Source: Rhodanobacter sp. (GTDB taxonomy: Bacteria; Pseudomonadota; Gammaproteobacteria; Xanthomonadales; Rhodanobacteraceae). Taken from it: a DNA stretch of 64,000 nt. The translations under genes and the position numbers were made by a program. Shown in pieces: positions 1 to 64,000 of this stretch (position 1 is its first letter; each line of letters begins with the position of its first letter). The DNA is taken from contig JANJTA010000007.1 of NCBI GenBank assembly GCA_024711345.1, positions 1-64,000 on the forward strand, given 5' to 3'. The notes under the pieces were generated by a model. That model had not been told where the DNA came from and did no database searches. It saw only the letters and a program-made list of their open reading frames with translations.

Positions 1-156
1 GTGGGGGGCTCTTTTGGTCTAACTTCTCCCGGGGTTTTCCCTGCGGCTCGTGGCGGGGCGCGGGGGGGGGGTGTCGGTTTTTGTCGTGGTGTGGGGGCGG
101 TAGAACACAACCACTCGCAGCCCCCCCCCGCGGGCTCCTGCACGGAAGGGAATGGA

Positions 157-1248
157 TCAGACGTACTCGACGACTTCGAGCCCGAAGCCGCCCAGCCCCA
201 CCAGCTTGCGCGGCGTGCCGAGCACGCGCAGGCGGTGCACGCCGAGGTCGGCCAGGATCTGCGCGCCGAGACCGAGCTGGCGCCATTCCTGTTGCTGCGC
301 CTCCTGCGGCGCCGGCTGGCCCGGCTGGCGGCTGAGCCGGGCCAGCAGCGCGTCGGGGGTGTCCTCGCCGGACAGCACCAGCAGCACGCCGCGGCCCTCG
401 TCGGCGATCCGGCGCAGCGCCGCGGTGACGGTGAGGCCGAGGTCGTCGCGCTTCAGATGCAGCACGTCGGACAGCGTGTTGCGCACGTGCACGCGGGTCA
501 GCACCGGCGCACCGTCGTCGACCTTGCCGCGCACCAGCGCGTAGTGCAGGCCGCGGCGGATCGCATCGCGGTACGCCACCAGCCGGAACGGACCGAACTC
601 GGTCTCCACCGCCTCCTCGTGCACGCGCTGCACGGTTTTCTCGGTTTCCAGGCGGTAGCGGATCAGCTCGGCGATGGTGCCGATCTTCAGGCCGTGCTTG
701 CGCGCGAAGATCTCCAGTTCCGGCCGACGCGCCATCGAGCCGTCCTCGTGCAGGATCTCGATCAGCACCGCCGACGGCTCCAGCCCGGCGAGCGCGGCCA
801 GGTCGCAACCGGCTTCGGTGTGTCCGGCGCGGGTCAGCACGCCGCCCGGCTGGGCGGTGAGCGGGAAGATGTGGCCGGGCTGCGACAGGTCCTGCGGCCT
901 GGCGTCCGATTTCACCGCGACCTGGATGGTGCGCGCGCGGTCGTGCGCCGAGATGCCGGTGGTCACGCCCTCCGCCGCCTCGATCGAGACGGTGAAGTTG
1001 GTGTGGTAGGCCGAGGTGTTGTCGCTGACCATCGGGCGCAGGCCGAGCTGACGCGTGCGCTGCTCGGTGAGCGTGAGGCACAGCAGGCCGCGTGCCTCGC
1101 GCACCATGAAGTTCACGTCCTCCGGCCGCACCATCTGCGCGGCCATGATCAGGTCGCCTTCGTTCTCGCGGTCCTCGTCGTCGAGGATGACGACCATGCG
1201 GCCGGCGCGGATGTCTTCGAGGATTTCGGGAATGGTGTTGAAAGCCAT
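157..1248 (-). CDS. ribB: 3,4-dihydroxy-2-butanone-4-phosphate synthase with degenerate C-terminal GTP cyclohydrolase II-like domain
   Basis: ORF begins [38 protein letters not shown], typical of RibB; the C-terminal half resembles RibA but lacks its Cys motif. Confidence 0.93.
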
Positions 1249-1271
1249 GAGTATGTCCGTGTCGTAGTTTC

Positions 1272-1384
1272 CTTCTCCCTGTGGGAGAAGGTGCCCCGAA
1301 GGGGCGGATGAGGGTTCGATCGGAGCGGAATACGCGGCACGCCCGAACCCTCATCCCAACCCTTCTCCCAACGGGAGAAGGGCT
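1272..1384. repeat. REP-like composite palindromic repeat, copy 1
   Basis: ttctccctgtgggagaaggtgccccgaaggggcggatgagggttcg...cgcccgaaccctcatcccaacccttctcccaacgggagaagg; a related inverted copy lies at 10063-10210. Confidence 0.75.
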
Positions 1385-1392
1385 CAAGCGGT

Positions 1393-2034
1393 TCAGGCGA
1401 AGCCGTGCTGCTTGAGGAAGGCCTCGTCCAGTTTCGGCGTCTCGCCGCCGGACAGCAGCCGCTCGATGTAGCGCGCGACCACGTCCACCTCGATGTTCAC
1501 CGCGTCGCCCACGCGGCGGGCGTGGAACGCGGTGTGCGCGACCGTGTGCGGGATCAGGTTGACGCCAAAGCGCGAGCCGGCGACTTCGTTGACGGTGAGG
1601 CTGGTGCCGTCGATGCACACCGAGCCTTTCGCCGCGATGTAGCGCGCGAGATTCGCCGGCACCTCGAAGGTCCAGCGCTGCGAGCGCCCGTCCGGCACGA
1701 TCGAGACCACCTTGCCGAGGCCGTCGACATGACCGGAAACCAGATGCCCGCCGAGGCGGTCGGCCAGGCGCAGCGCCTTCTCCAGGTTCACCGGGTCGCC
1801 GGCCTTGAGCCCACCCAGCGAAGTCAGCGACAAGGTCTCGTTGGAGACGTCGGCGCTGAAGCCGCGCGGCTCCAGCGCGATCGCGGTGAGGCACACGCCG
1901 GACACGGCGATCGAGTCGCCCAGCTGCACGTCGGCCAGGTCGAGCTCGGCGGTATCGACATGCAGGCGCACGTCGCCGCCACGCGGCTCGAGCCGCGCGA
2001 CGCGACCCACGGACTGGATGATGCCGGTGAACAT
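1393..2034 (-). CDS. ribE: Riboflavin synthase alpha chain
   Basis: Internal start MFTGIIQSVGRVARLEPRGGDVRLHV; duplicated lumazine-binding domains; ORF extends upstream to 2103. Confidence 0.93.
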   Translation of the reverse strand: MFTGIIQSVGRVARLEPRGGDVRLHVDTAELDLADVQLGDSIAVSGVCLTAIALEPRGFSADVSNETLSLTSLGGLKAGDPVNLEKALRLADRLGGHLVSGHVDGLGKVVSIVPDGRSQRWTFEVPANLARYIAAKGSVCIDGTSLTVNEVAGSRFGVNLIPHTVAHTAFHARRVGDAVNIEVDVVARYIERLLSGGETPKLDEAFLKQHGFA

Positions 2035-2167
2035 CAGCGCACCTCCGGCCGGAGGGCGAGCAACTGCATGGATGCCATGGATTTCATGAAACGTATCCCG
2101 CATGGAGTGAGCGAGTACGCCTCAAGGCATGAGGCCCGGCGCACGCCGCGAAGCGCCCGCCTGCCGT

Positions 2168-2326
2168 CTTCTCTTCATCCGGACTGTGAGGAAGCGGTCG
2201 CCCGCTGCCAACCGTCGGCTCCGGCATTCGACCGGATCTGCTGACCTTCCGGCGTGGCCGGAAGCGCTCGCGGGCTCGCCTCGAGAGGCCTACCGCCGGT
2301 GGGGAATTTCGCCCCGCCCTGAAGAC
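2168..2326 (-). promoter_or_regulatory. FMN riboswitch (RFN element) upstream of ribE-ribB
   Basis: Minus strand reads AGGGCGGGGCGAAATTCCCCACCGGCGGTA...CCCGCGAGC...GGTCAGCAGATCCGGT...GCCGGAGCCGACGGT...AGTCCGGATGAAGAGAAG, the hallmark RFN motifs in order. Confidence 0.96.
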
Positions 2327-2433
2327 GTGTAACGCCGGATGACCGGCCGGCGCAGTCTAGCACCATCGTCCGGCCCGGCCGGCGCCCCGGCGGAGAAACA
2401 GTGTTCCGCGGCGCGCACGGTCATGGCCAGCCT

Positions 2434-3345
2434 TCACGCCACCGACAGCGCCTGGACCAGGTGGTCGATCAGCGCCCGCAGCGCCGGGGCGCGGTCCGCC
2501 CCGGGCAGCCACAGCAGGTGGATCGGGAAGGCCGGCAGTTGCCAGTCCGGCAGCAGTTCCACCAGGCGCCCCTCGGCGACCAGGCCGTCGGCCATGTAGT
2601 CACCCTGCAGGCCGATGCCCACGCCGGCCAGCACGGCGTCGCGGATCGCCTGGGAGTCGTTGCAGGTCAGCACCGGCTCGATGCGCACCGCGCGCCGCTG
2701 GCGGTTTCGACTGAAGGACCACAGGGTGCCGCGGCGGTAGCCGCTGAAGGCGATGCAGCGGTGCGCCTTCAGATCCATCGGGTCGCGCAGCGGCGGCGCC
2801 GAGGCCAGGTAGGCGGGCGAGGCGCAGGGATACAGGCGCATCGTGCCGGCGCGGCGCGCCACCAGCTGCGCGTCGGCCAGCCGCCCCAGGCGCACGGCCA
2901 GATCGACCCGGGCCGCCACCATGTCCACGTAGGCATCGTCATAGGTCGCCTCGATGCGTACCCGCGGGTGCTCGCGCATGAAGCCGGCCAGCAGCGGCGC
3001 CAGGCGGTAGCGGCCGAAACTGGCTGGCAGGTGCACGCACAGCCGGCCGGCCAGTTCGCCGTCCGGCGGGTGCAAACCGGCGGCCAGCTCCGTCATCACC
3101 GTTTCCATGCGCTGCCACTGCGCCAGCAGTTGCTCGCCACGCGCGCTGAGCGCCATGCGCCGGGTGGTGCGCAGGAACAGCCGCGCGCCGACAGCCTCTT
3201 CCAGCGCCGCGATGCGCCGGCTCAGCACCGATGCCGTGCAGCCGATCTCCAGCGCCGCGCGCGAGAAGTTGAGCCGCCGCGCCGCGGCGGCGAAGGCGCG
3301 CAGTTCGCGCAGGCGGGTCGGCGTGAGGTCGAAGGATTGATTCAT
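2434..3345 (-). CDS. LysR-family transcriptional regulator
   Basis: N-terminal HTH LRELRAFAAAARRLNFSRAALEIGCTASVLSRRIAALEEAVGARLFLRTTR. Confidence 0.9.
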   Translation of the reverse strand: MNQSFDLTPTRLRELRAFAAAARRLNFSRAALEIGCTASVLSRRIAALEEAVGARLFLRTTRRMALSARGEQLLAQWQRMETVMTELAAGLHPPDGELAGRLCVHLPASFGRYRLAPLLAGFMREHPRVRIEATYDDAYVDMVAARVDLAVRLGRLADAQLVARRAGTMRLYPCASPAYLASAPPLRDPMDLKAHRCIAFSGYRRGTLWSFSRNRQRRAVRIEPVLTCNDSQAIRDAVLAGVGIGLQGDYMADGLVAEGRLVELLPDWQLPAFPIHLLWLPGADRAPALRALIDHLVQALSVA

Positions 3346-3434
3346 GGGGCGAACAAAAGATCACTCATTCGTGTGGATTATCGCAAGCCCCGGGTGGCGC
3401 GAGCATGGCCATATCCCCACCACGGAGTCCTCCC

Positions 3435-4445
3435 ATGCGCGCCATCCAGCTTGCCGCCTTCGGCCTCGACCACCTGCAGCAGGTCGACCTGCCCGCCCCG
3501 CGTCCCGGCCCGAACGAAGTGCTGGTGCGGATCGAGGCCGCCTCGCTCAACTTCCGCGACTGGATGCTGGTCGACGGCCAGCTGTACCGCGGCGTGTCGC
3601 TGCCGATCGTGCCGGTGTCCGACGGCGCCGGCACGGTGCTGGAGGTCGGCGCGGCGGTAACCCGCTTCAAGCCCGGCGACCGCGTCACCACCTTCTACAA
3701 GTCGCGCTGGATCGCCGGCGCGATGCGGCCGGAGTGGGAAGGCGCCGAGATCGGCGGGCCGGAGCCGGGCGTGATGCGCGAACTGGCCTGCTTCGACCAG
3801 TACTCGCTGGCGCGCGCGCCGGCGCACCTCTCCAGCGTGCAGGCGGCCACGCTGCCGATCGCCGCGCTCACCGCCTGGCAGGTGCTGGAAACCGCGCACA
3901 TCACCACCGGCCAGAGCGTGCTGCTGCTGGGCACCGGCGGCGTGTCGCTGTTCGCGCTGCAGTTCGCCAGGCTGCGCGGTGCGCGGGCGATCGTGCTGTC
4001 CTCCAGCGACGACAAGCTCGAGCGCGCGAAGGCGCTGGGCGCCGACGTCGGCATCAACTACGCCAAATACCCGCAGTGGGGCGCGCTGGTGCGCGAGGCC
4101 AGCGGCGGCGCGGGGGTGGACGCGGTGGTCGAAACCGTCGGCGCGGCCACCCTGGCGCAGTCGCTGGAAGCGGTACGCATGCACGGCTTCATCGGCGTGC
4201 TCGGCTGGCTCGGCGGAATGGAGGCCACCTTGCCGCTGGCCAAAGTGGTGCTCAGGCGCGTGCGACTGCAGGGGATATCGGTCGCCTCGCTGGAAGAACA
4301 CGAGCGGATGGTGGCGGCGATCGAAGCCACCGGCTTGGCGCCGGTGATCGATCGCGTCTACGGCTTTGGCCAGTTGCGCGAGGCGTTCGAACGCCTCACC
4401 GCCGGCGGCCACTTCGGCAAGCTCGCCGTCGACTTCAGCGCCTGA
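3435..4445 (+). CDS. Zinc-type alcohol dehydrogenase-like / NADPH:quinone oxidoreductase family protein
   Basis: MRAIQLAAFGLDHLQQVDLPAPRPGPNEVLVRIEAASLNFRDWM; Rossmann motif LLLGTGGVSLFALQFA; divergent from the LysR gene. Confidence 0.88.
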   Translation: MRAIQLAAFGLDHLQQVDLPAPRPGPNEVLVRIEAASLNFRDWMLVDGQLYRGVSLPIVPVSDGAGTVLEVGAAVTRFKPGDRVTTFYKSRWIAGAMRPEWEGAEIGGPEPGVMRELACFDQYSLARAPAHLSSVQAATLPIAALTAWQVLETAHITTGQSVLLLGTGGVSLFALQFARLRGARAIVLSSSDDKLERAKALGADVGINYAKYPQWGALVREASGGAGVDAVVETVGAATLAQSLEAVRMHGFIGVLGWLGGMEATLPLAKVVLRRVRLQGISVASLEEHERMVAAIEATGLAPVIDRVYGFGQLREAFERLTAGGHFGKLAVDFSA

Positions 4446-4472
4446 AGCCAACCCTGGCCGGGTGCGGTGGAA

Positions 4473-5567
4473 TCAACTCGGGCGCAGACGCAAGCGGAGG
4501 TCCGGCCCGACCATGCGCTGGTCGACCACCCGCAACTGCCAGCGCGATGCCATGTCGGCCAGCGGCGGCAACTGCAGCAGGGGCCGCGCGCCGTCGCCCA
4601 GCAGCAACGGCGCGACGTAGAGCAGCAGTTCGTCCAGGCAGCCCTGCTCGAACAGCGCACCGCACAGCGCGGGGCCCGCTTCGACGTGAACCTCGTTGAC
4701 CTCGCGCCGGGCCAGTTCGGCGAGTACGGCGGCCAGGTCGAGCTGGCCGCCGTGACCGGCGATGGCCACCCGCTCGGTCGCCGCCAGATGGGCGGCGACC
4801 GGAGCGCCGGCCGCATGCATGAGCAGCGTGGGCGCCGTCGTATCGAGCACGTGACTGCCGGACGGCGTGCGCAGGTGCGTATCCAGGATCACGCGCCATG
4901 GCGGGAGCGGCGACCCGGCTGGCCCTTCCACCCGGCGCACGGTCAGCCGCGGGTTGTCGGCCAGCACGGTGCCGCTGCCGGTGAGGATGGCGCTGCTGCG
5001 CGCACGCCAGCGCTGCACGTCGGCGCGTGCCGCCGCGCCGGTGATCCATTTCGATTCGCCGCTGGCCAGCGCGGTGCGGCCGTCCAGGCTCATCGCCAGC
5101 TTCACCCGCACGAACGGACGGCCGCGCTCGATCCGGCTGAAGAAGCCGCAGTTCAGCTCCCGCGCGGCTTCGCGCATCAGGCCCTGCTCGACCGCGATGC
5201 CGGCGGCGCGCAGCTTGCCGATGCCGTGGCCATCGACCTGCGGGAACGGGTCCTCGGCCGCAATCACCACCCGGCCGACGCCGGCGGCCACCAGGGCATC
5301 GGCACACGGCGGCGTACGCCCATGGTGTGCGCACGGCTCCAGCGTCACATACGCAGTCGCGCCGCGCGCCCGTTCACCGGCCTCGCGCAGCGCGAATACT
5401 TCCGCGTGCGGCTCGCCGGCGCGTTGATGGAAGCCGGCGCCGACCACCTCGCGACCGTGCGCGATCACGCAACCCACCCGCGGATTCGGCTGGGTGGTGT
5501 ACAGGCCGCGTTCGGCCAGGCGCAGGGCGTGCGCCATGTGTTCGTGGTCGGTGCCGGAAAAGATCAT
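4473..5567 (-). CDS. ribD: Bifunctional pyrimidine deaminase/reductase
   Basis: MAHALRLAERGLYTTQPNPRVGCVIAHG, PHAEVFAL, LEPCAHHGRTPPCADAL deaminase motifs plus reductase domain. Confidence 0.94.
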   Translation of the reverse strand: MIFSGTDHEHMAHALRLAERGLYTTQPNPRVGCVIAHGREVVGAGFHQRAGEPHAEVFALREAGERARGATAYVTLEPCAHHGRTPPCADALVAAGVGRVVIAAEDPFPQVDGHGIGKLRAAGIAVEQGLMREAARELNCGFFSRIERGRPFVRVKLAMSLDGRTALASGESKWITGAAARADVQRWRARSSAILTGSGTVLADNPRLTVRRVEGPAGSPLPPWRVILDTHLRTPSGSHVLDTTAPTLLMHAAGAPVAAHLAATERVAIAGHGGQLDLAAVLAELARREVNEVHVEAGPALCGALFEQGCLDELLLYVAPLLLGDGARPLLQLPPLADMASRWQLRVVDQRMVGPDLRLRLRPS

Positions 5568-5576
5568 GCCGTCATT

Positions 5577-5670
5577 GTAGAAGCCCGCTCGCGGGCGATG
5601 CCTTGGGGTCGGGATTCAGGACTCGGGATTCGCAAAAGCCAGGAGCATCGCCCGCGAGCGGGCTCCTACG
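5577..5670. repeat. Paired REP-like elements in inverted orientation
   Basis: agcccgctcgcgggcgatgcc ... ggagcatcgcccgcgagcgggctcctac; two inverted copies of a palindromic unit between ribD and nrdR. Confidence 0.8.
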
Positions 5671-6175
5671 GTTTGCGCTTGCTGCCGCCCAGCAACGGCA
5701 ACTGCAGCTCGGCCAAGCCCGGCAGGTCACGCTCCAGCTTCTCGATCTCCTCGCGGAACGCGTGCACGTCCTCGAACTTGCGGTAGACCGAGGCGAAGCG
5801 CACGTAGGCGACCTGGTCGAGATTCTTCAGCTCGCGCATCACCAGCTCGCCGACCTGGCGCGACGGCACCTCGCGCTCGCTGCTGCGGCGCAAGTCGTTG
5901 ACGATCGCGCGCACTGCGGCGTCCACCGCGTCGCTGGCCACCGGGCGCTTCTGCAGCGCCCGCTCGAAACTCACCCGCAGCTTGCGCTCGTCGAACGCCT
6001 CGCGCCGCTCACCGCTCTTGACGATCGCCGGCAGCTTCAGCTCCGCCGTCTCGAACGTGTTGAAGCGCTCGCCGCACTGCGGGCACTCGCGCCGACGACG
6101 CACGGTGCTGCCGTCCTCGGTCAGCCGCGAGTCGATCACGCGGGTGTCTTCGTGCTGGCAGAAGGGGCAGTGCAC
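5666..6175 (-). CDS. nrdR: Transcriptional repressor NrdR
   Basis: GTG start; (V/M)[41 protein letters not shown] zinc ribbon and ATP-cone. Confidence 0.95.
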
Positions 6176-6177
6176 GG

Positions 6178-6891
6178 TCAGCGAGTCTCGATCATGGCTT
6201 GCGCGAATGCACGCACGGGCGGCGGCAGCCGTCCCTGCAGCGCGCCGCGTTCGTGCTGGAACAGGGTGGCGACAAAGAACGGATGCCCGTCCAGTTCCAC
6301 CCCGCGCACGTCGCCCGCCTCGTCCAGCGCGTTGATCCGCAATGGACCGTCGCCCATGGCCTCGCGGAAACCGGGGTCGAGCCCATAGCTGCAGTGGTAG
6401 CCCTCGGAGGTCCGGGTGGCGCCATAGGCCTGCGCCAAGCGGGAGCCTTCGACCAGCCGCAGCGCGTCGGTCACCTCCACCAGCGAACACAGCAGCGGCA
6501 CGATGACCTGGCGGCCGACTCCGGGCGCGGTTTCGGCGTGCTCCGCGTCGTGCCAGCCGAGCACGTTGCGCGCGTACTCGAGCATCGCGTGCTGGAACCC
6601 GCCGCAGGTGCCGAGAAACGGCACCTGCCGCTCGCGCGCCACGCGGATCGCCGCCAGCGCGCCGTCCATGTCCCGGTAAGGGCTGGCCGGCACGCACCAG
6701 AGCCCATCGAAGCCGGCCAGTGCAGCGCCATCGCCGACCGTTTCGGTGGGTACCCATACCGGCTCGATCGACACGCCGAGCGCGTCCCCAGCCATGCCCA
6801 ATGCCACCGGAATGGCGCGATGCGCGGTCACGGCATCATCGCGGTCGCCGATCAGGCCGACGCGGAGGGACACGCCCGGTTCCTCAGCCAT
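6178..6891 (-). CDS. Stand-alone CTP synthase C-terminal-like class I glutamine amidotransferase domain protein
   Basis: [43 protein letters not shown] nucleophile elbow, EGYHCSYG; no CTP synthase N-terminal domain. Confidence 0.82.
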
Positions 6892-8137
6892 AGACGGGGA
6901 ACTTGCGGCACTGCGCCTCGACCTTGGCGCGCACCGCGGCGATCACCTTGTCGTCGTTCGGCGCATCCAGCACGTCGCAGATCCAGTTGGCCAGTTCGAT
7001 GCAGTCGGCTTCCTGGTAGCCGCGGGTGGTGACGGCGGGGGTGCCCACGCGCAGGCCGGAGGTGACAAAGGGCTTCTGCGGGTCGTTCGGCACGGCGTTC
7101 TTGTTCACCGTGATGTGCGCCTTGCCAAGCGCGGCCTCGGCGTCCTTGCCGGTGATCGGCTTGCCGATCAGGTCGACCAGCATCAGGTGGTTCTCGGTGC
7201 CGCCGGAGACGATCTTGTAGCCGCGGGCGATGATGGTCCTGGCCATCGCCTTGGCGTTCTTCACCACCTGCGCCTGGTATTCCTTGAACGCCGGCTCCAG
7301 CGCTTCCTTGAACGCCACCGCCTTGGCCGCGATCACGTGCATCAGCGGCCCGCCCTGGATGCCGGGGAACACGATCGACTGCAACTTCTTCTCGATCTCC
7401 TCGCCCGCACCCTTGGCGACGATGATGCCGCCGCGCGGGCCGCGCAACGTCTTGTGGGTGGTGGAGGTGACCACGTGCGCGTGCGGCAGCGGGCTCGGGT
7501 ACACGCCGGCGGCGACCAGGCCGGCAACGTGCGCCATGTCCACGAACAGGTAGGCGCCGACCTTGTCGGCGATGGCGCGGAAGCGCACCCAGTCCATCAC
7601 CTGCGAATAGGCGGAGAAGCCGGCCACGATCATCTTCGGCTGGTGCTCCACGGCAAGGCGCTCGACCTCGTCGTAGTCGACCAGGCCCTGGTCGTTCACG
7701 CCGTACTGCACGGCGTGGAGGATCTTGCCGGAAAGGTTGACCTTGGCGCCGTGGGTGAGGTGGCCGCCGTGCGCCAGCGACATGCCGAGGATGGTGTCGC
7801 CCGGCTGCAGCAGCGCGAAATACACCGCCTGGTTGGCCTGCGAGCCGGAGTGCGGCTGCACGTTGGCGTAGTCGCAGTCGAACAGCCGCTTCAGCCGCTC
7901 GATCGCCAGCTTCTCGGCCACGTCCACGTACTCGCAGCCGCCGTAGTAGCGCTTGCCCGGGTAGCCCTCGGCGTACTTGTTGGTGAGCTTGGAGCCCTGC
8001 GCTTCCATCACCCGCGGACTGGCGTAGTTCTCCGAGGCGATCAGCTCGACGTGATCTTCCTGGCGCTGGCCTTCGTCGGCGATGGCCTTGGCCAGTTCGT
8101 CGTCGTAACCGGCAATCGTGCAGTCCTTGGGGAACAT
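6884..8137 (-). CDS. glyA: Serine hydroxymethyltransferase
   Basis: [44 protein letters not shown] and [15 protein letters not shown]-lysine motif. Confidence 0.97.
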
Positions 8138-8251
8138 TCTGGCCTCGGCAATTGGCTAACGGGATTAGCCGGAAAGTGTAGCGCCGCCGGGCGTTTGCAG
8201 CCACCGCCTGGCGGTTCCGGACGGCGGCATCGGCGCAACGCCACAACCCGC

Positions 8252-8257
8252 TATAAT
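8252..8257 (+). promoter_or_regulatory. Candidate -10 element for ettA
   Basis: Consensus TATAAT about 70 nt upstream of the ettA start; -35 is poor. Confidence 0.45.
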
Positions 8258-8327
8258 GTGCGGTTTGATGAATTCCCTTTCCGTGCCGACCCAAGCAGGC
8301 GGTGCGGAGAACGCCTTCGGAGGTTGC

Positions 8328-9995
<1,668 letters not shown>

Positions 9996-10062
9996 AAGCC
10001 GGGAATGGGGAAGCGGGATGAAGGAATCGGAAAAACTCCCCGCTCCAGACTACCCGGACTTG

Positions 10063-10210
10063 GCCCCTCTCCTGCCGGGAGAGGGGTTGGGGTGAGGGTT
10101 CGGGCGAAGCGCGATCTTGGAATCCGGCGTGAGATCCACGCTCTCGCTCCGCCCGCACCCCTCATCGGCCCCTTCGGGGCACCTTCTCACCCACAAGGGG
10201 ACTCTCAAAG
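10063..10210. repeat. REP-like composite palindromic repeat, copy 2 (inverted relative to copy 1)
   Basis: cctctcctgccgggagaggggttggggtgagggttcgggcg...ctcatcggccccttcggggcaccttctcacc; matches the reverse complement of 1272-1384. Confidence 0.75.
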
Positions 10211-10250
10211 GTCGCCGAGGGGAGAAGGGAATCCGTTCACGGAGACTCCG

Positions 10251-11069
10251 ATGCACTTCATGCAGTCACTGCAGCAAGCCTGGACCCGCAACGACTCGCT
10301 GGTCTGCGTGGGGCTCGATCCGGAGCCGGCGAAGTTTCCCGCGCACCTGCGTGACGCACCGGATGCGGTGTTCCGGTTCTGCGCCGCCATCGTCGACGCC
10401 ACCGCCGACCTGGTCTGCGCGTTCAAGCCGCAGATCGCGCACTTCGCCGCGCTGCGTGCGGAGGACGCGCTGGAGCGGCTGATCGCGCACATCCACGACC
10501 GGCATCCCGGCGTGCCGGTGATCCTCGACGCCAAGCGCGGCGACATCGGCTCCACCGCGCAGCACTACGCCAGCGAGGCGTTCGAGCGCTACCGCGCCGA
10601 TGCGGTCACCCTGAACCCCTACCTCGGCCGCGACTCGATCCAGCCGTTCCTCGACCGTGCCGACAAGGGTGTGATCCTGCTCTGCCGCACCTCCAACCCC
10701 GGCGGCGCGGATTTCCAGGCGCTGGACTGCGGCGGCAAGCCGCTGTACCTGCGAGTGGCCGAGACCGTCGCCCGCGACTGGAACGCCCACGGCAACTGCG
10801 CGCTGGTCACCGGCGCCACCTGGCCGGAAGAGTTGGGCCAGGTGCGCGCCGCGGTCGGCGATATGCCGCTGCTGGTGCCCGGCATCGGCGCCCAGGGCGG
10901 CGACGTGGCAGCGGTGCTGCGCCACGGCCGCACGGCTGCCGGCACGGGCCTGCTGATCAGTTCGTCGCGCGCGATCCTGTACGCCGGCCACGGCGAGGAT
11001 TTCGCCGCGGCCGCGCGTGCCGCCGCCAGCGAACTGCGCGACGCCATTAACCGCGGCCGCCGCGGCTGA
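10251..11069 (+). CDS. pyrF: Orotidine-5'-phosphate decarboxylase
   Basis: [60 protein letters not shown]. Confidence 0.95.
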
Positions 11070-11093
11070 GCGAGTCGCGCGCCGGCGCCGCGG

Positions 11094-11351
11094 TCAACCC
11101 GTCGCCGTCTTCGCCGCCTGCAACGCCTTCGTCTTCAGGTCCAACATATCGGCCGCGTCCAGCAGCGCGCGCGCAAAGCTGCGCACCTCGGCGGGACGCA
11201 AGGCATACCAGTTGCCGCTCTTGCCGGCCTCGTCCACCTTGCGACCCGCGCGGGACACGCAATGCGGCCGGAAGATCACCATGCCGGTCAGCGCTTCCGA
11301 GCTGATGTCCGCCGAGACGATCTGCAGGCGCGTTTCATCTTCTTTCTTCAC
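11094..11351 (-). CDS. Small conserved hypothetical protein (about 85 aa)
   Basis: GTG-start ORF VKKEDETRLQIVSADISSEALTGMVIFRPHCVSRAGRKVDEAGKSGNWY... between pyrF and the acyltransferase; start uncertain. Confidence 0.6.
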   Translation of the reverse strand: MKKEDETRLQIVSADISSEALTGMVIFRPHCVSRAGRKVDEAGKSGNWYALRPAEVRSFARALLDAADMLDLKTKALQAAKTATG

Positions 11352-11388
11352 CGAAGTTCTCCCGGGCGGACATCCGCCCTCCCGCAGC

Positions 11389-12600
11389 TTACGCCACGGG
11401 AAGTTCGGCGGTCGTTGGGCGCGCGGCACCGACCGGCTCCACCAGGCGGCGCCGCAGCCAGCGCTCGCACGGTTGCGACACCCCGCGCGCCACCAGCGCA
11501 CCGAGTCCCCAGCACAGCAGCAGTGCCGGCGGATACCACAGGAAGCCCAAGGTCACGTCGCCGCCGCTGGCGCGATACAGCCATACCAGCGGAAACACCA
11601 CGAACATATGGCTGAGGTAGACCTCGTAACTCAACCTCCCCCACGAACGCAGCCAGCCCAAACCACGCCACGGACGCGGCGGACGCGCCTGGCAGGCGAT
11701 CAGCAACGACATCGCGGACATCGTCAGCAACAGCATCACGCCGTCGTGCAGCAGCGGCCACAACCAGCGGCCGCCGAGCATCGAGGCCAGCAGGCCGACC
11801 GCGCCGAACACATATAGGGCCCTGGCCTGCCCCGCGGACGGCACCGGCCAGCGCGCCGCCAGCAACGCGCCGATCACCCCGGTGGCGATCGCCGCCATGC
11901 CCGGCAGGTAAGCCTTTTCCTGCCAGATCTCGTTGCCATCCAGCATGGACCGCGTGAACGGCAGCGACAGCGCCAGCAGCGCCAGCATCGGCAGCAGCAC
12001 CGCGCGCCGCCGCGTCAGCAGGCACAGCAGCGGAAAACCGATGTAGAACACTTCCTCGATCGACAGCGACCACAGCACGTCCCAGCTGCCCGGCAGATAG
12101 CCGGTCTGCCCTTCGTACCAGTTCAGGTGCAGGCCAAGCGCGGCAAGGATCGCGTGCGGCAGCGACTGGCCGGCGCGAGTGATCGTGTAATCCGGCACCG
12201 CCAGCAGGTGCAGCACACTGAGCACGGCCACCAGCACCAGCAGGCACGGCACGATGCGGGCGAAGCGCCGCGCGTAGAACGCGCGCAGGTCGATCCGCTC
12301 CAGGCTGCCCCAGCGGCGCAGCGCGTTGCCCGCGATCAGGAAGCCCGAGATCACGAAGAACACGAACACCGCCTCGTAGCCGTTGTAGTTCAGCCGGCTC
12401 AGCAGCCACGTCGGCAGCACCTCGGCCAGGGCGGTCTTTTTCAGCGGAATGCGCAGGCCGATATGGTTGAACACCACCAGCACGATCGCCAGCCCGCGCA
12501 GCAGGTCGATGCCGGGGTTGCGGGCCAAATCGTCGCGCGCGGCCGGTCGGGCTGGTTCCGCTGGCAGCATCCTGGTCACTCGCGCCGGGGGGTGCCGCAT
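11389..12600 (-). CDS. Acyltransferase family 3 (OafA/YrhL-like) membrane protein
   Basis: NPGIDLLRGLAIVLVVFNHIGLRIP, VFVFFVISGFLIAGNALRRWG, FYARRFARIVPCL, LWSLSIEEVFYIGFPLL. Confidence 0.9.
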   Translation of the reverse strand: MRHPPARVTRMLPAEPARPAARDDLARNPGIDLLRGLAIVLVVFNHIGLRIPLKKTALAEVLPTWLLSRLNYNGYEAVFVFFVISGFLIAGNALRRWGSLERIDLRAFYARRFARIVPCLLVLVAVLSVLHLLAVPDYTITRAGQSLPHAILAALGLHLNWYEGQTGYLPGSWDVLWSLSIEEVFYIGFPLLCLLTRRRAVLLPMLALLALSLPFTRSMLDGNEIWQEKAYLPGMAAIATGVIGALLAARWPVPSAGQARALYVFGAVGLLASMLGGRWLWPLLHDGVMLLLTMSAMSLLIACQARPPRPWRGLGWLRSWGRLSYEVYLSHMFVVFPLVWLYRASGGDVTLGFLWYPPALLLCWGLGALVARGVSQPCERWLRRRLVEPVGAARPTTAELPVA

Positions 12601-12663
12601 CATCCGCGATGCACCACGCCGCGGGCAAGCGCATGGGCAGCCGGTGCGCGTCGCTCGTCCCGC

Positions 12664-12785
12664 ACATCCATGCCCGGAAACAGCACTTCGGCATAGCCGA
12701 ACTTGCCGAAGTCGGTGATGCGCGAGGGATCCAGGCGGCCGATCAGATCGGTCGCATTCGTGCCACCACGCGGGTATGGAAGCGC
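12664..12785 (-). pseudogene. Decayed fragment of a peptide deformylase 3' end
   Basis: Minus strand encodes (N)[30 protein letters not shown], matching intact Def (14936-15475) [32 protein letters not shown]; frame is broken inside the HECDH metal motif. Confidence 0.85.
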
Positions 12786-12829
12786 CCGGCGCCGATGCCA
12801 CCGCGAGGCCCGAGGTCGGTCCGCCGCCT

Positions 12830-13312
12830 TCATGCCTGGTCCGGCCGGGCCGATGCCGAGGGCAGGAAGAAGCGGCGCTTGGCCTTGTCCACGGCGCCGA
12901 AACGCCGGTAGAAACGCATGGCCTCCACGTTCCACTCGGGCGTCTGCCATTGGATCTCCCTGCAACCCGCGCGGCCGGCAAAATCCCTCACCGCCTGCAG
13001 CAGCGCGGCGCCGGCGCCGCCGCCGCGGCGGCCGGCGCGCACGAACAGGCAATCCATGTGCAGGAATTCGCCCGCCTGCCAGGTGGAGAACTCCAGCGCG
13101 GCGCTGGCATAGCCGATCAACTCCCCGGCCGCCTCGGCCACCCACGCATGCAGCCGCGCCGGCGTCGAGAACAGCGCCCGCGACAGAGCCTCGGCCTTGC
13201 CCGCGGCGTCATGCGAAGTCTTTTCGTACAGCGCATGTTCGCCGCACAACGCCACCAGCGTGTCCAGGTCATCGGGACGCACGCGGCGTACCACATATTG
13301 GGCCGTGTTCAT
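12830..13312 (-). CDS. GNAT-family N-acetyltransferase
   Basis: YVVRRVRPDDLDTLVALCGEHALYEK..., FVRAGRRGGGAGAALLQAVRDFA acetyl-CoA motif. Confidence 0.88.
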   Translation of the reverse strand: MNTAQYVVRRVRPDDLDTLVALCGEHALYEKTSHDAAGKAEALSRALFSTPARLHAWVAEAAGELIGYASAALEFSTWQAGEFLHMDCLFVRAGRRGGGAGAALLQAVRDFAGRAGCREIQWQTPEWNVEAMRFYRRFGAVDKAKRRFFLPSASARPDQA

Positions 13313-13473
13313 GGCACTCCTGCCCGAGGCATCCTGCTGCGCGCCGAATCGAGCGCGTCCAGCAGCGCAGCGCCGCCCACCGGCGCTTCCCGGCGTGCCT
13401 CCGGGAAATCGGCGGCCCGGCCGGCCGCCGCGCGCAGCGCCGAGCGGGCCTCGTCCGGTCGCGACTCAGTCAT
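13309..13473 (-). CDS. Candidate 54-aa small protein translationally coupled to both neighbours
   Basis: MTESRPDEARSALRAAAGRAADFPEARREAPVGGAALLDALDSARSRMPRAGVP; start overlaps the rhodanese stop, stop overlaps the GNAT start (ATGA). Confidence 0.5.
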   Translation of the reverse strand: MTESRPDEARSALRAAAGRAADFPEARREAPVGGAALLDALDSARSRMPRAGVP

Positions 13474-13873
13474 GGCTGGCGCCCGTCGCCAGTTCGAATC
13501 CCTCATCGATCCAGCCGGTGACCCCGCCGGCCATCAGTTTCACCGGCCGTCCCAGCCGGGCCAGCCGCACGGCGGCGCGTGCCGCGCCGTTGCAGTGGGG
13601 GCCGGCGCAATACACCACGAACAAGGTCGACTCGGGATACTTCGCCAGGCGCGACTCGATGATCTTGCCGTGCGGGATGTTCACCGCGCCGGGTAGGTGC
13701 CCGCGCTCGTAGTGCGCCGGGCTGCGCGCATCCACCAGCACGAAGCCCGGGTTTTGCTGCTGCAGGGCATCGTGAGTGTCCCAGCAATCGGTCTCGAAGG
13801 TGAATTGGCCCTCGAAATGCTGCAGCGCCTGCGCGGACGGTGCGGCGGGGACCTGGGTGACGGCGTTCGACAT
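13466..13873 (-). CDS. Rhodanese-like domain protein
   Basis: FVLVDARSPAHYERGHLPGAVNIPHGKI, FVVYCAGPHCNGAARAAVRLARLGRPVKLMAGGVTGW. Confidence 0.92.
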   Translation of the reverse strand: MSNAVTQVPAAPSAQALQHFEGQFTFETDCWDTHDALQQQNPGFVLVDARSPAHYERGHLPGAVNIPHGKIIESRLAKYPESTLFVVYCAGPHCNGAARAAVRLARLGRPVKLMAGGVTGWIDEGFELATGASHD

Positions 13874-13961
13874 GGCGGTTCCTGGGTGTGGATGGAAGGC
13901 TCATTGTTCGGCGCCGCCAATGTGCGCACAATTGGCAGGAAAGACAGCTTTCGATCAAATC

Positions 13962-14984
13962 ATGCCAACTCGCCGCCATCCCGGAAAACCACGCAATCCG
14001 CTGGTCGCCGCACTGGTCTACGACGGCCTGTGCGGCTTCGAATTCGCCTGCGCCGCCGAGGTCTTCGGCCTGCCGCGGCCGGAGCTGGGGCCGGGTTGGT
14101 ACCACTTCGAGACCTGCGCGGCCGAACGCGGCACGCTGCGCGCGCAGCACGGCTTGCGGGTCGTGGCGGACGCCGCGCTGGAACGGCTGGTGGAAGCCGG
14201 CACCGTCATCATCCCCGGCTGGAAGGACATCGACGCCGCGGTGCCGGTGCGCGTGCTGGAGGCCTTGCGCGCGGCGCATGCACGCGGCGCGCGGCTGCTG
14301 TCGATCTGTTCCGGCTCATTCGTGCTGGCGGCCACCGGCCTGCTCGACGGCCGCCGTGCGACCACCCACTGGCGTTATGCCGAGGCGCTGCAGCGCAGGT
14401 ACCCGCGCATCGCCGTCGACCCGGCCGTGCTGTACGTGGACGAAGGCCAGATCCTCACCTCCGCCGGCAGCGCCGCGGGCCTGGACCTCTGCCTGCACCT
14501 GGTGCGCCGCGACCACGGGCCCGACATCGCCAACCAGGTCGCGCGGCGGCTGGTGATACCACCGCATCGCGACGGCGGCCAGGCGCAGTTCGTCGAGCGG
14601 CCGGTGCGCAAGCGCGAAGCGAGCGCGCTGTCGAAAGTGATCGACACCATGCAGCGCCGGCTGGCCAGCCACCAGCCGATCGCCGAACTGGCGGCGATGG
14701 CGGCGATGAGCGAGCGCAGCTTCATGCGCCGCTTCAAGGAAGCCACCGGCATGAGCCCGGGCGACTGGCTGATTTCGGCGCGCGTGGATCGCGCGCGCGA
14801 ACTGCTGGAGGGTTCCGCGCTGCCCATCGACGCCATCGCCGACGAGTGCGGCTTCGGCAGCCCGATCACCCTGCGCCACCACTTCCGCCGCAAGCTCGGC
14901 ATCAGCCCGAGCGCGTACCGGGCGCGCTTTGCGCGTCACTCGTCGACGGCGGGATCCATGCCGGGGAAAAGCACCTCGGTGTAG
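13962..14984 (+). CDS. GlxA-family AraC-type transcriptional regulator (DJ-1/PfpI domain + HTH)
   Basis: [28 protein letters not shown]-terminal Ara[26 protein letters not shown]... [27 protein letters not shown]. Confidence 0.92.
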
Positions 14985-15475
14985 CCGAACTTGCCGAAGT
15001 CGGTGATGCGCGACGGATACAGCCGGCCGATCAGGTGGTCGCATTCGTGCTGCACCACGCGGGCGTGGAAGCCTTCGGCGCGGCGGTCGATCGGCGCGCC
15101 CTGCGGATCGATGCCCTGATAGCGGATCAGCGTGTAACGGTTCACCGCGCCGCGCAGGCCGGGCACCGACAGGCAGCCTTCCCAGCCTTCCTCCATGTCC
15201 TGCGACAGCGGCGTGATCGCCGGGTTGAGCAAAATGGTGCGCGGCACCGCCGGCGCGTCGGGATAGCGCTCGCTGCTGTCGAAGCCGAAGATCACCAGCT
15301 GCAGGTCTACGCCGATCTGCGGCGCGGCCAGGCCGACGCCGCCGGCATCTTGCATGGTGTCGAACATGTCGGCGATCAGCGTATCGAGCTCGGCGCTGCC
15401 CAGCATCGCGGCCGGCACCAGCGGCGCGATGCGCAGCAGACGCGGGTCACCCATCTTGAGGATTTCACGGATCAT
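14936..15475 (-). CDS. def: Peptide deformylase
   Basis: [44 protein letters not shown]. Confidence 0.96.
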
Positions 15476-15611
15476 GAGGGCCTCGTGGAGGAACGCTGTT
15501 GTCTGTCGAACTGTGGTCGATACGGTCCCGATGCAAGCAGTGCTCTCCGGCGCCCCGACGGCAAAGCGCCGGGCCAAACCTCGTGCCGATGGGTTGAACC
15601 CGCAGGCGGGT

Positions 15612-16406
15612 TCAACCGCCGAACACCTTCTTCAGCAGGTCGCTGGTGCGCGCGGCGGGGTTGTGGCGGATCGACTGCTCCTGCTCGCCGATGGTGGTGA
15701 ACAGGCCGTCCAGCGTCTTTGCCGTCACGTAGTCGTCCAGGTCTAACGCATTGCCGCCCTTGGCCGACTTGCCGCCGCCAAGCGCGCCGAGCACGCCGCC
15801 GAGTTCGCCACCCATGCTGCCGGCGGTGAAGGCCTTGTACTTCTGGGTCACGCCGACGCTGTCGGTGGCCCTGGCCACGATCGGGCGGATGCGCGCGGTC
15901 AACGCCTCGCCGGCAGTGCGGCGGAAGAAGTCGGTGGCCGCATGGTCGCCGCCGGCCAGGATGCCGCGCGCGTCGTCCAGCGTCATCTTGCGGATCGCGT
16001 CGCCGAAGATTTCGGCCACCTGCGGCACCGCCTGCTCCGCCGCGCGGTTCATGCTCAACTCGAACGCGTCCACCTTGGCGCCCTGCCCCAGCTGGCGCGC
16101 CAGCTTGCCGGCCTGCTCGAGCTTGCCCGGCAACGGGATGCGCACCTTGGCGTTGTTCCAGAAGCCGCCCTCGCGGCCGAGGCTGTTGATCGCGTTGGTG
16201 GTGCCCTTGGCCAGGGCCTCCTTGAGGCCGGCGGCGATGTCGCTGCTCGGCAGCTTGCTGCCGGACGGCGAAGTGCCGGGTACCTGCGTCGACTGCCTGA
16301 CCTTGTTCAGCAGGTCCTTGAACTGGCCCGCGCCCGCGGCTGCCAGCGGCAGCGCGGCGACGGTGAGGGCGAGGCCCAGCAAACCACAGCGGACTGCGAT
16401 GCGCAT
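15612..16406 (-). CDS. DUF4197-type exported protein
   Basis: Signal peptide; [45 protein letters not shown]. Confidence 0.85.
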
Positions 16407-16578
16407 GACCGAATTCCTTGTGCCGGCGGGGCAGCCAGTGTAGCGCCGCCGCCTCGTCACGACGTGACGACGCGGACTTCGCTATTCGACCAATGGCTAA
16501 TGCCGATGGACCGGTTTCGGGATTGACCGCCGTGGCCGGCGGGACGAATCTTGGGTCATTGCCCAGGAGAGCCCGCCC

Positions 16579-18654
16579 ATGCAAGCCGCCGTCATGCCCA
16601 AACCCAGCCCGGCCAGCAAGATATTGTGGGTCGCCATCGCCATCGTCGGCGCGTTCTGCCTGGGCGTGGTCGCCCTGCGCCGGGGCGAGCCGATCAACGC
16701 GATCTGGCTGGTCGCCGCGGCGATCGCCATCTTCGTGATCGGCTACCGCTTCTACGGCAAGTTCGTCGAGCACTCGGTGCTGCAGCTCGACCCCAGCCGC
16801 GCGCCGCCCTCGGTGCTGCGCAACGACGGCCTCGACTACGTGCCCACCGACAAGTGGGTGGTGTTCGGCCACCACTTCGCCGCGATCGCCGGCGCCGGCC
16901 CGCTGGTCGGCCCGGTGCTGGCCGCGCAGATGGGCTACCTGCCCGGCACGCTGTGGATCCTGTTCGGCGTGGTGTTCGCCGGCGCGGTGCAGGACTTCAT
17001 GATCCTCGGCCTGTCGCTGCGCCGCGACGCCCGCTCGCTCGGCCACATGCTGCGCGAGGAGCTGGGCCCGGTGCCCGGCCTGGTGGCGATGATCGGCGTG
17101 CTGGTGCTGATGATGATCGTGCTGGCGGTGCTGGCGCTGGTGGTGGTCAAGGCGCTCACGCACAGCCCGTGGGGCACCTTCACCGTGGCTGCCACCATTC
17201 CGATCGCGTTCCTGATGGGCGGCTACATGCGCTGGTTCCGCCCGGGCCGCATCCTGGAGGTGTCGATCATCGGTCTGGTGCTGTTGCTGCTGTCGATCTG
17301 GGCCGGCAAGTTCGTGGCCGACTCGGCCACGTGGGCGCCGATCTTCGACATGGACGCCAAGACGCTGGCCTGGTGGCTGATCGGCTATGGCTTCGTGGCC
17401 TCGGTGCTGCCGGTGTGGCTGCTGCTGGCGCCGCGCGACTACCTGTCCACCTTCCTCAAGATCGGCACCATCGCGCTGCTGGCGCTGGCGATCTTCCTGG
17501 CTGCGCCGACCCTGCAGATGCCGGCGGTGACCAAGTTCATCGACGGCACCGGCCCGGTGTTCGCCGGCAACCTGTTCCCGTTCCTGTTCATCACCATCGC
17601 CTGCGGTGCGGTGTCCGGCTGGCATTCGATCATCGCCTCCGGCACCACGCCCAAGCTGCTCGCCAACGAAGGCCAGGCGCGCATGGTCGGCTACGGCGGC
17701 ATGCTGATGGAGGCGTTCGTGGCCATCATGGCGCTGGTGGCCGCCGCCTCGCTGCACCCGGGCGTGTACTTCGCGATGAATGCGCCGGGCGCGATCATCG
17801 GCACCACCGTGGAGCAGGCCGCCACCACGATCAGCCAGTGGGGCTTCGTGGTGACTCCGGACGAGTTGCTGCGCACCGCCAGCGACATCGGCGAGCAGAG
17901 CATCCTCAGCCGCGCCGGCGGTGCGCCGACGCTGGCGGTGGGCATGGCCCAGCTGCTGCACAACATCATTCCCGGCGAGGGCATGGTGGCGTTCTGGTAC
18001 CACTACGCGATCCTGTTCGAGGCGCTGTTCATCCTCACCACGGTGGACGCCGGCACCCGCGTGGGCCGCTTCATGATCCAGGAGATCGCCGGCCTGATCC
18101 ACAAGCCGCTGCAGGCCACCGAGTCATGGACCGGCAACCTGCTGGCCACCGCGATCTGCGTGGCGCTGTGGGGCTACTTCCTGTACCAGGGCGCGGTCGA
18201 CCCGCTTGGCGGCATCAACACCTTGTGGCCGTTGTTCGGCATCGCCAACCAGATGCTGGCGGCGATCGCGCTGATGCTGGCCACGGTGGTGGTGGTGAAG
18301 CTCAAGCGCGAGCGCTACGTGTGGGTGCCGGGCATCCCGGCGCTGTGGCTGATCGTGTGCACGCTCACCGCCGGCTACGAGAAGCTGGTCGGCCCGATCA
18401 GCTTCACCGCCGCCGCCAACAAGTACGCGGCCGCGATGCAGCAGGGCCAGTTGCTGGCGCCGGCCAAGACCCAGGCGGCAATGCAGCAGATCGTCACCAA
18501 CAACTACGTCGACATGGCGATGACCGGTCTGTTCATGGCGCTGGTGGTGGCGATGGTGATCTTCTGCCTGCGCGCCGTGGTCAGGGGCTGGCAGGCCAAC
18601 CACCCGACCGCGCACGAGGAACCGTACGTGGCGCTGGCCAGCGTGGCCGGCTGA
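16579..18654 (+). CDS. cstA: Carbon starvation protein CstA family pyruvate/peptide transporter
   Basis: RFYGKFVEHSVLQLD, FGHHFAAIAGAGPLVGPVLAAQMGYLPGTLWILFGVVFAGAVQDF. Confidence 0.95.
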   Translation: MQAAVMPKPSPASKILWVAIAIVGAFCLGVVALRRGEPINAIWLVAAAIAIFVIGYRFYGKFVEHSVLQLDPSRAPPSVLRNDGLDYVPTDKWVVFGHHFAAIAGAGPLVGPVLAAQMGYLPGTLWILFGVVFAGAVQDFMILGLSLRRDARSLGHMLREELGPVPGLVAMIGVLVLMMIVLAVLALVVVKALTHSPWGTFTVAATIPIAFLMGGYMRWFRPGRILEVSIIGLVLLLLSIWAGKFVADSATWAPIFDMDAKTLAWWLIGYGFVASVLPVWLLLAPRDYLSTFLKIGTIALLALAIFLAAPTLQMPAVTKFIDGTGPVFAGNLFPFLFITIACGAVSGWHSIIASGTTPKLLANEGQARMVGYGGMLMEAFVAIMALVAAASLHPGVYFAMNAPGAIIGTTVEQAATTISQWGFVVTPDELLRTASDIGEQSILSRAGGAPTLAVGMAQLLHNIIPGEGMVAFWYHYAILFEALFILTTVDAGTRVGRFMIQEIAGLIHKPLQATESWTGNLLATAICVALWGYFLYQGAVDPLGGINTLWPLFGIANQMLAAIALMLATVVVVKLKRERYVWVPGIPALWLIVCTLTAGYEKLVGPISFTAAANKYAAAMQQGQLLAPAKTQAAMQQIVTNNYVDMAMTGLFMALVVAMVIFCLRAVVRGWQANHPTAHEEPYVALASVAG

Positions 18655-18663
18655 GGAGGCGCG

Positions 18664-18858
18664 ATGAACGCAAGCTTCCAATCGGTGCGCAAGTGGGCGG
18701 TGCAGACTGCCCGCCTGTGCTGCGGCGTGCCCGACTACGACGTCTACGTGAAGCACTTGCGCGAGCACCATCCCGAACGTGAGGTGCCGAGCTACGAGGT
18801 GTTCTTCAGAGAGCGGCAGGAGGCACGCTACAAAGGGGGCGGGGGGCGGTGTTGCTGA
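18664..18858 (+). CDS. YbdD/YjiX family small protein (copy 1)
   Basis: MNASFQSVRKWAVQTARLCCGVPDYDVYVKHLREHHPEREVPSYEVFFRERQEARYKGGGGRCC directly downstream of cstA. Confidence 0.95.
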   Translation: MNASFQSVRKWAVQTARLCCGVPDYDVYVKHLREHHPEREVPSYEVFFRERQEARYKGGGGRCC

Positions 18859-19064
18859 ATGGTTGGAAGTCACCAGTACCATCGACGACGAGGAGCAGCC
18901 CTGAGGGCGGACGCGATGGAGCCAGCGCTTGGCTGCTGGCTTGGCGTGAAGCCGACGAACCTCACCTGCGCGCCCACGCGTGGTCTTGACCACGCACGCA
19001 AGGTTCAAAACCATTCGCGGCCGCCGGCATACAGGCCGATCCGCAAAACCCGGGAGGCACCAAC

Positions 19065-19103
19065 GGCCGCGCCAACGTCAAACGGACTGACGTCGGCGCG
19101 GCC
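19065..19103 (-). terminator. Strong hairpin downstream of the PEP-CTERM gene
   Basis: ggccgcgcc-a-acgtca...tgacgt-c-ggcgcggcc stem; 3' U tract is weak. Confidence 0.5.
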
Positions 19104-19127
19104 GCTCGTATCAGCGCAGTATGGAGC

Positions 19128-19994
19128 TCAGTCGCGGAAGCCGTGGCGCCGACGACGCAAGGACTCCAAGCCGAGCAGACCAAGCAGGCCCATCATCAAC
19201 ATCGCCAGGGAGGACGGTTCTGGCACCGACGTGACGGGTGGCGTGACGGTGCCATTTCGGACCTGGAACAGGAACTGTCCCGCTACGCCGTCGTTGGTAC
19301 CGGCGACCAGCGAGTCCGGCCCGCCATCGAGCAAGGCACCGTTGGTGAGCGAACCGGCAAGCTGGGCGTAGGTACCCGCAGGATTGCCCGGCTGACCAGC
19401 GTTATAGCCCGCTGCGGCCGAGATACCGCCAAGCCCGTTCGAGCCGCCACTGGCGTCTCCGGTTTCCCACTGGATCTGGTCGTAGTTGAAGTAGAAGTCG
19501 AAGTCCCCAGCGGCGACATCGGACCGATCGACCATGATCAACTGGAACGTGTTCAGCTTGTCCGTGTGTGCAGCGAAATATCCGACGCCCGGCCAAGTGG
19601 CGCCAAAAGCGGTATGCCCGGCATAGGTGCCGTTGCCCCAGCTGGTCAGACCACTGCCGGCACCACGCGTGTCGACGTCGGCGAAGAACGGGGCAATGAT
19701 CGGCTGGCCGCTATAACCGCTGCCGAGGCCGGAGGGCGTGTAGGTGCCCTGGGGGAAGTTGAACGTGATGTAGCCGTTATTACTCACGTACAGACCCGTG
19801 TAGTTGGTGCCGAAGTAGTTGGCAGTGAACGGCAGGGTGACCAACCCCGAAGCACCGTCGTCGTTGGCGGGGAACGTGTTTGCATTGAATCCGGACGCCA
19901 CGGTACCGGCCCTCGCGGCAGGCGCGACAACGATTGCATATGCAATCGTGGCCAGCATCAGCCAGCTGGTTATCGAAAGAAACTTGGTGAACAT
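19128..19994 (-). CDS. PEP-CTERM sorting domain protein
   Basis: N-terminal signal MFTKFLSITSWLMLATIAYAIVVAPAARA; C-terminus VPEPSSLAMLMMGLLGLLGLESLRRRRHG. Confidence 0.92.
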   Translation of the reverse strand: MFTKFLSITSWLMLATIAYAIVVAPAARAGTVASGFNANTFPANDDGASGLVTLPFTANYFGTNYTGLYVSNNGYITFNFPQGTYTPSGLGSGYSGQPIIAPFFADVDTRGAGSGLTSWGNGTYAGHTAFGATWPGVGYFAAHTDKLNTFQLIMVDRSDVAAGDFDFYFNYDQIQWETGDASGGSNGLGGISAAAGYNAGQPGNPAGTYAQLAGSLTNGALLDGGPDSLVAGTNDGVAGQFLFQVRNGTVTPPVTSVPEPSSLAMLMMGLLGLLGLESLRRRRHGFRD

Positions 19995-20028
19995 GTCGGC
20001 GTTCTCCTTCGTGGGTTTTTCACTCACC

Positions 20029-20044
20029 AGCCAGAACCGTGCCA
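20029..20044 (-). promoter_or_regulatory. Sigma54 (RpoN)-type -24/-12 promoter for the PEP-CTERM gene
   Basis: Minus strand TGGCACGGTTCTGGCT: exact GG-N10-GC spacing, consensus TGGCACG; followed by AAGGAG SD upstream of the start at 19994. Confidence 0.72.
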
Positions 20045-20328
20045 TTGATATAACAAATTAAATCCATTGAGTTTTAACTCCCACGTTCACCGCGCACCGT
20101 GTCAATTGTGTAAAGTTTTCCGGCGCTGAAACAAAGCAAGTTCAGCAACTTCGGCCCGCGCTCCGTGCCGCGGCCAACCCCTTCGGCAAAATCCCCGGGA
20201 TCGAAGGTTCCTGACTTCCGGACATTGCTGGTGCCAGTCAGCTCCGGCCATTGCTCTCGCCAAGCCACCTTCGGCCCCGAGCAGCAAAAAGGGAGTGGCA
20301 GAGCAAGAGCAGCAACGAGGTCACCAGG

Positions 20329-20662
20329 ATGCTGGCCACCGCGGCGGTGGTGAAACCGGAACACGAGCGCTATATGCTGGTGCCGGGAATCCCGGCGATC
20401 TGGCTGATCGTGTGCAGGCTCACCGACGGGTAGGCAAAGCTCTGCGGTCCGACCAGCTGCTGGCGCCGACCAGATCGACGGCGGAGATGCAGCGAATCGT
20501 CATCAACAACTACGTGGATACGATGACGATCGGTCTGTTCATCGTGACGCTGGTGCTGTTCTGCCTGCACACGCTGGTCAATGCGCGGCAAACCAACCAC
20601 CCCACCGCGCAACGAAGAACCGTATGCGGCGCCGGGCAGCGGGCTCGGCCGAGGACGACGCG
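20329..20662 (+). pseudogene. Decayed 3' fragment of cstA (second copy)
   Basis: MLATAAVVKPEHERYMLVPGIPAIWLIVCRLTDG then, in another frame, LLAPTRSTAEMQRIVINNYVDTMTIGLF...LFCLHTLV; collinear with the CstA C-terminus; frameshifts and deletion. Confidence 0.9.
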
Positions 20663-20857
20663 ATGAACGCAATCCTGCAGTCCGTGCGCAAGTGGGCGGT
20701 GCAAACTGCCCGCCTGTGCTGCGGCATACCTGATTACGACGTGTACGTGAAGCACCTGCGCGAACACCATCCTGAACGCAAGGTGCCAAGCTACGAGGAG
20801 TTCTTTCGCGAACGGCAGGAAGCCCGCTACAAGGGCGGCGGCGGGCGCTGCTGCTGA
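20663..20857 (+). CDS. YbdD/YjiX family small protein (copy 2)
   Basis: MNAILQSVRKWAVQTARLCCGIPDYDVYVKHLREHHPERKVPSYEEFFRERQEARYKGGGGRCC; 59/64 identical to copy 1 by direct count. Confidence 0.92.
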   Translation: MNAILQSVRKWAVQTARLCCGIPDYDVYVKHLREHHPERKVPSYEEFFRERQEARYKGGGGRCC

Positions 20858-20925
20858 ATACCCGAAGGCCATTGTCCTTCGGCGCCGTGGCGAGAGCGCG
20901 GGACCGCACTCCACCCGAACACTGC

Positions 20926-21735
20926 TCAAGGCTTGCGCGCCACGATGATCTGGCTGATCGGCATGAACTCGTCCAATTGCCGCTTGAGCTGCAGGCCCTG
21001 CGGCGTGTCCAGCAGGGACTGCCAGGCGGCGGTCCAGTGATCCAGCGCCGGGTGCGCAGGATCGTGCAGCTCCACCTGGCAGCCCCAGAACAACGCCCAC
21101 CAGATCGACCAGAAGAAGCCGTGCTGGGTGTGCTCCAGCACCGTCAGGCCGGCCTCGCCGACCCACTGCGCGAACTCGTCGCGGCCGATCACCCGCAGCG
21201 CGCCGCCGGGCAGTTCGCGATACGCCGGCGGCAACAGCTTTTCCTGCAGCGTCTCCTGCAGCGCGCCGGGCACGCTGAGCAGGTAGAGCGCGCCGGGCGC
21301 GCCGACACGCACCAGCTCGGCCAGCATGCGGTGCGGATCCTCGACATGCTGCAACACCTCGGTGCAGACCACCCGCGTGGCGCGGCCGTCGTCCAGCGGC
21401 AGCGGGTTCGCATCGCTGACCAGGGCGGCGTATTCGCCGCGGGCCTCGGCGCCCAGCCGGGCGCGCAGTTCGCGGATCACCTGCGGCTCGCGGTCGATGG
21501 CGTAGACATGGGCGCCCCGGCGCGCGCAGAACACGGCGTTGACGCCAGCGCCGCAGCCGACGTCCACCACCACGTCGTCGGCGCCGATCGGCATGCCGCG
21601 GAACAGCTCGCCGCTGTCCTCGCCATACCAGCCGGCAAGTTTCGCGTCGTGCAGGCCGACGGCCGACGGCCCGTGCGGCAGGGACTCGCCGCTGGCCGCC
21701 GCGGCGGCGACGGCATCCTCGGCACGATGGGGCAT
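20926..21735 (-). CDS. Class I SAM-dependent methyltransferase
   Basis: DVVVDVGCGAGVNAVFCARRGAHVYAIDREP, VVCTEVLQHVEDPHRMLAELVRV. Confidence 0.88.
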   Translation of the reverse strand: MPHRAEDAVAAAAASGESLPHGPSAVGLHDAKLAGWYGEDSGELFRGMPIGADDVVVDVGCGAGVNAVFCARRGAHVYAIDREPQVIRELRARLGAEARGEYAALVSDANPLPLDDGRATRVVCTEVLQHVEDPHRMLAELVRVGAPGALYLLSVPGALQETLQEKLLPPAYRELPGGALRVIGRDEFAQWVGEAGLTVLEHTQHGFFWSIWWALFWGCQVELHDPAHPALDHWTAAWQSLLDTPQGLQLKRQLDEFMPISQIIVARKP

Positions 21736-21902
21736 GGCGGCTCTCCGAAAGCTCAGGGAAACGGCCCTCGCGAACGCCTGCGGCTCGCCCGGCCGTCGCC
21801 GGTAGTGTGGCAGCTTGCGGCATGAACACGCGATGCATGGCCGCCACCCAGCGCCAGCGCCGGATCGGCGACAATACCGCCAGCCACCGCGATCGCCACC
21901 CG

Positions 21903-22421
21903 ATGTCCCCTGCCCCCTCCGTCCCTGCTCCCGCGCCGGTCGCAATCCGCCACGCCGGCCTGCGCGTCATCGCCATCTACGAGATCATCAAGACCGCCTG
22001 CCTGCTGCTGGTGGCGATGGCGGCGTTCCACCTCGACCGCCAGCAGAGCTTCGAACAGCTGGTGCACTGGCTGGAACACCTCTCGCTGAGCGACAGCAAC
22101 GGCCTGCGCTGGAAACTGGTCGGCCTGCTGCAGGATTTCGGGCCCAGCCGCTTCGTGGCGGTCGGCGCCGTCGCGCTCGGCTATGCCGTGCTGTTCGGCA
22201 TCGAGGGCGTCGGCCTGTGGCTGGGCAGGTACTGGGCCGAGTGGTTCACCGTGATCGCCACCGGCTCGCTGGTCCCGCTGGAACTGTACGAGACCCTGCA
22301 CCGTTTCGGCTGGCTGAAGCTGGCGACGCTGGCCGGCAATGTGGCGATCGTGGTCTACCTGGTGCGCGTGGCGCTGCAGACGCGCGCTGCACGACGTGCA
22401 TCGCAGCCTCACACCTCGTGA
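21903..22421 (+). CDS. DUF2127-type membrane protein
   Basis: LRVIAIYEIIKTACLLLVAMAAF... RYWAEWFTVIATGSLVPLELYET. Confidence 0.82.
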   Translation: MSPAPSVPAPAPVAIRHAGLRVIAIYEIIKTACLLLVAMAAFHLDRQQSFEQLVHWLEHLSLSDSNGLRWKLVGLLQDFGPSRFVAVGAVALGYAVLFGIEGVGLWLGRYWAEWFTVIATGSLVPLELYETLHRFGWLKLATLAGNVAIVVYLVRVALQTRAARRASQPHTS

Positions 22422-23302
22422 TGCGCCACCTCGGCAGATAGCGCCGCGCGCCGCGGCATCAACTCGACCAGGTACATCGCGGCCAGGATCAGCCCGCCGC
22501 CGGCGAGCATGCGCCAGCTGACCACGTCGCTGCCGAGCAGCACCGCGAATGCGGCGGCGAATACCGGCTCGGTGGTCATCACGATCGCCGCCCGCGCGGC
22601 CGGCAGGTGCGACTGCGCCCAGGTCTGCATCAGCATCGCGCCGGCGCCGGCGATCAGCGCCATGTACAGCACGGCGAACCAGGCGCCGCGGTCGGGCGGC
22701 AGCACCGGCCCGTGCGGTGCGGTGGCGAGCAGGCAGACGGCGGCGATCGCCACCACCTGCAGCGCCGACAGGCCGAACGCCTCGCCCGGCCGCGACCACT
22801 GGCCAAGCAGCACGATGTGCAGCGCGTACAGCGCGGCCGAGGCCAGCGTCAGCCACACGCCCAGATCGACCGAGACGCCGTTGAGCGAGAGCAGCGCCAG
22901 CCCGGCGGTGGACAGCCCCACCGCGAGCCACACCACTCCGGCCATGCGCTGGCCGAGCAGCAGCAGCGCGAGGATCGGCGTGAACACCACGTACATGCCG
23001 GTGGCGAAGCCGCTGACGCTGGGCGCGATCAGCGACAACCCCCAGGTCTGCAGCAGCTGGCCGATGCCGTAGACGGTGCCCAGCAGCAGGCCATGCAGCA
23101 CCTGCCGCCGGCCGAGCCGCAGCACCGGCCGCGCGAACAGCGCCAGCATCGCCGCGGCGGCGATCACGAAGCGCACGGCGAGGAAATCCGCCACCGGCAT
23201 GCGCCCCACCACGTCCTTGATCAGCACGAAGGTGGAGCCCCATACGGCAGTCATCGCGAGCAAGCCGAGGGTGGCGAGGAGGGAGAGGGTGCGTGTGTTC
23301 AT
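22409..23302 (-). CDS. EamA/DMT-family transporter
   Basis: AVWGSTFVLIKDVVGRMPVADFLAVRF, duplicated 5-TM EamA pattern, IVMTTEPVFAAAFAVLLG. Confidence 0.92.
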   Translation of the reverse strand: MNTRTLSLLATLGLLAMTAVWGSTFVLIKDVVGRMPVADFLAVRFVIAAAAMLALFARPVLRLGRRQVLHGLLLGTVYGIGQLLQTWGLSLIAPSVSGFATGMYVVFTPILALLLLGQRMAGVVWLAVGLSTAGLALLSLNGVSVDLGVWLTLASAALYALHIVLLGQWSRPGEAFGLSALQVVAIAAVCLLATAPHGPVLPPDRGAWFAVLYMALIAGAGAMLMQTWAQSHLPAARAAIVMTTEPVFAAAFAVLLGSDVVSWRMLAGGGLILAAMYLVELMPRRAALSAEVAHHEV

Positions 23303-23378
23303 GCGGCGTGGACAAGAGTAGGGAGCGAGAGCAAGGCTGCGGCACGGCGAAACGCGCTCTTCATTTTTCCGCTTCGCT

Positions 23379-24266
23379 TCACTCGCTGCTCGCTTTCCGC
23401 CGCAGCAACTGCCGGGGGATCTGCAGCAGGAAATGCGTCCAGATGCCCAGCCACACCACGGCGGCGGTCAGCGGATTGCGTGCCGCCGGATCGTGCTTGC
23501 GGAACCAGCGCCACATGCCGCGGTGCTTGTGGCGGCTGACGAACACCGGGCGGTGCCGGCTGGAGCTGCCCTTGCCGTGCTGCACGCGCACGTCGCCGGC
23601 CAGCAGCACCTGGTAGCCGAGGTTGCGCACGCGGCGGCACAGGTCCAGGTCCTCGCAATGCAGGAAGTAGCCCTCGTCGAAACCGCCGAGGCGCTGGAAC
23701 ATCGCGCGCGGCATCAGCATCACCGCGCCCGACACCGCCTCGGCTTCGACCACTTCGGCCGGAATCTCCCGCTCGATGTTGATCTTCTCGCCGGCACGGC
23801 CGAACAGGCTGTTGAGCGCACGCCGCAGCAGCGGGTCGCGACGCCAGGACGCCGGATCGGGGCGGCCTTCGGCGTCGCACACCACGGCACCGACCAGGCC
23901 GGCGGCGGGTCGCCCGGCAAGCAGGTCCAGCAAGCGCTGCAGGTCGTCCTGCGGCAACATGCAGTCGGGGTTGAGGATCAGCAGCGCCTGGCCGTGCGCC
24001 TGCTTCGCGGCGAGGTTCACCGCCGGGCCGAAGCCCAGGTTGCGGTAGTTGTAGATCAGCCGGAAGCGGGGGTCGTGCGCATGCGCGCGCTCGATCGCTT
24101 CGGGCACGCCGTCGTGCGAATCGTTGTCGACCAGGAGCAGCTCCAGCGCCAGCGTGCTGGCCAGCACGCTGCGCACGCATTCGCGCAGGCTCGGGCCGCT
24201 GTCGGCCGAGACCACGACCACGCTGAGCGCCAGTGCGAACGGTGATCGGGAAGCGGACGTGCTCAT
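23379..24266 (-). CDS. Glycosyltransferase family 2
   Basis: LSVVVVSADSGPSLRECVRSVLAS, LLVDNDSHDGV, LGFGPAVNLAAKQAHGQALLILNPDC. Confidence 0.92.
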   Translation of the reverse strand: MSTSASRSPFALALSVVVVSADSGPSLRECVRSVLASTLALELLLVDNDSHDGVPEAIERAHAHDPRFRLIYNYRNLGFGPAVNLAAKQAHGQALLILNPDCMLPQDDLQRLLDLLAGRPAAGLVGAVVCDAEGRPDPASWRRDPLLRRALNSLFGRAGEKINIEREIPAEVVEAEAVSGAVMLMPRAMFQRLGGFDEGYFLHCEDLDLCRRVRNLGYQVLLAGDVRVQHGKGSSSRHRPVFVSRHKHRGMWRWFRKHDPAARNPLTAAVVWLGIWTHFLLQIPRQLLRRKASSE

Positions 24267-24344
24267 CGGACAAGTATGCGCAAAGACACGCGCAGGGAGA
24301 ACAGTCCGCACCGCATGGCCGGCGATGCGCGGCCTGCGGCGGCT

Positions 24345-25088
24345 TCAGCTTTCATCCGCGTCGTCCTCGCCAAGCACGGCCGCCAGCGCCAGCGGCATGT
24401 CGTCGTCGCGGCGGACCAGATACGGCTGGTCGCGGTACCAGCCGTCGAGGCGCCAGCCGCGCAGGCGGTGCTGCCGCTCACGCTGGCGATCCCACAGCAG
24501 CACGCCGCGGCCGCGGCGCAGCTGCGCGGCAAACCAGCGCCCGCCGGGGCTGAAGGCGACCGGCGCGTCGGCCCCGGCGATGCGCTCGCCGATGCCGAAC
24601 ACATACGCGCCATCGCGGTGGGTCACGCAGCCGCCCAGCGGATCGGGCAGGCCGCCGCCGGCGAGCTGCCATGCCGGCGGCTGCAGCTCGATGATCTCCG
24701 CCGCCGGGCCGATCGGCGCCATCGCCAGTTCGGGCCACTCGGCGGACGGTGCCGCCGGTGCGCGACGCAGTTCGCGGTCGAGCCATGCCTCCATCCCGGC
24801 CAGCATGGTGTAGCCGGCCAGCGCCCCCAGCAGGGCCGCGCCCCAGGCGAACGCATCGCCGCCCAGCACCCGCTGCAGCGCGAACAGCATGCCGGGCAGG
24901 CCCCAGCGCAGGGCGCGGCGGATCAAGGCGGCAGGTGCATCGGCCAGCCGATGCTGCCGGACGGTCACCGCGATCGCCAGCGCCAGCAGCAGCGCCAGGC
25001 CCAGCCACCACGGCAGCAGCGCCAGCAGGATCGGCCAGGCCGCCAGCGGCAGCACGACACGCCATGCCGGCGGCCGCCGCCCGGCCAT
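24345..25088 (-). CDS. Hypothetical membrane protein
   Basis: ORF with N-terminal TM helices (RVVLPLAAWPILLALLPWWLGLALLLALAIAVTV) in line with flanking minus-strand genes. Confidence 0.7.
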   Translation of the reverse strand: MAGRRPPAWRVVLPLAAWPILLALLPWWLGLALLLALAIAVTVRQHRLADAPAALIRRALRWGLPGMLFALQRVLGGDAFAWGAALLGALAGYTMLAGMEAWLDRELRRAPAAPSAEWPELAMAPIGPAAEIIELQPPAWQLAGGGLPDPLGGCVTHRDGAYVFGIGERIAGADAPVAFSPGGRWFAAQLRRGRGVLLWDRQRERQHRLRGWRLDGWYRDQPYLVRRDDDMPLALAAVLGEDDADES

Positions 25089-25116
25089 CCTCAGTACCTC
25101 GCGACGCGGCGGGCGA

Positions 25117-28100
25117 TCAGCCGCACCACACGCGGGCGTTGCGGAACATGCGCATCCACGGCGAATCCTCGCCCCACTGCTCCGGATGCCAGCTCAGCTG
25201 CACGCTGCGGAACACGCGCTCGGGGTGCGGCATCATGATCGTCACGCGGCCGTCGGCGGCGGTGAAGCCGGCCAGCCCGCCGGGCGAGCCATTGGTATTG
25301 AGTGGGAAGCTCTCGGTCGGCTTGCCGCGGTTGTCGACGAAGCGCACCGCGCCGTTCGACTTCGACGGGCTGCAGGCGTGCGGGAAACTTACCCGGCCCT
25401 CGCCGTGCGCCACCGCCACCGGAATCCGCGAGCCGGCCATGCCCTTGAAGAACAGGCTCGGCGTGTCGAGGATCTCCAGCGTGGCCAGGCGCGCCTCGTA
25501 CTGTTCGGACGCGTTGCGCAGGAACTTCGGCCAGTGCTGTGCGCCGGGAATGATCTCCTTCAGCTGCGAGAGCATCTGGCAGCCGTTGCACACGCCCAGC
25601 GCGACTTTCGTCGGGTCGGCGAAGAACGCGGCGAACTCGGCGCGCAGGTAGTCGTTGTACAGGATCGAGGTGGCCCAGCCGCGGCCGGCGCCGAGCACGT
25701 CGCCGTAGGAGAAGCCGCCGCAGGCCGCGAAACCGCGGAAGTCGGCCAGCTTCACCCGGCCGCTGGCCAGGTCGGACATGTGCACGTCCACCGCCTCGAA
25801 GCCGGCACGGCTGAACGCGGCCGCCATCTCCACCTGACCGTTGACGCCCTGCTCGCGCAGGATCGCGATGCGCGGGCGCGGGCCGGTGCCGAGGAACGGT
25901 GCGGCGACGTCCTGCGCCGGATCGAAACTGAGCTTCGGCGTGATGCCGGGGTCGGCATCGTCGAGCCGCCACTCCGACTCCGCGTCGGCGCTGAGCGGGT
26001 TGTCGCGCAGGCGCTGCATCGCGTGACTGGTCTCGTTCCACGCCTTGAACAAGGTGCTCCAGTGCCACTTGAACAGCGTCTCGCCGCCGAGGAACAGCTT
26101 GATGCCCAGCTTTTCCTTCGGCCGGCCGATGCGGTGGCTGATGCCGGCCAGTTCGTGCTTGACCAGCAGCGCCTCGAACGCCTCGCGGTTCGCCTCGGCC
26201 ACCTGCACCACCGCGCCGAGCTCCTCGCTGAACAGCGCGCGCAAGGTCGCCTCGGCCCAGCCGTCCAGGCGAATTTCCAGGCCGCAGTGGCCGGCGAACG
26301 CCATCTCCAGCAAGGTGGTGACGACGCCGCCGTCGGAGCGGTCGTGGTAGGCCAGCAGCAGGCCGTTCGCGTTCGCTTCCTGGATCAGCTCGAACAGCGC
26401 CTTCAGCCGCCTTGCGTCGTCCAGGGCCGGCGGCACGCCGCCGGAACGGTTGAATACCTGGGTCAGCGCCGAACCGCCGAGACGGTCGCGTCCGGCGCCC
26501 AGGTCGATCAGCCACAGCGCGGAGTCGCCGCGGTCGAGCCGCAGCTGCGGGGTGAGCGTGCGGCGCGCGTCGGTGACCCGGGCGAAACCGGTGACCACCA
26601 GCGACACCGGCGACACCGTGCGCTGCGCGGTGTCGCCGTCCTGCCACACGGTCTGCATCGACAGCGAATCCTTGCCGACCGGGATCGAGATCTCCAGCTC
26701 CGGGCACAGCTCCATGCCGATCGCCTTCACCGCGTCGAACAGCGCGGCGTCCTCGCCCGGGTGGTTGACCGCGGCCATCCAGTTCGCCGACAGGCGGATC
26801 TCGCCGAGACTGGCGATCGGCGCGGCGGCCAGGTTGGTGATCGCCTCGCCCACCGTCAGCCGCGCCGCGTCGGCGCTGGAAAGCAGCGCCACCGGCGCGC
26901 GCTCGGCCATCGCCATCGCCTCGCCGGCGTAGCCGTCGAAGTCGGCGAGGGTCACCGCGCAGTCGGCCACCGGCACCTGCCACGGGCCGACCATCGGGTC
27001 GCGCGCATTGAGGCCGCCCACGGTGCGGTCGCCGATGGTGATCAGGAAACTCTTGCTGCCCACGGCCGGCAGCCGCAGCACGCGCAGCAGCGCCTCGTCC
27101 ATGCCGATGCCGGTCAGGTCAGGCAACAGGTCCACGCGCGGCTTGAGCCGCTGCGCGTCGCGGTGCATGCGCGGCGGCTTGCCGAACAGCACGTCCATGG
27201 GCAGGTCGATGACCGTCAACCCGCGGCGTGGATCGCTCAACACCAGCTGACGCTCGGCCGTGGCGTCGCCGACCACGGCGTAGGGGCAGCGCTCGCGCGC
27301 GCACATCGCCTCGAACTCGGCCAGGTTTTCCGGCGCGATCGCCAGCACGTAGCGTTCCTGCGACTCGTTGCTCCACACCTGCATCGGCGACAGCGAGGGG
27401 TCGTCGCAGGGAATCGCCGACAGGTCGATCACGCCGCCGACGCCGGCGTCGTTGAGCAGCTCGGGAATCGCATTGGACAGGCCGCCGGCGCCCACGTCGT
27501 GGATGCTGACGATCGGGTTGGCCTCGCCGCGGCGCCAGCAGGCGTCGATCACTTCCTGGCAGCGCCGCTCCATCTCGGCGTTGTCGCGCTGCACCGAGGC
27601 GAAGTCCAGCTCCGCGCTCGACGCGCCGCCGGCGACCGACGAGGCCGCGCCTCCGCCCAGCCCGATCAGCATCGCCGGACCGCCCAGCACGATCACCTTG
27701 TTGCCCGGCTGCACCGCGTGCTTCAGCACGTGGCCGGGGCGCAGGTTGGCCAGGCCGCCGGCGAGCATGATCGGCTTGTCGTAGCCGCGGCGCAGTCCGG
27801 GTTCGGCGGTCTCGTGCTCGTAGCTGCGGAAATAGCCGCCCAGGCAGGCGCGGCCGAATTCGTTGTTGAACGCGGCGGCACCGAGCGGGCCGTCACGCAT
27901 GATCTCGAACGCGCTGGCCATCCGCGGCGGCAGCGGGCGGTCGACTTCCCACGGTCGCGGCAGGCCGGGAATGCGCAGGTCCGACACCGAGAAGCCGGTG
28001 AGCCCGGCCTTCGGCTTGCCGCCGCGGCCGGTGGCGCCCTCGTCGCGGATCTCGCCGCCGGCGCCGGTGGCCGCACCCGGCCACGGTGCGATCGCGGTGG

Positions 28101-28980
28101 GATGGTTGTGCGTCTCCACCTTGATCGCGTAGTCGATGCGCTCCTCGTGGGCGCGCCACACGCCGTCGGCCGGGTCGGCGAAGAAGCGCCAGCCGGTGCT
28201 GCCCTCGATCACCGCGGCGTTGTCCGAATAGGCGGACAGCGTATGCGCCGGCGAGTGCTGGTGGGTGTGCTTGATCATGCCGAACAGGCTCTTGTCCTGC
28301 GCCTGGCCGTCCACCGTCCAGCTGGCGTTGAACACCTTGTGCCGGCAGTGCTCGGAATTCGCCTGGGCGAACATGAACAGCTCGGCGTCGGTCGGGTCGC
28401 GACCGAGTTCGGCGTAGCGCTCGGCCAGGTACTCGATCTCGTCGTCGGCCAGCGCCAGGCCCAGGCGCGCGTTCGCCGCGGCCAGCGCGGCCTGCGGCTC
28501 GGCGCCGAGCACCACGTGCACCAGCTCGCCGGGCGTGCCGCCAAGGAACAGGCCCTGCGCGTCCTCGATGCGGGTCAGCACCGACTGCGTCATCGCGTCG
28601 TGCAGCAGCGCCATGATCGGCGCGTGATCCGGCGCATCCGCCGCCGGCAGCCCGGCGACCTGCCAGGCCTGGCCGCGCTCGACCCGGCGCACGTCGAAGC
28701 CGGCGCCATGCAGGATGTCGGTGGCCTTGCTCGACCACGGCGAGATCGTGCCCAGCCGCGGCACCACCCACAGCGTGGCCGGCTCCGGCGCGGCGTCCTT
28801 GGCCTCCAGCACGGCCAGCAGGCGCTGGCGCAGCACGCCCTCGGGCGTCACCGCGGCGTCGATGAAGTAGACGAACCACGCAGCCTGCACCCGCACGCCG
28901 CGATGCAGGGCATCCAGGCGGGCATTGAGGCGTTCGAGTCGGAACGGCGAAAGGGCGTTCTGCCCGTCGAGGACGATCAT
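25117..28980 (-). CDS. purL: Phosphoribosylformylglycinamidine synthase
   Basis: 1287-aa [51 protein letters not shown]; GATase region [12 protein letters not shown]. Confidence 0.98.
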
Positions 28981-29113
28981 GCGGGGAACGGGACCGTGGC
29001 GGGGAAAACGCCCATTCTACCTCATGCTGCAATACGGCATCGCCGGGCGCCATTCCGCCGGACAGGGGGCGTCGCCCCCTCTTCCGTCGGCTGCCCGGGA
29101 AGCGCGAGCCGCC

Positions 29114-29893
29114 TCAGCCGCCCTGCTTGAGCGCCTGCAACAACTGCTCCGGCGTGACGTAGCCGCCCAGCATGCGCCCATCCGGGCCGTAGATCGCCGG
29201 GGTGCCGCTGACGCCGAGCTTCACGCCGAGGTTGAACTGGTCCTTGACCGGGTTGGCGCAGGTGGCCGGTGCCGGCGCATGACCTTCCTTCGCGGCGGTG
29301 AACGCGGCCTTGCGGTCCTTGGCGCACCACACCGAAACCATCTCGGTGTAGGTCGGCGTGGGTCGGCCGGCAGTGGTCACCAGGCCTTCGCGCGGCCACG
29401 CCAGATACTCCACCGCGATGCCTTCCTTGTTGAACGCGGCCACGTGTTCGTGCAGCGCGCGGCAGAAACCGCAGTTGACGTCGGTGAACACGCTGATCGT
29501 GTACTTCGGGTTCGGTGGCGCGAACACGATGCGCTCGGAGGGCGGCACCCTGGCCAGCTCGGCCTTGCGGAAGCGTGCCCAGGCGTCGTCGCCGAGATTG
29601 CGCTTGCTCTGCAGGTCGAGCACGTCGCCGTGCATCGCGTACTTGCCGTCGGTGCTGACGTAGAGCATCTGGCCGGCGGCGATGACCTGATAGAAGCCCG
29701 GCATCGGCGCCGGCTCGATCGAATCGACCTGCACGTTCGCCGCCAGGCTCCTGATCGCCTGCCGCACCATCTGCTGCGCCGCCGGCGGCACCGCCGAGCC
29801 GGCCACCGGCGCCGCGTCGTTGTCCGCCGCACAGGCACCCAGGGACAGCCCGCCGATGCACAGCGCCAGCAACAGTTTCTTCAACATCGTCAA
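29114..29893 (-). CDS. dsbC: Thiol:disulfide interchange protein DsbC family
   Basis: ISVFTDVNCGFCRALHEHVAAFNKEGIAVEYLAWPR (CGFC motif), NLGVKLGVSGTPAIYGPDGRMLGGY. Confidence 0.9.
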   Translation of the reverse strand: MTMLKKLLLALCIGGLSLGACAADNDAAPVAGSAVPPAAQQMVRQAIRSLAANVQVDSIEPAPMPGFYQVIAAGQMLYVSTDGKYAMHGDVLDLQSKRNLGDDAWARFRKAELARVPPSERIVFAPPNPKYTISVFTDVNCGFCRALHEHVAAFNKEGIAVEYLAWPREGLVTTAGRPTPTYTEMVSVWCAKDRKAAFTAAKEGHAPAPATCANPVKDQFNLGVKLGVSGTPAIYGPDGRMLGGYVTPEQLLQALKQGG

Positions 29894-30069
29894 CCTCGTT
29901 CGAGCCGTGGCCGGCGCGCTCGCCGGCAGCTGTCATGCATTCTCGCACAGGCAGCTGAACGCCATTCGGTGCACGATGCCGCAGAAGACCGGTGATCGAC
30001 GCCCCGGTCGCGGTGGTGGTTTCCACGGCACCGCCGCGCCAGCTGCCTGGACTGGGAAGCCGAACCCGC

Positions 30070-30987
30070 TCACCCCCGCGGATGATGCTGCGCATGGAGC
30101 CGCTTCAGGCCTTCCTTTGCCACCAGGGTGTAGATCTGCGTGGTGCTGAGCGAGCTGTGGCCGAGCAGCATCTGCAGCGCGCGCAGGTCCGCGCCGTGGT
30201 TGAGCAGGTGGGTGGCGAAGGAGTGGCGCAGCACGTGCGGCGAGATGCGCTTCGGGTTGATGCCCACGCGCAGGGCGTAGCGTTTCACCAGGGTCCAGAA
30301 CATCTGCCGGGTCATGCCTTCGCCGCGCTTGCTCAGGAACAGCGCCGCCGGCTGGCGGCCTTTGGCCAGCGCCGGCCGCGCCTCGGCCAGGTAGGCACCG
30401 ATGCGCGCCAGCGCTTCCTCGCCCACCGGCACCAGGCGGTCCTTGCCGCCCTTGCCGGTGACCCGCAGCACGCCCTGGCGCGGGTTCAGCGCAGCCAGCG
30501 GCAGCTCCACCAGCTCGGATACGCGCAGGCCGGAGGCGTACATCAGCTCCAGCATCGCGCGGTCGCGCAGGCCCAGCGTGGCACCGGTGTCGGGCGCGGT
30601 CAGCAGGCCCTCGATCTCGCGTTCGGCCAGCGCCTTGGGCAGGCTGCGCGGCAGCTTCGGCCGCTCGATCAGCAAGGTGGGGTCGGCGAAGCCAGGCTCG
30701 TTGCGGGCGAGGAAGGCATAGTAGCGGCGGAACGCCGATTGCCGCCGCGCCATCGAGCGCACCGCCGCCGGCTGCGCGCCGTGGTAGGCGGCGATGTCCT
30801 CGCGCCGCGCGCTGCGCAGGTCGCGCCCGCGCGCGGCGAGCCAGCCGGCCAGCGCCTCCAGGTCGCGCCGGTAGGCCTCCAGCGTGCGCTCGGCCAAGCC
30901 GTCTTCCGACCAGACCCGCTCCACGAACGTGCTGATGTCCCGCCGGTCGGCTTCGGCGATACTGGCGCGGTTTTCGTCCTTCTTCAT
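30070..30987 (-). CDS. xerD: Site-specific tyrosine recombinase XerD
   Basis: R-H-R-H-Y motifs: ASGLRVSELV, HVLRHSFATHLLNHGADLRALQMLLGHSSLSTTQIYT; upstream of dsbC. Confidence 0.93.
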   Translation of the reverse strand: MKKDENRASIAEADRRDISTFVERVWSEDGLAERTLEAYRRDLEALAGWLAARGRDLRSARREDIAAYHGAQPAAVRSMARRQSAFRRYYAFLARNEPGFADPTLLIERPKLPRSLPKALAEREIEGLLTAPDTGATLGLRDRAMLELMYASGLRVSELVELPLAALNPRQGVLRVTGKGGKDRLVPVGEEALARIGAYLAEARPALAKGRQPAALFLSKRGEGMTRQMFWTLVKRYALRVGINPKRISPHVLRHSFATHLLNHGADLRALQMLLGHSSLSTTQIYTLVAKEGLKRLHAQHHPRG

Positions 30988-31037
30988 GCGCACGATGCTG
31001 GGCATTGCGCGCGCGCTACGCAAGCGACCGAGCCACC

Positions 31038-31541
31038 ATGCCACCGAACCCCGTCGTCACCGATACCCCCTGCCCGCTGTGGCGCCGCCTGCTGGCGCTG
31101 GTCTACGACCTGCTGATCGTGCTGGCGATCGTGATGGTGGTGGGCCTCCTATGCCAACTGGCCACCGGCGGCCAGCTGATCCGCACCGGCGCGCGGACGG
31201 TGGTACCGGCGTGGTATCCCGCGCTGCAGGGCACGGTGGTGGCGGCGTACTTCGTCAGCTCGTGGCGCCGCGGCGGGCAGACGCTGGGCATGCGGCCGTG
31301 GCGCATCCAGGTCACCCGCGACGACGGTGGCAGGCCGACCATGCAACAGGCGCTGATCCGCGTGCTGGTGGCGGCCGCGCCGCTGGTGCTGCTGTTGCTG
31401 GAACCGGTGATCGGCCTGCGCGCGACGCTGTGGACGCTGCTGGCGGCGTGGGCCGGCTGGTTCGCGGTGGCCGTGGCCGACCCGCACCGGCGCGCATTGC
31501 ACGACATCGCCGCCGGCACCGAGGTGCGCCGGCTGCGCTGA
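31038..31541 (+). CDS. RDD family membrane protein
   Basis: LWRRLLALVYDLLIVLAIV, TLGMRPWRIQV, RRALHDIAAGT. Confidence 0.9.
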   Translation: MPPNPVVTDTPCPLWRRLLALVYDLLIVLAIVMVVGLLCQLATGGQLIRTGARTVVPAWYPALQGTVVAAYFVSSWRRGGQTLGMRPWRIQVTRDDGGRPTMQQALIRVLVAAAPLVLLLLEPVIGLRATLWTLLAAWAGWFAVAVADPHRRALHDIAAGTEVRRLR

Positions 31542-31546
31542 GCTTC

Positions 31547-32350
31547 ATGCTGCGCTCAGCGCCCTCGCCGCCCAATCCGCCGATGCCCGCCCCACGCCCC
31601 GCCGAAAACCGCAACGGCGCCGAACTGACCCGCGCCAACCGCGACTTCTACGACTCGCTGTGGGCCGGCGCGAAACTGATCGCACCGCAGCGCTTCAACA
31701 CCTGGCCGCTGCTGCGCGAACTGGCCGCGGCCGCGCCGCGCCGGCTGGAAGTGGCGCCCGGCCTGCGTCCACGGCTGCCACTGCACGGCAGCTGTTTCGT
31801 CGATCTCAGCCCTGTCGCGCTGCGCCGCCTGCAGGCCGGCGGGGCCGACGCGGTGCACGGCACGATCGGCGCGCTGCCGTACGCCGATGCCAGTTTCGAC
31901 CTGGTCTGCGCGCTCGACATCCTCGAACACGTGGCCGACGACGAGCACGCCCTGGCCGAACTGGCGCGCGTGACCGCACCGGGCGCCAGCGTGCTGCTGT
32001 CGGTGCCGCTGCATCCGGCGGCGTGGACGGCGTTCGACGATTTCGTCGGCCATTGCCGCCGCTACGAGCCGGAGCGGATCGTGGCCCTGCTCGCGCGGCA
32101 CGGCTTCGGCATCGAACGCAGCGCGGTATACGGCATGCAGCCGAAGTCCTCGCGTCTGCTCGAACTCGGCCAGTGGTTCCTCACCCATCACCGCGAGCAC
32201 GCGATGTGGTGGTACAACCGCGTGCTGATGCCGCTTGGCCTGCGCTTCCAGAAGCCACTGCGCTGGCGCGCCGGACTGGGCGACACCGGCGGCGTCGACG
32301 AGCTGCTGCTGCGCTGCCGCCGCCGACCGGTTTCCGCGCCAAGTCGCTGA
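31547..32350 (+). CDS. Class I SAM-dependent methyltransferase
   Basis: LPYADASFDLVCALDILEHVADDEHALAELARV; start may be 31583. Confidence 0.85.
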   Translation: MLRSAPSPPNPPMPAPRPAENRNGAELTRANRDFYDSLWAGAKLIAPQRFNTWPLLRELAAAAPRRLEVAPGLRPRLPLHGSCFVDLSPVALRRLQAGGADAVHGTIGALPYADASFDLVCALDILEHVADDEHALAELARVTAPGASVLLSVPLHPAAWTAFDDFVGHCRRYEPERIVALLARHGFGIERSAVYGMQPKSSRLLELGQWFLTHHREHAMWWYNRVLMPLGLRFQKPLRWRAGLGDTGGVDELLLRCRRRPVSAPSR

Positions 32351-32440
32351 TCGGATTGGCATCGGTGCTTGCGGCAACGCAACACATCGAAAGCCGATCA
32401 GCGCTAAGATGGTTTTTTCGCCTGCAGAAAATTCGTCCCG

Positions 32441-33694
32441 ATGCTCTATCAGATCCATGAGTGGCAGCGCGCGTTTCTCGGTCCGCTGAGTCATTTCGCC
32501 CAGGCCGGCGCGCGCATGCTCAACGACGCCAGCAATCCGTTCGCGCAGTTGCCCGGCGCGCAGCGCATGGCCGCCGGCTATGAGCTGATGCATCGCATCG
32601 GCAAGGCCTACGAGAAACCCGCCTTCGGCATCCATACCGCCACCGCGCACGAGCACGAGATCGCGGTGATCGAACGGGTCGCGCTGGACCAGCCGTTCTG
32701 CCAGCTGAAGCGCTTCAAGCGTTTCAGCGACGATCCGTCGACCATCGAGAAGATGAAGAGCGACCCGGTGGTGCTGGTGGTGGCGCCGCTGTCCGGCCAC
32801 CACGCCACGCTGCTGCGCGACACCGTGCGCACGCTGCTGCGCGACCACAAGGTCTACATCACCGACTGGGTCGATGCGCGCATGGTGCCGGCCGAGGTCG
32901 GTCCGTTCGGGCTGGACGACTACATCGCCTATGTGCAGGCCTTCATCCGTCACATCGGCGCCGCCTGCCTGCACGTGATCTCGGTGTGCCAGCCGACCGT
33001 GCCGGTGCTGGCGGCGGTGTCGCTGATGGCCGCGCGCGGCGAGGACACCCCGCGCAGCCTGACCATGATGGGCGGCCCGATCGACACCCGGCGCAGTCCC
33101 ACCAGCGTGGACAACCTGGCCACCACCCAGCCGCTGTCCTGGTTCAAGGGCAACGTGATCCACACCGTGCCGCCGAACTACCCCGGCCGCGGCCGCGAGG
33201 TCTACCCCGGTTTCCTGCAGCACGCCGGCTTCATCGCGATGAATCCGGGCCGCCACCTCAACTCGCACTGGGATTTCTACCAGGACCTGCTGCGCGGCGA
33301 CCTCGACGACGCCGAGTCGCACCGCAAGTTCTACGACGAATACAACGCCGTGCTCGACATGCCGGCCGAGTTCTACCTCGACACCATCGACAAGGTGTTC
33401 CAGCAGTTCCTGCTGCCGCGCGGACTGTGGGACGTGGCCGGCGAACGGGTGAATCCGGCGGCGATCACGCACAGCGCGCTGCTCACCGTCGAGGGCGAGC
33501 TGGACGACATCTCCGGCCTCGGCCAGACCGAAGCCGCGCACGACCTGTGCAGCAGCATTCCGGCCGCACGCCGCGCGCACCGGGTGATCGAAGGCGCCGG
33601 CCACTACGGCATCTTCAGCGGCCGCCGCTGGCGCGAGACGGTGTACCCGCAGGTGCGCGACTTCATCCGCCAGTTCGACCACGCCGCCGGCTAG
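32441..33694 (+). CDS. phaZ: Intracellular polyhydroxyalkanoate depolymerase
   Basis: MLYQIHEWQRAFLGPLSHFAQAGARMLNDASNPFAQLPGAQRMAAGYELMHRIGKAYEKPAFGI, LHVISVCQPTVPVLAAV. Confidence 0.88.
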   Translation: MLYQIHEWQRAFLGPLSHFAQAGARMLNDASNPFAQLPGAQRMAAGYELMHRIGKAYEKPAFGIHTATAHEHEIAVIERVALDQPFCQLKRFKRFSDDPSTIEKMKSDPVVLVVAPLSGHHATLLRDTVRTLLRDHKVYITDWVDARMVPAEVGPFGLDDYIAYVQAFIRHIGAACLHVISVCQPTVPVLAAVSLMAARGEDTPRSLTMMGGPIDTRRSPTSVDNLATTQPLSWFKGNVIHTVPPNYPGRGREVYPGFLQHAGFIAMNPGRHLNSHWDFYQDLLRGDLDDAESHRKFYDEYNAVLDMPAEFYLDTIDKVFQQFLLPRGLWDVAGERVNPAAITHSALLTVEGELDDISGLGQTEAAHDLCSSIPAARRAHRVIEGAGHYGIFSGRRWRETVYPQVRDFIRQFDHAAG

Positions 33695-33709
33695 GCGTCC
33701 GGCCGGCCG

Positions 33710-34798
33710 TCACTCCGAGATCGCCAGCACGCAGTCGTCCGCGCCATAGCTGCGGCAGCACACGGAAAAGATCGACAAGCTGCCCGGCGCAATGGCCGGC
33801 CCGAGCAGTCCCTGCAGAAACCCGCTGAAAAAGGCGCAGCCGGAGTGGCCGCTTTCCGTGCATAGCGGGCTGGCGTGGATGCGCAACTGGTCGCCCTGCT
33901 GATCGACCTCGGCCAGCGCACGCAGCGCAGGCGCGCCGATGTGCTCGATGGCCGTACCCAGGTCCTGCCCGACGTCCAGCGCGTACTCGCGTTCGAACAG
34001 CCATGCGCCGGTGCGTTGCCCCGCCAGCGTGAGCGAGGATTCGCGCGCGCCCTCGGCGACTGCCCGCGTCAAGGCCAGCAAGCGCGGCACGATCCGTGGA
34101 TATTCCGACGGCAGCTCAAGCAGCGCCCGTGTGACCGCCGCCTCGTCCGGCGGCAGCGGCACCAGTTCGACGAAGGGCTCCGCGGCCACGCGCGGCGGGA
34201 CCGATGCCGGCAGCATGGGCAGGATGAATTCGAACGGCGACTCGTCCGCCGCGATCGGTGCCGGAGCCGGTGCCGGCACAGGTACGAGCAGCGGAGCCGG
34301 TGCAGGCCTCGGTGGCGGCCTGGTGGCCGCCGCAGTCGTTGCGACCGGCGCCGCGGCCCCACCCGCCATGCCGGCACGATTGGCCATTGCGGGAGCGGGA
34401 GCGGGAGCCGGTGCAGGCGCGGGAGCAGGCACGGCGGGCGCGGCGACCGGCGCGCCCTTCGACGCAGGAGCCGTCGCCCGGGGACGGGCAACGGGCGGAA
34501 CCGTGCGTGCCGGCTCCATCGGTTCGCGCGATGCCGCGAAATGCTCCCGCGTCTCGCCTTCGACGAAGGGAAACGTCTTCACGCTGATGAAGCGCTCGCA
34601 GGCGTCCAGCGCCGCCTCCAGCGCGCGCAGCTTGCGCGACGGTCCCTGCACCACCATGGTCAGCAGGATGCCGTGGTGATCCTGCACCAGGCGTTGCCGT
34701 TGCAGGCTGAAGCCGCCGGCCAGGACCAGCCGGCCAACCTCTACCAGCAGGCCCTCGCGGCGTGCCGAGAGGCCCTGGATTTCCAGCTCGATCATCAT
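33710..34798 (-). CDS. Uncharacterised protein: N-terminal ACT-like domain, Pro/Ala-rich linker, C-terminal V4R (4-vinyl reductase)-like domain
   Basis: C-terminus ESGHSGCAFFSGFLQGLLGPAIAPGSLSIFSVCCRSYGADDCVLAISE fits the Cys pattern of V4R domains; linker VPAPAPAPAPAPAPA. Confidence 0.65.
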   Translation of the reverse strand: MMIELEIQGLSARREGLLVEVGRLVLAGGFSLQRQRLVQDHHGILLTMVVQGPSRKLRALEAALDACERFISVKTFPFVEGETREHFAASREPMEPARTVPPVARPRATAPASKGAPVAAPAVPAPAPAPAPAPAPAMANRAGMAGGAAAPVATTAAATRPPPRPAPAPLLVPVPAPAPAPIAADESPFEFILPMLPASVPPRVAAEPFVELVPLPPDEAAVTRALLELPSEYPRIVPRLLALTRAVAEGARESSLTLAGQRTGAWLFEREYALDVGQDLGTAIEHIGAPALRALAEVDQQGDQLRIHASPLCTESGHSGCAFFSGFLQGLLGPAIAPGSLSIFSVCCRSYGADDCVLAISE

Positions 34799-34929
34799 GC
34801 CCCCTGCATGCGATGCCGGTGATGTATGTCGTGCCGCATGCTACGTCAGCCATGGCGACAAAACCCGGACGCACGGCCGGAAATGGCGCTTGCGCGAAAC
34901 GTGCCTGGTGGTGCATGCGTGGCCAAACG

Positions 34930-34953
34930 AAAAGCCCCGCCGCAGCGGGGCTT
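34930..34953 (-). terminator. Rho-independent-like terminator downstream of pepN
   Basis: aaagccccgc-cgca-gcggggcttt perfect hairpin. Confidence 0.85.
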
Positions 34954-34976
34954 TCCATGCGGACGGCGCGTCGGCC

Positions 34977-37679
34977 TCAGCGCAGGATCGCGGCCGGGTC
35001 CTGCTTCGCCTTCAGCGCGCTGCACAGCTGGATCGACTCGCTGGTCTGCGCCAGGCCGCGGCTGATGCCGGCGGCGTCCTTCTCGCGGGTCTTGAAGAAC
35101 GCCTGCAGGCGGTCGTACTCCGCGGGCGAGCAGCCACCGGCCGCCGCCAGCGACGGCAGCCGGCCGCCGGAGAAGCTGCCGGTGCGAGCGAGGATCTGTG
35201 CGTAGTGCGCAGTGAACCACGACCACATCGCATCGCGCTGCGCCTGGGTGTCGCGCACACCGCGCAGCAGCATGCCCATCTCGCCGACCTTCACCGGCTT
35301 GGTCAGCGCGAAGTCGCGTACCTGCTCGGCCAGCGCCGGATCCTCCACGCTGGCCAGGCCGCCGAGAATGCCATTGCGCAAGGCCGGGTCGCTGGTCTTG
35401 GGCAATTCGGCGATCAAGGCATCCACCGCGCTCTTGCCGTGCTGCTGCACCGCCACGCCCAGCGCGTCGCCGAGCAGGTCGGGATCGGCCGCGGCCAGGT
35501 CGAGGCGGCCGTCCGCCTTCGGCTTGAGCGCCGCCTCGCCCTGCTTGAGCAGCGCCGCGCGCACTTGCGGCAGCTTGAAGTCGAACGCCAGCGCGCTGGC
35601 CAGGCTGCTGCGCAGCAGCGCGTCATCCTCCGACTCGCCGGCCTTGCGCTGGTAGCCGAGCTGCTCCAGCCGCGGCAGATAGGCGGCCTTGGCCCAGGCG
35701 GCCAGGCGCGCGCGCTGGGCGTCGGTGACGGCGATGCGCCGGTACAGGCCGCTGGCCGCGTCCAGTGGCGCCACCGCCACTTCGCGGATCTTCGAGCCGG
35801 TCAGCGGCTGCAGCGCGGCCAGCACTTGACCGGCGTCGAGGTCGCCGCGGCGGAAGCTGGCGTTGATCGCGTCGGCATAGGCCAGCTGCTCGGCGTCGCT
35901 GAGCTTGCCGACCTGCTTGACCAGGCGGTCGAGTCCGGCCTGGTCGAGGCTGAAGCGGTAGTAGCCGCTGGCGTTCGCGTTCGGCATCACCCAGGTCGGC
36001 GTGCTGGCGCCGGGCAACTCCATCGAGCCGGTGGCCTGGTCGAGCATTTCGCAGGCGACCTTGCTGGACGGTGCTCCATTCTTGCCGTTGGCGGCTGTGC
36101 CGTAGCGCACGCACACCGGCACGCCCCAGATGCGCTGCGGGTCGCCGTGGCTGCCGAGCGGCAGGTAGCGGCTCTGGCTCAGCTCGAGCACGGTCTTGCC
36201 GTCCTTCTGCTCAAGCTTCGTCGCCACGTACGGCACGCCGGACTGGTCGAGGAAACTCTTGAATGCATGCTTGAACGCGTCGCCCTTGTCGGCTGCGGTG
36301 GCGATCGCGCCGACCAGGTCGTCGGCGGTGGCGTTGCCGAACTTCTGCTGCTGGATATAGGCGCGCATGCCCTTCTGGAACGTCGGCTCGCCCACGTAGC
36401 TCTCGAACATGCCGATGACGCTGGCGCCCTTCTGGTAGGTGATGCCGTCGAACGCGGTCATGATGTCGCCGTTGCCGGTGATCGGCTGGCGGATGCTGCG
36501 CGCGCTCATCAGGCTGTCGTTGCTCATCGCGCCCTGCGCGCCGCGCACGCGGTCGAGGTCGGCGCGGTACTCCGGATGCACCTGCATGGTGACCTTCTGC
36601 TGCATCCAGGTGGCGAACGCCTCGTTGAGCCAGATGTCGTTCCACCACTCGGTGGTCACCGTGTCGCCGGTCCACTGGTGCGCCAGTTCATGCGCGTTGA
36701 CGTTGAACGAGCCGCGCACGTTGCGCGCCGGCGAATCCTTGTCGAGCAGCAGCAGCCAGTCGCGGAAGGTGACCAGGCCGGGGTTCTCCATCGCGCCGGC
36801 CTCGAAGTCCGGCGCCGCCAGCAGGTCGAGCTTGCCGAACGGGTAGCCGAAGCCGTAGTAGTTCTCCAGCGCGTGGATGATGCTCGGCGTCTCGCTCAGC
36901 ACGTGCTGCATGCGGTGCCCTTCGCCCTTGGCGGCGATGCCGCGCAGCTTGAGCGGCTCGCTGCGGTAGGCATCGGGCGAGATGTCCGGGCCGTCGACGA
37001 TGTCCCACGGGCCGACCGCGAACGCGACCAGGTAGGTCGGCAGCGGCTGCGTCTGCGCAAAGGTCACCGTCTTCCAGCCCTTGCCGGCCGGCGCCTGTTT
37101 CACCTGCTCGGTATTCGCCACCACGTTTTCGTGCTCGGGCACGGTGATGGAGATGTCGAACGGGGTCTTGAAGCCGGGCTCGTCGAAACCGGGGAAGGCG
37201 AAGCGCGCGCTGATCGGCTCCATCTGCGTCATCGCGTACGGCTGGCCCTTGGCGGTGACCTTGTACAGGCCCTGCAGCTGCTGGTTGAGCGGCGCGCTGT
37301 ACTCGAATTTCAAGGTCAGCTGCTGCGGTTTCAGCGTGCGGCCGAAATCCACCCGCGCCACACCGGCCTTCGGATCCACCGCGACGTACTTGCCCGCGTG
37401 CACCTTGCCGGCGGCATCGGTGACGGTCACCTTCGACACTTTCAGCTCGGCGCCGTCCAGCCACAGGTGGTCGGAGGCCTGGGTCAGCTTCAGCTTGATC
37501 GTGGTGGTGCCGGAGAAATCGGCCTGCGCCGGATCGACCTTGAACGCCAGCTGGTACGACTGCGGCACCGCCCAGCCGGGCAGCCGGCCCTGCGGCGCCT
37601 GGTCGGCACTGGCGGCGAACGCGGTCCCGCAACAGGCGGCCAGCGCGGTGAACAGGAGAGGACGGGCAAAACGGCGCAT
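34977..37679 (-). CDS. pepN: M1 family aminopeptidase (exported)
   Basis: Signal peptide MRRFARPLLFTALAACCGTAFA; GAMENPGLVTFRD, HELAHQWTGDTVT, WLNEAFATWM. Confidence 0.93.
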   Translation of the reverse strand: MRRFARPLLFTALAACCGTAFAASADQAPQGRLPGWAVPQSYQLAFKVDPAQADFSGTTTIKLKLTQASDHLWLDGAELKVSKVTVTDAAGKVHAGKYVAVDPKAGVARVDFGRTLKPQQLTLKFEYSAPLNQQLQGLYKVTAKGQPYAMTQMEPISARFAFPGFDEPGFKTPFDISITVPEHENVVANTEQVKQAPAGKGWKTVTFAQTQPLPTYLVAFAVGPWDIVDGPDISPDAYRSEPLKLRGIAAKGEGHRMQHVLSETPSIIHALENYYGFGYPFGKLDLLAAPDFEAGAMENPGLVTFRDWLLLLDKDSPARNVRGSFNVNAHELAHQWTGDTVTTEWWNDIWLNEAFATWMQQKVTMQVHPEYRADLDRVRGAQGAMSNDSLMSARSIRQPITGNGDIMTAFDGITYQKGASVIGMFESYVGEPTFQKGMRAYIQQQKFGNATADDLVGAIATAADKGDAFKHAFKSFLDQSGVPYVATKLEQKDGKTVLELSQSRYLPLGSHGDPQRIWGVPVCVRYGTAANGKNGAPSSKVACEMLDQATGSMELPGASTPTWVMPNANASGYYRFSLDQAGLDRLVKQVGKLSDAEQLAYADAINASFRRGDLDAGQVLAALQPLTGSKIREVAVAPLDAASGLYRRIAVTDAQRARLAAWAKAAYLPRLEQLGYQRKAGESEDDALLRSSLASALAFDFKLPQVRAALLKQGEAALKPKADGRLDLAAADPDLLGDALGVAVQQHGKSAVDALIAELPKTSDPALRNGILGGLASVEDPALAEQVRDFALTKPVKVGEMGMLLRGVRDTQAQRDAMWSWFTAHYAQILARTGSFSGGRLPSLAAAGGCSPAEYDRLQAFFKTREKDAAGISRGLAQTSESIQLCSALKAKQDPAAILR

Positions 37680-37782
37680 GAGGGTCTTCTCTAGGTTGGC
37701 AAGGGAAGACCCCACGCTAGGGCGGCCATGACTATCGACCCAGTGCCAGAAGGCATGGCGGCTACCGACGGAGTCACTGCAC

Positions 37783-37820
37783 AAAAAAAAACCGGCGGCA
37801 GGGCAAGCCTTGTCGCCGGT
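37783..37820 (-). terminator. Rho-independent terminator in the oxyR-pepN divergent intergenic region
   Basis: Minus strand ACCGGCGACAAGGCTTGCCCTGCCGCCGGTTTTTTTTT. Confidence 0.92.
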
Positions 37821-37889
37821 CGGGGAAAACCCGCGCGCCTGCGGGGGAGAGCTGGAGGGGACTCCGACGCGCGGGGTGTTGCAGAACGT
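37783..37889 (-). ncRNA. Candidate OxyR-controlled small RNA (OxyS-like position, about 107 nt)
   Basis: Predicted promoter plus OxyR-like operator upstream; C-rich loop closed by CCCGCGCG/CGCGCGGG; ends in a GC hairpin and T9. Confidence 0.6.
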
Positions 37890-37895
37890 GCGCAC

Positions 37896-37925
37896 AGCAT
37901 AGGGCGGGCACTTGCATCGCTCCAA
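37896..37925 (-). promoter_or_regulatory. Candidate sigma70 promoter TTGGAG-N18-TATGCT
   Basis: Minus strand, -35 abuts the OxyR-like operator; predicted TSS about 37889. Confidence 0.6.
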
Positions 37926-37961
37926 TTGATTGTTACCATCCATGCCATAGCGTACGTCTAT
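37925..37961. promoter_or_regulatory. OxyR-like operator (four half-sites)
   Basis: Plus strand ATTG-N7-CCAT-N7-ATAG-N7-CTAT: 14/16 matches to ATAG-N7-CTAT-N7-ATAG-N7-CTAT, exact spacing. Confidence 0.82.
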
Positions 37962-37978
37962 TGCCAGCCGGACCCGCC

Positions 37979-38932
37979 ATGAACCTGCGCGATCTGCAAT
38001 ACCTGGTGGCCCTGGCCGAGCACCGGCATTTCGGCCGTGCCGCCGAAGCCTGCTTCGTCAGCCAGCCCACCCTGTCCACCCAGATCAAGAAGCTGGAGGA
38101 CGAACTGGGCGTGCCGCTGGTCGAACGCACGCCGCGCAAGGTGCTGCTGACCGAGGTCGGCCGCGACATCGCCACGCGGGCGCGCGACGTGCTCAACGAG
38201 ATCGAGCAGATCCGCGGCGTGGCCCGCCGCACGCTGGACCCGGAATCCGGCACGGTGCGGCTGGGCATCTTCCCCACGCTGGGCCCGTACCTGCTGCCGC
38301 ACGCGCTGCCGCTGGTGCGCGCGGCGTTTCCGCGGCTGGAACTGCTGCTGGTCGAGGAGAAGACCGAGGTGGTGCTGCGCATGTTGCGCGAGGGCAAGCT
38401 GGATGCCGGCATCCTCGCGCTGCCGCTGCACGAGGACAGCCTGCACAGCGAGTTCCTGTTCGAGGAACCGTTCCTGCTGGCGGTGTCGGACGCACACCCG
38501 CTGGCGCAGCACCGGGGCCAGCTGAAACTGGGCGAGCTGTCCAGCCAGAACCTGCTGCTGCTGGAAGACGGCCACTGCCTGCGCGATCAGGCGCTGGAGG
38601 TCTGCCATCTGAGCGGCGCCGGCGAGCACAGCGGCTTTCGCGCCACCAGCCTGGAGACGCTGCGGCAGATGGTGGCGGCGAACGTGGGCATCACCCTGCT
38701 GCCGGTCACCGCGGTGAAGCCGCCGGTGGCGCCGCTGGAGAACCTGCACCTGATCGAGTTCCGCGGCCACCCGCCGAGCCGGCGCATCGCCATGGTCTGG
38801 CGCAAGAGCTCGGCCATGGACGGTTTTCTGCGGCGGCTGGCGGACGTGTTCCGGCAACTGCCGGCGGACCTGCTCGACGCGCACACCGCGGCCACGCCGG
38901 CACCGACAGCGCGCAAGGCGGCGCGCCGATAG
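37979..38932 (+). CDS. oxyR: Hydrogen-peroxide-inducible genes activator OxyR
   Basis: MNLRDLQYLVALAEHRHFGRAAEACFVSQPTLSTQIKKLEDELGVPLVERTPRKVLLTEVG; Cys region LEDGHCLRDQALEVC. Confidence 0.96.
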   Translation: MNLRDLQYLVALAEHRHFGRAAEACFVSQPTLSTQIKKLEDELGVPLVERTPRKVLLTEVGRDIATRARDVLNEIEQIRGVARRTLDPESGTVRLGIFPTLGPYLLPHALPLVRAAFPRLELLLVEEKTEVVLRMLREGKLDAGILALPLHEDSLHSEFLFEEPFLLAVSDAHPLAQHRGQLKLGELSSQNLLLLEDGHCLRDQALEVCHLSGAGEHSGFRATSLETLRQMVAANVGITLLPVTAVKPPVAPLENLHLIEFRGHPPSRRIAMVWRKSSAMDGFLRRLADVFRQLPADLLDAHTAATPAPTARKAARR

Positions 38933-38965
38933 CCGCCGGCTATCCACGCGATCCAGACAATCAAT
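38929..38965. promoter_or_regulatory. OxyR-like operator upstream of the rubrerythrin operon
   Basis: Plus strand ATAG-N7-CTAT-N7-ATCC-N7-CAAT: 13/16 matches, exact spacing. Confidence 0.72.
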
Positions 38966-38994
38966 TTCATTGCGCGCCGGGCCGGCGCTAGGCT
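38965..38994 (+). promoter_or_regulatory. Candidate promoter TTTCAT-N18-TAGGCT for the rubrerythrin operon
   Basis: -35 abuts the OxyR-like operator with the same geometry as at 37896-37961. Confidence 0.5.
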
Positions 38995-39060
38995 CGGCCA
39001 CACCGGCCGTCAAGACCGCAAGTCACAACCCCTCCCAGCCCAACGCCACGAGGTGATGTC

Positions 39061-39480
39061 ATGAGCAACTTGAAAGGATCGCGCACCGAGCAGAACCTGA
39101 AAGACGCCTTCGCCGGCGAGTCGATGGCCAACCGCCGCTACCTGTATTTCGCCGCCAAGGCCGACGTCGAGGGCTACAACGACGTTTCCGCGGTGTTCCG
39201 TTCCACCGCCGAAGGCGAGACCGGCCACGCCCATGGCCATCTGGAATACCTCGAAGCGGTGGGCGACCCGGCCACCGGCCTGCCGTTCGGCGGCACCCAG
39301 CTGAATCTCAAGAGCGCCATTGCCGGCGAGACCCACGAGTACACCGACATGTACCCGGGCATGGCCAAAGCCGCGCGCGAGGAAGGCTTCGAGGAGATCG
39401 CCGACTGGTTCGAAACGCTGGCCAAGGCCGAGCGCTCGCACGCGAACCGCTTCGCCAAGGCGCTGGGCGACATGGCCTGA
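39061..39480 (+). CDS. Rubrerythrin family protein
   Basis: [59 protein letters not shown] ferritin-like di-iron motifs. Confidence 0.95.
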
Positions 39481-39488
39481 GCCCGCCC

Positions 39489-39516
39489 CGTCATCCCGGC
39501 CAAGGCCGGGATGACG
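39489..39516. repeat. Palindromic REP-like hairpin
   Basis: cgtcatcccggcc-aa-ggccgggatgacg, 13-bp perfect arms between rubrerythrin and the FeS gene. Confidence 0.8.
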
Positions 39517-39548
39517 GTTGTTCGCCGTTCGCCACGCGGGAGACGCCG

Positions 39549-40889
39549 ATGGACCCCATCCACGAAACGCGCGAAGGCAACCTCGACGCGCCCACGCGCC
39601 ACCCGCTGGGTCAGGACGACCCGGCCTTCCGGGACGCCGCCGCGCTGGAAGCGGAAATGGAGCGCGTGTTCAACATCTGCCACGGCTGCCGCCGCTGCGT
39701 CAGCCTGTGCCACGCCTTCCCCACCCTGTTCGACCTGATCGACGCCTCGGCGACGATGGAGATCGACGGCGTCGACAAGGCCGACTACCCGAAGGTCACC
39801 GAGCAGTGCTACCTGTGCGACCTGTGCTACCAGACCAAATGCCCGTACACGCCGCCGCATCCGTGGAACGTGGATTTCCCGCACCTGATGCTGCGCGCCA
39901 AGGCGGTGGCGTTCGAGCGTGACGGCGCGCCGCTGTCGGCGAAGATCCTGTCCAGCACGCGCGCCGTCGGCAAGCTCGCCTCGATCCCGGTGGTGGTGCA
40001 GGTGGTCAACGCCGCCAACCGCAACCCGGCCGCGCGCCAGCTGCTGGAAAAGACCCTGGGCGTCGACGCGAACGCGCGCGTGCCCGAGTACCACGCGCCC
40101 GCCGCGCGCAAGCGCCTGCGCGGTCTCGACGGCGCGGGCGAAGCGGTGCCCGCCGGGCGCACCCGCGGCAAGGTCGCGCTGTTCGCCACCTGCTACTGCG
40201 ACCACTCCGCGCCCGGCGTGGTCGAGGATCTCGCCGCCGTGCTGGCGCACAACGCGATCCCGACCCGGCTGGTCGAGCAGGAAAGCTGCTGCGGCATGCC
40301 CAAGCTGGAACTGGGCGACCTCAAGACGGTGACCAGGTACAAGGAACGCAACATCCCGGTGCTGGCGAAGATGGCGCGCGAAGGCTGGGACTTCACCGCG
40401 GCGATCCCGTCCTGCGTGCTGATGTTCAAGCAGGAGCTGCCGCTGATGTTCCCCGACGACGCCGACGTGACGCTGGTGCGCGAGCGCTTCTTCGACCCGT
40501 TCGAATACCTGGCCGAACGGCACAAGGCCGGCCTGCTCAGGACCGACTTCAAGACCTCGCTGGGCAAGGTCGCCTGGCAGGTGCCGTGCCACCAGCGCGT
40601 GCAGAAGATCGGCCCGAAGACGCGCGAGATCCTGCAACTGGTGCCGGATACCGAGATCGCCACCATCGAGCGCTGCTCCGGCCACGACGGCACCTACGGC
40701 GTGAAGCACAAGACCTACGCGCTCTCGCGCAAACTGGCCAAGCCGGTCGAGAGCCGCGTGCAGCAGGCCGCACCCGACCACTTCACCAGCGATTGCCCGA
40801 TGGCCGGCGGCCACATCGCCCACGGCCTCGGCGACCAGCCGGCGGCGGAGCATCCGCTGAGCCTGCTGCGCAAGGCCTACGGCATTTGA
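39549..40889 (+). CDS. GlpC/heterodisulfide reductase-related iron-sulfur protein
   Basis: [40 protein letters not shown] (4Fe-4S), CCG-type motifs [21 protein letters not shown]. Confidence 0.9.
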
Positions 40890-40917
40890 ACGGCGGATGG
40901 GGAAATGCCCCCGCGTA

Positions 40918-40936
40918 GGGCGGGCACTGCCCGCCC
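40918..40936. repeat. Short GC-rich palindrome
   Basis: gggcgggca-c-tgcccgccc. Confidence 0.55.
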
Positions 40937-40970
40937 CACTTTGCCCCTTGCCACTCACCTCCGAGCTCCC

Positions 40971-41552
40971 ATGCACAAACTCATCCGCGCCGATCTGCTC
41001 TCCCTCGAAGCCTACGCGCAGCAGCGCGCCGAGTTCCGCGCCCGCGCGATGGCGCACAAGCGGCGGCGCACGGTGCACCTGGGCGAGCACCTCACGCTGG
41101 TCTTCGAGGACCGCCTGAGCATCCAGTACCAGGTGCAGGAGATGCTGCGCATCGAGCGCATCTTCGAGGCCGCCGGCATCCAGGACGAGCTGGACGCCTA
41201 CAATCCGTTGCTCCCCGACGGCAGCAACCTCAAGGCCACCATGCTCATCGAGTACCCCGACGCCGAACAGCGCAAGCGCGAGCTGGTGCGCCTGCGCCAC
41301 CTCGAGCACGCGATCACGCTGACCGTGCACGGCCATGCGCCGGTCACCGCGATTGCCGACGAGGACATGGAGCGCAGCAACGCGGAGAAGACCGCCGCGG
41401 TGCACTTCCTGCGCTTCGAGCTGGACCCGGCGATGATCGCCGACTGGCGCGCCGGCGCGGCGGTCGCGCTGGCCTCGACGCTGCCGGCGATGGCGGTCGA
41501 AACCACCCTCAGTGCCGGACAGTCGCGTGCGTTGGCGGAGGACTTCGCCTGA
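40971..41552 (+). CDS. DUF3501 family protein
   Basis: MHKLIRADLLSLEAYAQQRAEFRARAMAHKRRRTVHLGEHLTLVFEDRLSIQYQVQEMLRIERIFE downstream of the rubrerythrin/FeS genes. Confidence 0.85.
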   Translation: MHKLIRADLLSLEAYAQQRAEFRARAMAHKRRRTVHLGEHLTLVFEDRLSIQYQVQEMLRIERIFEAAGIQDELDAYNPLLPDGSNLKATMLIEYPDAEQRKRELVRLRHLEHAITLTVHGHAPVTAIADEDMERSNAEKTAAVHFLRFELDPAMIADWRAGAAVALASTLPAMAVETTLSAGQSRALAEDFA

Positions 41553-41554
41553 GC

Positions 41555-42154
41555 ATGCGCAAGCTCGTGGTCGCAGCCGCAGTGCTGCTGGTGCTGCTGG
41601 GCGTGCTGCTGCACCGCCAGCACCGCCCGCTGCAGCCGGAACCCGGCGTGCTCGCGGCCGGGGCGCCGGTGCAGGTCGATCTCGACCACGGCGCGCAGCT
41701 GCAGCGCGGCGACGTCACCCTGACCACCCGCGCCCATTTCGACATCACCGCGCGCGTGCTGTCGCGCAAGGACTATTCGCAGGGCCCCGATGGCGAGCTG
41801 GTGCCGCTCGACCTGGCGCTGGGCTGGGGCCGCATGTCCGACAGCGCGGTGCTGGACCGGATCGACATCCGCCAGTCCGGGCGCTTCTATTACTGGCACG
41901 TCGAGAACTTCCCGATCCCGCGTCGCGAGATCGAGACTTCCAGCGCGAACATGCACATGATTCCCGCCGACCCCGACGTGAAGCGCCAGCTTGAGCAGGT
42001 ACGCACCGGCGAGCTGGTGCACCTCGAAGGCTTCCTGGTCGACGCCAGCCGCCCCGGCGGCTGGCACTGGAACAGTTCGCTGAGTCGCGACGACACCGGC
42101 GCGGGCGCCTGCGAGCTGGTCTATGTCGAACGGGTCGATGCCCCCGCGCCGTGA
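41555..42154 (+). CDS. Hypothetical membrane-anchored/exported protein
   Basis: MRKLVVAAAVLLVLLGVLLHRQHRPLQPEPGVLAAG; starts 3 nt after the DUF3501 gene. Confidence 0.75.
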   Translation: MRKLVVAAAVLLVLLGVLLHRQHRPLQPEPGVLAAGAPVQVDLDHGAQLQRGDVTLTTRAHFDITARVLSRKDYSQGPDGELVPLDLALGWGRMSDSAVLDRIDIRQSGRFYYWHVENFPIPRREIETSSANMHMIPADPDVKRQLEQVRTGELVHLEGFLVDASRPGGWHWNSSLSRDDTGAGACELVYVERVDAPAP

Positions 42155-42164
42155 GCGGCCCGAT

Positions 42165-42683
42165 TCAATAGCGCAGCAGGCTGTGCAGCGGCTTGCCGGC
42201 CGGCCAGCGGCTGCGCCCCTGCAGTGCGGGCAACTCGATCACCACGCTGGCGCCGAGCAGCTCGGCGCCCAGCCCGCCGACCAGGGCCGCGGCCGCCGCA
42301 AGCGTGCCGCCGGTGGCCAGCACGTCATCGGCCAGCAACGCGCGTTCGCCGGGGCGGAACGCGTCGCGCTGCACCTGCAGCTGGTCGCTGCCGTATTCCA
42401 GCTGGTAGTCCACGGTGGCCACCGGCGGCGGCAGCTTGCCGGGCTTGCGCAGCGGCACGAAGCCGGCGTGCAGCTTCTGCGCCAGCGCCGCGCCAAAGAT
42501 GAAGCCACGCGCCTCGATGCCGCACACCGCCTGCACGCCGCTGCCGTGCCACGGTTCGGCCAGCGCGTCGATGCAGCGGGCGAAGCGGCCGGCATCGGCC
42601 AGCAGCGGGGCGACGTCGCGGAACATCACGCCGGGGCGGGGGAAGTCGGGCACGGCGCGAATCAGGGCGGCGAGGTCTTGCAT
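42165..42683 (-). CDS. apt: Adenine phosphoribosyltransferase
   Basis: [58 protein letters not shown]. Confidence 0.95.
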
Positions 42684-42715
42684 GGGGTTTCCTTGAGCGC
42701 GCGCAGCCGCGCGGC

Positions 42716-42988
42716 TCAGCAGGGCGCAGCCAGCGGATCGTCCGGCAGCTCGTCGCCGATCGCCTGGCGCGCCTCGGCCAGCCGGGCTTCGACTTCGGCC
42801 ACGATGCCGCCGGCCTCGGCCAGGCTCGATGCCGGCACCATCACCGCGATGTAATCCATGGCCGGCAACTGGCCGACCCCGCCGGTGAGGTACTCCCCGG
42901 CAATGAACGCCGGGATGCCGCCCGCTTCCAGCGCATCCTTGACCAGATGGGCATCGAACAGGTTTTCGGCGCGGTAGACGGTGTGCAT
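42716..42988 (-). CDS. DUF2007-type small protein
   Basis: [43 protein letters not shown]. Confidence 0.85.
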
Positions 42989-43093
42989 GTCCGCACGCTA
43001 ACCCGCCCCGGCGCGCGGGGCAAGGCACCCGGCGGCGCTGGCGGCGACAGGGTAAACTTGCGTGTTTCCGCTACCGCTTGCGAGCCCGCGCCG

Positions 43094-44869
<1,776 letters not shown>

Positions 44870-44898
44870 AAGGGCCTATCCACAAAACGGAGCGAGGC

Positions 44899-45459
44899 AT
44901 GCTGCCGCTGCAAATCCACCTCACCTTGCCGCCGTGGATCGGCGACGTGGCCGACACCAACCGGCGCTACCACAGCGACGAGGAGCGCGTGGGCCTGGCG
45001 ATCGAGCTGTCGCGGCACAACGTCGAGCGCGGCGGCGGCGGCCCGTTCGGCGCGGCCGTGTTCAACAGCCATAGCGGCCGGCTGGTCGCCGTCGGCGTCA
45101 ACCGCGTGCTGCCGCAGAGCTGCTCGGTGGCGCACGCCGAGATGATGGTGATCATGATCGCGCAGCAGCGCCTGAGCCGGCACCGGATGAACGAGGACGG
45201 CGGCCATTACGTGCTGGCCAGCAGCTCGCAGCCGTGCTGCCAGTGCTACGGCGCCACCGTGTGGGCCGGCATCGACGAACTGCTGATCGGTGCGCGCTCG
45301 GAGGACGTGGAGGAACTCACCGAGTTCGACGAAGGCCCGCTGCCGGCCGACTGGATCGGCGAGCTGGCCCGCCGCAACATCACCGTGCGCCGTGACATCC
45401 TGCGCGAACGCGCGCGCGCGGTGCTGGCCACCTACGGCGCCGGCGGCGCGCCGTATTGA
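44899..45459 (+). CDS. Nucleoside/cytidine deaminase-fold protein
   Basis: SVAHAEMMVIMIAQQ and SSSQPCCQCYGATVWAGIDELLIGAR (HAE...PCxxC). Confidence 0.85.
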   Translation: MLPLQIHLTLPPWIGDVADTNRRYHSDEERVGLAIELSRHNVERGGGGPFGAAVFNSHSGRLVAVGVNRVLPQSCSVAHAEMMVIMIAQQRLSRHRMNEDGGHYVLASSSQPCCQCYGATVWAGIDELLIGARSEDVEELTEFDEGPLPADWIGELARRNITVRRDILRERARAVLATYGAGGAPY

Positions 45460-46178
45460 GCCGCTGGCGCGCCGCGCTGCCGCTGATCCTGCTGGTGTTG
45501 GCCGGCATCGTGCTGTTCGCTTCCGGTTCGCTGCACCAGTTGGCCCCGCAGCGGCTGGTGGCACACCAGGCCGAGCTGCACGCGCAGATCGCCAGCCATC
45601 CGTGGCTGAGCCGGCTGGCCTACGTCGGGCTGCTGACGTTGACCGTGGCCACCGGCATCCCCGGCACCATCGTGGTGATCCTGGCCGGCGGCTTCGCCTT
45701 CGGCGTGGTGGACGCCACCCTTTACTCGTCGATCGGCCTGACCTTGGGCTCGCTGGTGCTGTACCTGGCCAGCCGCTACGCCTTTGGCGCCGGCAGCCGG
45801 CAGCCGCCGGCGATGGTGGCCAGGCTGCGCCATGGCTTCGAACGCCATCCGGTGAGCTACACCCTGTTCCTGCGCTTCGTGCCGGTGGCGCCGTTCGGCC
45901 TGGTCACCATCTGCCTGGCCTGGTTGCGCTGTCCGCTATGGCTGTTCCTCGGCGCCAGCTGGCTGGGCGGCACCGTCTCGCTGATTTTCGAAACCTCGAT
46001 CGGCGCCGGTCTCGGCGACGCCATCGCCACCAGCCATGGCGGCGCGCTCGGCATCGGCCTGTTCCTGCACCGCGAAGTGCTGCTGCCGCTGGGCGCGATC
46101 GCCCTGCTCGCCCTGCTGCCGCTGCTGCTCGAACGCCTGACCCGGCGGCGCCGGCAGGGAACCCGGCGCAGCGACTGA
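45456..46178 (+). CDS. TVP38/TMEM64 (VTT/SNARE-associated) membrane protein
   Basis: TTG start overlapping the upstream stop; TGIPGTIVVILAGGFAFGVVDATLYSSIGLTLGSLVLYLASRYAFG. Confidence 0.87.
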   Translation: MSRWRAALPLILLVLAGIVLFASGSLHQLAPQRLVAHQAELHAQIASHPWLSRLAYVGLLTLTVATGIPGTIVVILAGGFAFGVVDATLYSSIGLTLGSLVLYLASRYAFGAGSRQPPAMVARLRHGFERHPVSYTLFLRFVPVAPFGLVTICLAWLRCPLWLFLGASWLGGTVSLIFETSIGAGLGDAIATSHGGALGIGLFLHREVLLPLGAIALLALLPLLLERLTRRRRQGTRRSD

Positions 46179-46328
46179 ACCGCAGTCCGGCCAGGCTCGC
46201 TCCGCTTCGGGACCCGCAGACGACCGATCCGCACCGGCTGGCCGAGGGTTCGGAAATTGCCGCCGCCGGGCCGACCGAAAGTTCGTGCGCAGGCGTTGCC
46301 GCGCCGCCGGAGCGCGACCTGGGGCAAA

Positions 46329-46357
46329 TTGACTTTGATGGGGCAACATTTCATATT
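46329..46357 (+). promoter_or_regulatory. Candidate sigma70 promoter for the pilin operon
   Basis: TTGACT-N17-CATATT upstream of the first pilin gene. Confidence 0.6.
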
Positions 46358-46445
46358 CCCACCACGCATAGCGCCAGGCCGTGACCCAGTAGACGGACGA
46401 GCTTGTCGGCCCACTGAAACAATACCGGCGACCCTAGGGGGGAAT

Positions 46446-46937
46446 ATGCCAGTTGCGATCCATACCGGCCGGCGGCTTGCAGCACAGCCGCGCAATTGTC
46501 TGCGCCAGACGCAAGGCGTGCCGCATGCACGGGGTTTCACCCTGATCGAGCTGATGATCACGGTGGCGGTCATCGCCATCCTGGCCGCCATCGCCGTGCC
46601 CAGCTACTTCCAGTACACGCTGCGCTCCAACCGTTCGGCCGCCGAAAGCGTGATGCAGGAAATCGCCAGCGCACAGGAGCGCTACATGGTCGACAGCCGG
46701 CAGTTTGCCGCCGACCTGGGCACGCTCGGCTACACCGTGCCGAACACGGTGGCATCCAGCTACAGCGTGGGAATGGTGGCCACTGCCGCGTCCGCTTCCG
46801 GCGGCACCCCGCCGGGCTACACCATCACCGCCAAGCCGATCGGCAGCCAGGTCCGCGACACGGGCTGCGCCACGCTCATCCTCAAGGGTGACGGCGGCAA
46901 GACGGCCAGCACCGGCGCCACGAACTGCTGGAAATGA
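46446..46937 (+). CDS. pilE: Type IV pilin protein (PilE-like minor pilin)
   Basis: ARGFTLIELMITVAVIAILAAIAVPSYFQYTLRSNRSAAESVMQEIASAQERYMVDSRQFA. Confidence 0.88.
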   Translation: MPVAIHTGRRLAAQPRNCLRQTQGVPHARGFTLIELMITVAVIAILAAIAVPSYFQYTLRSNRSAAESVMQEIASAQERYMVDSRQFAADLGTLGYTVPNTVASSYSVGMVATAASASGGTPPGYTITAKPIGSQVRDTGCATLILKGDGGKTASTGATNCWK

Positions 46938-46940
46938 GCC

Positions 46941-47405
46941 ATGCGCACATCACGTAGCCACGGCTTCACGCTGGTCGAGATGCTGGTCACCCTGGCCATC
47001 TTCGCCGTGCTGCTGATGATCGCGCTCCCTTCGATGCGGCCGTTCCTGCAATCGCAAAGCGTCAAGAACGCCTCGATGGATATCGTCTCCACGGTGGCGC
47101 TGGCGCGCAGCGAGGCGATCAAGCGCAACGCCACGGTCGACGTGAAGGCCACCAACGCCACCGACTGGAGCCTGGGCTGGGTGGTCAGCCAGGGTACCAA
47201 TGTGATCCGCAAGCAGGGCGCCCTCGGCAACATCGCCATTACGCCGTCCAGCGGCAGTTTCAGCTTCGACGGCAACGGCCGGATGACCAGCACGGGCGCC
47301 ACCTTCGCCATCGCGCCGGTCAACAAGACCTCGCAGCCGCTGTGCCTCAGCGTCACCGTGGGCGCCACCGGCCGCACCGAGTCCACCAAGGTCAGCTGCC
47401 CATGA
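46941..47405 (+). CDS. fimT: GspH/FimT family pseudopilin
   Basis: SHGFTLVEMLVTLAIFAVLLMIALPSM, VALARSEAIKRNATVDV. Confidence 0.88.
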   Translation: MRTSRSHGFTLVEMLVTLAIFAVLLMIALPSMRPFLQSQSVKNASMDIVSTVALARSEAIKRNATVDVKATNATDWSLGWVVSQGTNVIRKQGALGNIAITPSSGSFSFDGNGRMTSTGATFAIAPVNKTSQPLCLSVTVGATGRTESTKVSCP

Positions 47406-47962
47406 AGAACCAGACCGGCATGATGTTGATCGAGGCGCTGGTGTCGCTGGTCATCGCCGCCATCGCCCTGCTCGGCACCGTCACCCTGATGGCGAAATCC
47501 ACCCGCAGCGAGATGGAGTCCTACCAGCGGGTGCAGGCGCTGACCCTGGTGCAGGACATGGCCTCGCGCATCAACGCCAATCGGCAGGTGGCCGCGTGCT
47601 ACTCCAACGGCGCCACCGGACTCAGCACGACCACCACCCCGCTGCCGCTCTGCGCCACGGGTTCGGCCACGCAGATCACCGCCGCCAACGCCGATCTCGC
47701 CGCGTGGAAGAACGCCCTGCTCGGCTCCAGCGAGGTTTCCGGCACCTCCCGGGTCGGCGCCATGATCGGCGCCGTGGGCTGCGTCGAGCAGGTTACCCCC
47801 TTCGACCCCAACAATCCGGTCTACCGCGTCAGCGTCGCCTGGCAGGGTTTGATGCCCACCGCCATACCCGCCCTGGACTGCGGCAAGGCCTCGCTCGGCG
47901 ACAACAACCTGCGGCGCGTGATCAGCGTCAACATCCAGATCGGCAACCTCACCACGACATGA
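47402..47962 (+). CDS. pilV: Type IV pilus modification protein PilV
   Basis: QTGMMLIEALVSLVIAAIALLGTVTLMAKSTRSEMESYQRVQALTLVQDMASRINANR. Confidence 0.9.
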   Translation: MKNQTGMMLIEALVSLVIAAIALLGTVTLMAKSTRSEMESYQRVQALTLVQDMASRINANRQVAACYSNGATGLSTTTTPLPLCATGSATQITAANADLAAWKNALLGSSEVSGTSRVGAMIGAVGCVEQVTPFDPNNPVYRVSVAWQGLMPTAIPALDCGKASLGDNNLRRVISVNIQIGNLTTT

Positions 47963-49068
47963 CGACTCCTCGCGCCCACGGCCAGCCCATGTCGCATGCC
48001 CGCCTGCAGGCGGGCATGTCCCTGATCGAGCTGATGATCGCCGTCGCCATCGGCCTGGCGCTGCTGGCCGGGCTCAGTTCGCTGTACGTGTCCACCAGCA
48101 AGGCGCGCACGGAGTTCAACAAGACTTCCGAACAGGTCGAGAACGGCCGCTTCGCCCTGCAGTCCATCACCCGCGACATCGAGATGGCTGGCTTCTACGG
48201 GCGCGCCAGCCAGCCGCTCACCACTTCCAGCTACGTCCTGTCCGACCCCTGCGCCGCAGCGCCGGCCTCGATGGGTTTCAGCACCACGCCGGCGCTCACC
48301 TTCCCGCTCCCGGTCTACGGGCCATCGCTGCCCCCCGCTCCGCCCTGCCTGGCGACCACGCTGCCGAACATGCGCACGGGCGCGGAAGTCCTGACCGTCA
48401 GCTACACCGCCGGCGACGTCACCGCCGCCCCCAGCGGCACCGACTACTACCTGCAGCGTTCCGGCTGCGAAACCGACCCTGTTTCGATGGTCTACAGCAA
48501 GACCGCCAGCGCCTTCACCCTGCACAACAAGGCAGCGGTTGCCGGCGGCGCCTGCAGCACCAGCACCACCGCCGAGCTGCGCAAGTACGTCCTGCGCAGC
48601 TACTACGTGGCCACCTGCGACGTATGCAGCGGCGCCGGCGCCGACACCACGCCGACGCTGAAGATGGCCGAGTTCGTGAACGGCGCGATCCAGGTCTCCT
48701 CGCTGGTCCCCGGCATCGAGGACGTGCACTACAGCTATGGCGTGGACCTCGACAACAACGGCTCGCCGGACTGCTACGTCGACAATCCATCCGACACCAG
48801 CGCCGTGCCGGCGGCCTGCGCCGCCGTCGTGACGGCCGCCAGTTATGCCTGGGCCGCGTCGGCCAGCGCCAACTGGGCCAATGTCACCGCCGTGCGCGTC
48901 AACCTGCTGGCGCGCAATCTCGAGCAGACCGCCAGCTGGACCGACACCCGCACCTACGACCTGGGCCGCGCCGCGGTGGACGGCCCCTACGGCGATCATT
49001 ACAAGCGGCACGTCTACGGCACCGTGGCGCGCGTCTGGAACACCGGCGGCGTGAGGGAGAACCAGTAA
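47959..49068 (+). CDS. pilW: Minor pilin PilW
   Basis: QAGMSLIELMIAVAIGLALLAGLSSLYVSTSKARTEFNKTSEQVENGRFALQSITRDIEMAGFYG. Confidence 0.92.
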   Translation: MTTPRAHGQPMSHARLQAGMSLIELMIAVAIGLALLAGLSSLYVSTSKARTEFNKTSEQVENGRFALQSITRDIEMAGFYGRASQPLTTSSYVLSDPCAAAPASMGFSTTPALTFPLPVYGPSLPPAPPCLATTLPNMRTGAEVLTVSYTAGDVTAAPSGTDYYLQRSGCETDPVSMVYSKTASAFTLHNKAAVAGGACSTSTTAELRKYVLRSYYVATCDVCSGAGADTTPTLKMAEFVNGAIQVSSLVPGIEDVHYSYGVDLDNNGSPDCYVDNPSDTSAVPAACAAVVTAASYAWAASASANWANVTAVRVNLLARNLEQTASWTDTRTYDLGRAAVDGPYGDHYKRHVYGTVARVWNTGGVRENQ

Positions 49069-49622
49069 TGAAGAGCTCTCCGTCCCGCGCCGCGCAGCGC
49101 GGCTTCACCCTGGTGATGACGCTGATCTTCCTGGTCATCTTCATGCTGTTCGCCATTTCCATGGTCAGCTCCAGCATGATCAACACGCGGGTCGCCGCCA
49201 ACCAGCAGTACCGGCTGGAAGCCGGCACGGTGGCGCAGCAAGGCATCGAACAGGTGATAAGCCAGCCGTTCATCCGCGTGCCGATCACCGCCGTCACCCC
49301 GGTGCCGGTCGACGTCAACGGCGACGGCACCGCCGATTTCACCGCGCAGGTCGCCCCGCCGGTGTGCCTCGACAGCAAGATCATCCCGAACGCATCCCTG
49401 CCGGTGGGCGACGTATGCAAGGTGCCGAACAATCCCAACGGCAACCTGACCCTGCCCGGCCCGGCTTCCTCGGTATCCCCGCCTCCGGCGGCGCCCTCGA
49501 TGTGCTCGGCGACGCAGTGGGACATCCAGTCCACCGTCACCGATCCAAGCAACACCGCCGTCGCGGTCACCGTGCACCAGGGCGCCTCCGTGCAGGTGCC
49601 GATCGGCACGCCCTGCCCTTAA
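49068..49622 (+). CDS. pilX: Minor pilin PilX
   Basis: RGFTLVMTLIFLVIFMLFAISMVSSSMINTRVAANQQYRLEAGTVAQQGIEQVI. Confidence 0.9.
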   Translation: MKSSPSRAAQRGFTLVMTLIFLVIFMLFAISMVSSSMINTRVAANQQYRLEAGTVAQQGIEQVISQPFIRVPITAVTPVPVDVNGDGTADFTAQVAPPVCLDSKIIPNASLPVGDVCKVPNNPNGNLTLPGPASSVSPPPAAPSMCSATQWDIQSTVTDPSNTAVAVTVHQGASVQVPIGTPCP

Positions 49623-49652
49623 CCTCGCATCCGTCCCCGCGGAGTAGCCGCC

Positions 49653-52600
49653 ATGTCACACCCACGCCCCCTTCTGAACCGCCGGCTGCGCATCCTGGTC
49701 CTGATCGCCGCGGCCCTGGCGCTGCCGGGCATGGCCAGCGGCGAGGACATCGACCTGTACACCGGTACGCCGATCAATGGCGGCCAACCGAATGTGCTGC
49801 TGATCATGGACAACGCGGCGAACGGCAACTCGGCCGTCACTGTCGCCCCCGGCAGCAGCTGCCCCCCGTGGATGGCCACCAACCCCACCAAGGCGCATGA
49901 CTTCGAGGCGTGCGCGCTCTACAACATGGTCGGCTCCATCGGGGCGCCGACCAGCGCGTTGAACGGCCAGGTCAACATGGGCCTGATGATGTTCAACCCG
50001 GCCGACGGCGGGTTGTTCTTCTATCCGAACCCCTCGCCGACGCCACCCGGCCCCCTGCCGCTGCTGGACACCACCGGTTCCACCGCGTTCCAGAGCGCAA
50101 TCGCCGGGACGCCTGGCGGCGGAACCGGCCCAGGCACGGCGGCCACCAGCACCAACTCGAACAATCTCGACGAGTCGATGGAGGAGGCCTGGGCTTTCTT
50201 CACCGGCACCACCGGCCTGTCCGGGACCAGGTACACCAATCCGATCAGCAACAACTGCCAGAAGAACTTCATCATCTACCTGGCCAACGTGAGTGGCAGC
50301 AACGCCCCCAAGACCGCCAACAGCGTCTCCTTGGCGCAATCGACCCTGGCCACCGCCATGGGTGTGCCCGCCAGCTCCAAACCCTGGTCGCCGTCGATAA
50401 TCCCGCTGAACCCCTCGGGCTACCAGCAGAACTGGGGCGACGAGTGGGCGAAGTTCATGTACCAGGCCGACCTGTCGGGTATCCCCGCCTCGGTCGCGCA
50501 CACCCCGCAAAACATCATCACCTACACCATTGCCGTGTCGAACGGCTGCGAGGCCACCCAGCAGAAGTGCGCCGATCACATCAACCTGATCAAGAGCATG
50601 GCTTCGAACGGCGGCGGCAAGTACTTCTACGTCGCGGCAGGCGATGTGAGCGGTCTGGTCAAGGCGCTGACCACGATCCTGACCGAAGTGCAGGCCACCA
50701 ACAGCGTGTTCGCCTCGGTGAGCCTGCCGGTCAGCGTGAACGCCCAGGGTACGTCGCTCAACCAGGTCTACGTCGGCATGTTCCGCCCGGATGCCACTGC
50801 TGCGCCGCGCTGGGCAGGCAACCTCAAGCAATACCAGATCGGCTACGACTCCAGCGGCAACGTGGTGCTGGACGACTCGCTGGGCAACCCGGCGATCAGC
50901 AATGCCGGCACCGGCTTCATCTCGCCCAGCGCGCTCAGCTTCTGGACCGCGGACCACCAGGCCGGCACCCCGCGCGACGGCCCGTTCACCGTCACTGCCA
51001 GCGGCTACACCAGCACCATCGTCGCCAACTGGCCGACCAATGGTTTCTGGATCAATCGCGCCGCCGGCGCGGGCGGCGCCTTCGAGGCCCCCGACGGCGA
51101 GGTCGTCGACAAGGGCGGCGTCGCCGAAATGATCCGCGCGGACTATCTCACCGACCAGTCGACGCGGGTGATCTACACCTGCACCAGCGTGGGCGGCTGC
51201 CCCACGACCGGCACCCTGCCCAAGTTTGATGCCACCACTCTGGGCAGCAACGCCGCCTTCGGCACCAGCTCGACCACCACACCCACCACCGCCAACTTGA
51301 TCAACTGGGTCCGCGGCACCGACAACAACACCGGCACCGGCGCCGAGAGCCCGGCAGGGCCCGGCTCGCCGGTCACCATCCGGCCCTCCATCCACGGCGA
51401 CGTGCTGCATTCGCGGCCGGCGGTGGTCAATTACGGCGGTTCCATCGGCATCGTGGCGTTCTACGGCTCCAACGACGGCTTCCTCCATGCGGTCAATGGC
51501 AACAAGGACGCCACCGCTCCCGGGGTCATCACGATGGCCAGCGGACGCGTGGTGCGCCCCGGTGGCGAGCTGTGGTCGTTCATCGCCCCGGACTTCTTCA
51601 GCAGGTTCCTTCGCCTGTACAACAACAGCCCGCTGCTGACGCTGGGTGCCGCCAGCAGCGGCAAACCCTACTTCTTCGACGGCACCACCACGGTCTACCA
51701 GGACCTGCGCGACGCCAGCAACCCGAAGACTTACATCTACGTCACGGCGCGCCGCGGTGGCCGGCTGATCTATGCATTCGACGTCAGCGACCCGACCAAG
51801 CCGCCGGTGTTCCTGTGGAGCAAGACCAACGCCGACATCCCCGAATTGGGCCAGACCTGGTCGCAGCCGAAGCTGGCCCTGGTCAAGGGTCACACCGACC
51901 TCAGCGGCAACCCCATCCCGGTGCTCATCATGGGCGGCGGCTATGACCCCGCCGAGGACGTCGATCCGGTGGCCACCGCCGACAGCATGGGCCGCGCGAT
52001 CGTGGTGCTGGATGCCTACAACGGCAACACGGTGTGGACCGCCTGTGCCTCCGGCTGCACGGCCACGGTTTCCGGCATGACCTATGCGATCCCGTCCGAC
52101 GTCACCCTGCTCGACCGCAACGGCGACGGCTACACCGACCGCCTCTATACCGGCGACCTCGGCGGCAACATCTGGCGCGTCGACGTCGACGACACGTCCC
52201 CCGCCAACTGGCAGGTGACCAGGCTTGCCAGCCTGCGCACGGCTGGCACCGGCAGCGGCACCGCCTGCGCCAGCAACCCCACTGGCACCCGCAAGTTCTT
52301 CTACCCCCCGGACGTCACGCCGACCCCCAGCTTCGACGCCGTAGTGGCCGCCAGCGGCGATCGCGAGCATCCGCTGATGTCGAATGCGTCCTCCTGCGTG
52401 GTCAACCGCTTCTACATGCTGAAGGACACCAACACCGGCACCAGCGTGGACGGCAGCTGGACCACGATCACCGAATCCATGCTCACCGACGAAACCGGGG
52501 CCGCCTCCGGAGCGACCGCGCCCTACGCCTCCACCAGCACCACCTCGGGCTTCTACGTCACCCTGACCCATGCCGGCGAGAAGGCGGTGAACGCGCCGCT

Positions 52601-52964
52601 GACGGTGGCCGGATACACCTACTTCGGCACCAACACGCCGGCCGATCCGGCGCTCAACCCCAACATGTGCTACCCGAACCTGGGTATCGCACGCGGTTAC
52701 TCGATCAACTTCCTGACCGGGCAGGGCCAGAACAGCAATGGCTACATCGTCTTCGACGGTGGCGGCCTGCCGCCCTCGCCGGTATTCGGTCTGGTCGAAG
52801 TCAACCCCGGCAGCGGCGTATACACCCCGGTACTCATCGGCGGCGGCAACCAGACCGGCACCGGCGGCGGCAACAACAGCTCGGCGCTGGGCGCGCAGAA
52901 GGTAACGCCGCCCAACACGGGCAAGCGCAAGCGCACGTACTGGTTCACCGAAGGTCTGAAATAA
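49653..52964 (+). CDS. pilY1: PilY1-type pilus tip adhesin/biogenesis protein
   Basis: 1103 aa; C-terminal propeller with calcium-binding loop DRNGDGYTDRLYTGDLGGNIWRVD; VTARRGGRLIYAFDVSDPTKPPVFLW. Confidence 0.93.
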   Translation: MSHPRPLLNRRLRILVLIAAALALPGMASGEDIDLYTGTPINGGQPNVLLIMDNAANGNSAVTVAPGSSCPPWMATNPTKAHDFEACALYNMVGSIGAPTSALNGQVNMGLMMFNPADGGLFFYPNPSPTPPGPLPLLDTTGSTAFQSAIAGTPGGGTGPGTAATSTNSNNLDESMEEAWAFFTGTTGLSGTRYTNPISNNCQKNFIIYLANVSGSNAPKTANSVSLAQSTLATAMGVPASSKPWSPSIIPLNPSGYQQNWGDEWAKFMYQADLSGIPASVAHTPQNIITYTIAVSNGCEATQQKCADHINLIKSMASNGGGKYFYVAAGDVSGLVKALTTILTEVQATNSVFASVSLPVSVNAQGTSLNQVYVGMFRPDATAAPRWAGNLKQYQIGYDSSGNVVLDDSLGNPAISNAGTGFISPSALSFWTADHQAGTPRDGPFTVTASGYTSTIVANWPTNGFWINRAAGAGGAFEAPDGEVVDKGGVAEMIRADYLTDQSTRVIYTCTSVGGCPTTGTLPKFDATTLGSNAAFGTSSTTTPTTANLINWVRGTDNNTGTGAESPAGPGSPVTIRPSIHGDVLHSRPAVVNYGGSIGIVAFYGSNDGFLHAVNGNKDATAPGVITMASGRVVRPGGELWSFIAPDFFSRFLRLYNNSPLLTLGAASSGKPYFFDGTTTVYQDLRDASNPKTYIYVTARRGGRLIYAFDVSDPTKPPVFLWSKTNADIPELGQTWSQPKLALVKGHTDLSGNPIPVLIMGGGYDPAEDVDPVATADSMGRAIVVLDAYNGNTVWTACASGCTATVSGMTYAIPSDVTLLDRNGDGYTDRLYTGDLGGNIWRVDVDDTSPANWQVTRLASLRTAGTGSGTACASNPTGTRKFFYPPDVTPTPSFDAVVAASGDREHPLMSNASSCVVNRFYMLKDTNTGTSVDGSWTTITESMLTDETGAASGATAPYASTSTTSGFYVTLTHAGEKAVNAPLTVAGYTYFGTNTPADPALNPNMCYPNLGIARGYSINFLTGQGQNSNGYIVFDGGGLPPSPVFGLVEVNPGSGVYTPVLIGGGNQTGTGGGNNSSALGAQKVTPPNTGKRKRTYWFTEGLK

Positions 52965-53052
52965 GCTCCGCGGGCGCGGCCGCCAAGCCGCGCCCGCGCC
53001 ACGGCACGATCGGATTTGCCCGGGCTGGACGGACGACAACCGGTCTACCGGG

Positions 53053-53130
53053 CTCACCGACAAGCGCCTGCTGATCGTGCACGACGATCCAGGTATCGGA
53101 AGCCAGCCGCGGTCGCTGTCGCAGGAATAA
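53053..53130 (+). pseudogene. Possible N-terminal remnant of a response-regulator receiver domain
   Basis: LTDKRLLIVHDDPGIGSQPRSLSQE* resembles (K)LLIVDDDPG receiver N-termini but stops after about 25 residues. Confidence 0.35.
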
Positions 53131-53156
53131 AAAGAGAGCGTCCGTCCGGACGCTCT
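53131..53156 (-). terminator. Rho-independent terminator of tRNA-Lys
   Basis: Minus strand AGAGCGTCC-GGAC-GGACGCTCTCTTTTTATT. Confidence 0.88.
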
Positions 53157-53162
53157 GGAAAC

Positions 53163-53238
53163 TGGTGGGTCGTCCGGGACTCGAACCCGGGACCAATAGA
53201 TTAAAAGTCTACTGCTCTACCAACTGAGCTAACGACCC
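53163..53238 (-). tRNA. tRNA-Lys (anticodon UUU), CCA encoded
   Basis: Minus strand GGGTCGTTAGCTCAGTTGGTAGAGCAGTAGACTTTTAATCTATTGGTCCCGGGTTCGAGTCCCGGACGACCCACCA. Confidence 0.98.
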
Positions 53239-53262
53239 ATCACTGCAAAACTCAAGCGGTCG

Positions 53263-53291
53263 ATTTTACGGGCTGGGTGACGGCCGTACAA
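53263..53291 (-). promoter_or_regulatory. Sigma70 promoter of tRNA-Lys
   Basis: Minus strand TTGTAC-N17-TAAAAT, 25 nt upstream of the tRNA. Confidence 0.75.
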
Positions 53292-53310
53292 GCAAACCCC
53301 CCGACCCGCT

Positions 53311-53997
53311 TCAGGCGTAGCGGGTGGGATCGACCAGGCCCGCATCGCGGAAGCCCTGTGCGCGCAGTCGACAGGCATCGCAATGGCCACAGGCACGGCC
53401 TTCCTGGTCGGCCTGGTAGCAGCTGACCGTGGCCGAGAAATCCACGCCGAGGCGCCGGCCTTCGCGCGCGATGTCGGCCTTGCTCAGGTGCATCAGCGGC
53501 GCATGGATGCGAATGCCGGCGCCCTCCACGCCAGCCTTGGTGGCGACATTCGCCAGTTGCTCGAACGCCGCGACGAAGGCAGGACGGCAGTCCGGATAGC
53601 CGGAGTAGTCGACCGCGTTGACGCCGCACCAGATGTCGCTTGAGCCGAGCACCTCGGCCCAGCCCAGCGCGATCGACAGCATGATGGTGTTGCGCGCCGG
53701 CACGTAGGTCACCGGGATCGCGCTGCTGTCGGCCGCATCCAGCGGCACGTCGATGTCGGCGGTGAGCGCGGAACCGCCGATGCTGCGCAGGTCGATGCCG
53801 ACCGTCTTGTGCTCGACCGAGCCGAGCATCCGCGCCACGCGGCCGGAGGCGGCCAGCTCGGAGCTGTGGCGCTGGCCGTAAGCCACGCTGAGCGCATGCA
53901 CCTGGTAGCCCTGCTCGCGCGCGATGGCGACGGTAACGGCCGAATCCATGCCGCCGGAGACGAGCACGACGGCCTTGCGGAGTTGCGTTTCGGACAT
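53311..53997 (-). CDS. queC: 7-cyano-7-deazaguanine synthase
   Basis: [42 protein letters not shown]-terminal Cys motif [24 protein letters not shown]. Confidence 0.97.
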
Positions 53998-54110
53998 GGG
54001 TTCATCCACTGGGATACGGCCGATCGCCGGCCGGAAAGCGCACGCGGCGACACAGGCCACGGCGCGTGAAACAGGAGCAGGTGGAGGCGTGCCGCGCGCT
54101 CACCCCTCGC

Positions 54111-54803
54111 CTATTTTCCTCGCGCATCGTTCCACAGCAGCTTGTGCAGCTGCAGCTGGAAGCGCACGGGCAACTTGTCGGCAATGATCCATTCGGCCAG
54201 CTCGCGCGGCTCGACCTTGCCCCATACCGGCGAGAACAGCACCATGCAGCGGTCCGCCAGCGCATGTTCGGCCAGCATCGCGCACGCCCACTCGTAGTCC
54301 GCGCGACTGGCGACGACGATCTTGACCTGGTCGTGCGGCAGCAGGTGATCGAGATTCGACCACAGGTTGCGCGCGCTCTCGCCCGAGCCCGGCGCCTTCA
54401 GATCCATCACCTTGTGCACGCGCGGGTCGACTGCGGAAACGTCCAGCGCGCCGGAGGTCTCCAGCGAGACCTCGTAACCGGCATCGCACAGCTTGCGCAG
54501 CAGGATCAGGCAGCGCTTCTGTGCCAGCGGCTCGCCGCCGGTCACGCAGACGTGCTTCGCGCCATGCGTGGCGACCTCGGCGAGGATGTCGTCGATCGCG
54601 CGCCAGCCGCCGCCATGGAACGCATATTCGGTGTCGCACCAGACGCAGCGCAACGGGCAACCGGTGAGGCGTACGAACACGCTGCGCCAGCCGGCTGCAT
54701 CGGCTTCGCCCTGGATCGAGTGGAAGATCTCGGTGATGCGCAGGCGCTCGGCGACCGCCGCGGCAGGCGCGCCGGACGCCTCGCGCGCGTCATGGCCGCT
54801 CAT
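54111..54803 (-). CDS. queE: 7-carboxy-7-deazaguanine synthase
   Basis: RITEIFHSIQGEADAAGWRSVFVRLTGCPLRCVWCDTEYAFHGG radical SAM motif. Confidence 0.96.
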   Translation of the reverse strand: MSGHDAREASGAPAAAVAERLRITEIFHSIQGEADAAGWRSVFVRLTGCPLRCVWCDTEYAFHGGGWRAIDDILAEVATHGAKHVCVTGGEPLAQKRCLILLRKLCDAGYEVSLETSGALDVSAVDPRVHKVMDLKAPGSGESARNLWSNLDHLLPHDQVKIVVASRADYEWACAMLAEHALADRCMVLFSPVWGKVEPRELAEWIIADKLPVRFQLQLHKLLWNDARGK

Positions 54804-54815
54804 AGCACTACCCGC

Positions 54816-55679
54816 TCAGTTGCCCGACTGCAGTTGCAGGCGCTGCAGGCGTTCCTGGGCCAAGCTGGCCGCCTTGGTGCCCGGGTACTTGCTGGCGACC
54901 TGGGCCAGCGTGGCCTTCGCCGCCGCGGTCTGCTTGAGTTCCAGCTGGCTGTAGCCGACCTTGAGCAGCGCGTCCGGCGCCTTGTCGCTCTGCGGAAACT
55001 GGCTGAGCAATTGCTGAAACGATTCCAGCGCGACGGGATAGTTGGTGGTGGCGTAGTACGACTCGCCGAGCCAGTACCAGGCATTCGGCGCCAGCGCATG
55101 GTTCGGATACTGCTGGATGAAGCCGCGGAACTCGCGCGAGGCTTCCACGTAATTGCCTGCGCGGATCGCCTTGAAGGCCACGTCGTAGGCAGCCTGCGCC
55201 GCAGCCGGATCGCCGGCGGCGGTACCCGTGTTGTCGACCTTCGCGGCGGACTGGGCCGCCGTGGAGTTGCCGGCGGCAGCGGTCTTCGCCGCCGCAGCCT
55301 GGCCGCCGGCCTGCGCCTGCGGGTTGTTGCCCGCCGCCGCGGCAGCGCCCGCCGCGCCGCCCTCGAGCCGCCCGAGGCGCGCGTCGAGATCGGTGTACTG
55401 GGCCTTGTTCTTGTCGTCGAGCGTCTGCAACTGGTGCTGCAGCTCCTCGACCTGCCCTTGCAACTGCTGCAACTGTGCCTGCAACTGCTGCATCTGGTTG
55501 ACCAACCCGGTGCCGGACTGGTCCTTGTTCTGTGCCTGCTGTTCCAGCCGCGCGACGCGATCGGCGAGACTCAACCGCGAATCCTGCGCGAAGGCCGGGA
55601 ACGCGAACAGCATGGCGGACGCGAGTGCGCCCGCCATGCTGAACCTGGCTGCAAAGCTGTTAGCCAGTCGCTCCATCAT
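54816..55679 (-). CDS. cpoB: Tol-Pal system protein CpoB/YbgF
   Basis: Signal peptide, coiled coil, C-terminal TPR AAYDVAFKAIRAGNYVEASREFRGFIQQYPNHALAPNAWYWLGESYY. Confidence 0.93.
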   Translation of the reverse strand: MMERLANSFAARFSMAGALASAMLFAFPAFAQDSRLSLADRVARLEQQAQNKDQSGTGLVNQMQQLQAQLQQLQGQVEELQHQLQTLDDKNKAQYTDLDARLGRLEGGAAGAAAAAGNNPQAQAGGQAAAAKTAAAGNSTAAQSAAKVDNTGTAAGDPAAAQAAYDVAFKAIRAGNYVEASREFRGFIQQYPNHALAPNAWYWLGESYYATTNYPVALESFQQLLSQFPQSDKAPDALLKVGYSQLELKQTAAAKATLAQVASKYPGTKAASLAQERLQRLQLQSGN

Positions 55680-56185
55680 TACTGCGCCGTGTAGACGATC
55701 TCGACGCGGCGGTTCTTGCTCCAGCAATCCTCGTTGTGCTCACGGCACACCGGCTTTTCCTTGCCGTAGCTGATCACTTCCAGCTGGCTGGCCGAGCCAC
55801 CGTTGGCCTGCAGCGCGTCGGAGACGGCATTGCCGCGACGCTCGCCGAGGCCGAGGTTGTACTCGCGCGAACCGCGCTCGTCGGCATTGCCTTCGAGACG
55901 GATGTGCGAGGTCGGGCGATCCTGCAGGTACTTGGCGTGGCACGCCATGATCTGCTGGAACTCCGGCTTGATCTCGGTCTTGTCGAAGTCGAAGTACACG
56001 ACGCGCTGACGCAGGCAGGCATCGGTATCGAGGTCGGCAGGGGTGTACTTGCCGTCGGAGACGGGAGCCTGGGCCGGAGCAGCCTGCTCCGGGGCGGGCT
56101 GGGGCTTGACTTCCTGCTTCTTGGAGCAAGCGGCCGCGCCCACGCAGAGCAGGGCGACCAGGGCGACGCGAACGGTCTTATTCAT
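55679..56185 (-). CDS. pal: Peptidoglycan-associated lipoprotein
   Basis: Lipobox CVGAAACSKK; OmpA-like VVYFDFDKTEIKPEFQQIMACHAKYL... RLEGNADERGSREYNLGLGERR. Confidence 0.96.
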   Translation of the reverse strand: MNKTVRVALVALLCVGAAACSKKQEVKPQPAPEQAAPAQAPVSDGKYTPADLDTDACLRQRVVYFDFDKTEIKPEFQQIMACHAKYLQDRPTSHIRLEGNADERGSREYNLGLGERRGNAVSDALQANGGSASQLEVISYGKEKPVCREHNEDCWSKNRRVEIVYTAQ

Positions 56186-56433
56186 GGTGACGTTCCTTAC
56201 GGGTTGAGTTCCGACAAACGATGACGACTGGATTACGGGACAGCTGACGCCGGTTGTCCGGCTGTTATTTTGACACTTGAAAGGTCGACTGTGCATGGCT
56301 CTGCACGGTCGCCCTGACTGGCTCCTGGCGCGGCGAAGCGCCATGGCCGGAAACCGAAACGCGCCTCGCGGCGCCGTTCGGGCCCACTCCCTGGGCATCA
56401 GGCTGCCGCACTCGCGCGCGGCCACCTGGAAAA

Positions 56434-57768
56434 TCAACGTTGCCGATAGGGCCCCCAGGCAGGCTCGCGCACGTCGCCATCGGAAAGCACGAGGCGCTGG
56501 CGAACCAGACCGTCAGCCGATACGGCATACAACACGCCGCGACGTCCTTCGGTAGCGGCGTAAAGCAGCATGCTGGCATTCGGAGCAAAACTCGGGGACT
56601 CGTCGATCGGGCCCGGCGAGAGGAAACGCACCTGGTCGCCCAGGCTGCGGTCCATGATGGCAATACGATACACGTTCCCGTTGCCCTGCACCATGGCGAT
56701 CTGCTTGCCGTCGTAGCTCACGTCGGCATTCAGATTGCTCTGGCCCTGGAAGCTGATTCGCTGCGGCGTACCGCCACTGGCCGACACCTGGTAGATCTGC
56801 GGCCGGCCGGAACGGTCGGAGGTGAAATAGATGCTCTGGCCATCGGGCGCCCAGACCGGCTCGGTGTCGATCGACAGGCTGTTGGTCAGGCGCGTTTCGC
56901 GCCGGCTGGCCAGATCCAGCACGAACAACTCCAGGTTGCCGACATAGGACAACGCCACCGCCAGCTTGCTGCCGTCGGGGGACCACGCCGGCGCACCGTT
57001 GATGCCCCGCGGATGGGATTCCACCAGCTGACGCGAACCGGTGGTGATGTCCTGCACGTAGATCGACGAATTGCCGCTCTCGAACGAGACGTAGGCAAGC
57101 TTGCGCCCGTCGGGCGACCACGCCGGCGTCAGCAGCGACTCCCTCGAGCGCGCCACCACCTGCGGGTTGTAGCCGTCCGAGTCGGCCACGATCAGCGAAT
57201 AGGTGGTGTGGTTGCCCAGGCCCACCGCGGTGATGTAGGCGATGCGGGTCCAGAACGCGCCGCGCACGCCGGTGATCTTCTGGTAGATGATGTCCGCGAT
57301 CTGGTGCGCCACGCCACGCAGGTCGCCTACCGGGGCCGGCGGCATCTGCTGGTGCAACAGGCTCTGCTGCTTGTTGACGTCCCACAGCTCGTATTCGACC
57401 TGGACCATGCCGTTGCCGACGTCGGCGACGTTGCCGACCACGATGTAGTCCTGCTTGAGCAACCGCCAGGTGGCGAACTTGATGTCCGAGCCCTTGGACG
57501 GAAACTCCACGATGTCGCTCTTGGCCAGCGAGCGGAATTTGCCGGAGCGGTTGAAGTCGTTGCGCATCACGTCGGCCACGTCGGTCGACAGCGGCGCGCC
57601 GCCGGCCTGGGCGAACGGCACCACCACGATCGGGGTGGCGGTCTTGACGCCGCCGACGATGTCGACATTCAGCGACTGGGCCGCGGCCGGGCCGGCGACG
57701 AACAACGCCACCACGGCCAGCAGGAGGGCGGCGAAGCTGGGGCTGGATTTGCGCATGGACTTGATCAT
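56434..57768 (-). CDS. tolB: Tol-Pal system beta-propeller protein TolB
   Basis: PAWSPDGRKLAYVSFESGNSSIYVQDITTG..., EPVWAPDGQSIYFTSDRSGRPQIY. Confidence 0.96.
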   Translation of the reverse strand: MIKSMRKSSPSFAALLLAVVALFVAGPAAAQSLNVDIVGGVKTATPIVVVPFAQAGGAPLSTDVADVMRNDFNRSGKFRSLAKSDIVEFPSKGSDIKFATWRLLKQDYIVVGNVADVGNGMVQVEYELWDVNKQQSLLHQQMPPAPVGDLRGVAHQIADIIYQKITGVRGAFWTRIAYITAVGLGNHTTYSLIVADSDGYNPQVVARSRESLLTPAWSPDGRKLAYVSFESGNSSIYVQDITTGSRQLVESHPRGINGAPAWSPDGSKLAVALSYVGNLELFVLDLASRRETRLTNSLSIDTEPVWAPDGQSIYFTSDRSGRPQIYQVSASGGTPQRISFQGQSNLNADVSYDGKQIAMVQGNGNVYRIAIMDRSLGDQVRFLSPGPIDESPSFAPNASMLLYAATEGRRGVLYAVSADGLVRQRLVLSDGDVREPAWGPYRQR

Positions 57769-58695
57769 TGCGGCCTGAAGGTGAAGGTGAGGTTGCGCTG
57801 GAACACGCTTTCAAAGCCCTTGTAGGGCAAGGTCTTGGTGCGCAGCACCGCATTCTCGACCGAACGCCGGCCCGCATCGTCGTACGGGCAGCTGGAATCG
57901 ACGGTGGCACTCATCACGTCACCGCCGGGCGACTGCACGATATGAACCTGACACGGAACGGACGGTATGTTATCCGGCCTTAACCAGTTCGGCGTGACCG
58001 CATTCTGAATGGCCGCTGCATATTCGTCGGCGAGATTGCTGTTCTGGCTGTTGTTGCCGGTCTGGCGCTGCGCCGCGTCGGGCAGGTCGGGCGCGCCGTT
58101 GTCCTGGGCGTTCTTCAGATCCTCCAGCTGCTGCTTGGCCTGCTTGGCCCGGCTGTCGAGCTTGCGGGTCTGCTGCGCCGCCGCGTCCATCTTGGCGAAC
58201 AGGTCGTCGATCTGCTTCTGTTTCTCCTGCTTCTGCTTGGCCGCCTGCGCATCCAGCTCGGCCTGGCGCTGGCGCTGCTTTTCCTCCTGCAACTGCTTGG
58301 CTTCCTCGGCCTTCAGCGCCGCCTCCTCCACCACCCGCTCCTGGTCCTTGATGTCGGGCTGCTTGGGCGGCGGCGGCAGGGTCTTGACCTCCGGCGCCTC
58401 GATCTTGGGCGGCGTCGGCGGCGGCACGGTGGGCGGCGGCGGAGTGGAATCGGGTACCGGCTTGGCCTTCACCGCCTTCGGCGGCGGGCTGCCGGTGGGG
58501 CCGATCAGGGTGGCCTCGATGACCGGGCCCTGCAGCTCCAGCGGCTTCGAGCAGGTAATCGGGTTCATCCACGCCGGCAGGTGCAGCGCGTTGAACAGGT
58601 TCTCGTAGGTCGAACACGGCAGCACCGCGAGGAACAAAAACCCCACGATGCCGATGTGCAGGACGGCGGAAAGTACGACCGCCTTAGGCGTCGCC

Positions 58696-58709
<14 letters not shown>
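57765..58709 (-). CDS. tolA: Cell envelope protein TolA
   Basis: N-terminal TM, Pro-rich and Lys/Gln/Ala coiled coil, C-terminal YAAAIQNAVTPNWLRPDNIPSVPCQVHIVQSPGGDVMSATV. Confidence 0.93.
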
Positions 58710-59160
<451 letters not shown>

Positions 59161-59173
59161 GGCTGCTCTCCGC

Positions 59174-59860
59174 TCAGGCGACGTCGTCGGTCTGGATCTG
59201 CCGCTGCAGCACCGAGGAGAACTCTTCCTGGAACACGTCGTAGCGCGAGGCGATGCGCTCGACCTTGGTGGCGTAGCGGTTGTACGCCCACTGTGCCGGG
59301 ATCGCGGCGAACAGGCCCATCGCGGTGGCGATCAACGCCTCGGAAATGTGCGGCGCGACCACCGCGATGGTCACGTCCTTCATGTCGCCCAGGCCCTGGA
59401 ACGCGCCCATGATGCCCCACACGGTGCCGAACAGGCCCACGTACGGGCTGATCGAGCCGACGTTGGCGAGGAACTCCAGGTTGCGCTCGAGCAGGCCGAT
59501 CTCGCGCGTGCCGGCCACCTGCATGGCGCGCTCGGAGCCCTCGATCGCGCTGCGCGGGTCGTGCGTCTTGCGCTGGCGCTGGCGGGCGAACTCGCGGAAG
59601 CCCGACTCGAAGATGTTCTCGATGCCGCCGGTACCGCCGTGGCGGTTGCTGACCTCGCGGAACAGCTGGGCCAGGTCGCCGCCGGACCAGAAGCGTTCCT
59701 CGAACTCCTCGGCATTCTCCATCGCCGCCTTGGTCTGCGAGTACTTGCGGATGATGATGACCCAGGACAGGAACGAGAACACCAGCAGGATCAGCAGCAC
59801 CAGCTTTACCGGCACGCTCGAATCCGCGATCAGCGTGAAAACATTCAGTCCACTGTTCAT
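59174..59860 (-). CDS. tolQ: MotA/TolQ/ExbB proton channel protein
   Basis: LEFLANVGSISPYVGLFGTVWGIMGAFQGLG. Confidence 0.96.
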   Translation of the reverse strand: MNSGLNVFTLIADSSVPVKLVLLILLVFSFLSWVIIIRKYSQTKAAMENAEEFEERFWSGGDLAQLFREVSNRHGGTGGIENIFESGFREFARQRQRKTHDPRSAIEGSERAMQVAGTREIGLLERNLEFLANVGSISPYVGLFGTVWGIMGAFQGLGDMKDVTIAVVAPHISEALIATAMGLFAAIPAQWAYNRYATKVERIASRYDVFQEEFSSVLQRQIQTDDVA

Positions 59861-59878
59861 TGCTTGCAGGTGCTCCGC

Positions 59879-60316
59879 CTATCGGCTTGGGTTGTCTTGA
59901 AGTGCGCTTTGCGGGATCAGGTCGGCAGGAATCGGCGCCGGCCGCATGCGCTCCAGGTCGACGCAGGCCACCCGCACGCTGGCGCGGACCAGGCAGCTGC
60001 CGTCCTTTCCCGTGATCGTCTGGGCGAACAGGATACTGGCTGCGCGCCGTTCTTCGACGTCGACCGTTACCGACAGTTCATCATCCAGCAGGGCGGGCCT
60101 GAGGAAGTCGATGCGCATGTCGCGCACCATGAAGGCCAGCCCGGTGGCCTGCTTGAACGCCATCTGGTCGACGCCGAGCGCGCGCATCCACTCGCTGCGG
60201 GCGCGTTCCATGAAACGCAGGTAGCCGGCGTGGTAGACCACTCCGCCGGCGTCGGTGTCCTCCCAGTAGACCCGCACGTTCCAGCGGAAGGACGGCTTCG
60301 CGGCAGGCTCAGGCAT
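59879..60316 (-). CDS. ybgC: Tol-Pal system-associated acyl-CoA thioesterase
   Basis: [38 protein letters not shown]. Confidence 0.94.
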
Positions 60317-61358
60317 CGTCGGCTCCGCTCTCGAACAGGTCGGCAGCCTGCGCCTGGCGCGGCGGCGGCACCAGCCCCAGATGGCGCCAGCCCCTGGCGC
60401 TGACCATGCGGCCGCGGGCGGTGCGCACCAGGTAGCCCTGCTGGATCAGGTACGGTTCCACCACGTCCTCCAGCGTTCCGCGGTCCTCGCTCAGTGCGGC
60501 CGCCAGCGACTCCACCCCGACCGGGCCACCGCCGAAATTCTCGATGATCAGGCCGAGCAGGCGCCGGTCCAGCTCGTCGAAGCCTTGCGGGTCGATCTTC
60601 AGCATGTCCAGCGCGGCGCGGGCCGCCGCCAGCGTGATCTCGCCGCCGGCGCGCACCTCGGCGTAGTCGCGCACCCGGCGCAGCAGCCGATTGGCGATGC
60701 GCGGCGTGCCGCGCGAACGGCGGGCGATTTCCTGCGCCCCTTCCGCCGCGCAGGCGATGCCGAGAATCTTCGCCGCGCGGCGCACGATCGCGGTGAGCTC
60801 GTCGGCGGTATAGAACTCCAGCCGCTGCACGATGCCGAAGCGGTCGCGCAGCGGTGCGGTGAGCATGCCGGCGCGGGTGGTGGCGCCGATCAGGGTGAAC
60901 GGCGGCAGGTCCAGCTTGATCGAGCGCGCAGCCGGGCCTTCGCCGATCATGATGTCGATCTGGAAATCCTCCATCGCCGGGTACAGCACCTCCTCGACCA
61001 GCGGCGACAGGCGATGGATCTCGTCGACGAACAGCACGTCGTTCGCCTCCAGGTTGGTCAGCAGCGCGGCCAGGTCGCCGGCGCGCTCCAGCACCGGGCC
61101 GGAGGTGGTGCGCAGGTTGACGCCCAGCTCATTGGCGATCACGTGACTGAGCGTGGTCTTGCCCAGCCCCGGCGGGCCGAACACCAGCACGTGGTCCAGC
61201 GCGCCGCCGCGTTTCTTCGCCGCCTCGATGTAGATCGAAAGCTGCTCGCGCACCGCCTGCTGGCCCAGGTACTCGGCCAGCCGCTTCGGCCGGATGGTGG
61301 CTTCCAGCGCCTCGTCGTCGAGCTGGGCAGCGGCGGTGATGATGCGGTGGTCGGTCAT
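60309..61358 (-). CDS. ruvB: Holliday junction DNA helicase RuvB
   Basis: [58 protein letters not shown]. Confidence 0.98.
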
Positions 61359-61426
61359 GGGACGGATTATGACGGCTTGGGCGCTTGAGTGGGGCTGAAA
61401 TCGACAGCAAGAGCACCCGTGCCCAT

Positions 61427-61462
61427 GAGTCAAAGAAGTGCTTCCCTGCACTTCTTTGACTC
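61427..61462. repeat. 15-bp perfect inverted repeat
   Basis: gagtcaaagaagtgc-ttccct-gcacttctttgactc. Confidence 0.9.
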
Positions 61463-61546
61463 GCCCCCGTCGGGCTTCGCCCGACCGGGGCTCCGCATAC
61501 CGATCGCGTCCGCGACCGGCATGCGTGCGGCCCATCCGTGGGCCGC

Positions 61547-61585
61547 AGTGGAGATCTGATCCGCTGCGCGGATCAGATCTCCACT
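61547..61585. repeat. 18-bp perfect inverted repeat overlapping the kup stop codon
   Basis: agtggagatctgatccgc-tgc-gcggatcagatctccact. Confidence 0.92.
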
Positions 61586-63474
61586 TGCGCGCCCAGCTCG
61601 ATCAGCCGGTTGCCGGGAATCTGGAAGAACGCGGTGGCCGGCATCGCGTTGCGCGACAGGAAGGCGAACAGCTTGTCGCGCCACAGCGCCATGCCGGGGC
61701 GGCGCGCATCGGCCACGATGGTCTCGCGCGACAGGAAGAAGGTGGTGTCCATCATGTCGAAGCCGAGCCCCTCGCGCGTGCACTGGGTCAGCGCCAGCGG
61801 GATGTTCGGATCCTCGGCGAAACCGAAGCGCAGCTCCAGTCCGAAGAAGTTGCCGGCCATCGGCGTGATCACGATGCGCTCCTCGGCCTCGGCTACCGGG
61901 GTCTCCAGCGTCTCCACCGTCAGCAGCACGTTGCGCTCGTGCAGCACCTTGTTGTGCTTGAGGTTGTGCAGCAGCGCGTGCGGCACGGCGTGCTGGTTCG
62001 CGGTGAGGAAGATCGCCGTGCCCGGCACGCGCAGCGGCGGGTGGTCGGCGATGTTTTCGATGAACGGCGCCAGCGCCAGTCCGCCCTGCTTGATCTCGCG
62101 CACCACCAGTTCGCGGCCGCGGCGCCAGGTGGTCATCACGCTGAACAGCACCACGCCCAGCACCAGCGGGAACCAGCCGCCGTGCGCCACCTTCAGCAGG
62201 TTCGCGCCGAAGAACGACAGGTCGATGATCAGGAACAGCACGCCCACCAGCACCACCGTCAACCAGCTCCAATGCCAGCGCTTGCGCGCCACCACCAGCG
62301 CCAGCAGGGTGGTCATGGTCATGGTGCCGGTCACCGCGATGCCGTAGGCGGCGCCCAGGTTGTCCGAACTGCGGAAGCCGAGCACGGCCAGGATCACCAG
62401 CACCATCAGCATGCGGTTGACCCATGGCACGAAGATCTGCCCGGACATCTCGCGCGAGGTGTGCACCACCGCCAGCCGCGGCGAATAGCCCAGCGACATC
62501 GCCTCGCGGGTCATCGAGAACGCGCCGGAGATCACCGCCTGCGACGCGATCACCGCGGCGCAGGCCGACAGCACGATCATCGGGTACAGCAGCGCCGGCG
62601 GCACCATCAGGTAGAACGGGCTGGAAATCGCCAGCGGGTCGCCCAGCAGCAGCGCGCCCTGACCGAAGTAATTGAGCAGCAGCGCCGGCAGCACGAAGCC
62701 GAACCAGGCCAGCCGGATCGGCTTCTTGCCGAAGTGGCCCATGTCCGCATACAGCGCTTCGGCGCCGGTCAGTGCCAGCACCACGCCGCCGAGGGCGATG
62801 AACGAGGTGTCGCCGTGGCTGATGAAGAAACGCACCGCGTGCAGCGGATTGACCGCGTACAGGACCTGCGGATTGGCGATGATCTGGCGCGCGCCGAGCA
62901 CCGCCAGCACCACGAACCACAGCGTCATCACCGGCGCAAACGCCCGGCCGACCTTGTGCGTGCCGTGCCGCTGCACCGCGAACATGCCCAGCAGGATCGC
63001 CAGCGCAATCCATACCACGTAGCGGCCCAGGCCGGGTGCAGCCACCTGCAGGCCCTCGACCGCGCCGAGCACCGAGATCGCCGGGGTGATCACGCCGTCG
63101 CCGTAGAACAGCGCCGCGCCGAAGATGCCGAAGCCGGCCAGCACCCAGCGCGCGCGCGCCGAGCCGCTCATCGAGCGCTGCGCCAGCGCCATCAGCGCCA
63201 TGATGCCGCCCTCGCCCTTGTTGTCCGCGCGCATCACGAAGGTGACGTATTTCAGCGACACCACGATGACCAGCGCCCAGAACACCAGCGACAGCACGCC
63301 CAGCACCGCCGGCTCGGTCGGCGTCATGCCGTGCGTGCCGAGGGTTTCCTTCATGGTGTACAGCGGGCTGGTGCCGATGTCGCCGAACACCACGCCGACC
63401 GCGCCCAGTGCCAGCGTCCGCAACCGGCGCCGGGTCTCCGCCGGCAATTCGCCCTGCACGGTATGCCGTCCCAC
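61573..63474 (-). CDS. kup: KUP/HAK/KT potassium transporter
   Basis: [56 protein letters not shown]. Confidence 0.97.
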
Positions 63475-63476
63475 GA

Positions 63477-64000
63477 TCAGCTCCCCAGCGCCGCGCGCAG
63501 GGCCTTGCGGATGATCGCTTCGGCGCTGTCGCCTTCGGCGGCCACTTTCTGCACCAGCCGGCTCACCTCGGCCGGCTTGTAGCCCAGCTGCTGCAACGCC
63601 ACGCTCGCCTCGCCCGCAGCATCCAGCGGGGCGCCAGCCGCCTGCAGCGTGGCGCCGGGCACGCCGGACATGCCGTCGAGGCGGTCGCGCAGTTCCACCA
63701 CGATGCGCTCGGCGGTCTTCTTGCCGATGCCGGGGATCTTGGTCAGCGCGACCACGTCGCCGGCCTGCACCAGCCGCGCGAAATGGTCGGTGGACACGCC
63801 CGACAGTACCGCCAGCGCGATCTTCGCGCCGATCCCGCTGACCTTCAGCAGGTTGCGGAACAGCACGCGCTCGGCCTCGTGCAGAAAGCCGTACAGCGTG
63901 ATGCTGTCTTCCTTCACCGCATGATGGACGAGCAGCACCACTTCCTGGCCCAGGCCCGGCAGGTCGTAGATCGTCGACATCGGCGCCTCGACCTCGTAGC
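63477..64000 (-). CDS. ruvA: Holliday junction DNA helicase RuvA (5' end truncated by window edge)
   Basis: (YEVEAP)[60 protein letters not shown]; frame is open through the window end. Confidence 0.95.

Follow-up and report, generated by a model that had tools for sequence, protein, structure and literature searches.

Does the region between oxyR and pepN in a Rhodanobacter genome encode a counterpart of OxyS, and if so, where did it come from? In E. coli and Salmonella, OxyS (RF00035) is transcribed divergently from oxyR, from a promoter whose −35 element is abutted by four OxyR half-sites, and ends after about 109 nt at an intrinsic terminator. Its synthesis is induced by peroxide through OxyR, and it acts by Hfq-dependent pairing with mRNAs, for instance through kissing loops with fhlA. 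To our knowledge, OxyS is treated as an enterobacterial speciality without a clear origin. A first-pass annotation of the 64,000-nucleotide stretch of DNA analysed here (the window) placed a candidate small RNA (sRNA) in the equivalent position. We consider it likely that this region encodes a stand-alone sRNA of about 107 nt, driven by OxyR, divergent from oxyR, with its own terminator and a C-rich, anti-Shine-Dalgarno-like loop, and derived from the 3′UTR of ahpC. The candidate is better supported than that annotation claimed, and its origin is the more interesting point: an OxyS-like gene assembled from what stood at either end of an ahpC transcription unit that has since been lost. No report of an sRNA linked to OxyR in Rhodanobacteraceae turned up in a literature search mostly outside subscription journals, so that the RNA is probably, though not certainly, new.

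Operator and promoter between oxyR and pepN

The start of oxyR, at 37979, and that of pepN, at 37679, are separated by a gap of 299 bp. The flanking genes are:

37979 to 38932, plus strand: oxyR (NCBIfam NF008361 OxyR, 3e-95, 319 bits, slightly below the cut-off of 329; named relatives agree)
34977 to 37679, minus strand: pepN-like M1 aminopeptidase gene (NCBIfam TIGR02412, 5.9e-85, under its cut-off)

Both redox cysteines can be read in the sequence of the window OxyR (GHCLRDQALEVC), and the closest named relative within the genus Rhodanobacter is R. thiooxydans LCS2, whose OxyR is 97% identical. A possible in-frame extension of the pepN N-terminus to 37943 was rejected as chance, because in-frame stops are present upstream in 15 of 16 relatives.

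Read on the minus strand from oxyR towards pepN, the region contains an operator, a promoter, a predicted RNA with two strong hairpins and a run of nine T; the minus-strand sequence quoted by the first-pass annotation was found as stated. The regulatory part comprises:

37925 to 37961, minus strand: predicted four-half-site OxyR operator (14 of 16 positions)
37896 to 37925, minus strand: RNA promoter TTGGAG-N18-TATGCT (from sequence and conservation in relatives)

A scan with the pattern ATAG-N7-CTAT-N7-ATAG-N7-CTAT confirmed the proposed array, with 2 mismatches, at 37925–37961, while shuffled sequences give an expectation of 0.01 matches per window at up to 3 mismatches. The operator core, GATGGTAACAATCAATT, is nearly invariant among the relatives that keep the RNA. 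The promoter said to adjoin it is indeed present, with a −35 element at 37925–37920, an 18-nt spacer and a −10 element at 37901–37896, and it is homologous to the ahpC promoter of relatives (TTTGAA-N18-TATCTT). A simple consensus scan of the window listed neither this promoter nor the terminator of the RNA, since the −35 element is weak and the terminator bulged; the evidence that both are real is thus comparative. A weak −35 fits, as for an activator-dependent promoter.

A second OxyR-type array of four half-sites (13 of 16 positions; 38929–38965, plus strand) begins in the last few nucleotides of oxyR and precedes a rubrerythrin gene (39061–39480). It is kept at about −119 to −138 in all 19 relatives checked (13 to 14 of 16 positions), mostly followed by a TAGGCT-like −10 element, and this conservation points to rubrerythrin as a likely OxyR target.

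Structure of the predicted RNA

A start predicted near 37889 and an end in the A9/T9 run at 37783–37791 would give an RNA of 107 nt with the following parts:

37783 to 37889, minus strand: predicted sRNA of about 107 nt (covariance models R1/R2)
37830 to 37875, minus strand: hairpin 1, a GC-rich stem with a C-rich loop and an inner GGAG/CUCC hairpin (from folding)
37843 to 37860, minus strand: C-rich loop CCCCUCCAGCUCUCCCCC, anti-Shine-Dalgarno-like (from conservation of CCCUCC/CCCC)
37783 to 37821, minus strand: intrinsic terminator, a long GC-rich hairpin (37790–37821) followed by T9 (37783–37791) (from folding)

The R1/R2 models match the window's own genome once, at 90.9 bits. Folding of the whole RNA gives −43.5 kcal/mol (z −2.8), and hairpin 1 alone reaches a z of −4.0, with no shuffle equalling its fold. 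The 8-bp closing stem described earlier had to be redrawn: an outer stem of about 10 bp encloses the inner GGAG/CUCC hairpin, which partly masks the C-rich loop. The loop itself held up, as CCCUCC is found in 46 of 51 sequences and CCCC in all 51. The T9 terminator was likewise recovered by folding, as a strong hairpin plus T9, and its stem (helix 2) has compensatory changes in 9 of 12 pairs.

Comparative evidence establishes this structure at the sequence level. In an alignment of 24 sequences, 12 of 23 pairs have two-sided changes that keep the pairing, which none of 500 shuffles reach. With 51 sequences drawn from the family the count rises to 18 of 23, in 135 cells where shuffles average 28, and slid registers all fall far short; since this larger alignment had been fitted to the covariance model, the 24-sequence one is the cleaner test. 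Model matches outside Rhodanobacteraceae or far from oxyR (L157, L158, L160–L167) were set aside as chance, because they are weak and have no oxyR or ahpC context.

Some stand-alone versions differ in size. That of the Dyella ginsengisoli group (L071, L072, L078, L084) is longer, and its fold comprises several hairpins whose loops are C-rich. Three independent versions (L096, L056, L104) seem, when read by eye, to have an extra 5′ stem between the promoter and hairpin 1, bearing C-rich loop sequence.

The ahpC–ahpD operon and the retention of the RNA

The distribution of the element among relatives indicates its source, a point that the first-pass annotation missed. Among 45 Rhodanobacter genomes, 15 have both ahpC and ahpD and 30, the window's among them, have neither; the RNA element was found, always in single copy, in 12 of the former and 24 of the latter. 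The same promoter stands in front of ahpC in about one third of Rhodanobacter, and most of these genomes carry the same hairpin-terminator as well, placed after ahpC and before ahpD and pepN. This promoter also drives ahpC in Luteibacter, some Dyella and basal genera. Beyond Rhodanobacter, the order ahpC–element–ahpD recurs in Luteibacter, in some Dyella and in several further genera of the family; in other Dyella-like genomes the stand-alone form immediately follows the divergent oxyR promoter. The RNA is dispensable, as 6 of the 30 Rhodanobacter genomes without ahpCD and most of the sampled ahpC-less Dyella loci have no model match.

The ahpC-linked form is, most simply, ancestral, because oxyR divergent from ahpC–ahpD is the arrangement in the basal genera Oleiagrimonas, Dokdonella, Rudaea and Pseudolysobacter and in Luteibacter as outgroup; the Dokdonella locus has a recognisable C-rich hairpin. 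In addition, the leader of the stand-alone RNA resembles the stretch that follows the ahpC stop codon (window ACGTTCTGCAACACCCCGCG, relative AACGCTTTGCTTGCAATACCCCGCG), as would be expected from a deletion running from just past the promoter to just past ahpC. These comparisons establish, as far as homology can be read from sequence, that the window RNA descends from the element in the ahpC 3′UTR, between ahpC and ahpD. The old ahpC promoter would have become that of the RNA and the old 3′UTR hairpin and terminator its body, when the two coding sequences flanking the element, ahpC and ahpD, were deleted.

On a tree of OxyR and PepN, the state with RNA and without ahpC takes about seven changes, all on supported branches; as the tree covers these two proteins only, exchange of the locus between species by recombination might make this number of origins too high. 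Together with the ancestral state, it suggests that ahpCD was lost repeatedly while the RNA was kept. We are moderately inclined to conclude that a regulatory RNA at the 3′ end of an OxyR-induced ahpC mRNA outlived its parent gene repeatedly, in five to seven independent lineages of Rhodanobacter and Dyella, with the ahpC and ahpD frames lost and the OxyR promoter and RNA retained each time, convergently creating OxyS-like sRNA genes. The locus is a likely counterpart of OxyS in a gammaproteobacterial family far removed from the enterobacteria, and living relatives still display the steps of its history: an element of an mRNA 3′UTR, the loss of the coding sequence, and a stand-alone OxyR-driven sRNA. 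Such a natural series for testing the birth of an sRNA gene is rare, and it also allows one to ask whether the 3′ end of ahpC already regulates where ahpC persists.

The element is clearly a leftover of the ahpC–ahpD operon, and it has completely gone in many Dyella and some Rhodanobacter, so one may imagine a neutral remnant, that is, a promoter and 3′UTR left by the deletion and slowly decaying. This is highly improbable, given how the parts are conserved. Within the genus, leader and spacer vary, whereas the genomes keep the operator, a −10 element matching TANNNT, the terminator, and hairpin 1 together with its C-rich loop. Across 15 stand-alone Rhodanobacter species, hairpin 1 has a mean pairwise identity of 0.91, the operator of 0.82 and the terminator of 0.76; the third codon positions of oxyR reach 0.76 and the post-terminator spacer 0.44 (0.41 when shuffled). 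In this clade the hairpin thus exceeds the third positions of oxyR in conservation, and the spacer beside it hardly differs from shuffled sequence; the two-sided pair changes and a −10 element kept at fixed spacing in 20 of 20 stand-alone relatives also argue against decay. The neutral remnant has been largely refuted by these figures, and the comparison demonstrates, on sequence grounds, that the stand-alone RNA is maintained by selection. Conservation of promoter, operator and terminator in relatives was a test on which the first-pass annotation had staked its reading, and the reading passed, all three being conserved.

Promoter and RNA are, moreover, lost together. In a comparison of 81 loci (80 named ones and the window's own), the operator core (at least 14 of 17 positions) and a correctly spaced −10 element are intact in all 20 loci with RNA and without ahpC. 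Where both RNA and ahpC are missing, the core is intact in none of 33 loci, a figure that includes L106, with too short an upstream sequence to judge, and L097, with an ahpC match, and the −10 element is present in 3. The core consensus was built from RNA-bearing genomes and favours them, a bias of which the −10 test is free. Phylogenetically independent pairs agree in 5 of 5 cases, where p = 0.0625 is the floor for five pairs.

These losses bear on the idea that the RNA is inert. The operator lies inside the oxyR promoter region and a strong terminator is placed ahead of pepN, so an operator kept for oxyR autoregulation could still fire the divergent promoter, with the terminator shielding pepN as an insulator. 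However, relatives lose the promoter-proximal half-sites and the −10 element yet keep oxyR, and the divergent promoter is therefore not obligatory. Hairpin 1 with its C-rich loop (91%) is also better conserved than the terminator (76%), and an insulator needs no such loop. We regard a dead end of this kind as unlikely.

The oxyR-side half-sites often remain in loci that have lost both ahpC and RNA. In six of these (L070, L080, L085, L095, L101, L109) they are kept and the promoter-side ones lost, which suggests what oxyR autoregulation alone needs.

The RNA is on the same strand as pepN and 103 nt upstream of its start codon, and transcription from the OxyR promoter might enter pepN and be attenuated by the hairpins. 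A leader of this type is extremely improbable, because pepN has a conserved promoter of its own:

37714 to 37755, minus strand: pepN promoter block (ATGCCTTCTGGCACTGGGTC ... TAGCGT; 83% identity, 15 species)

This block sits 3′ of the RNA terminator and is kept in genomes without the RNA too. Furthermore, the spacer, anywhere from 11 to 65 nt long, shows no sequence conservation, and in ahpCD-bearing genomes ahpD intervenes and puts the element about 0.6 kb away from pepN. The block contains a near-perfect palindrome, RTGCCTTMTGGCAC (37736–37755), conserved over Rhodanobacter, Dyella and Luteibacter, which is possibly the site of some regulator.

Related RNAs and mode of action

The predicted stand-alone, OxyR-driven sRNA resembles OxyS in being divergent from oxyR, in the tetrameric OxyR site that, by sequence, abuts its promoter, in its length (about 107 nt predicted versus about 109 nt) and in its intrinsic terminator. 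It differs in its C-rich loop, its origin in the ahpC 3′UTR and the bacterial family. The RF00035 covariance model gave no match in the window's genome at E ≤ 10 and one above the cut-off among 14 control genomes. The view that the RNA is a positional analogue of OxyS, not a homologue, is borne out. An Rfam search of the region and four relatives found nothing near a gathering score; the Betaproteobacteria toxic sRNA (RF02278), for instance, reached 15.7 bits, where its gathering score is 50.

C/U-rich anti-Shine-Dalgarno segments in stem-loops are a feature of the CcsR/cuckoo RNAs of alphaproteobacteria. They are also present in the stem-loop RNAs NmsRA/NmsRB of Neisseria (PMC5362039). The window RNA shares such a segment with both, but its genomic setting and regulators are others. 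The nearest experimental model for the loop mechanism would be sX13 of Xanthomonas, of the same taxonomic order, an RNA of about 115 nt which, through apical C-rich loops, represses mRNAs bearing G-rich motifs close to the start codon (PMC3771888). An apical C-rich loop is common to both RNAs. By contrast, sX13 adjoins polA and has three C-rich loops, and OxyR is nowhere mentioned in its description (PMC3771888), whereas the window RNA has one main C-rich hairpin and its single genomic match is at oxyR/pepN. The RNA of the Dyella ginsengisoli group, with its several C-rich loops, resembles the three-loop layout.

As for origin, sRNAs can be made from a 3′UTR through RNase E cleavage or an internal promoter. 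Such RNAs have been reviewed, among them SorX of Rhodobacter, which responds to oxidative stress (PMC9438474). In ahpC-bearing relatives the element would, by its position, similarly share the 3′ end and terminator of the ahpC mRNA, while the window has lost the parental coding sequence and its RNA has a predicted start of its own. The nearest precedent found is MalH/MicX, one locus whose RNA is processed in one genus and transcribed from its own promoter in another.

With regard to function, we infer transcription, OxyR induction and base-pairing mode as follows. Peroxide would oxidise OxyR, which would activate the divergent promoter, and the RNA would accumulate. Its C-rich loop (CCCUCC / CUCUCCCCC) would pair with G-rich Shine-Dalgarno regions and repress translation, a mode modelled on sX13 and other sRNAs with C-rich loops.

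A search of the genome for near-perfect complementarity to the loop gave 10 sites, including the locus itself (control, 3 + 3), none of them convincingly at a start codon, and in a duplex ranking over the open reading frames of the window the starts of oxyR and rubrerythrin pair poorly. The RNA could instead bind Hfq or another protein, or act as a sponge, without Shine-Dalgarno pairing. These searches turned up no target, an hfq gene was found in the window's genome, and one GGAG in the inner stem is invariant. A CsrA-type sponge, however, usually has several GGA loops, whereas the window RNA has a single GGA, which is paired, and its conserved feature is the C-rich loop; we consider such a role quite improbable. 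Three of the near-complementary sites (L169, L172 and L177, on contigs 7, 8 and 39 of the same genome) are intergenic and alike, with the form CTCCCCTGC...GCAGGGGGAGG..GGAGGGG, which suggests a REP-like repeat family in this genome.
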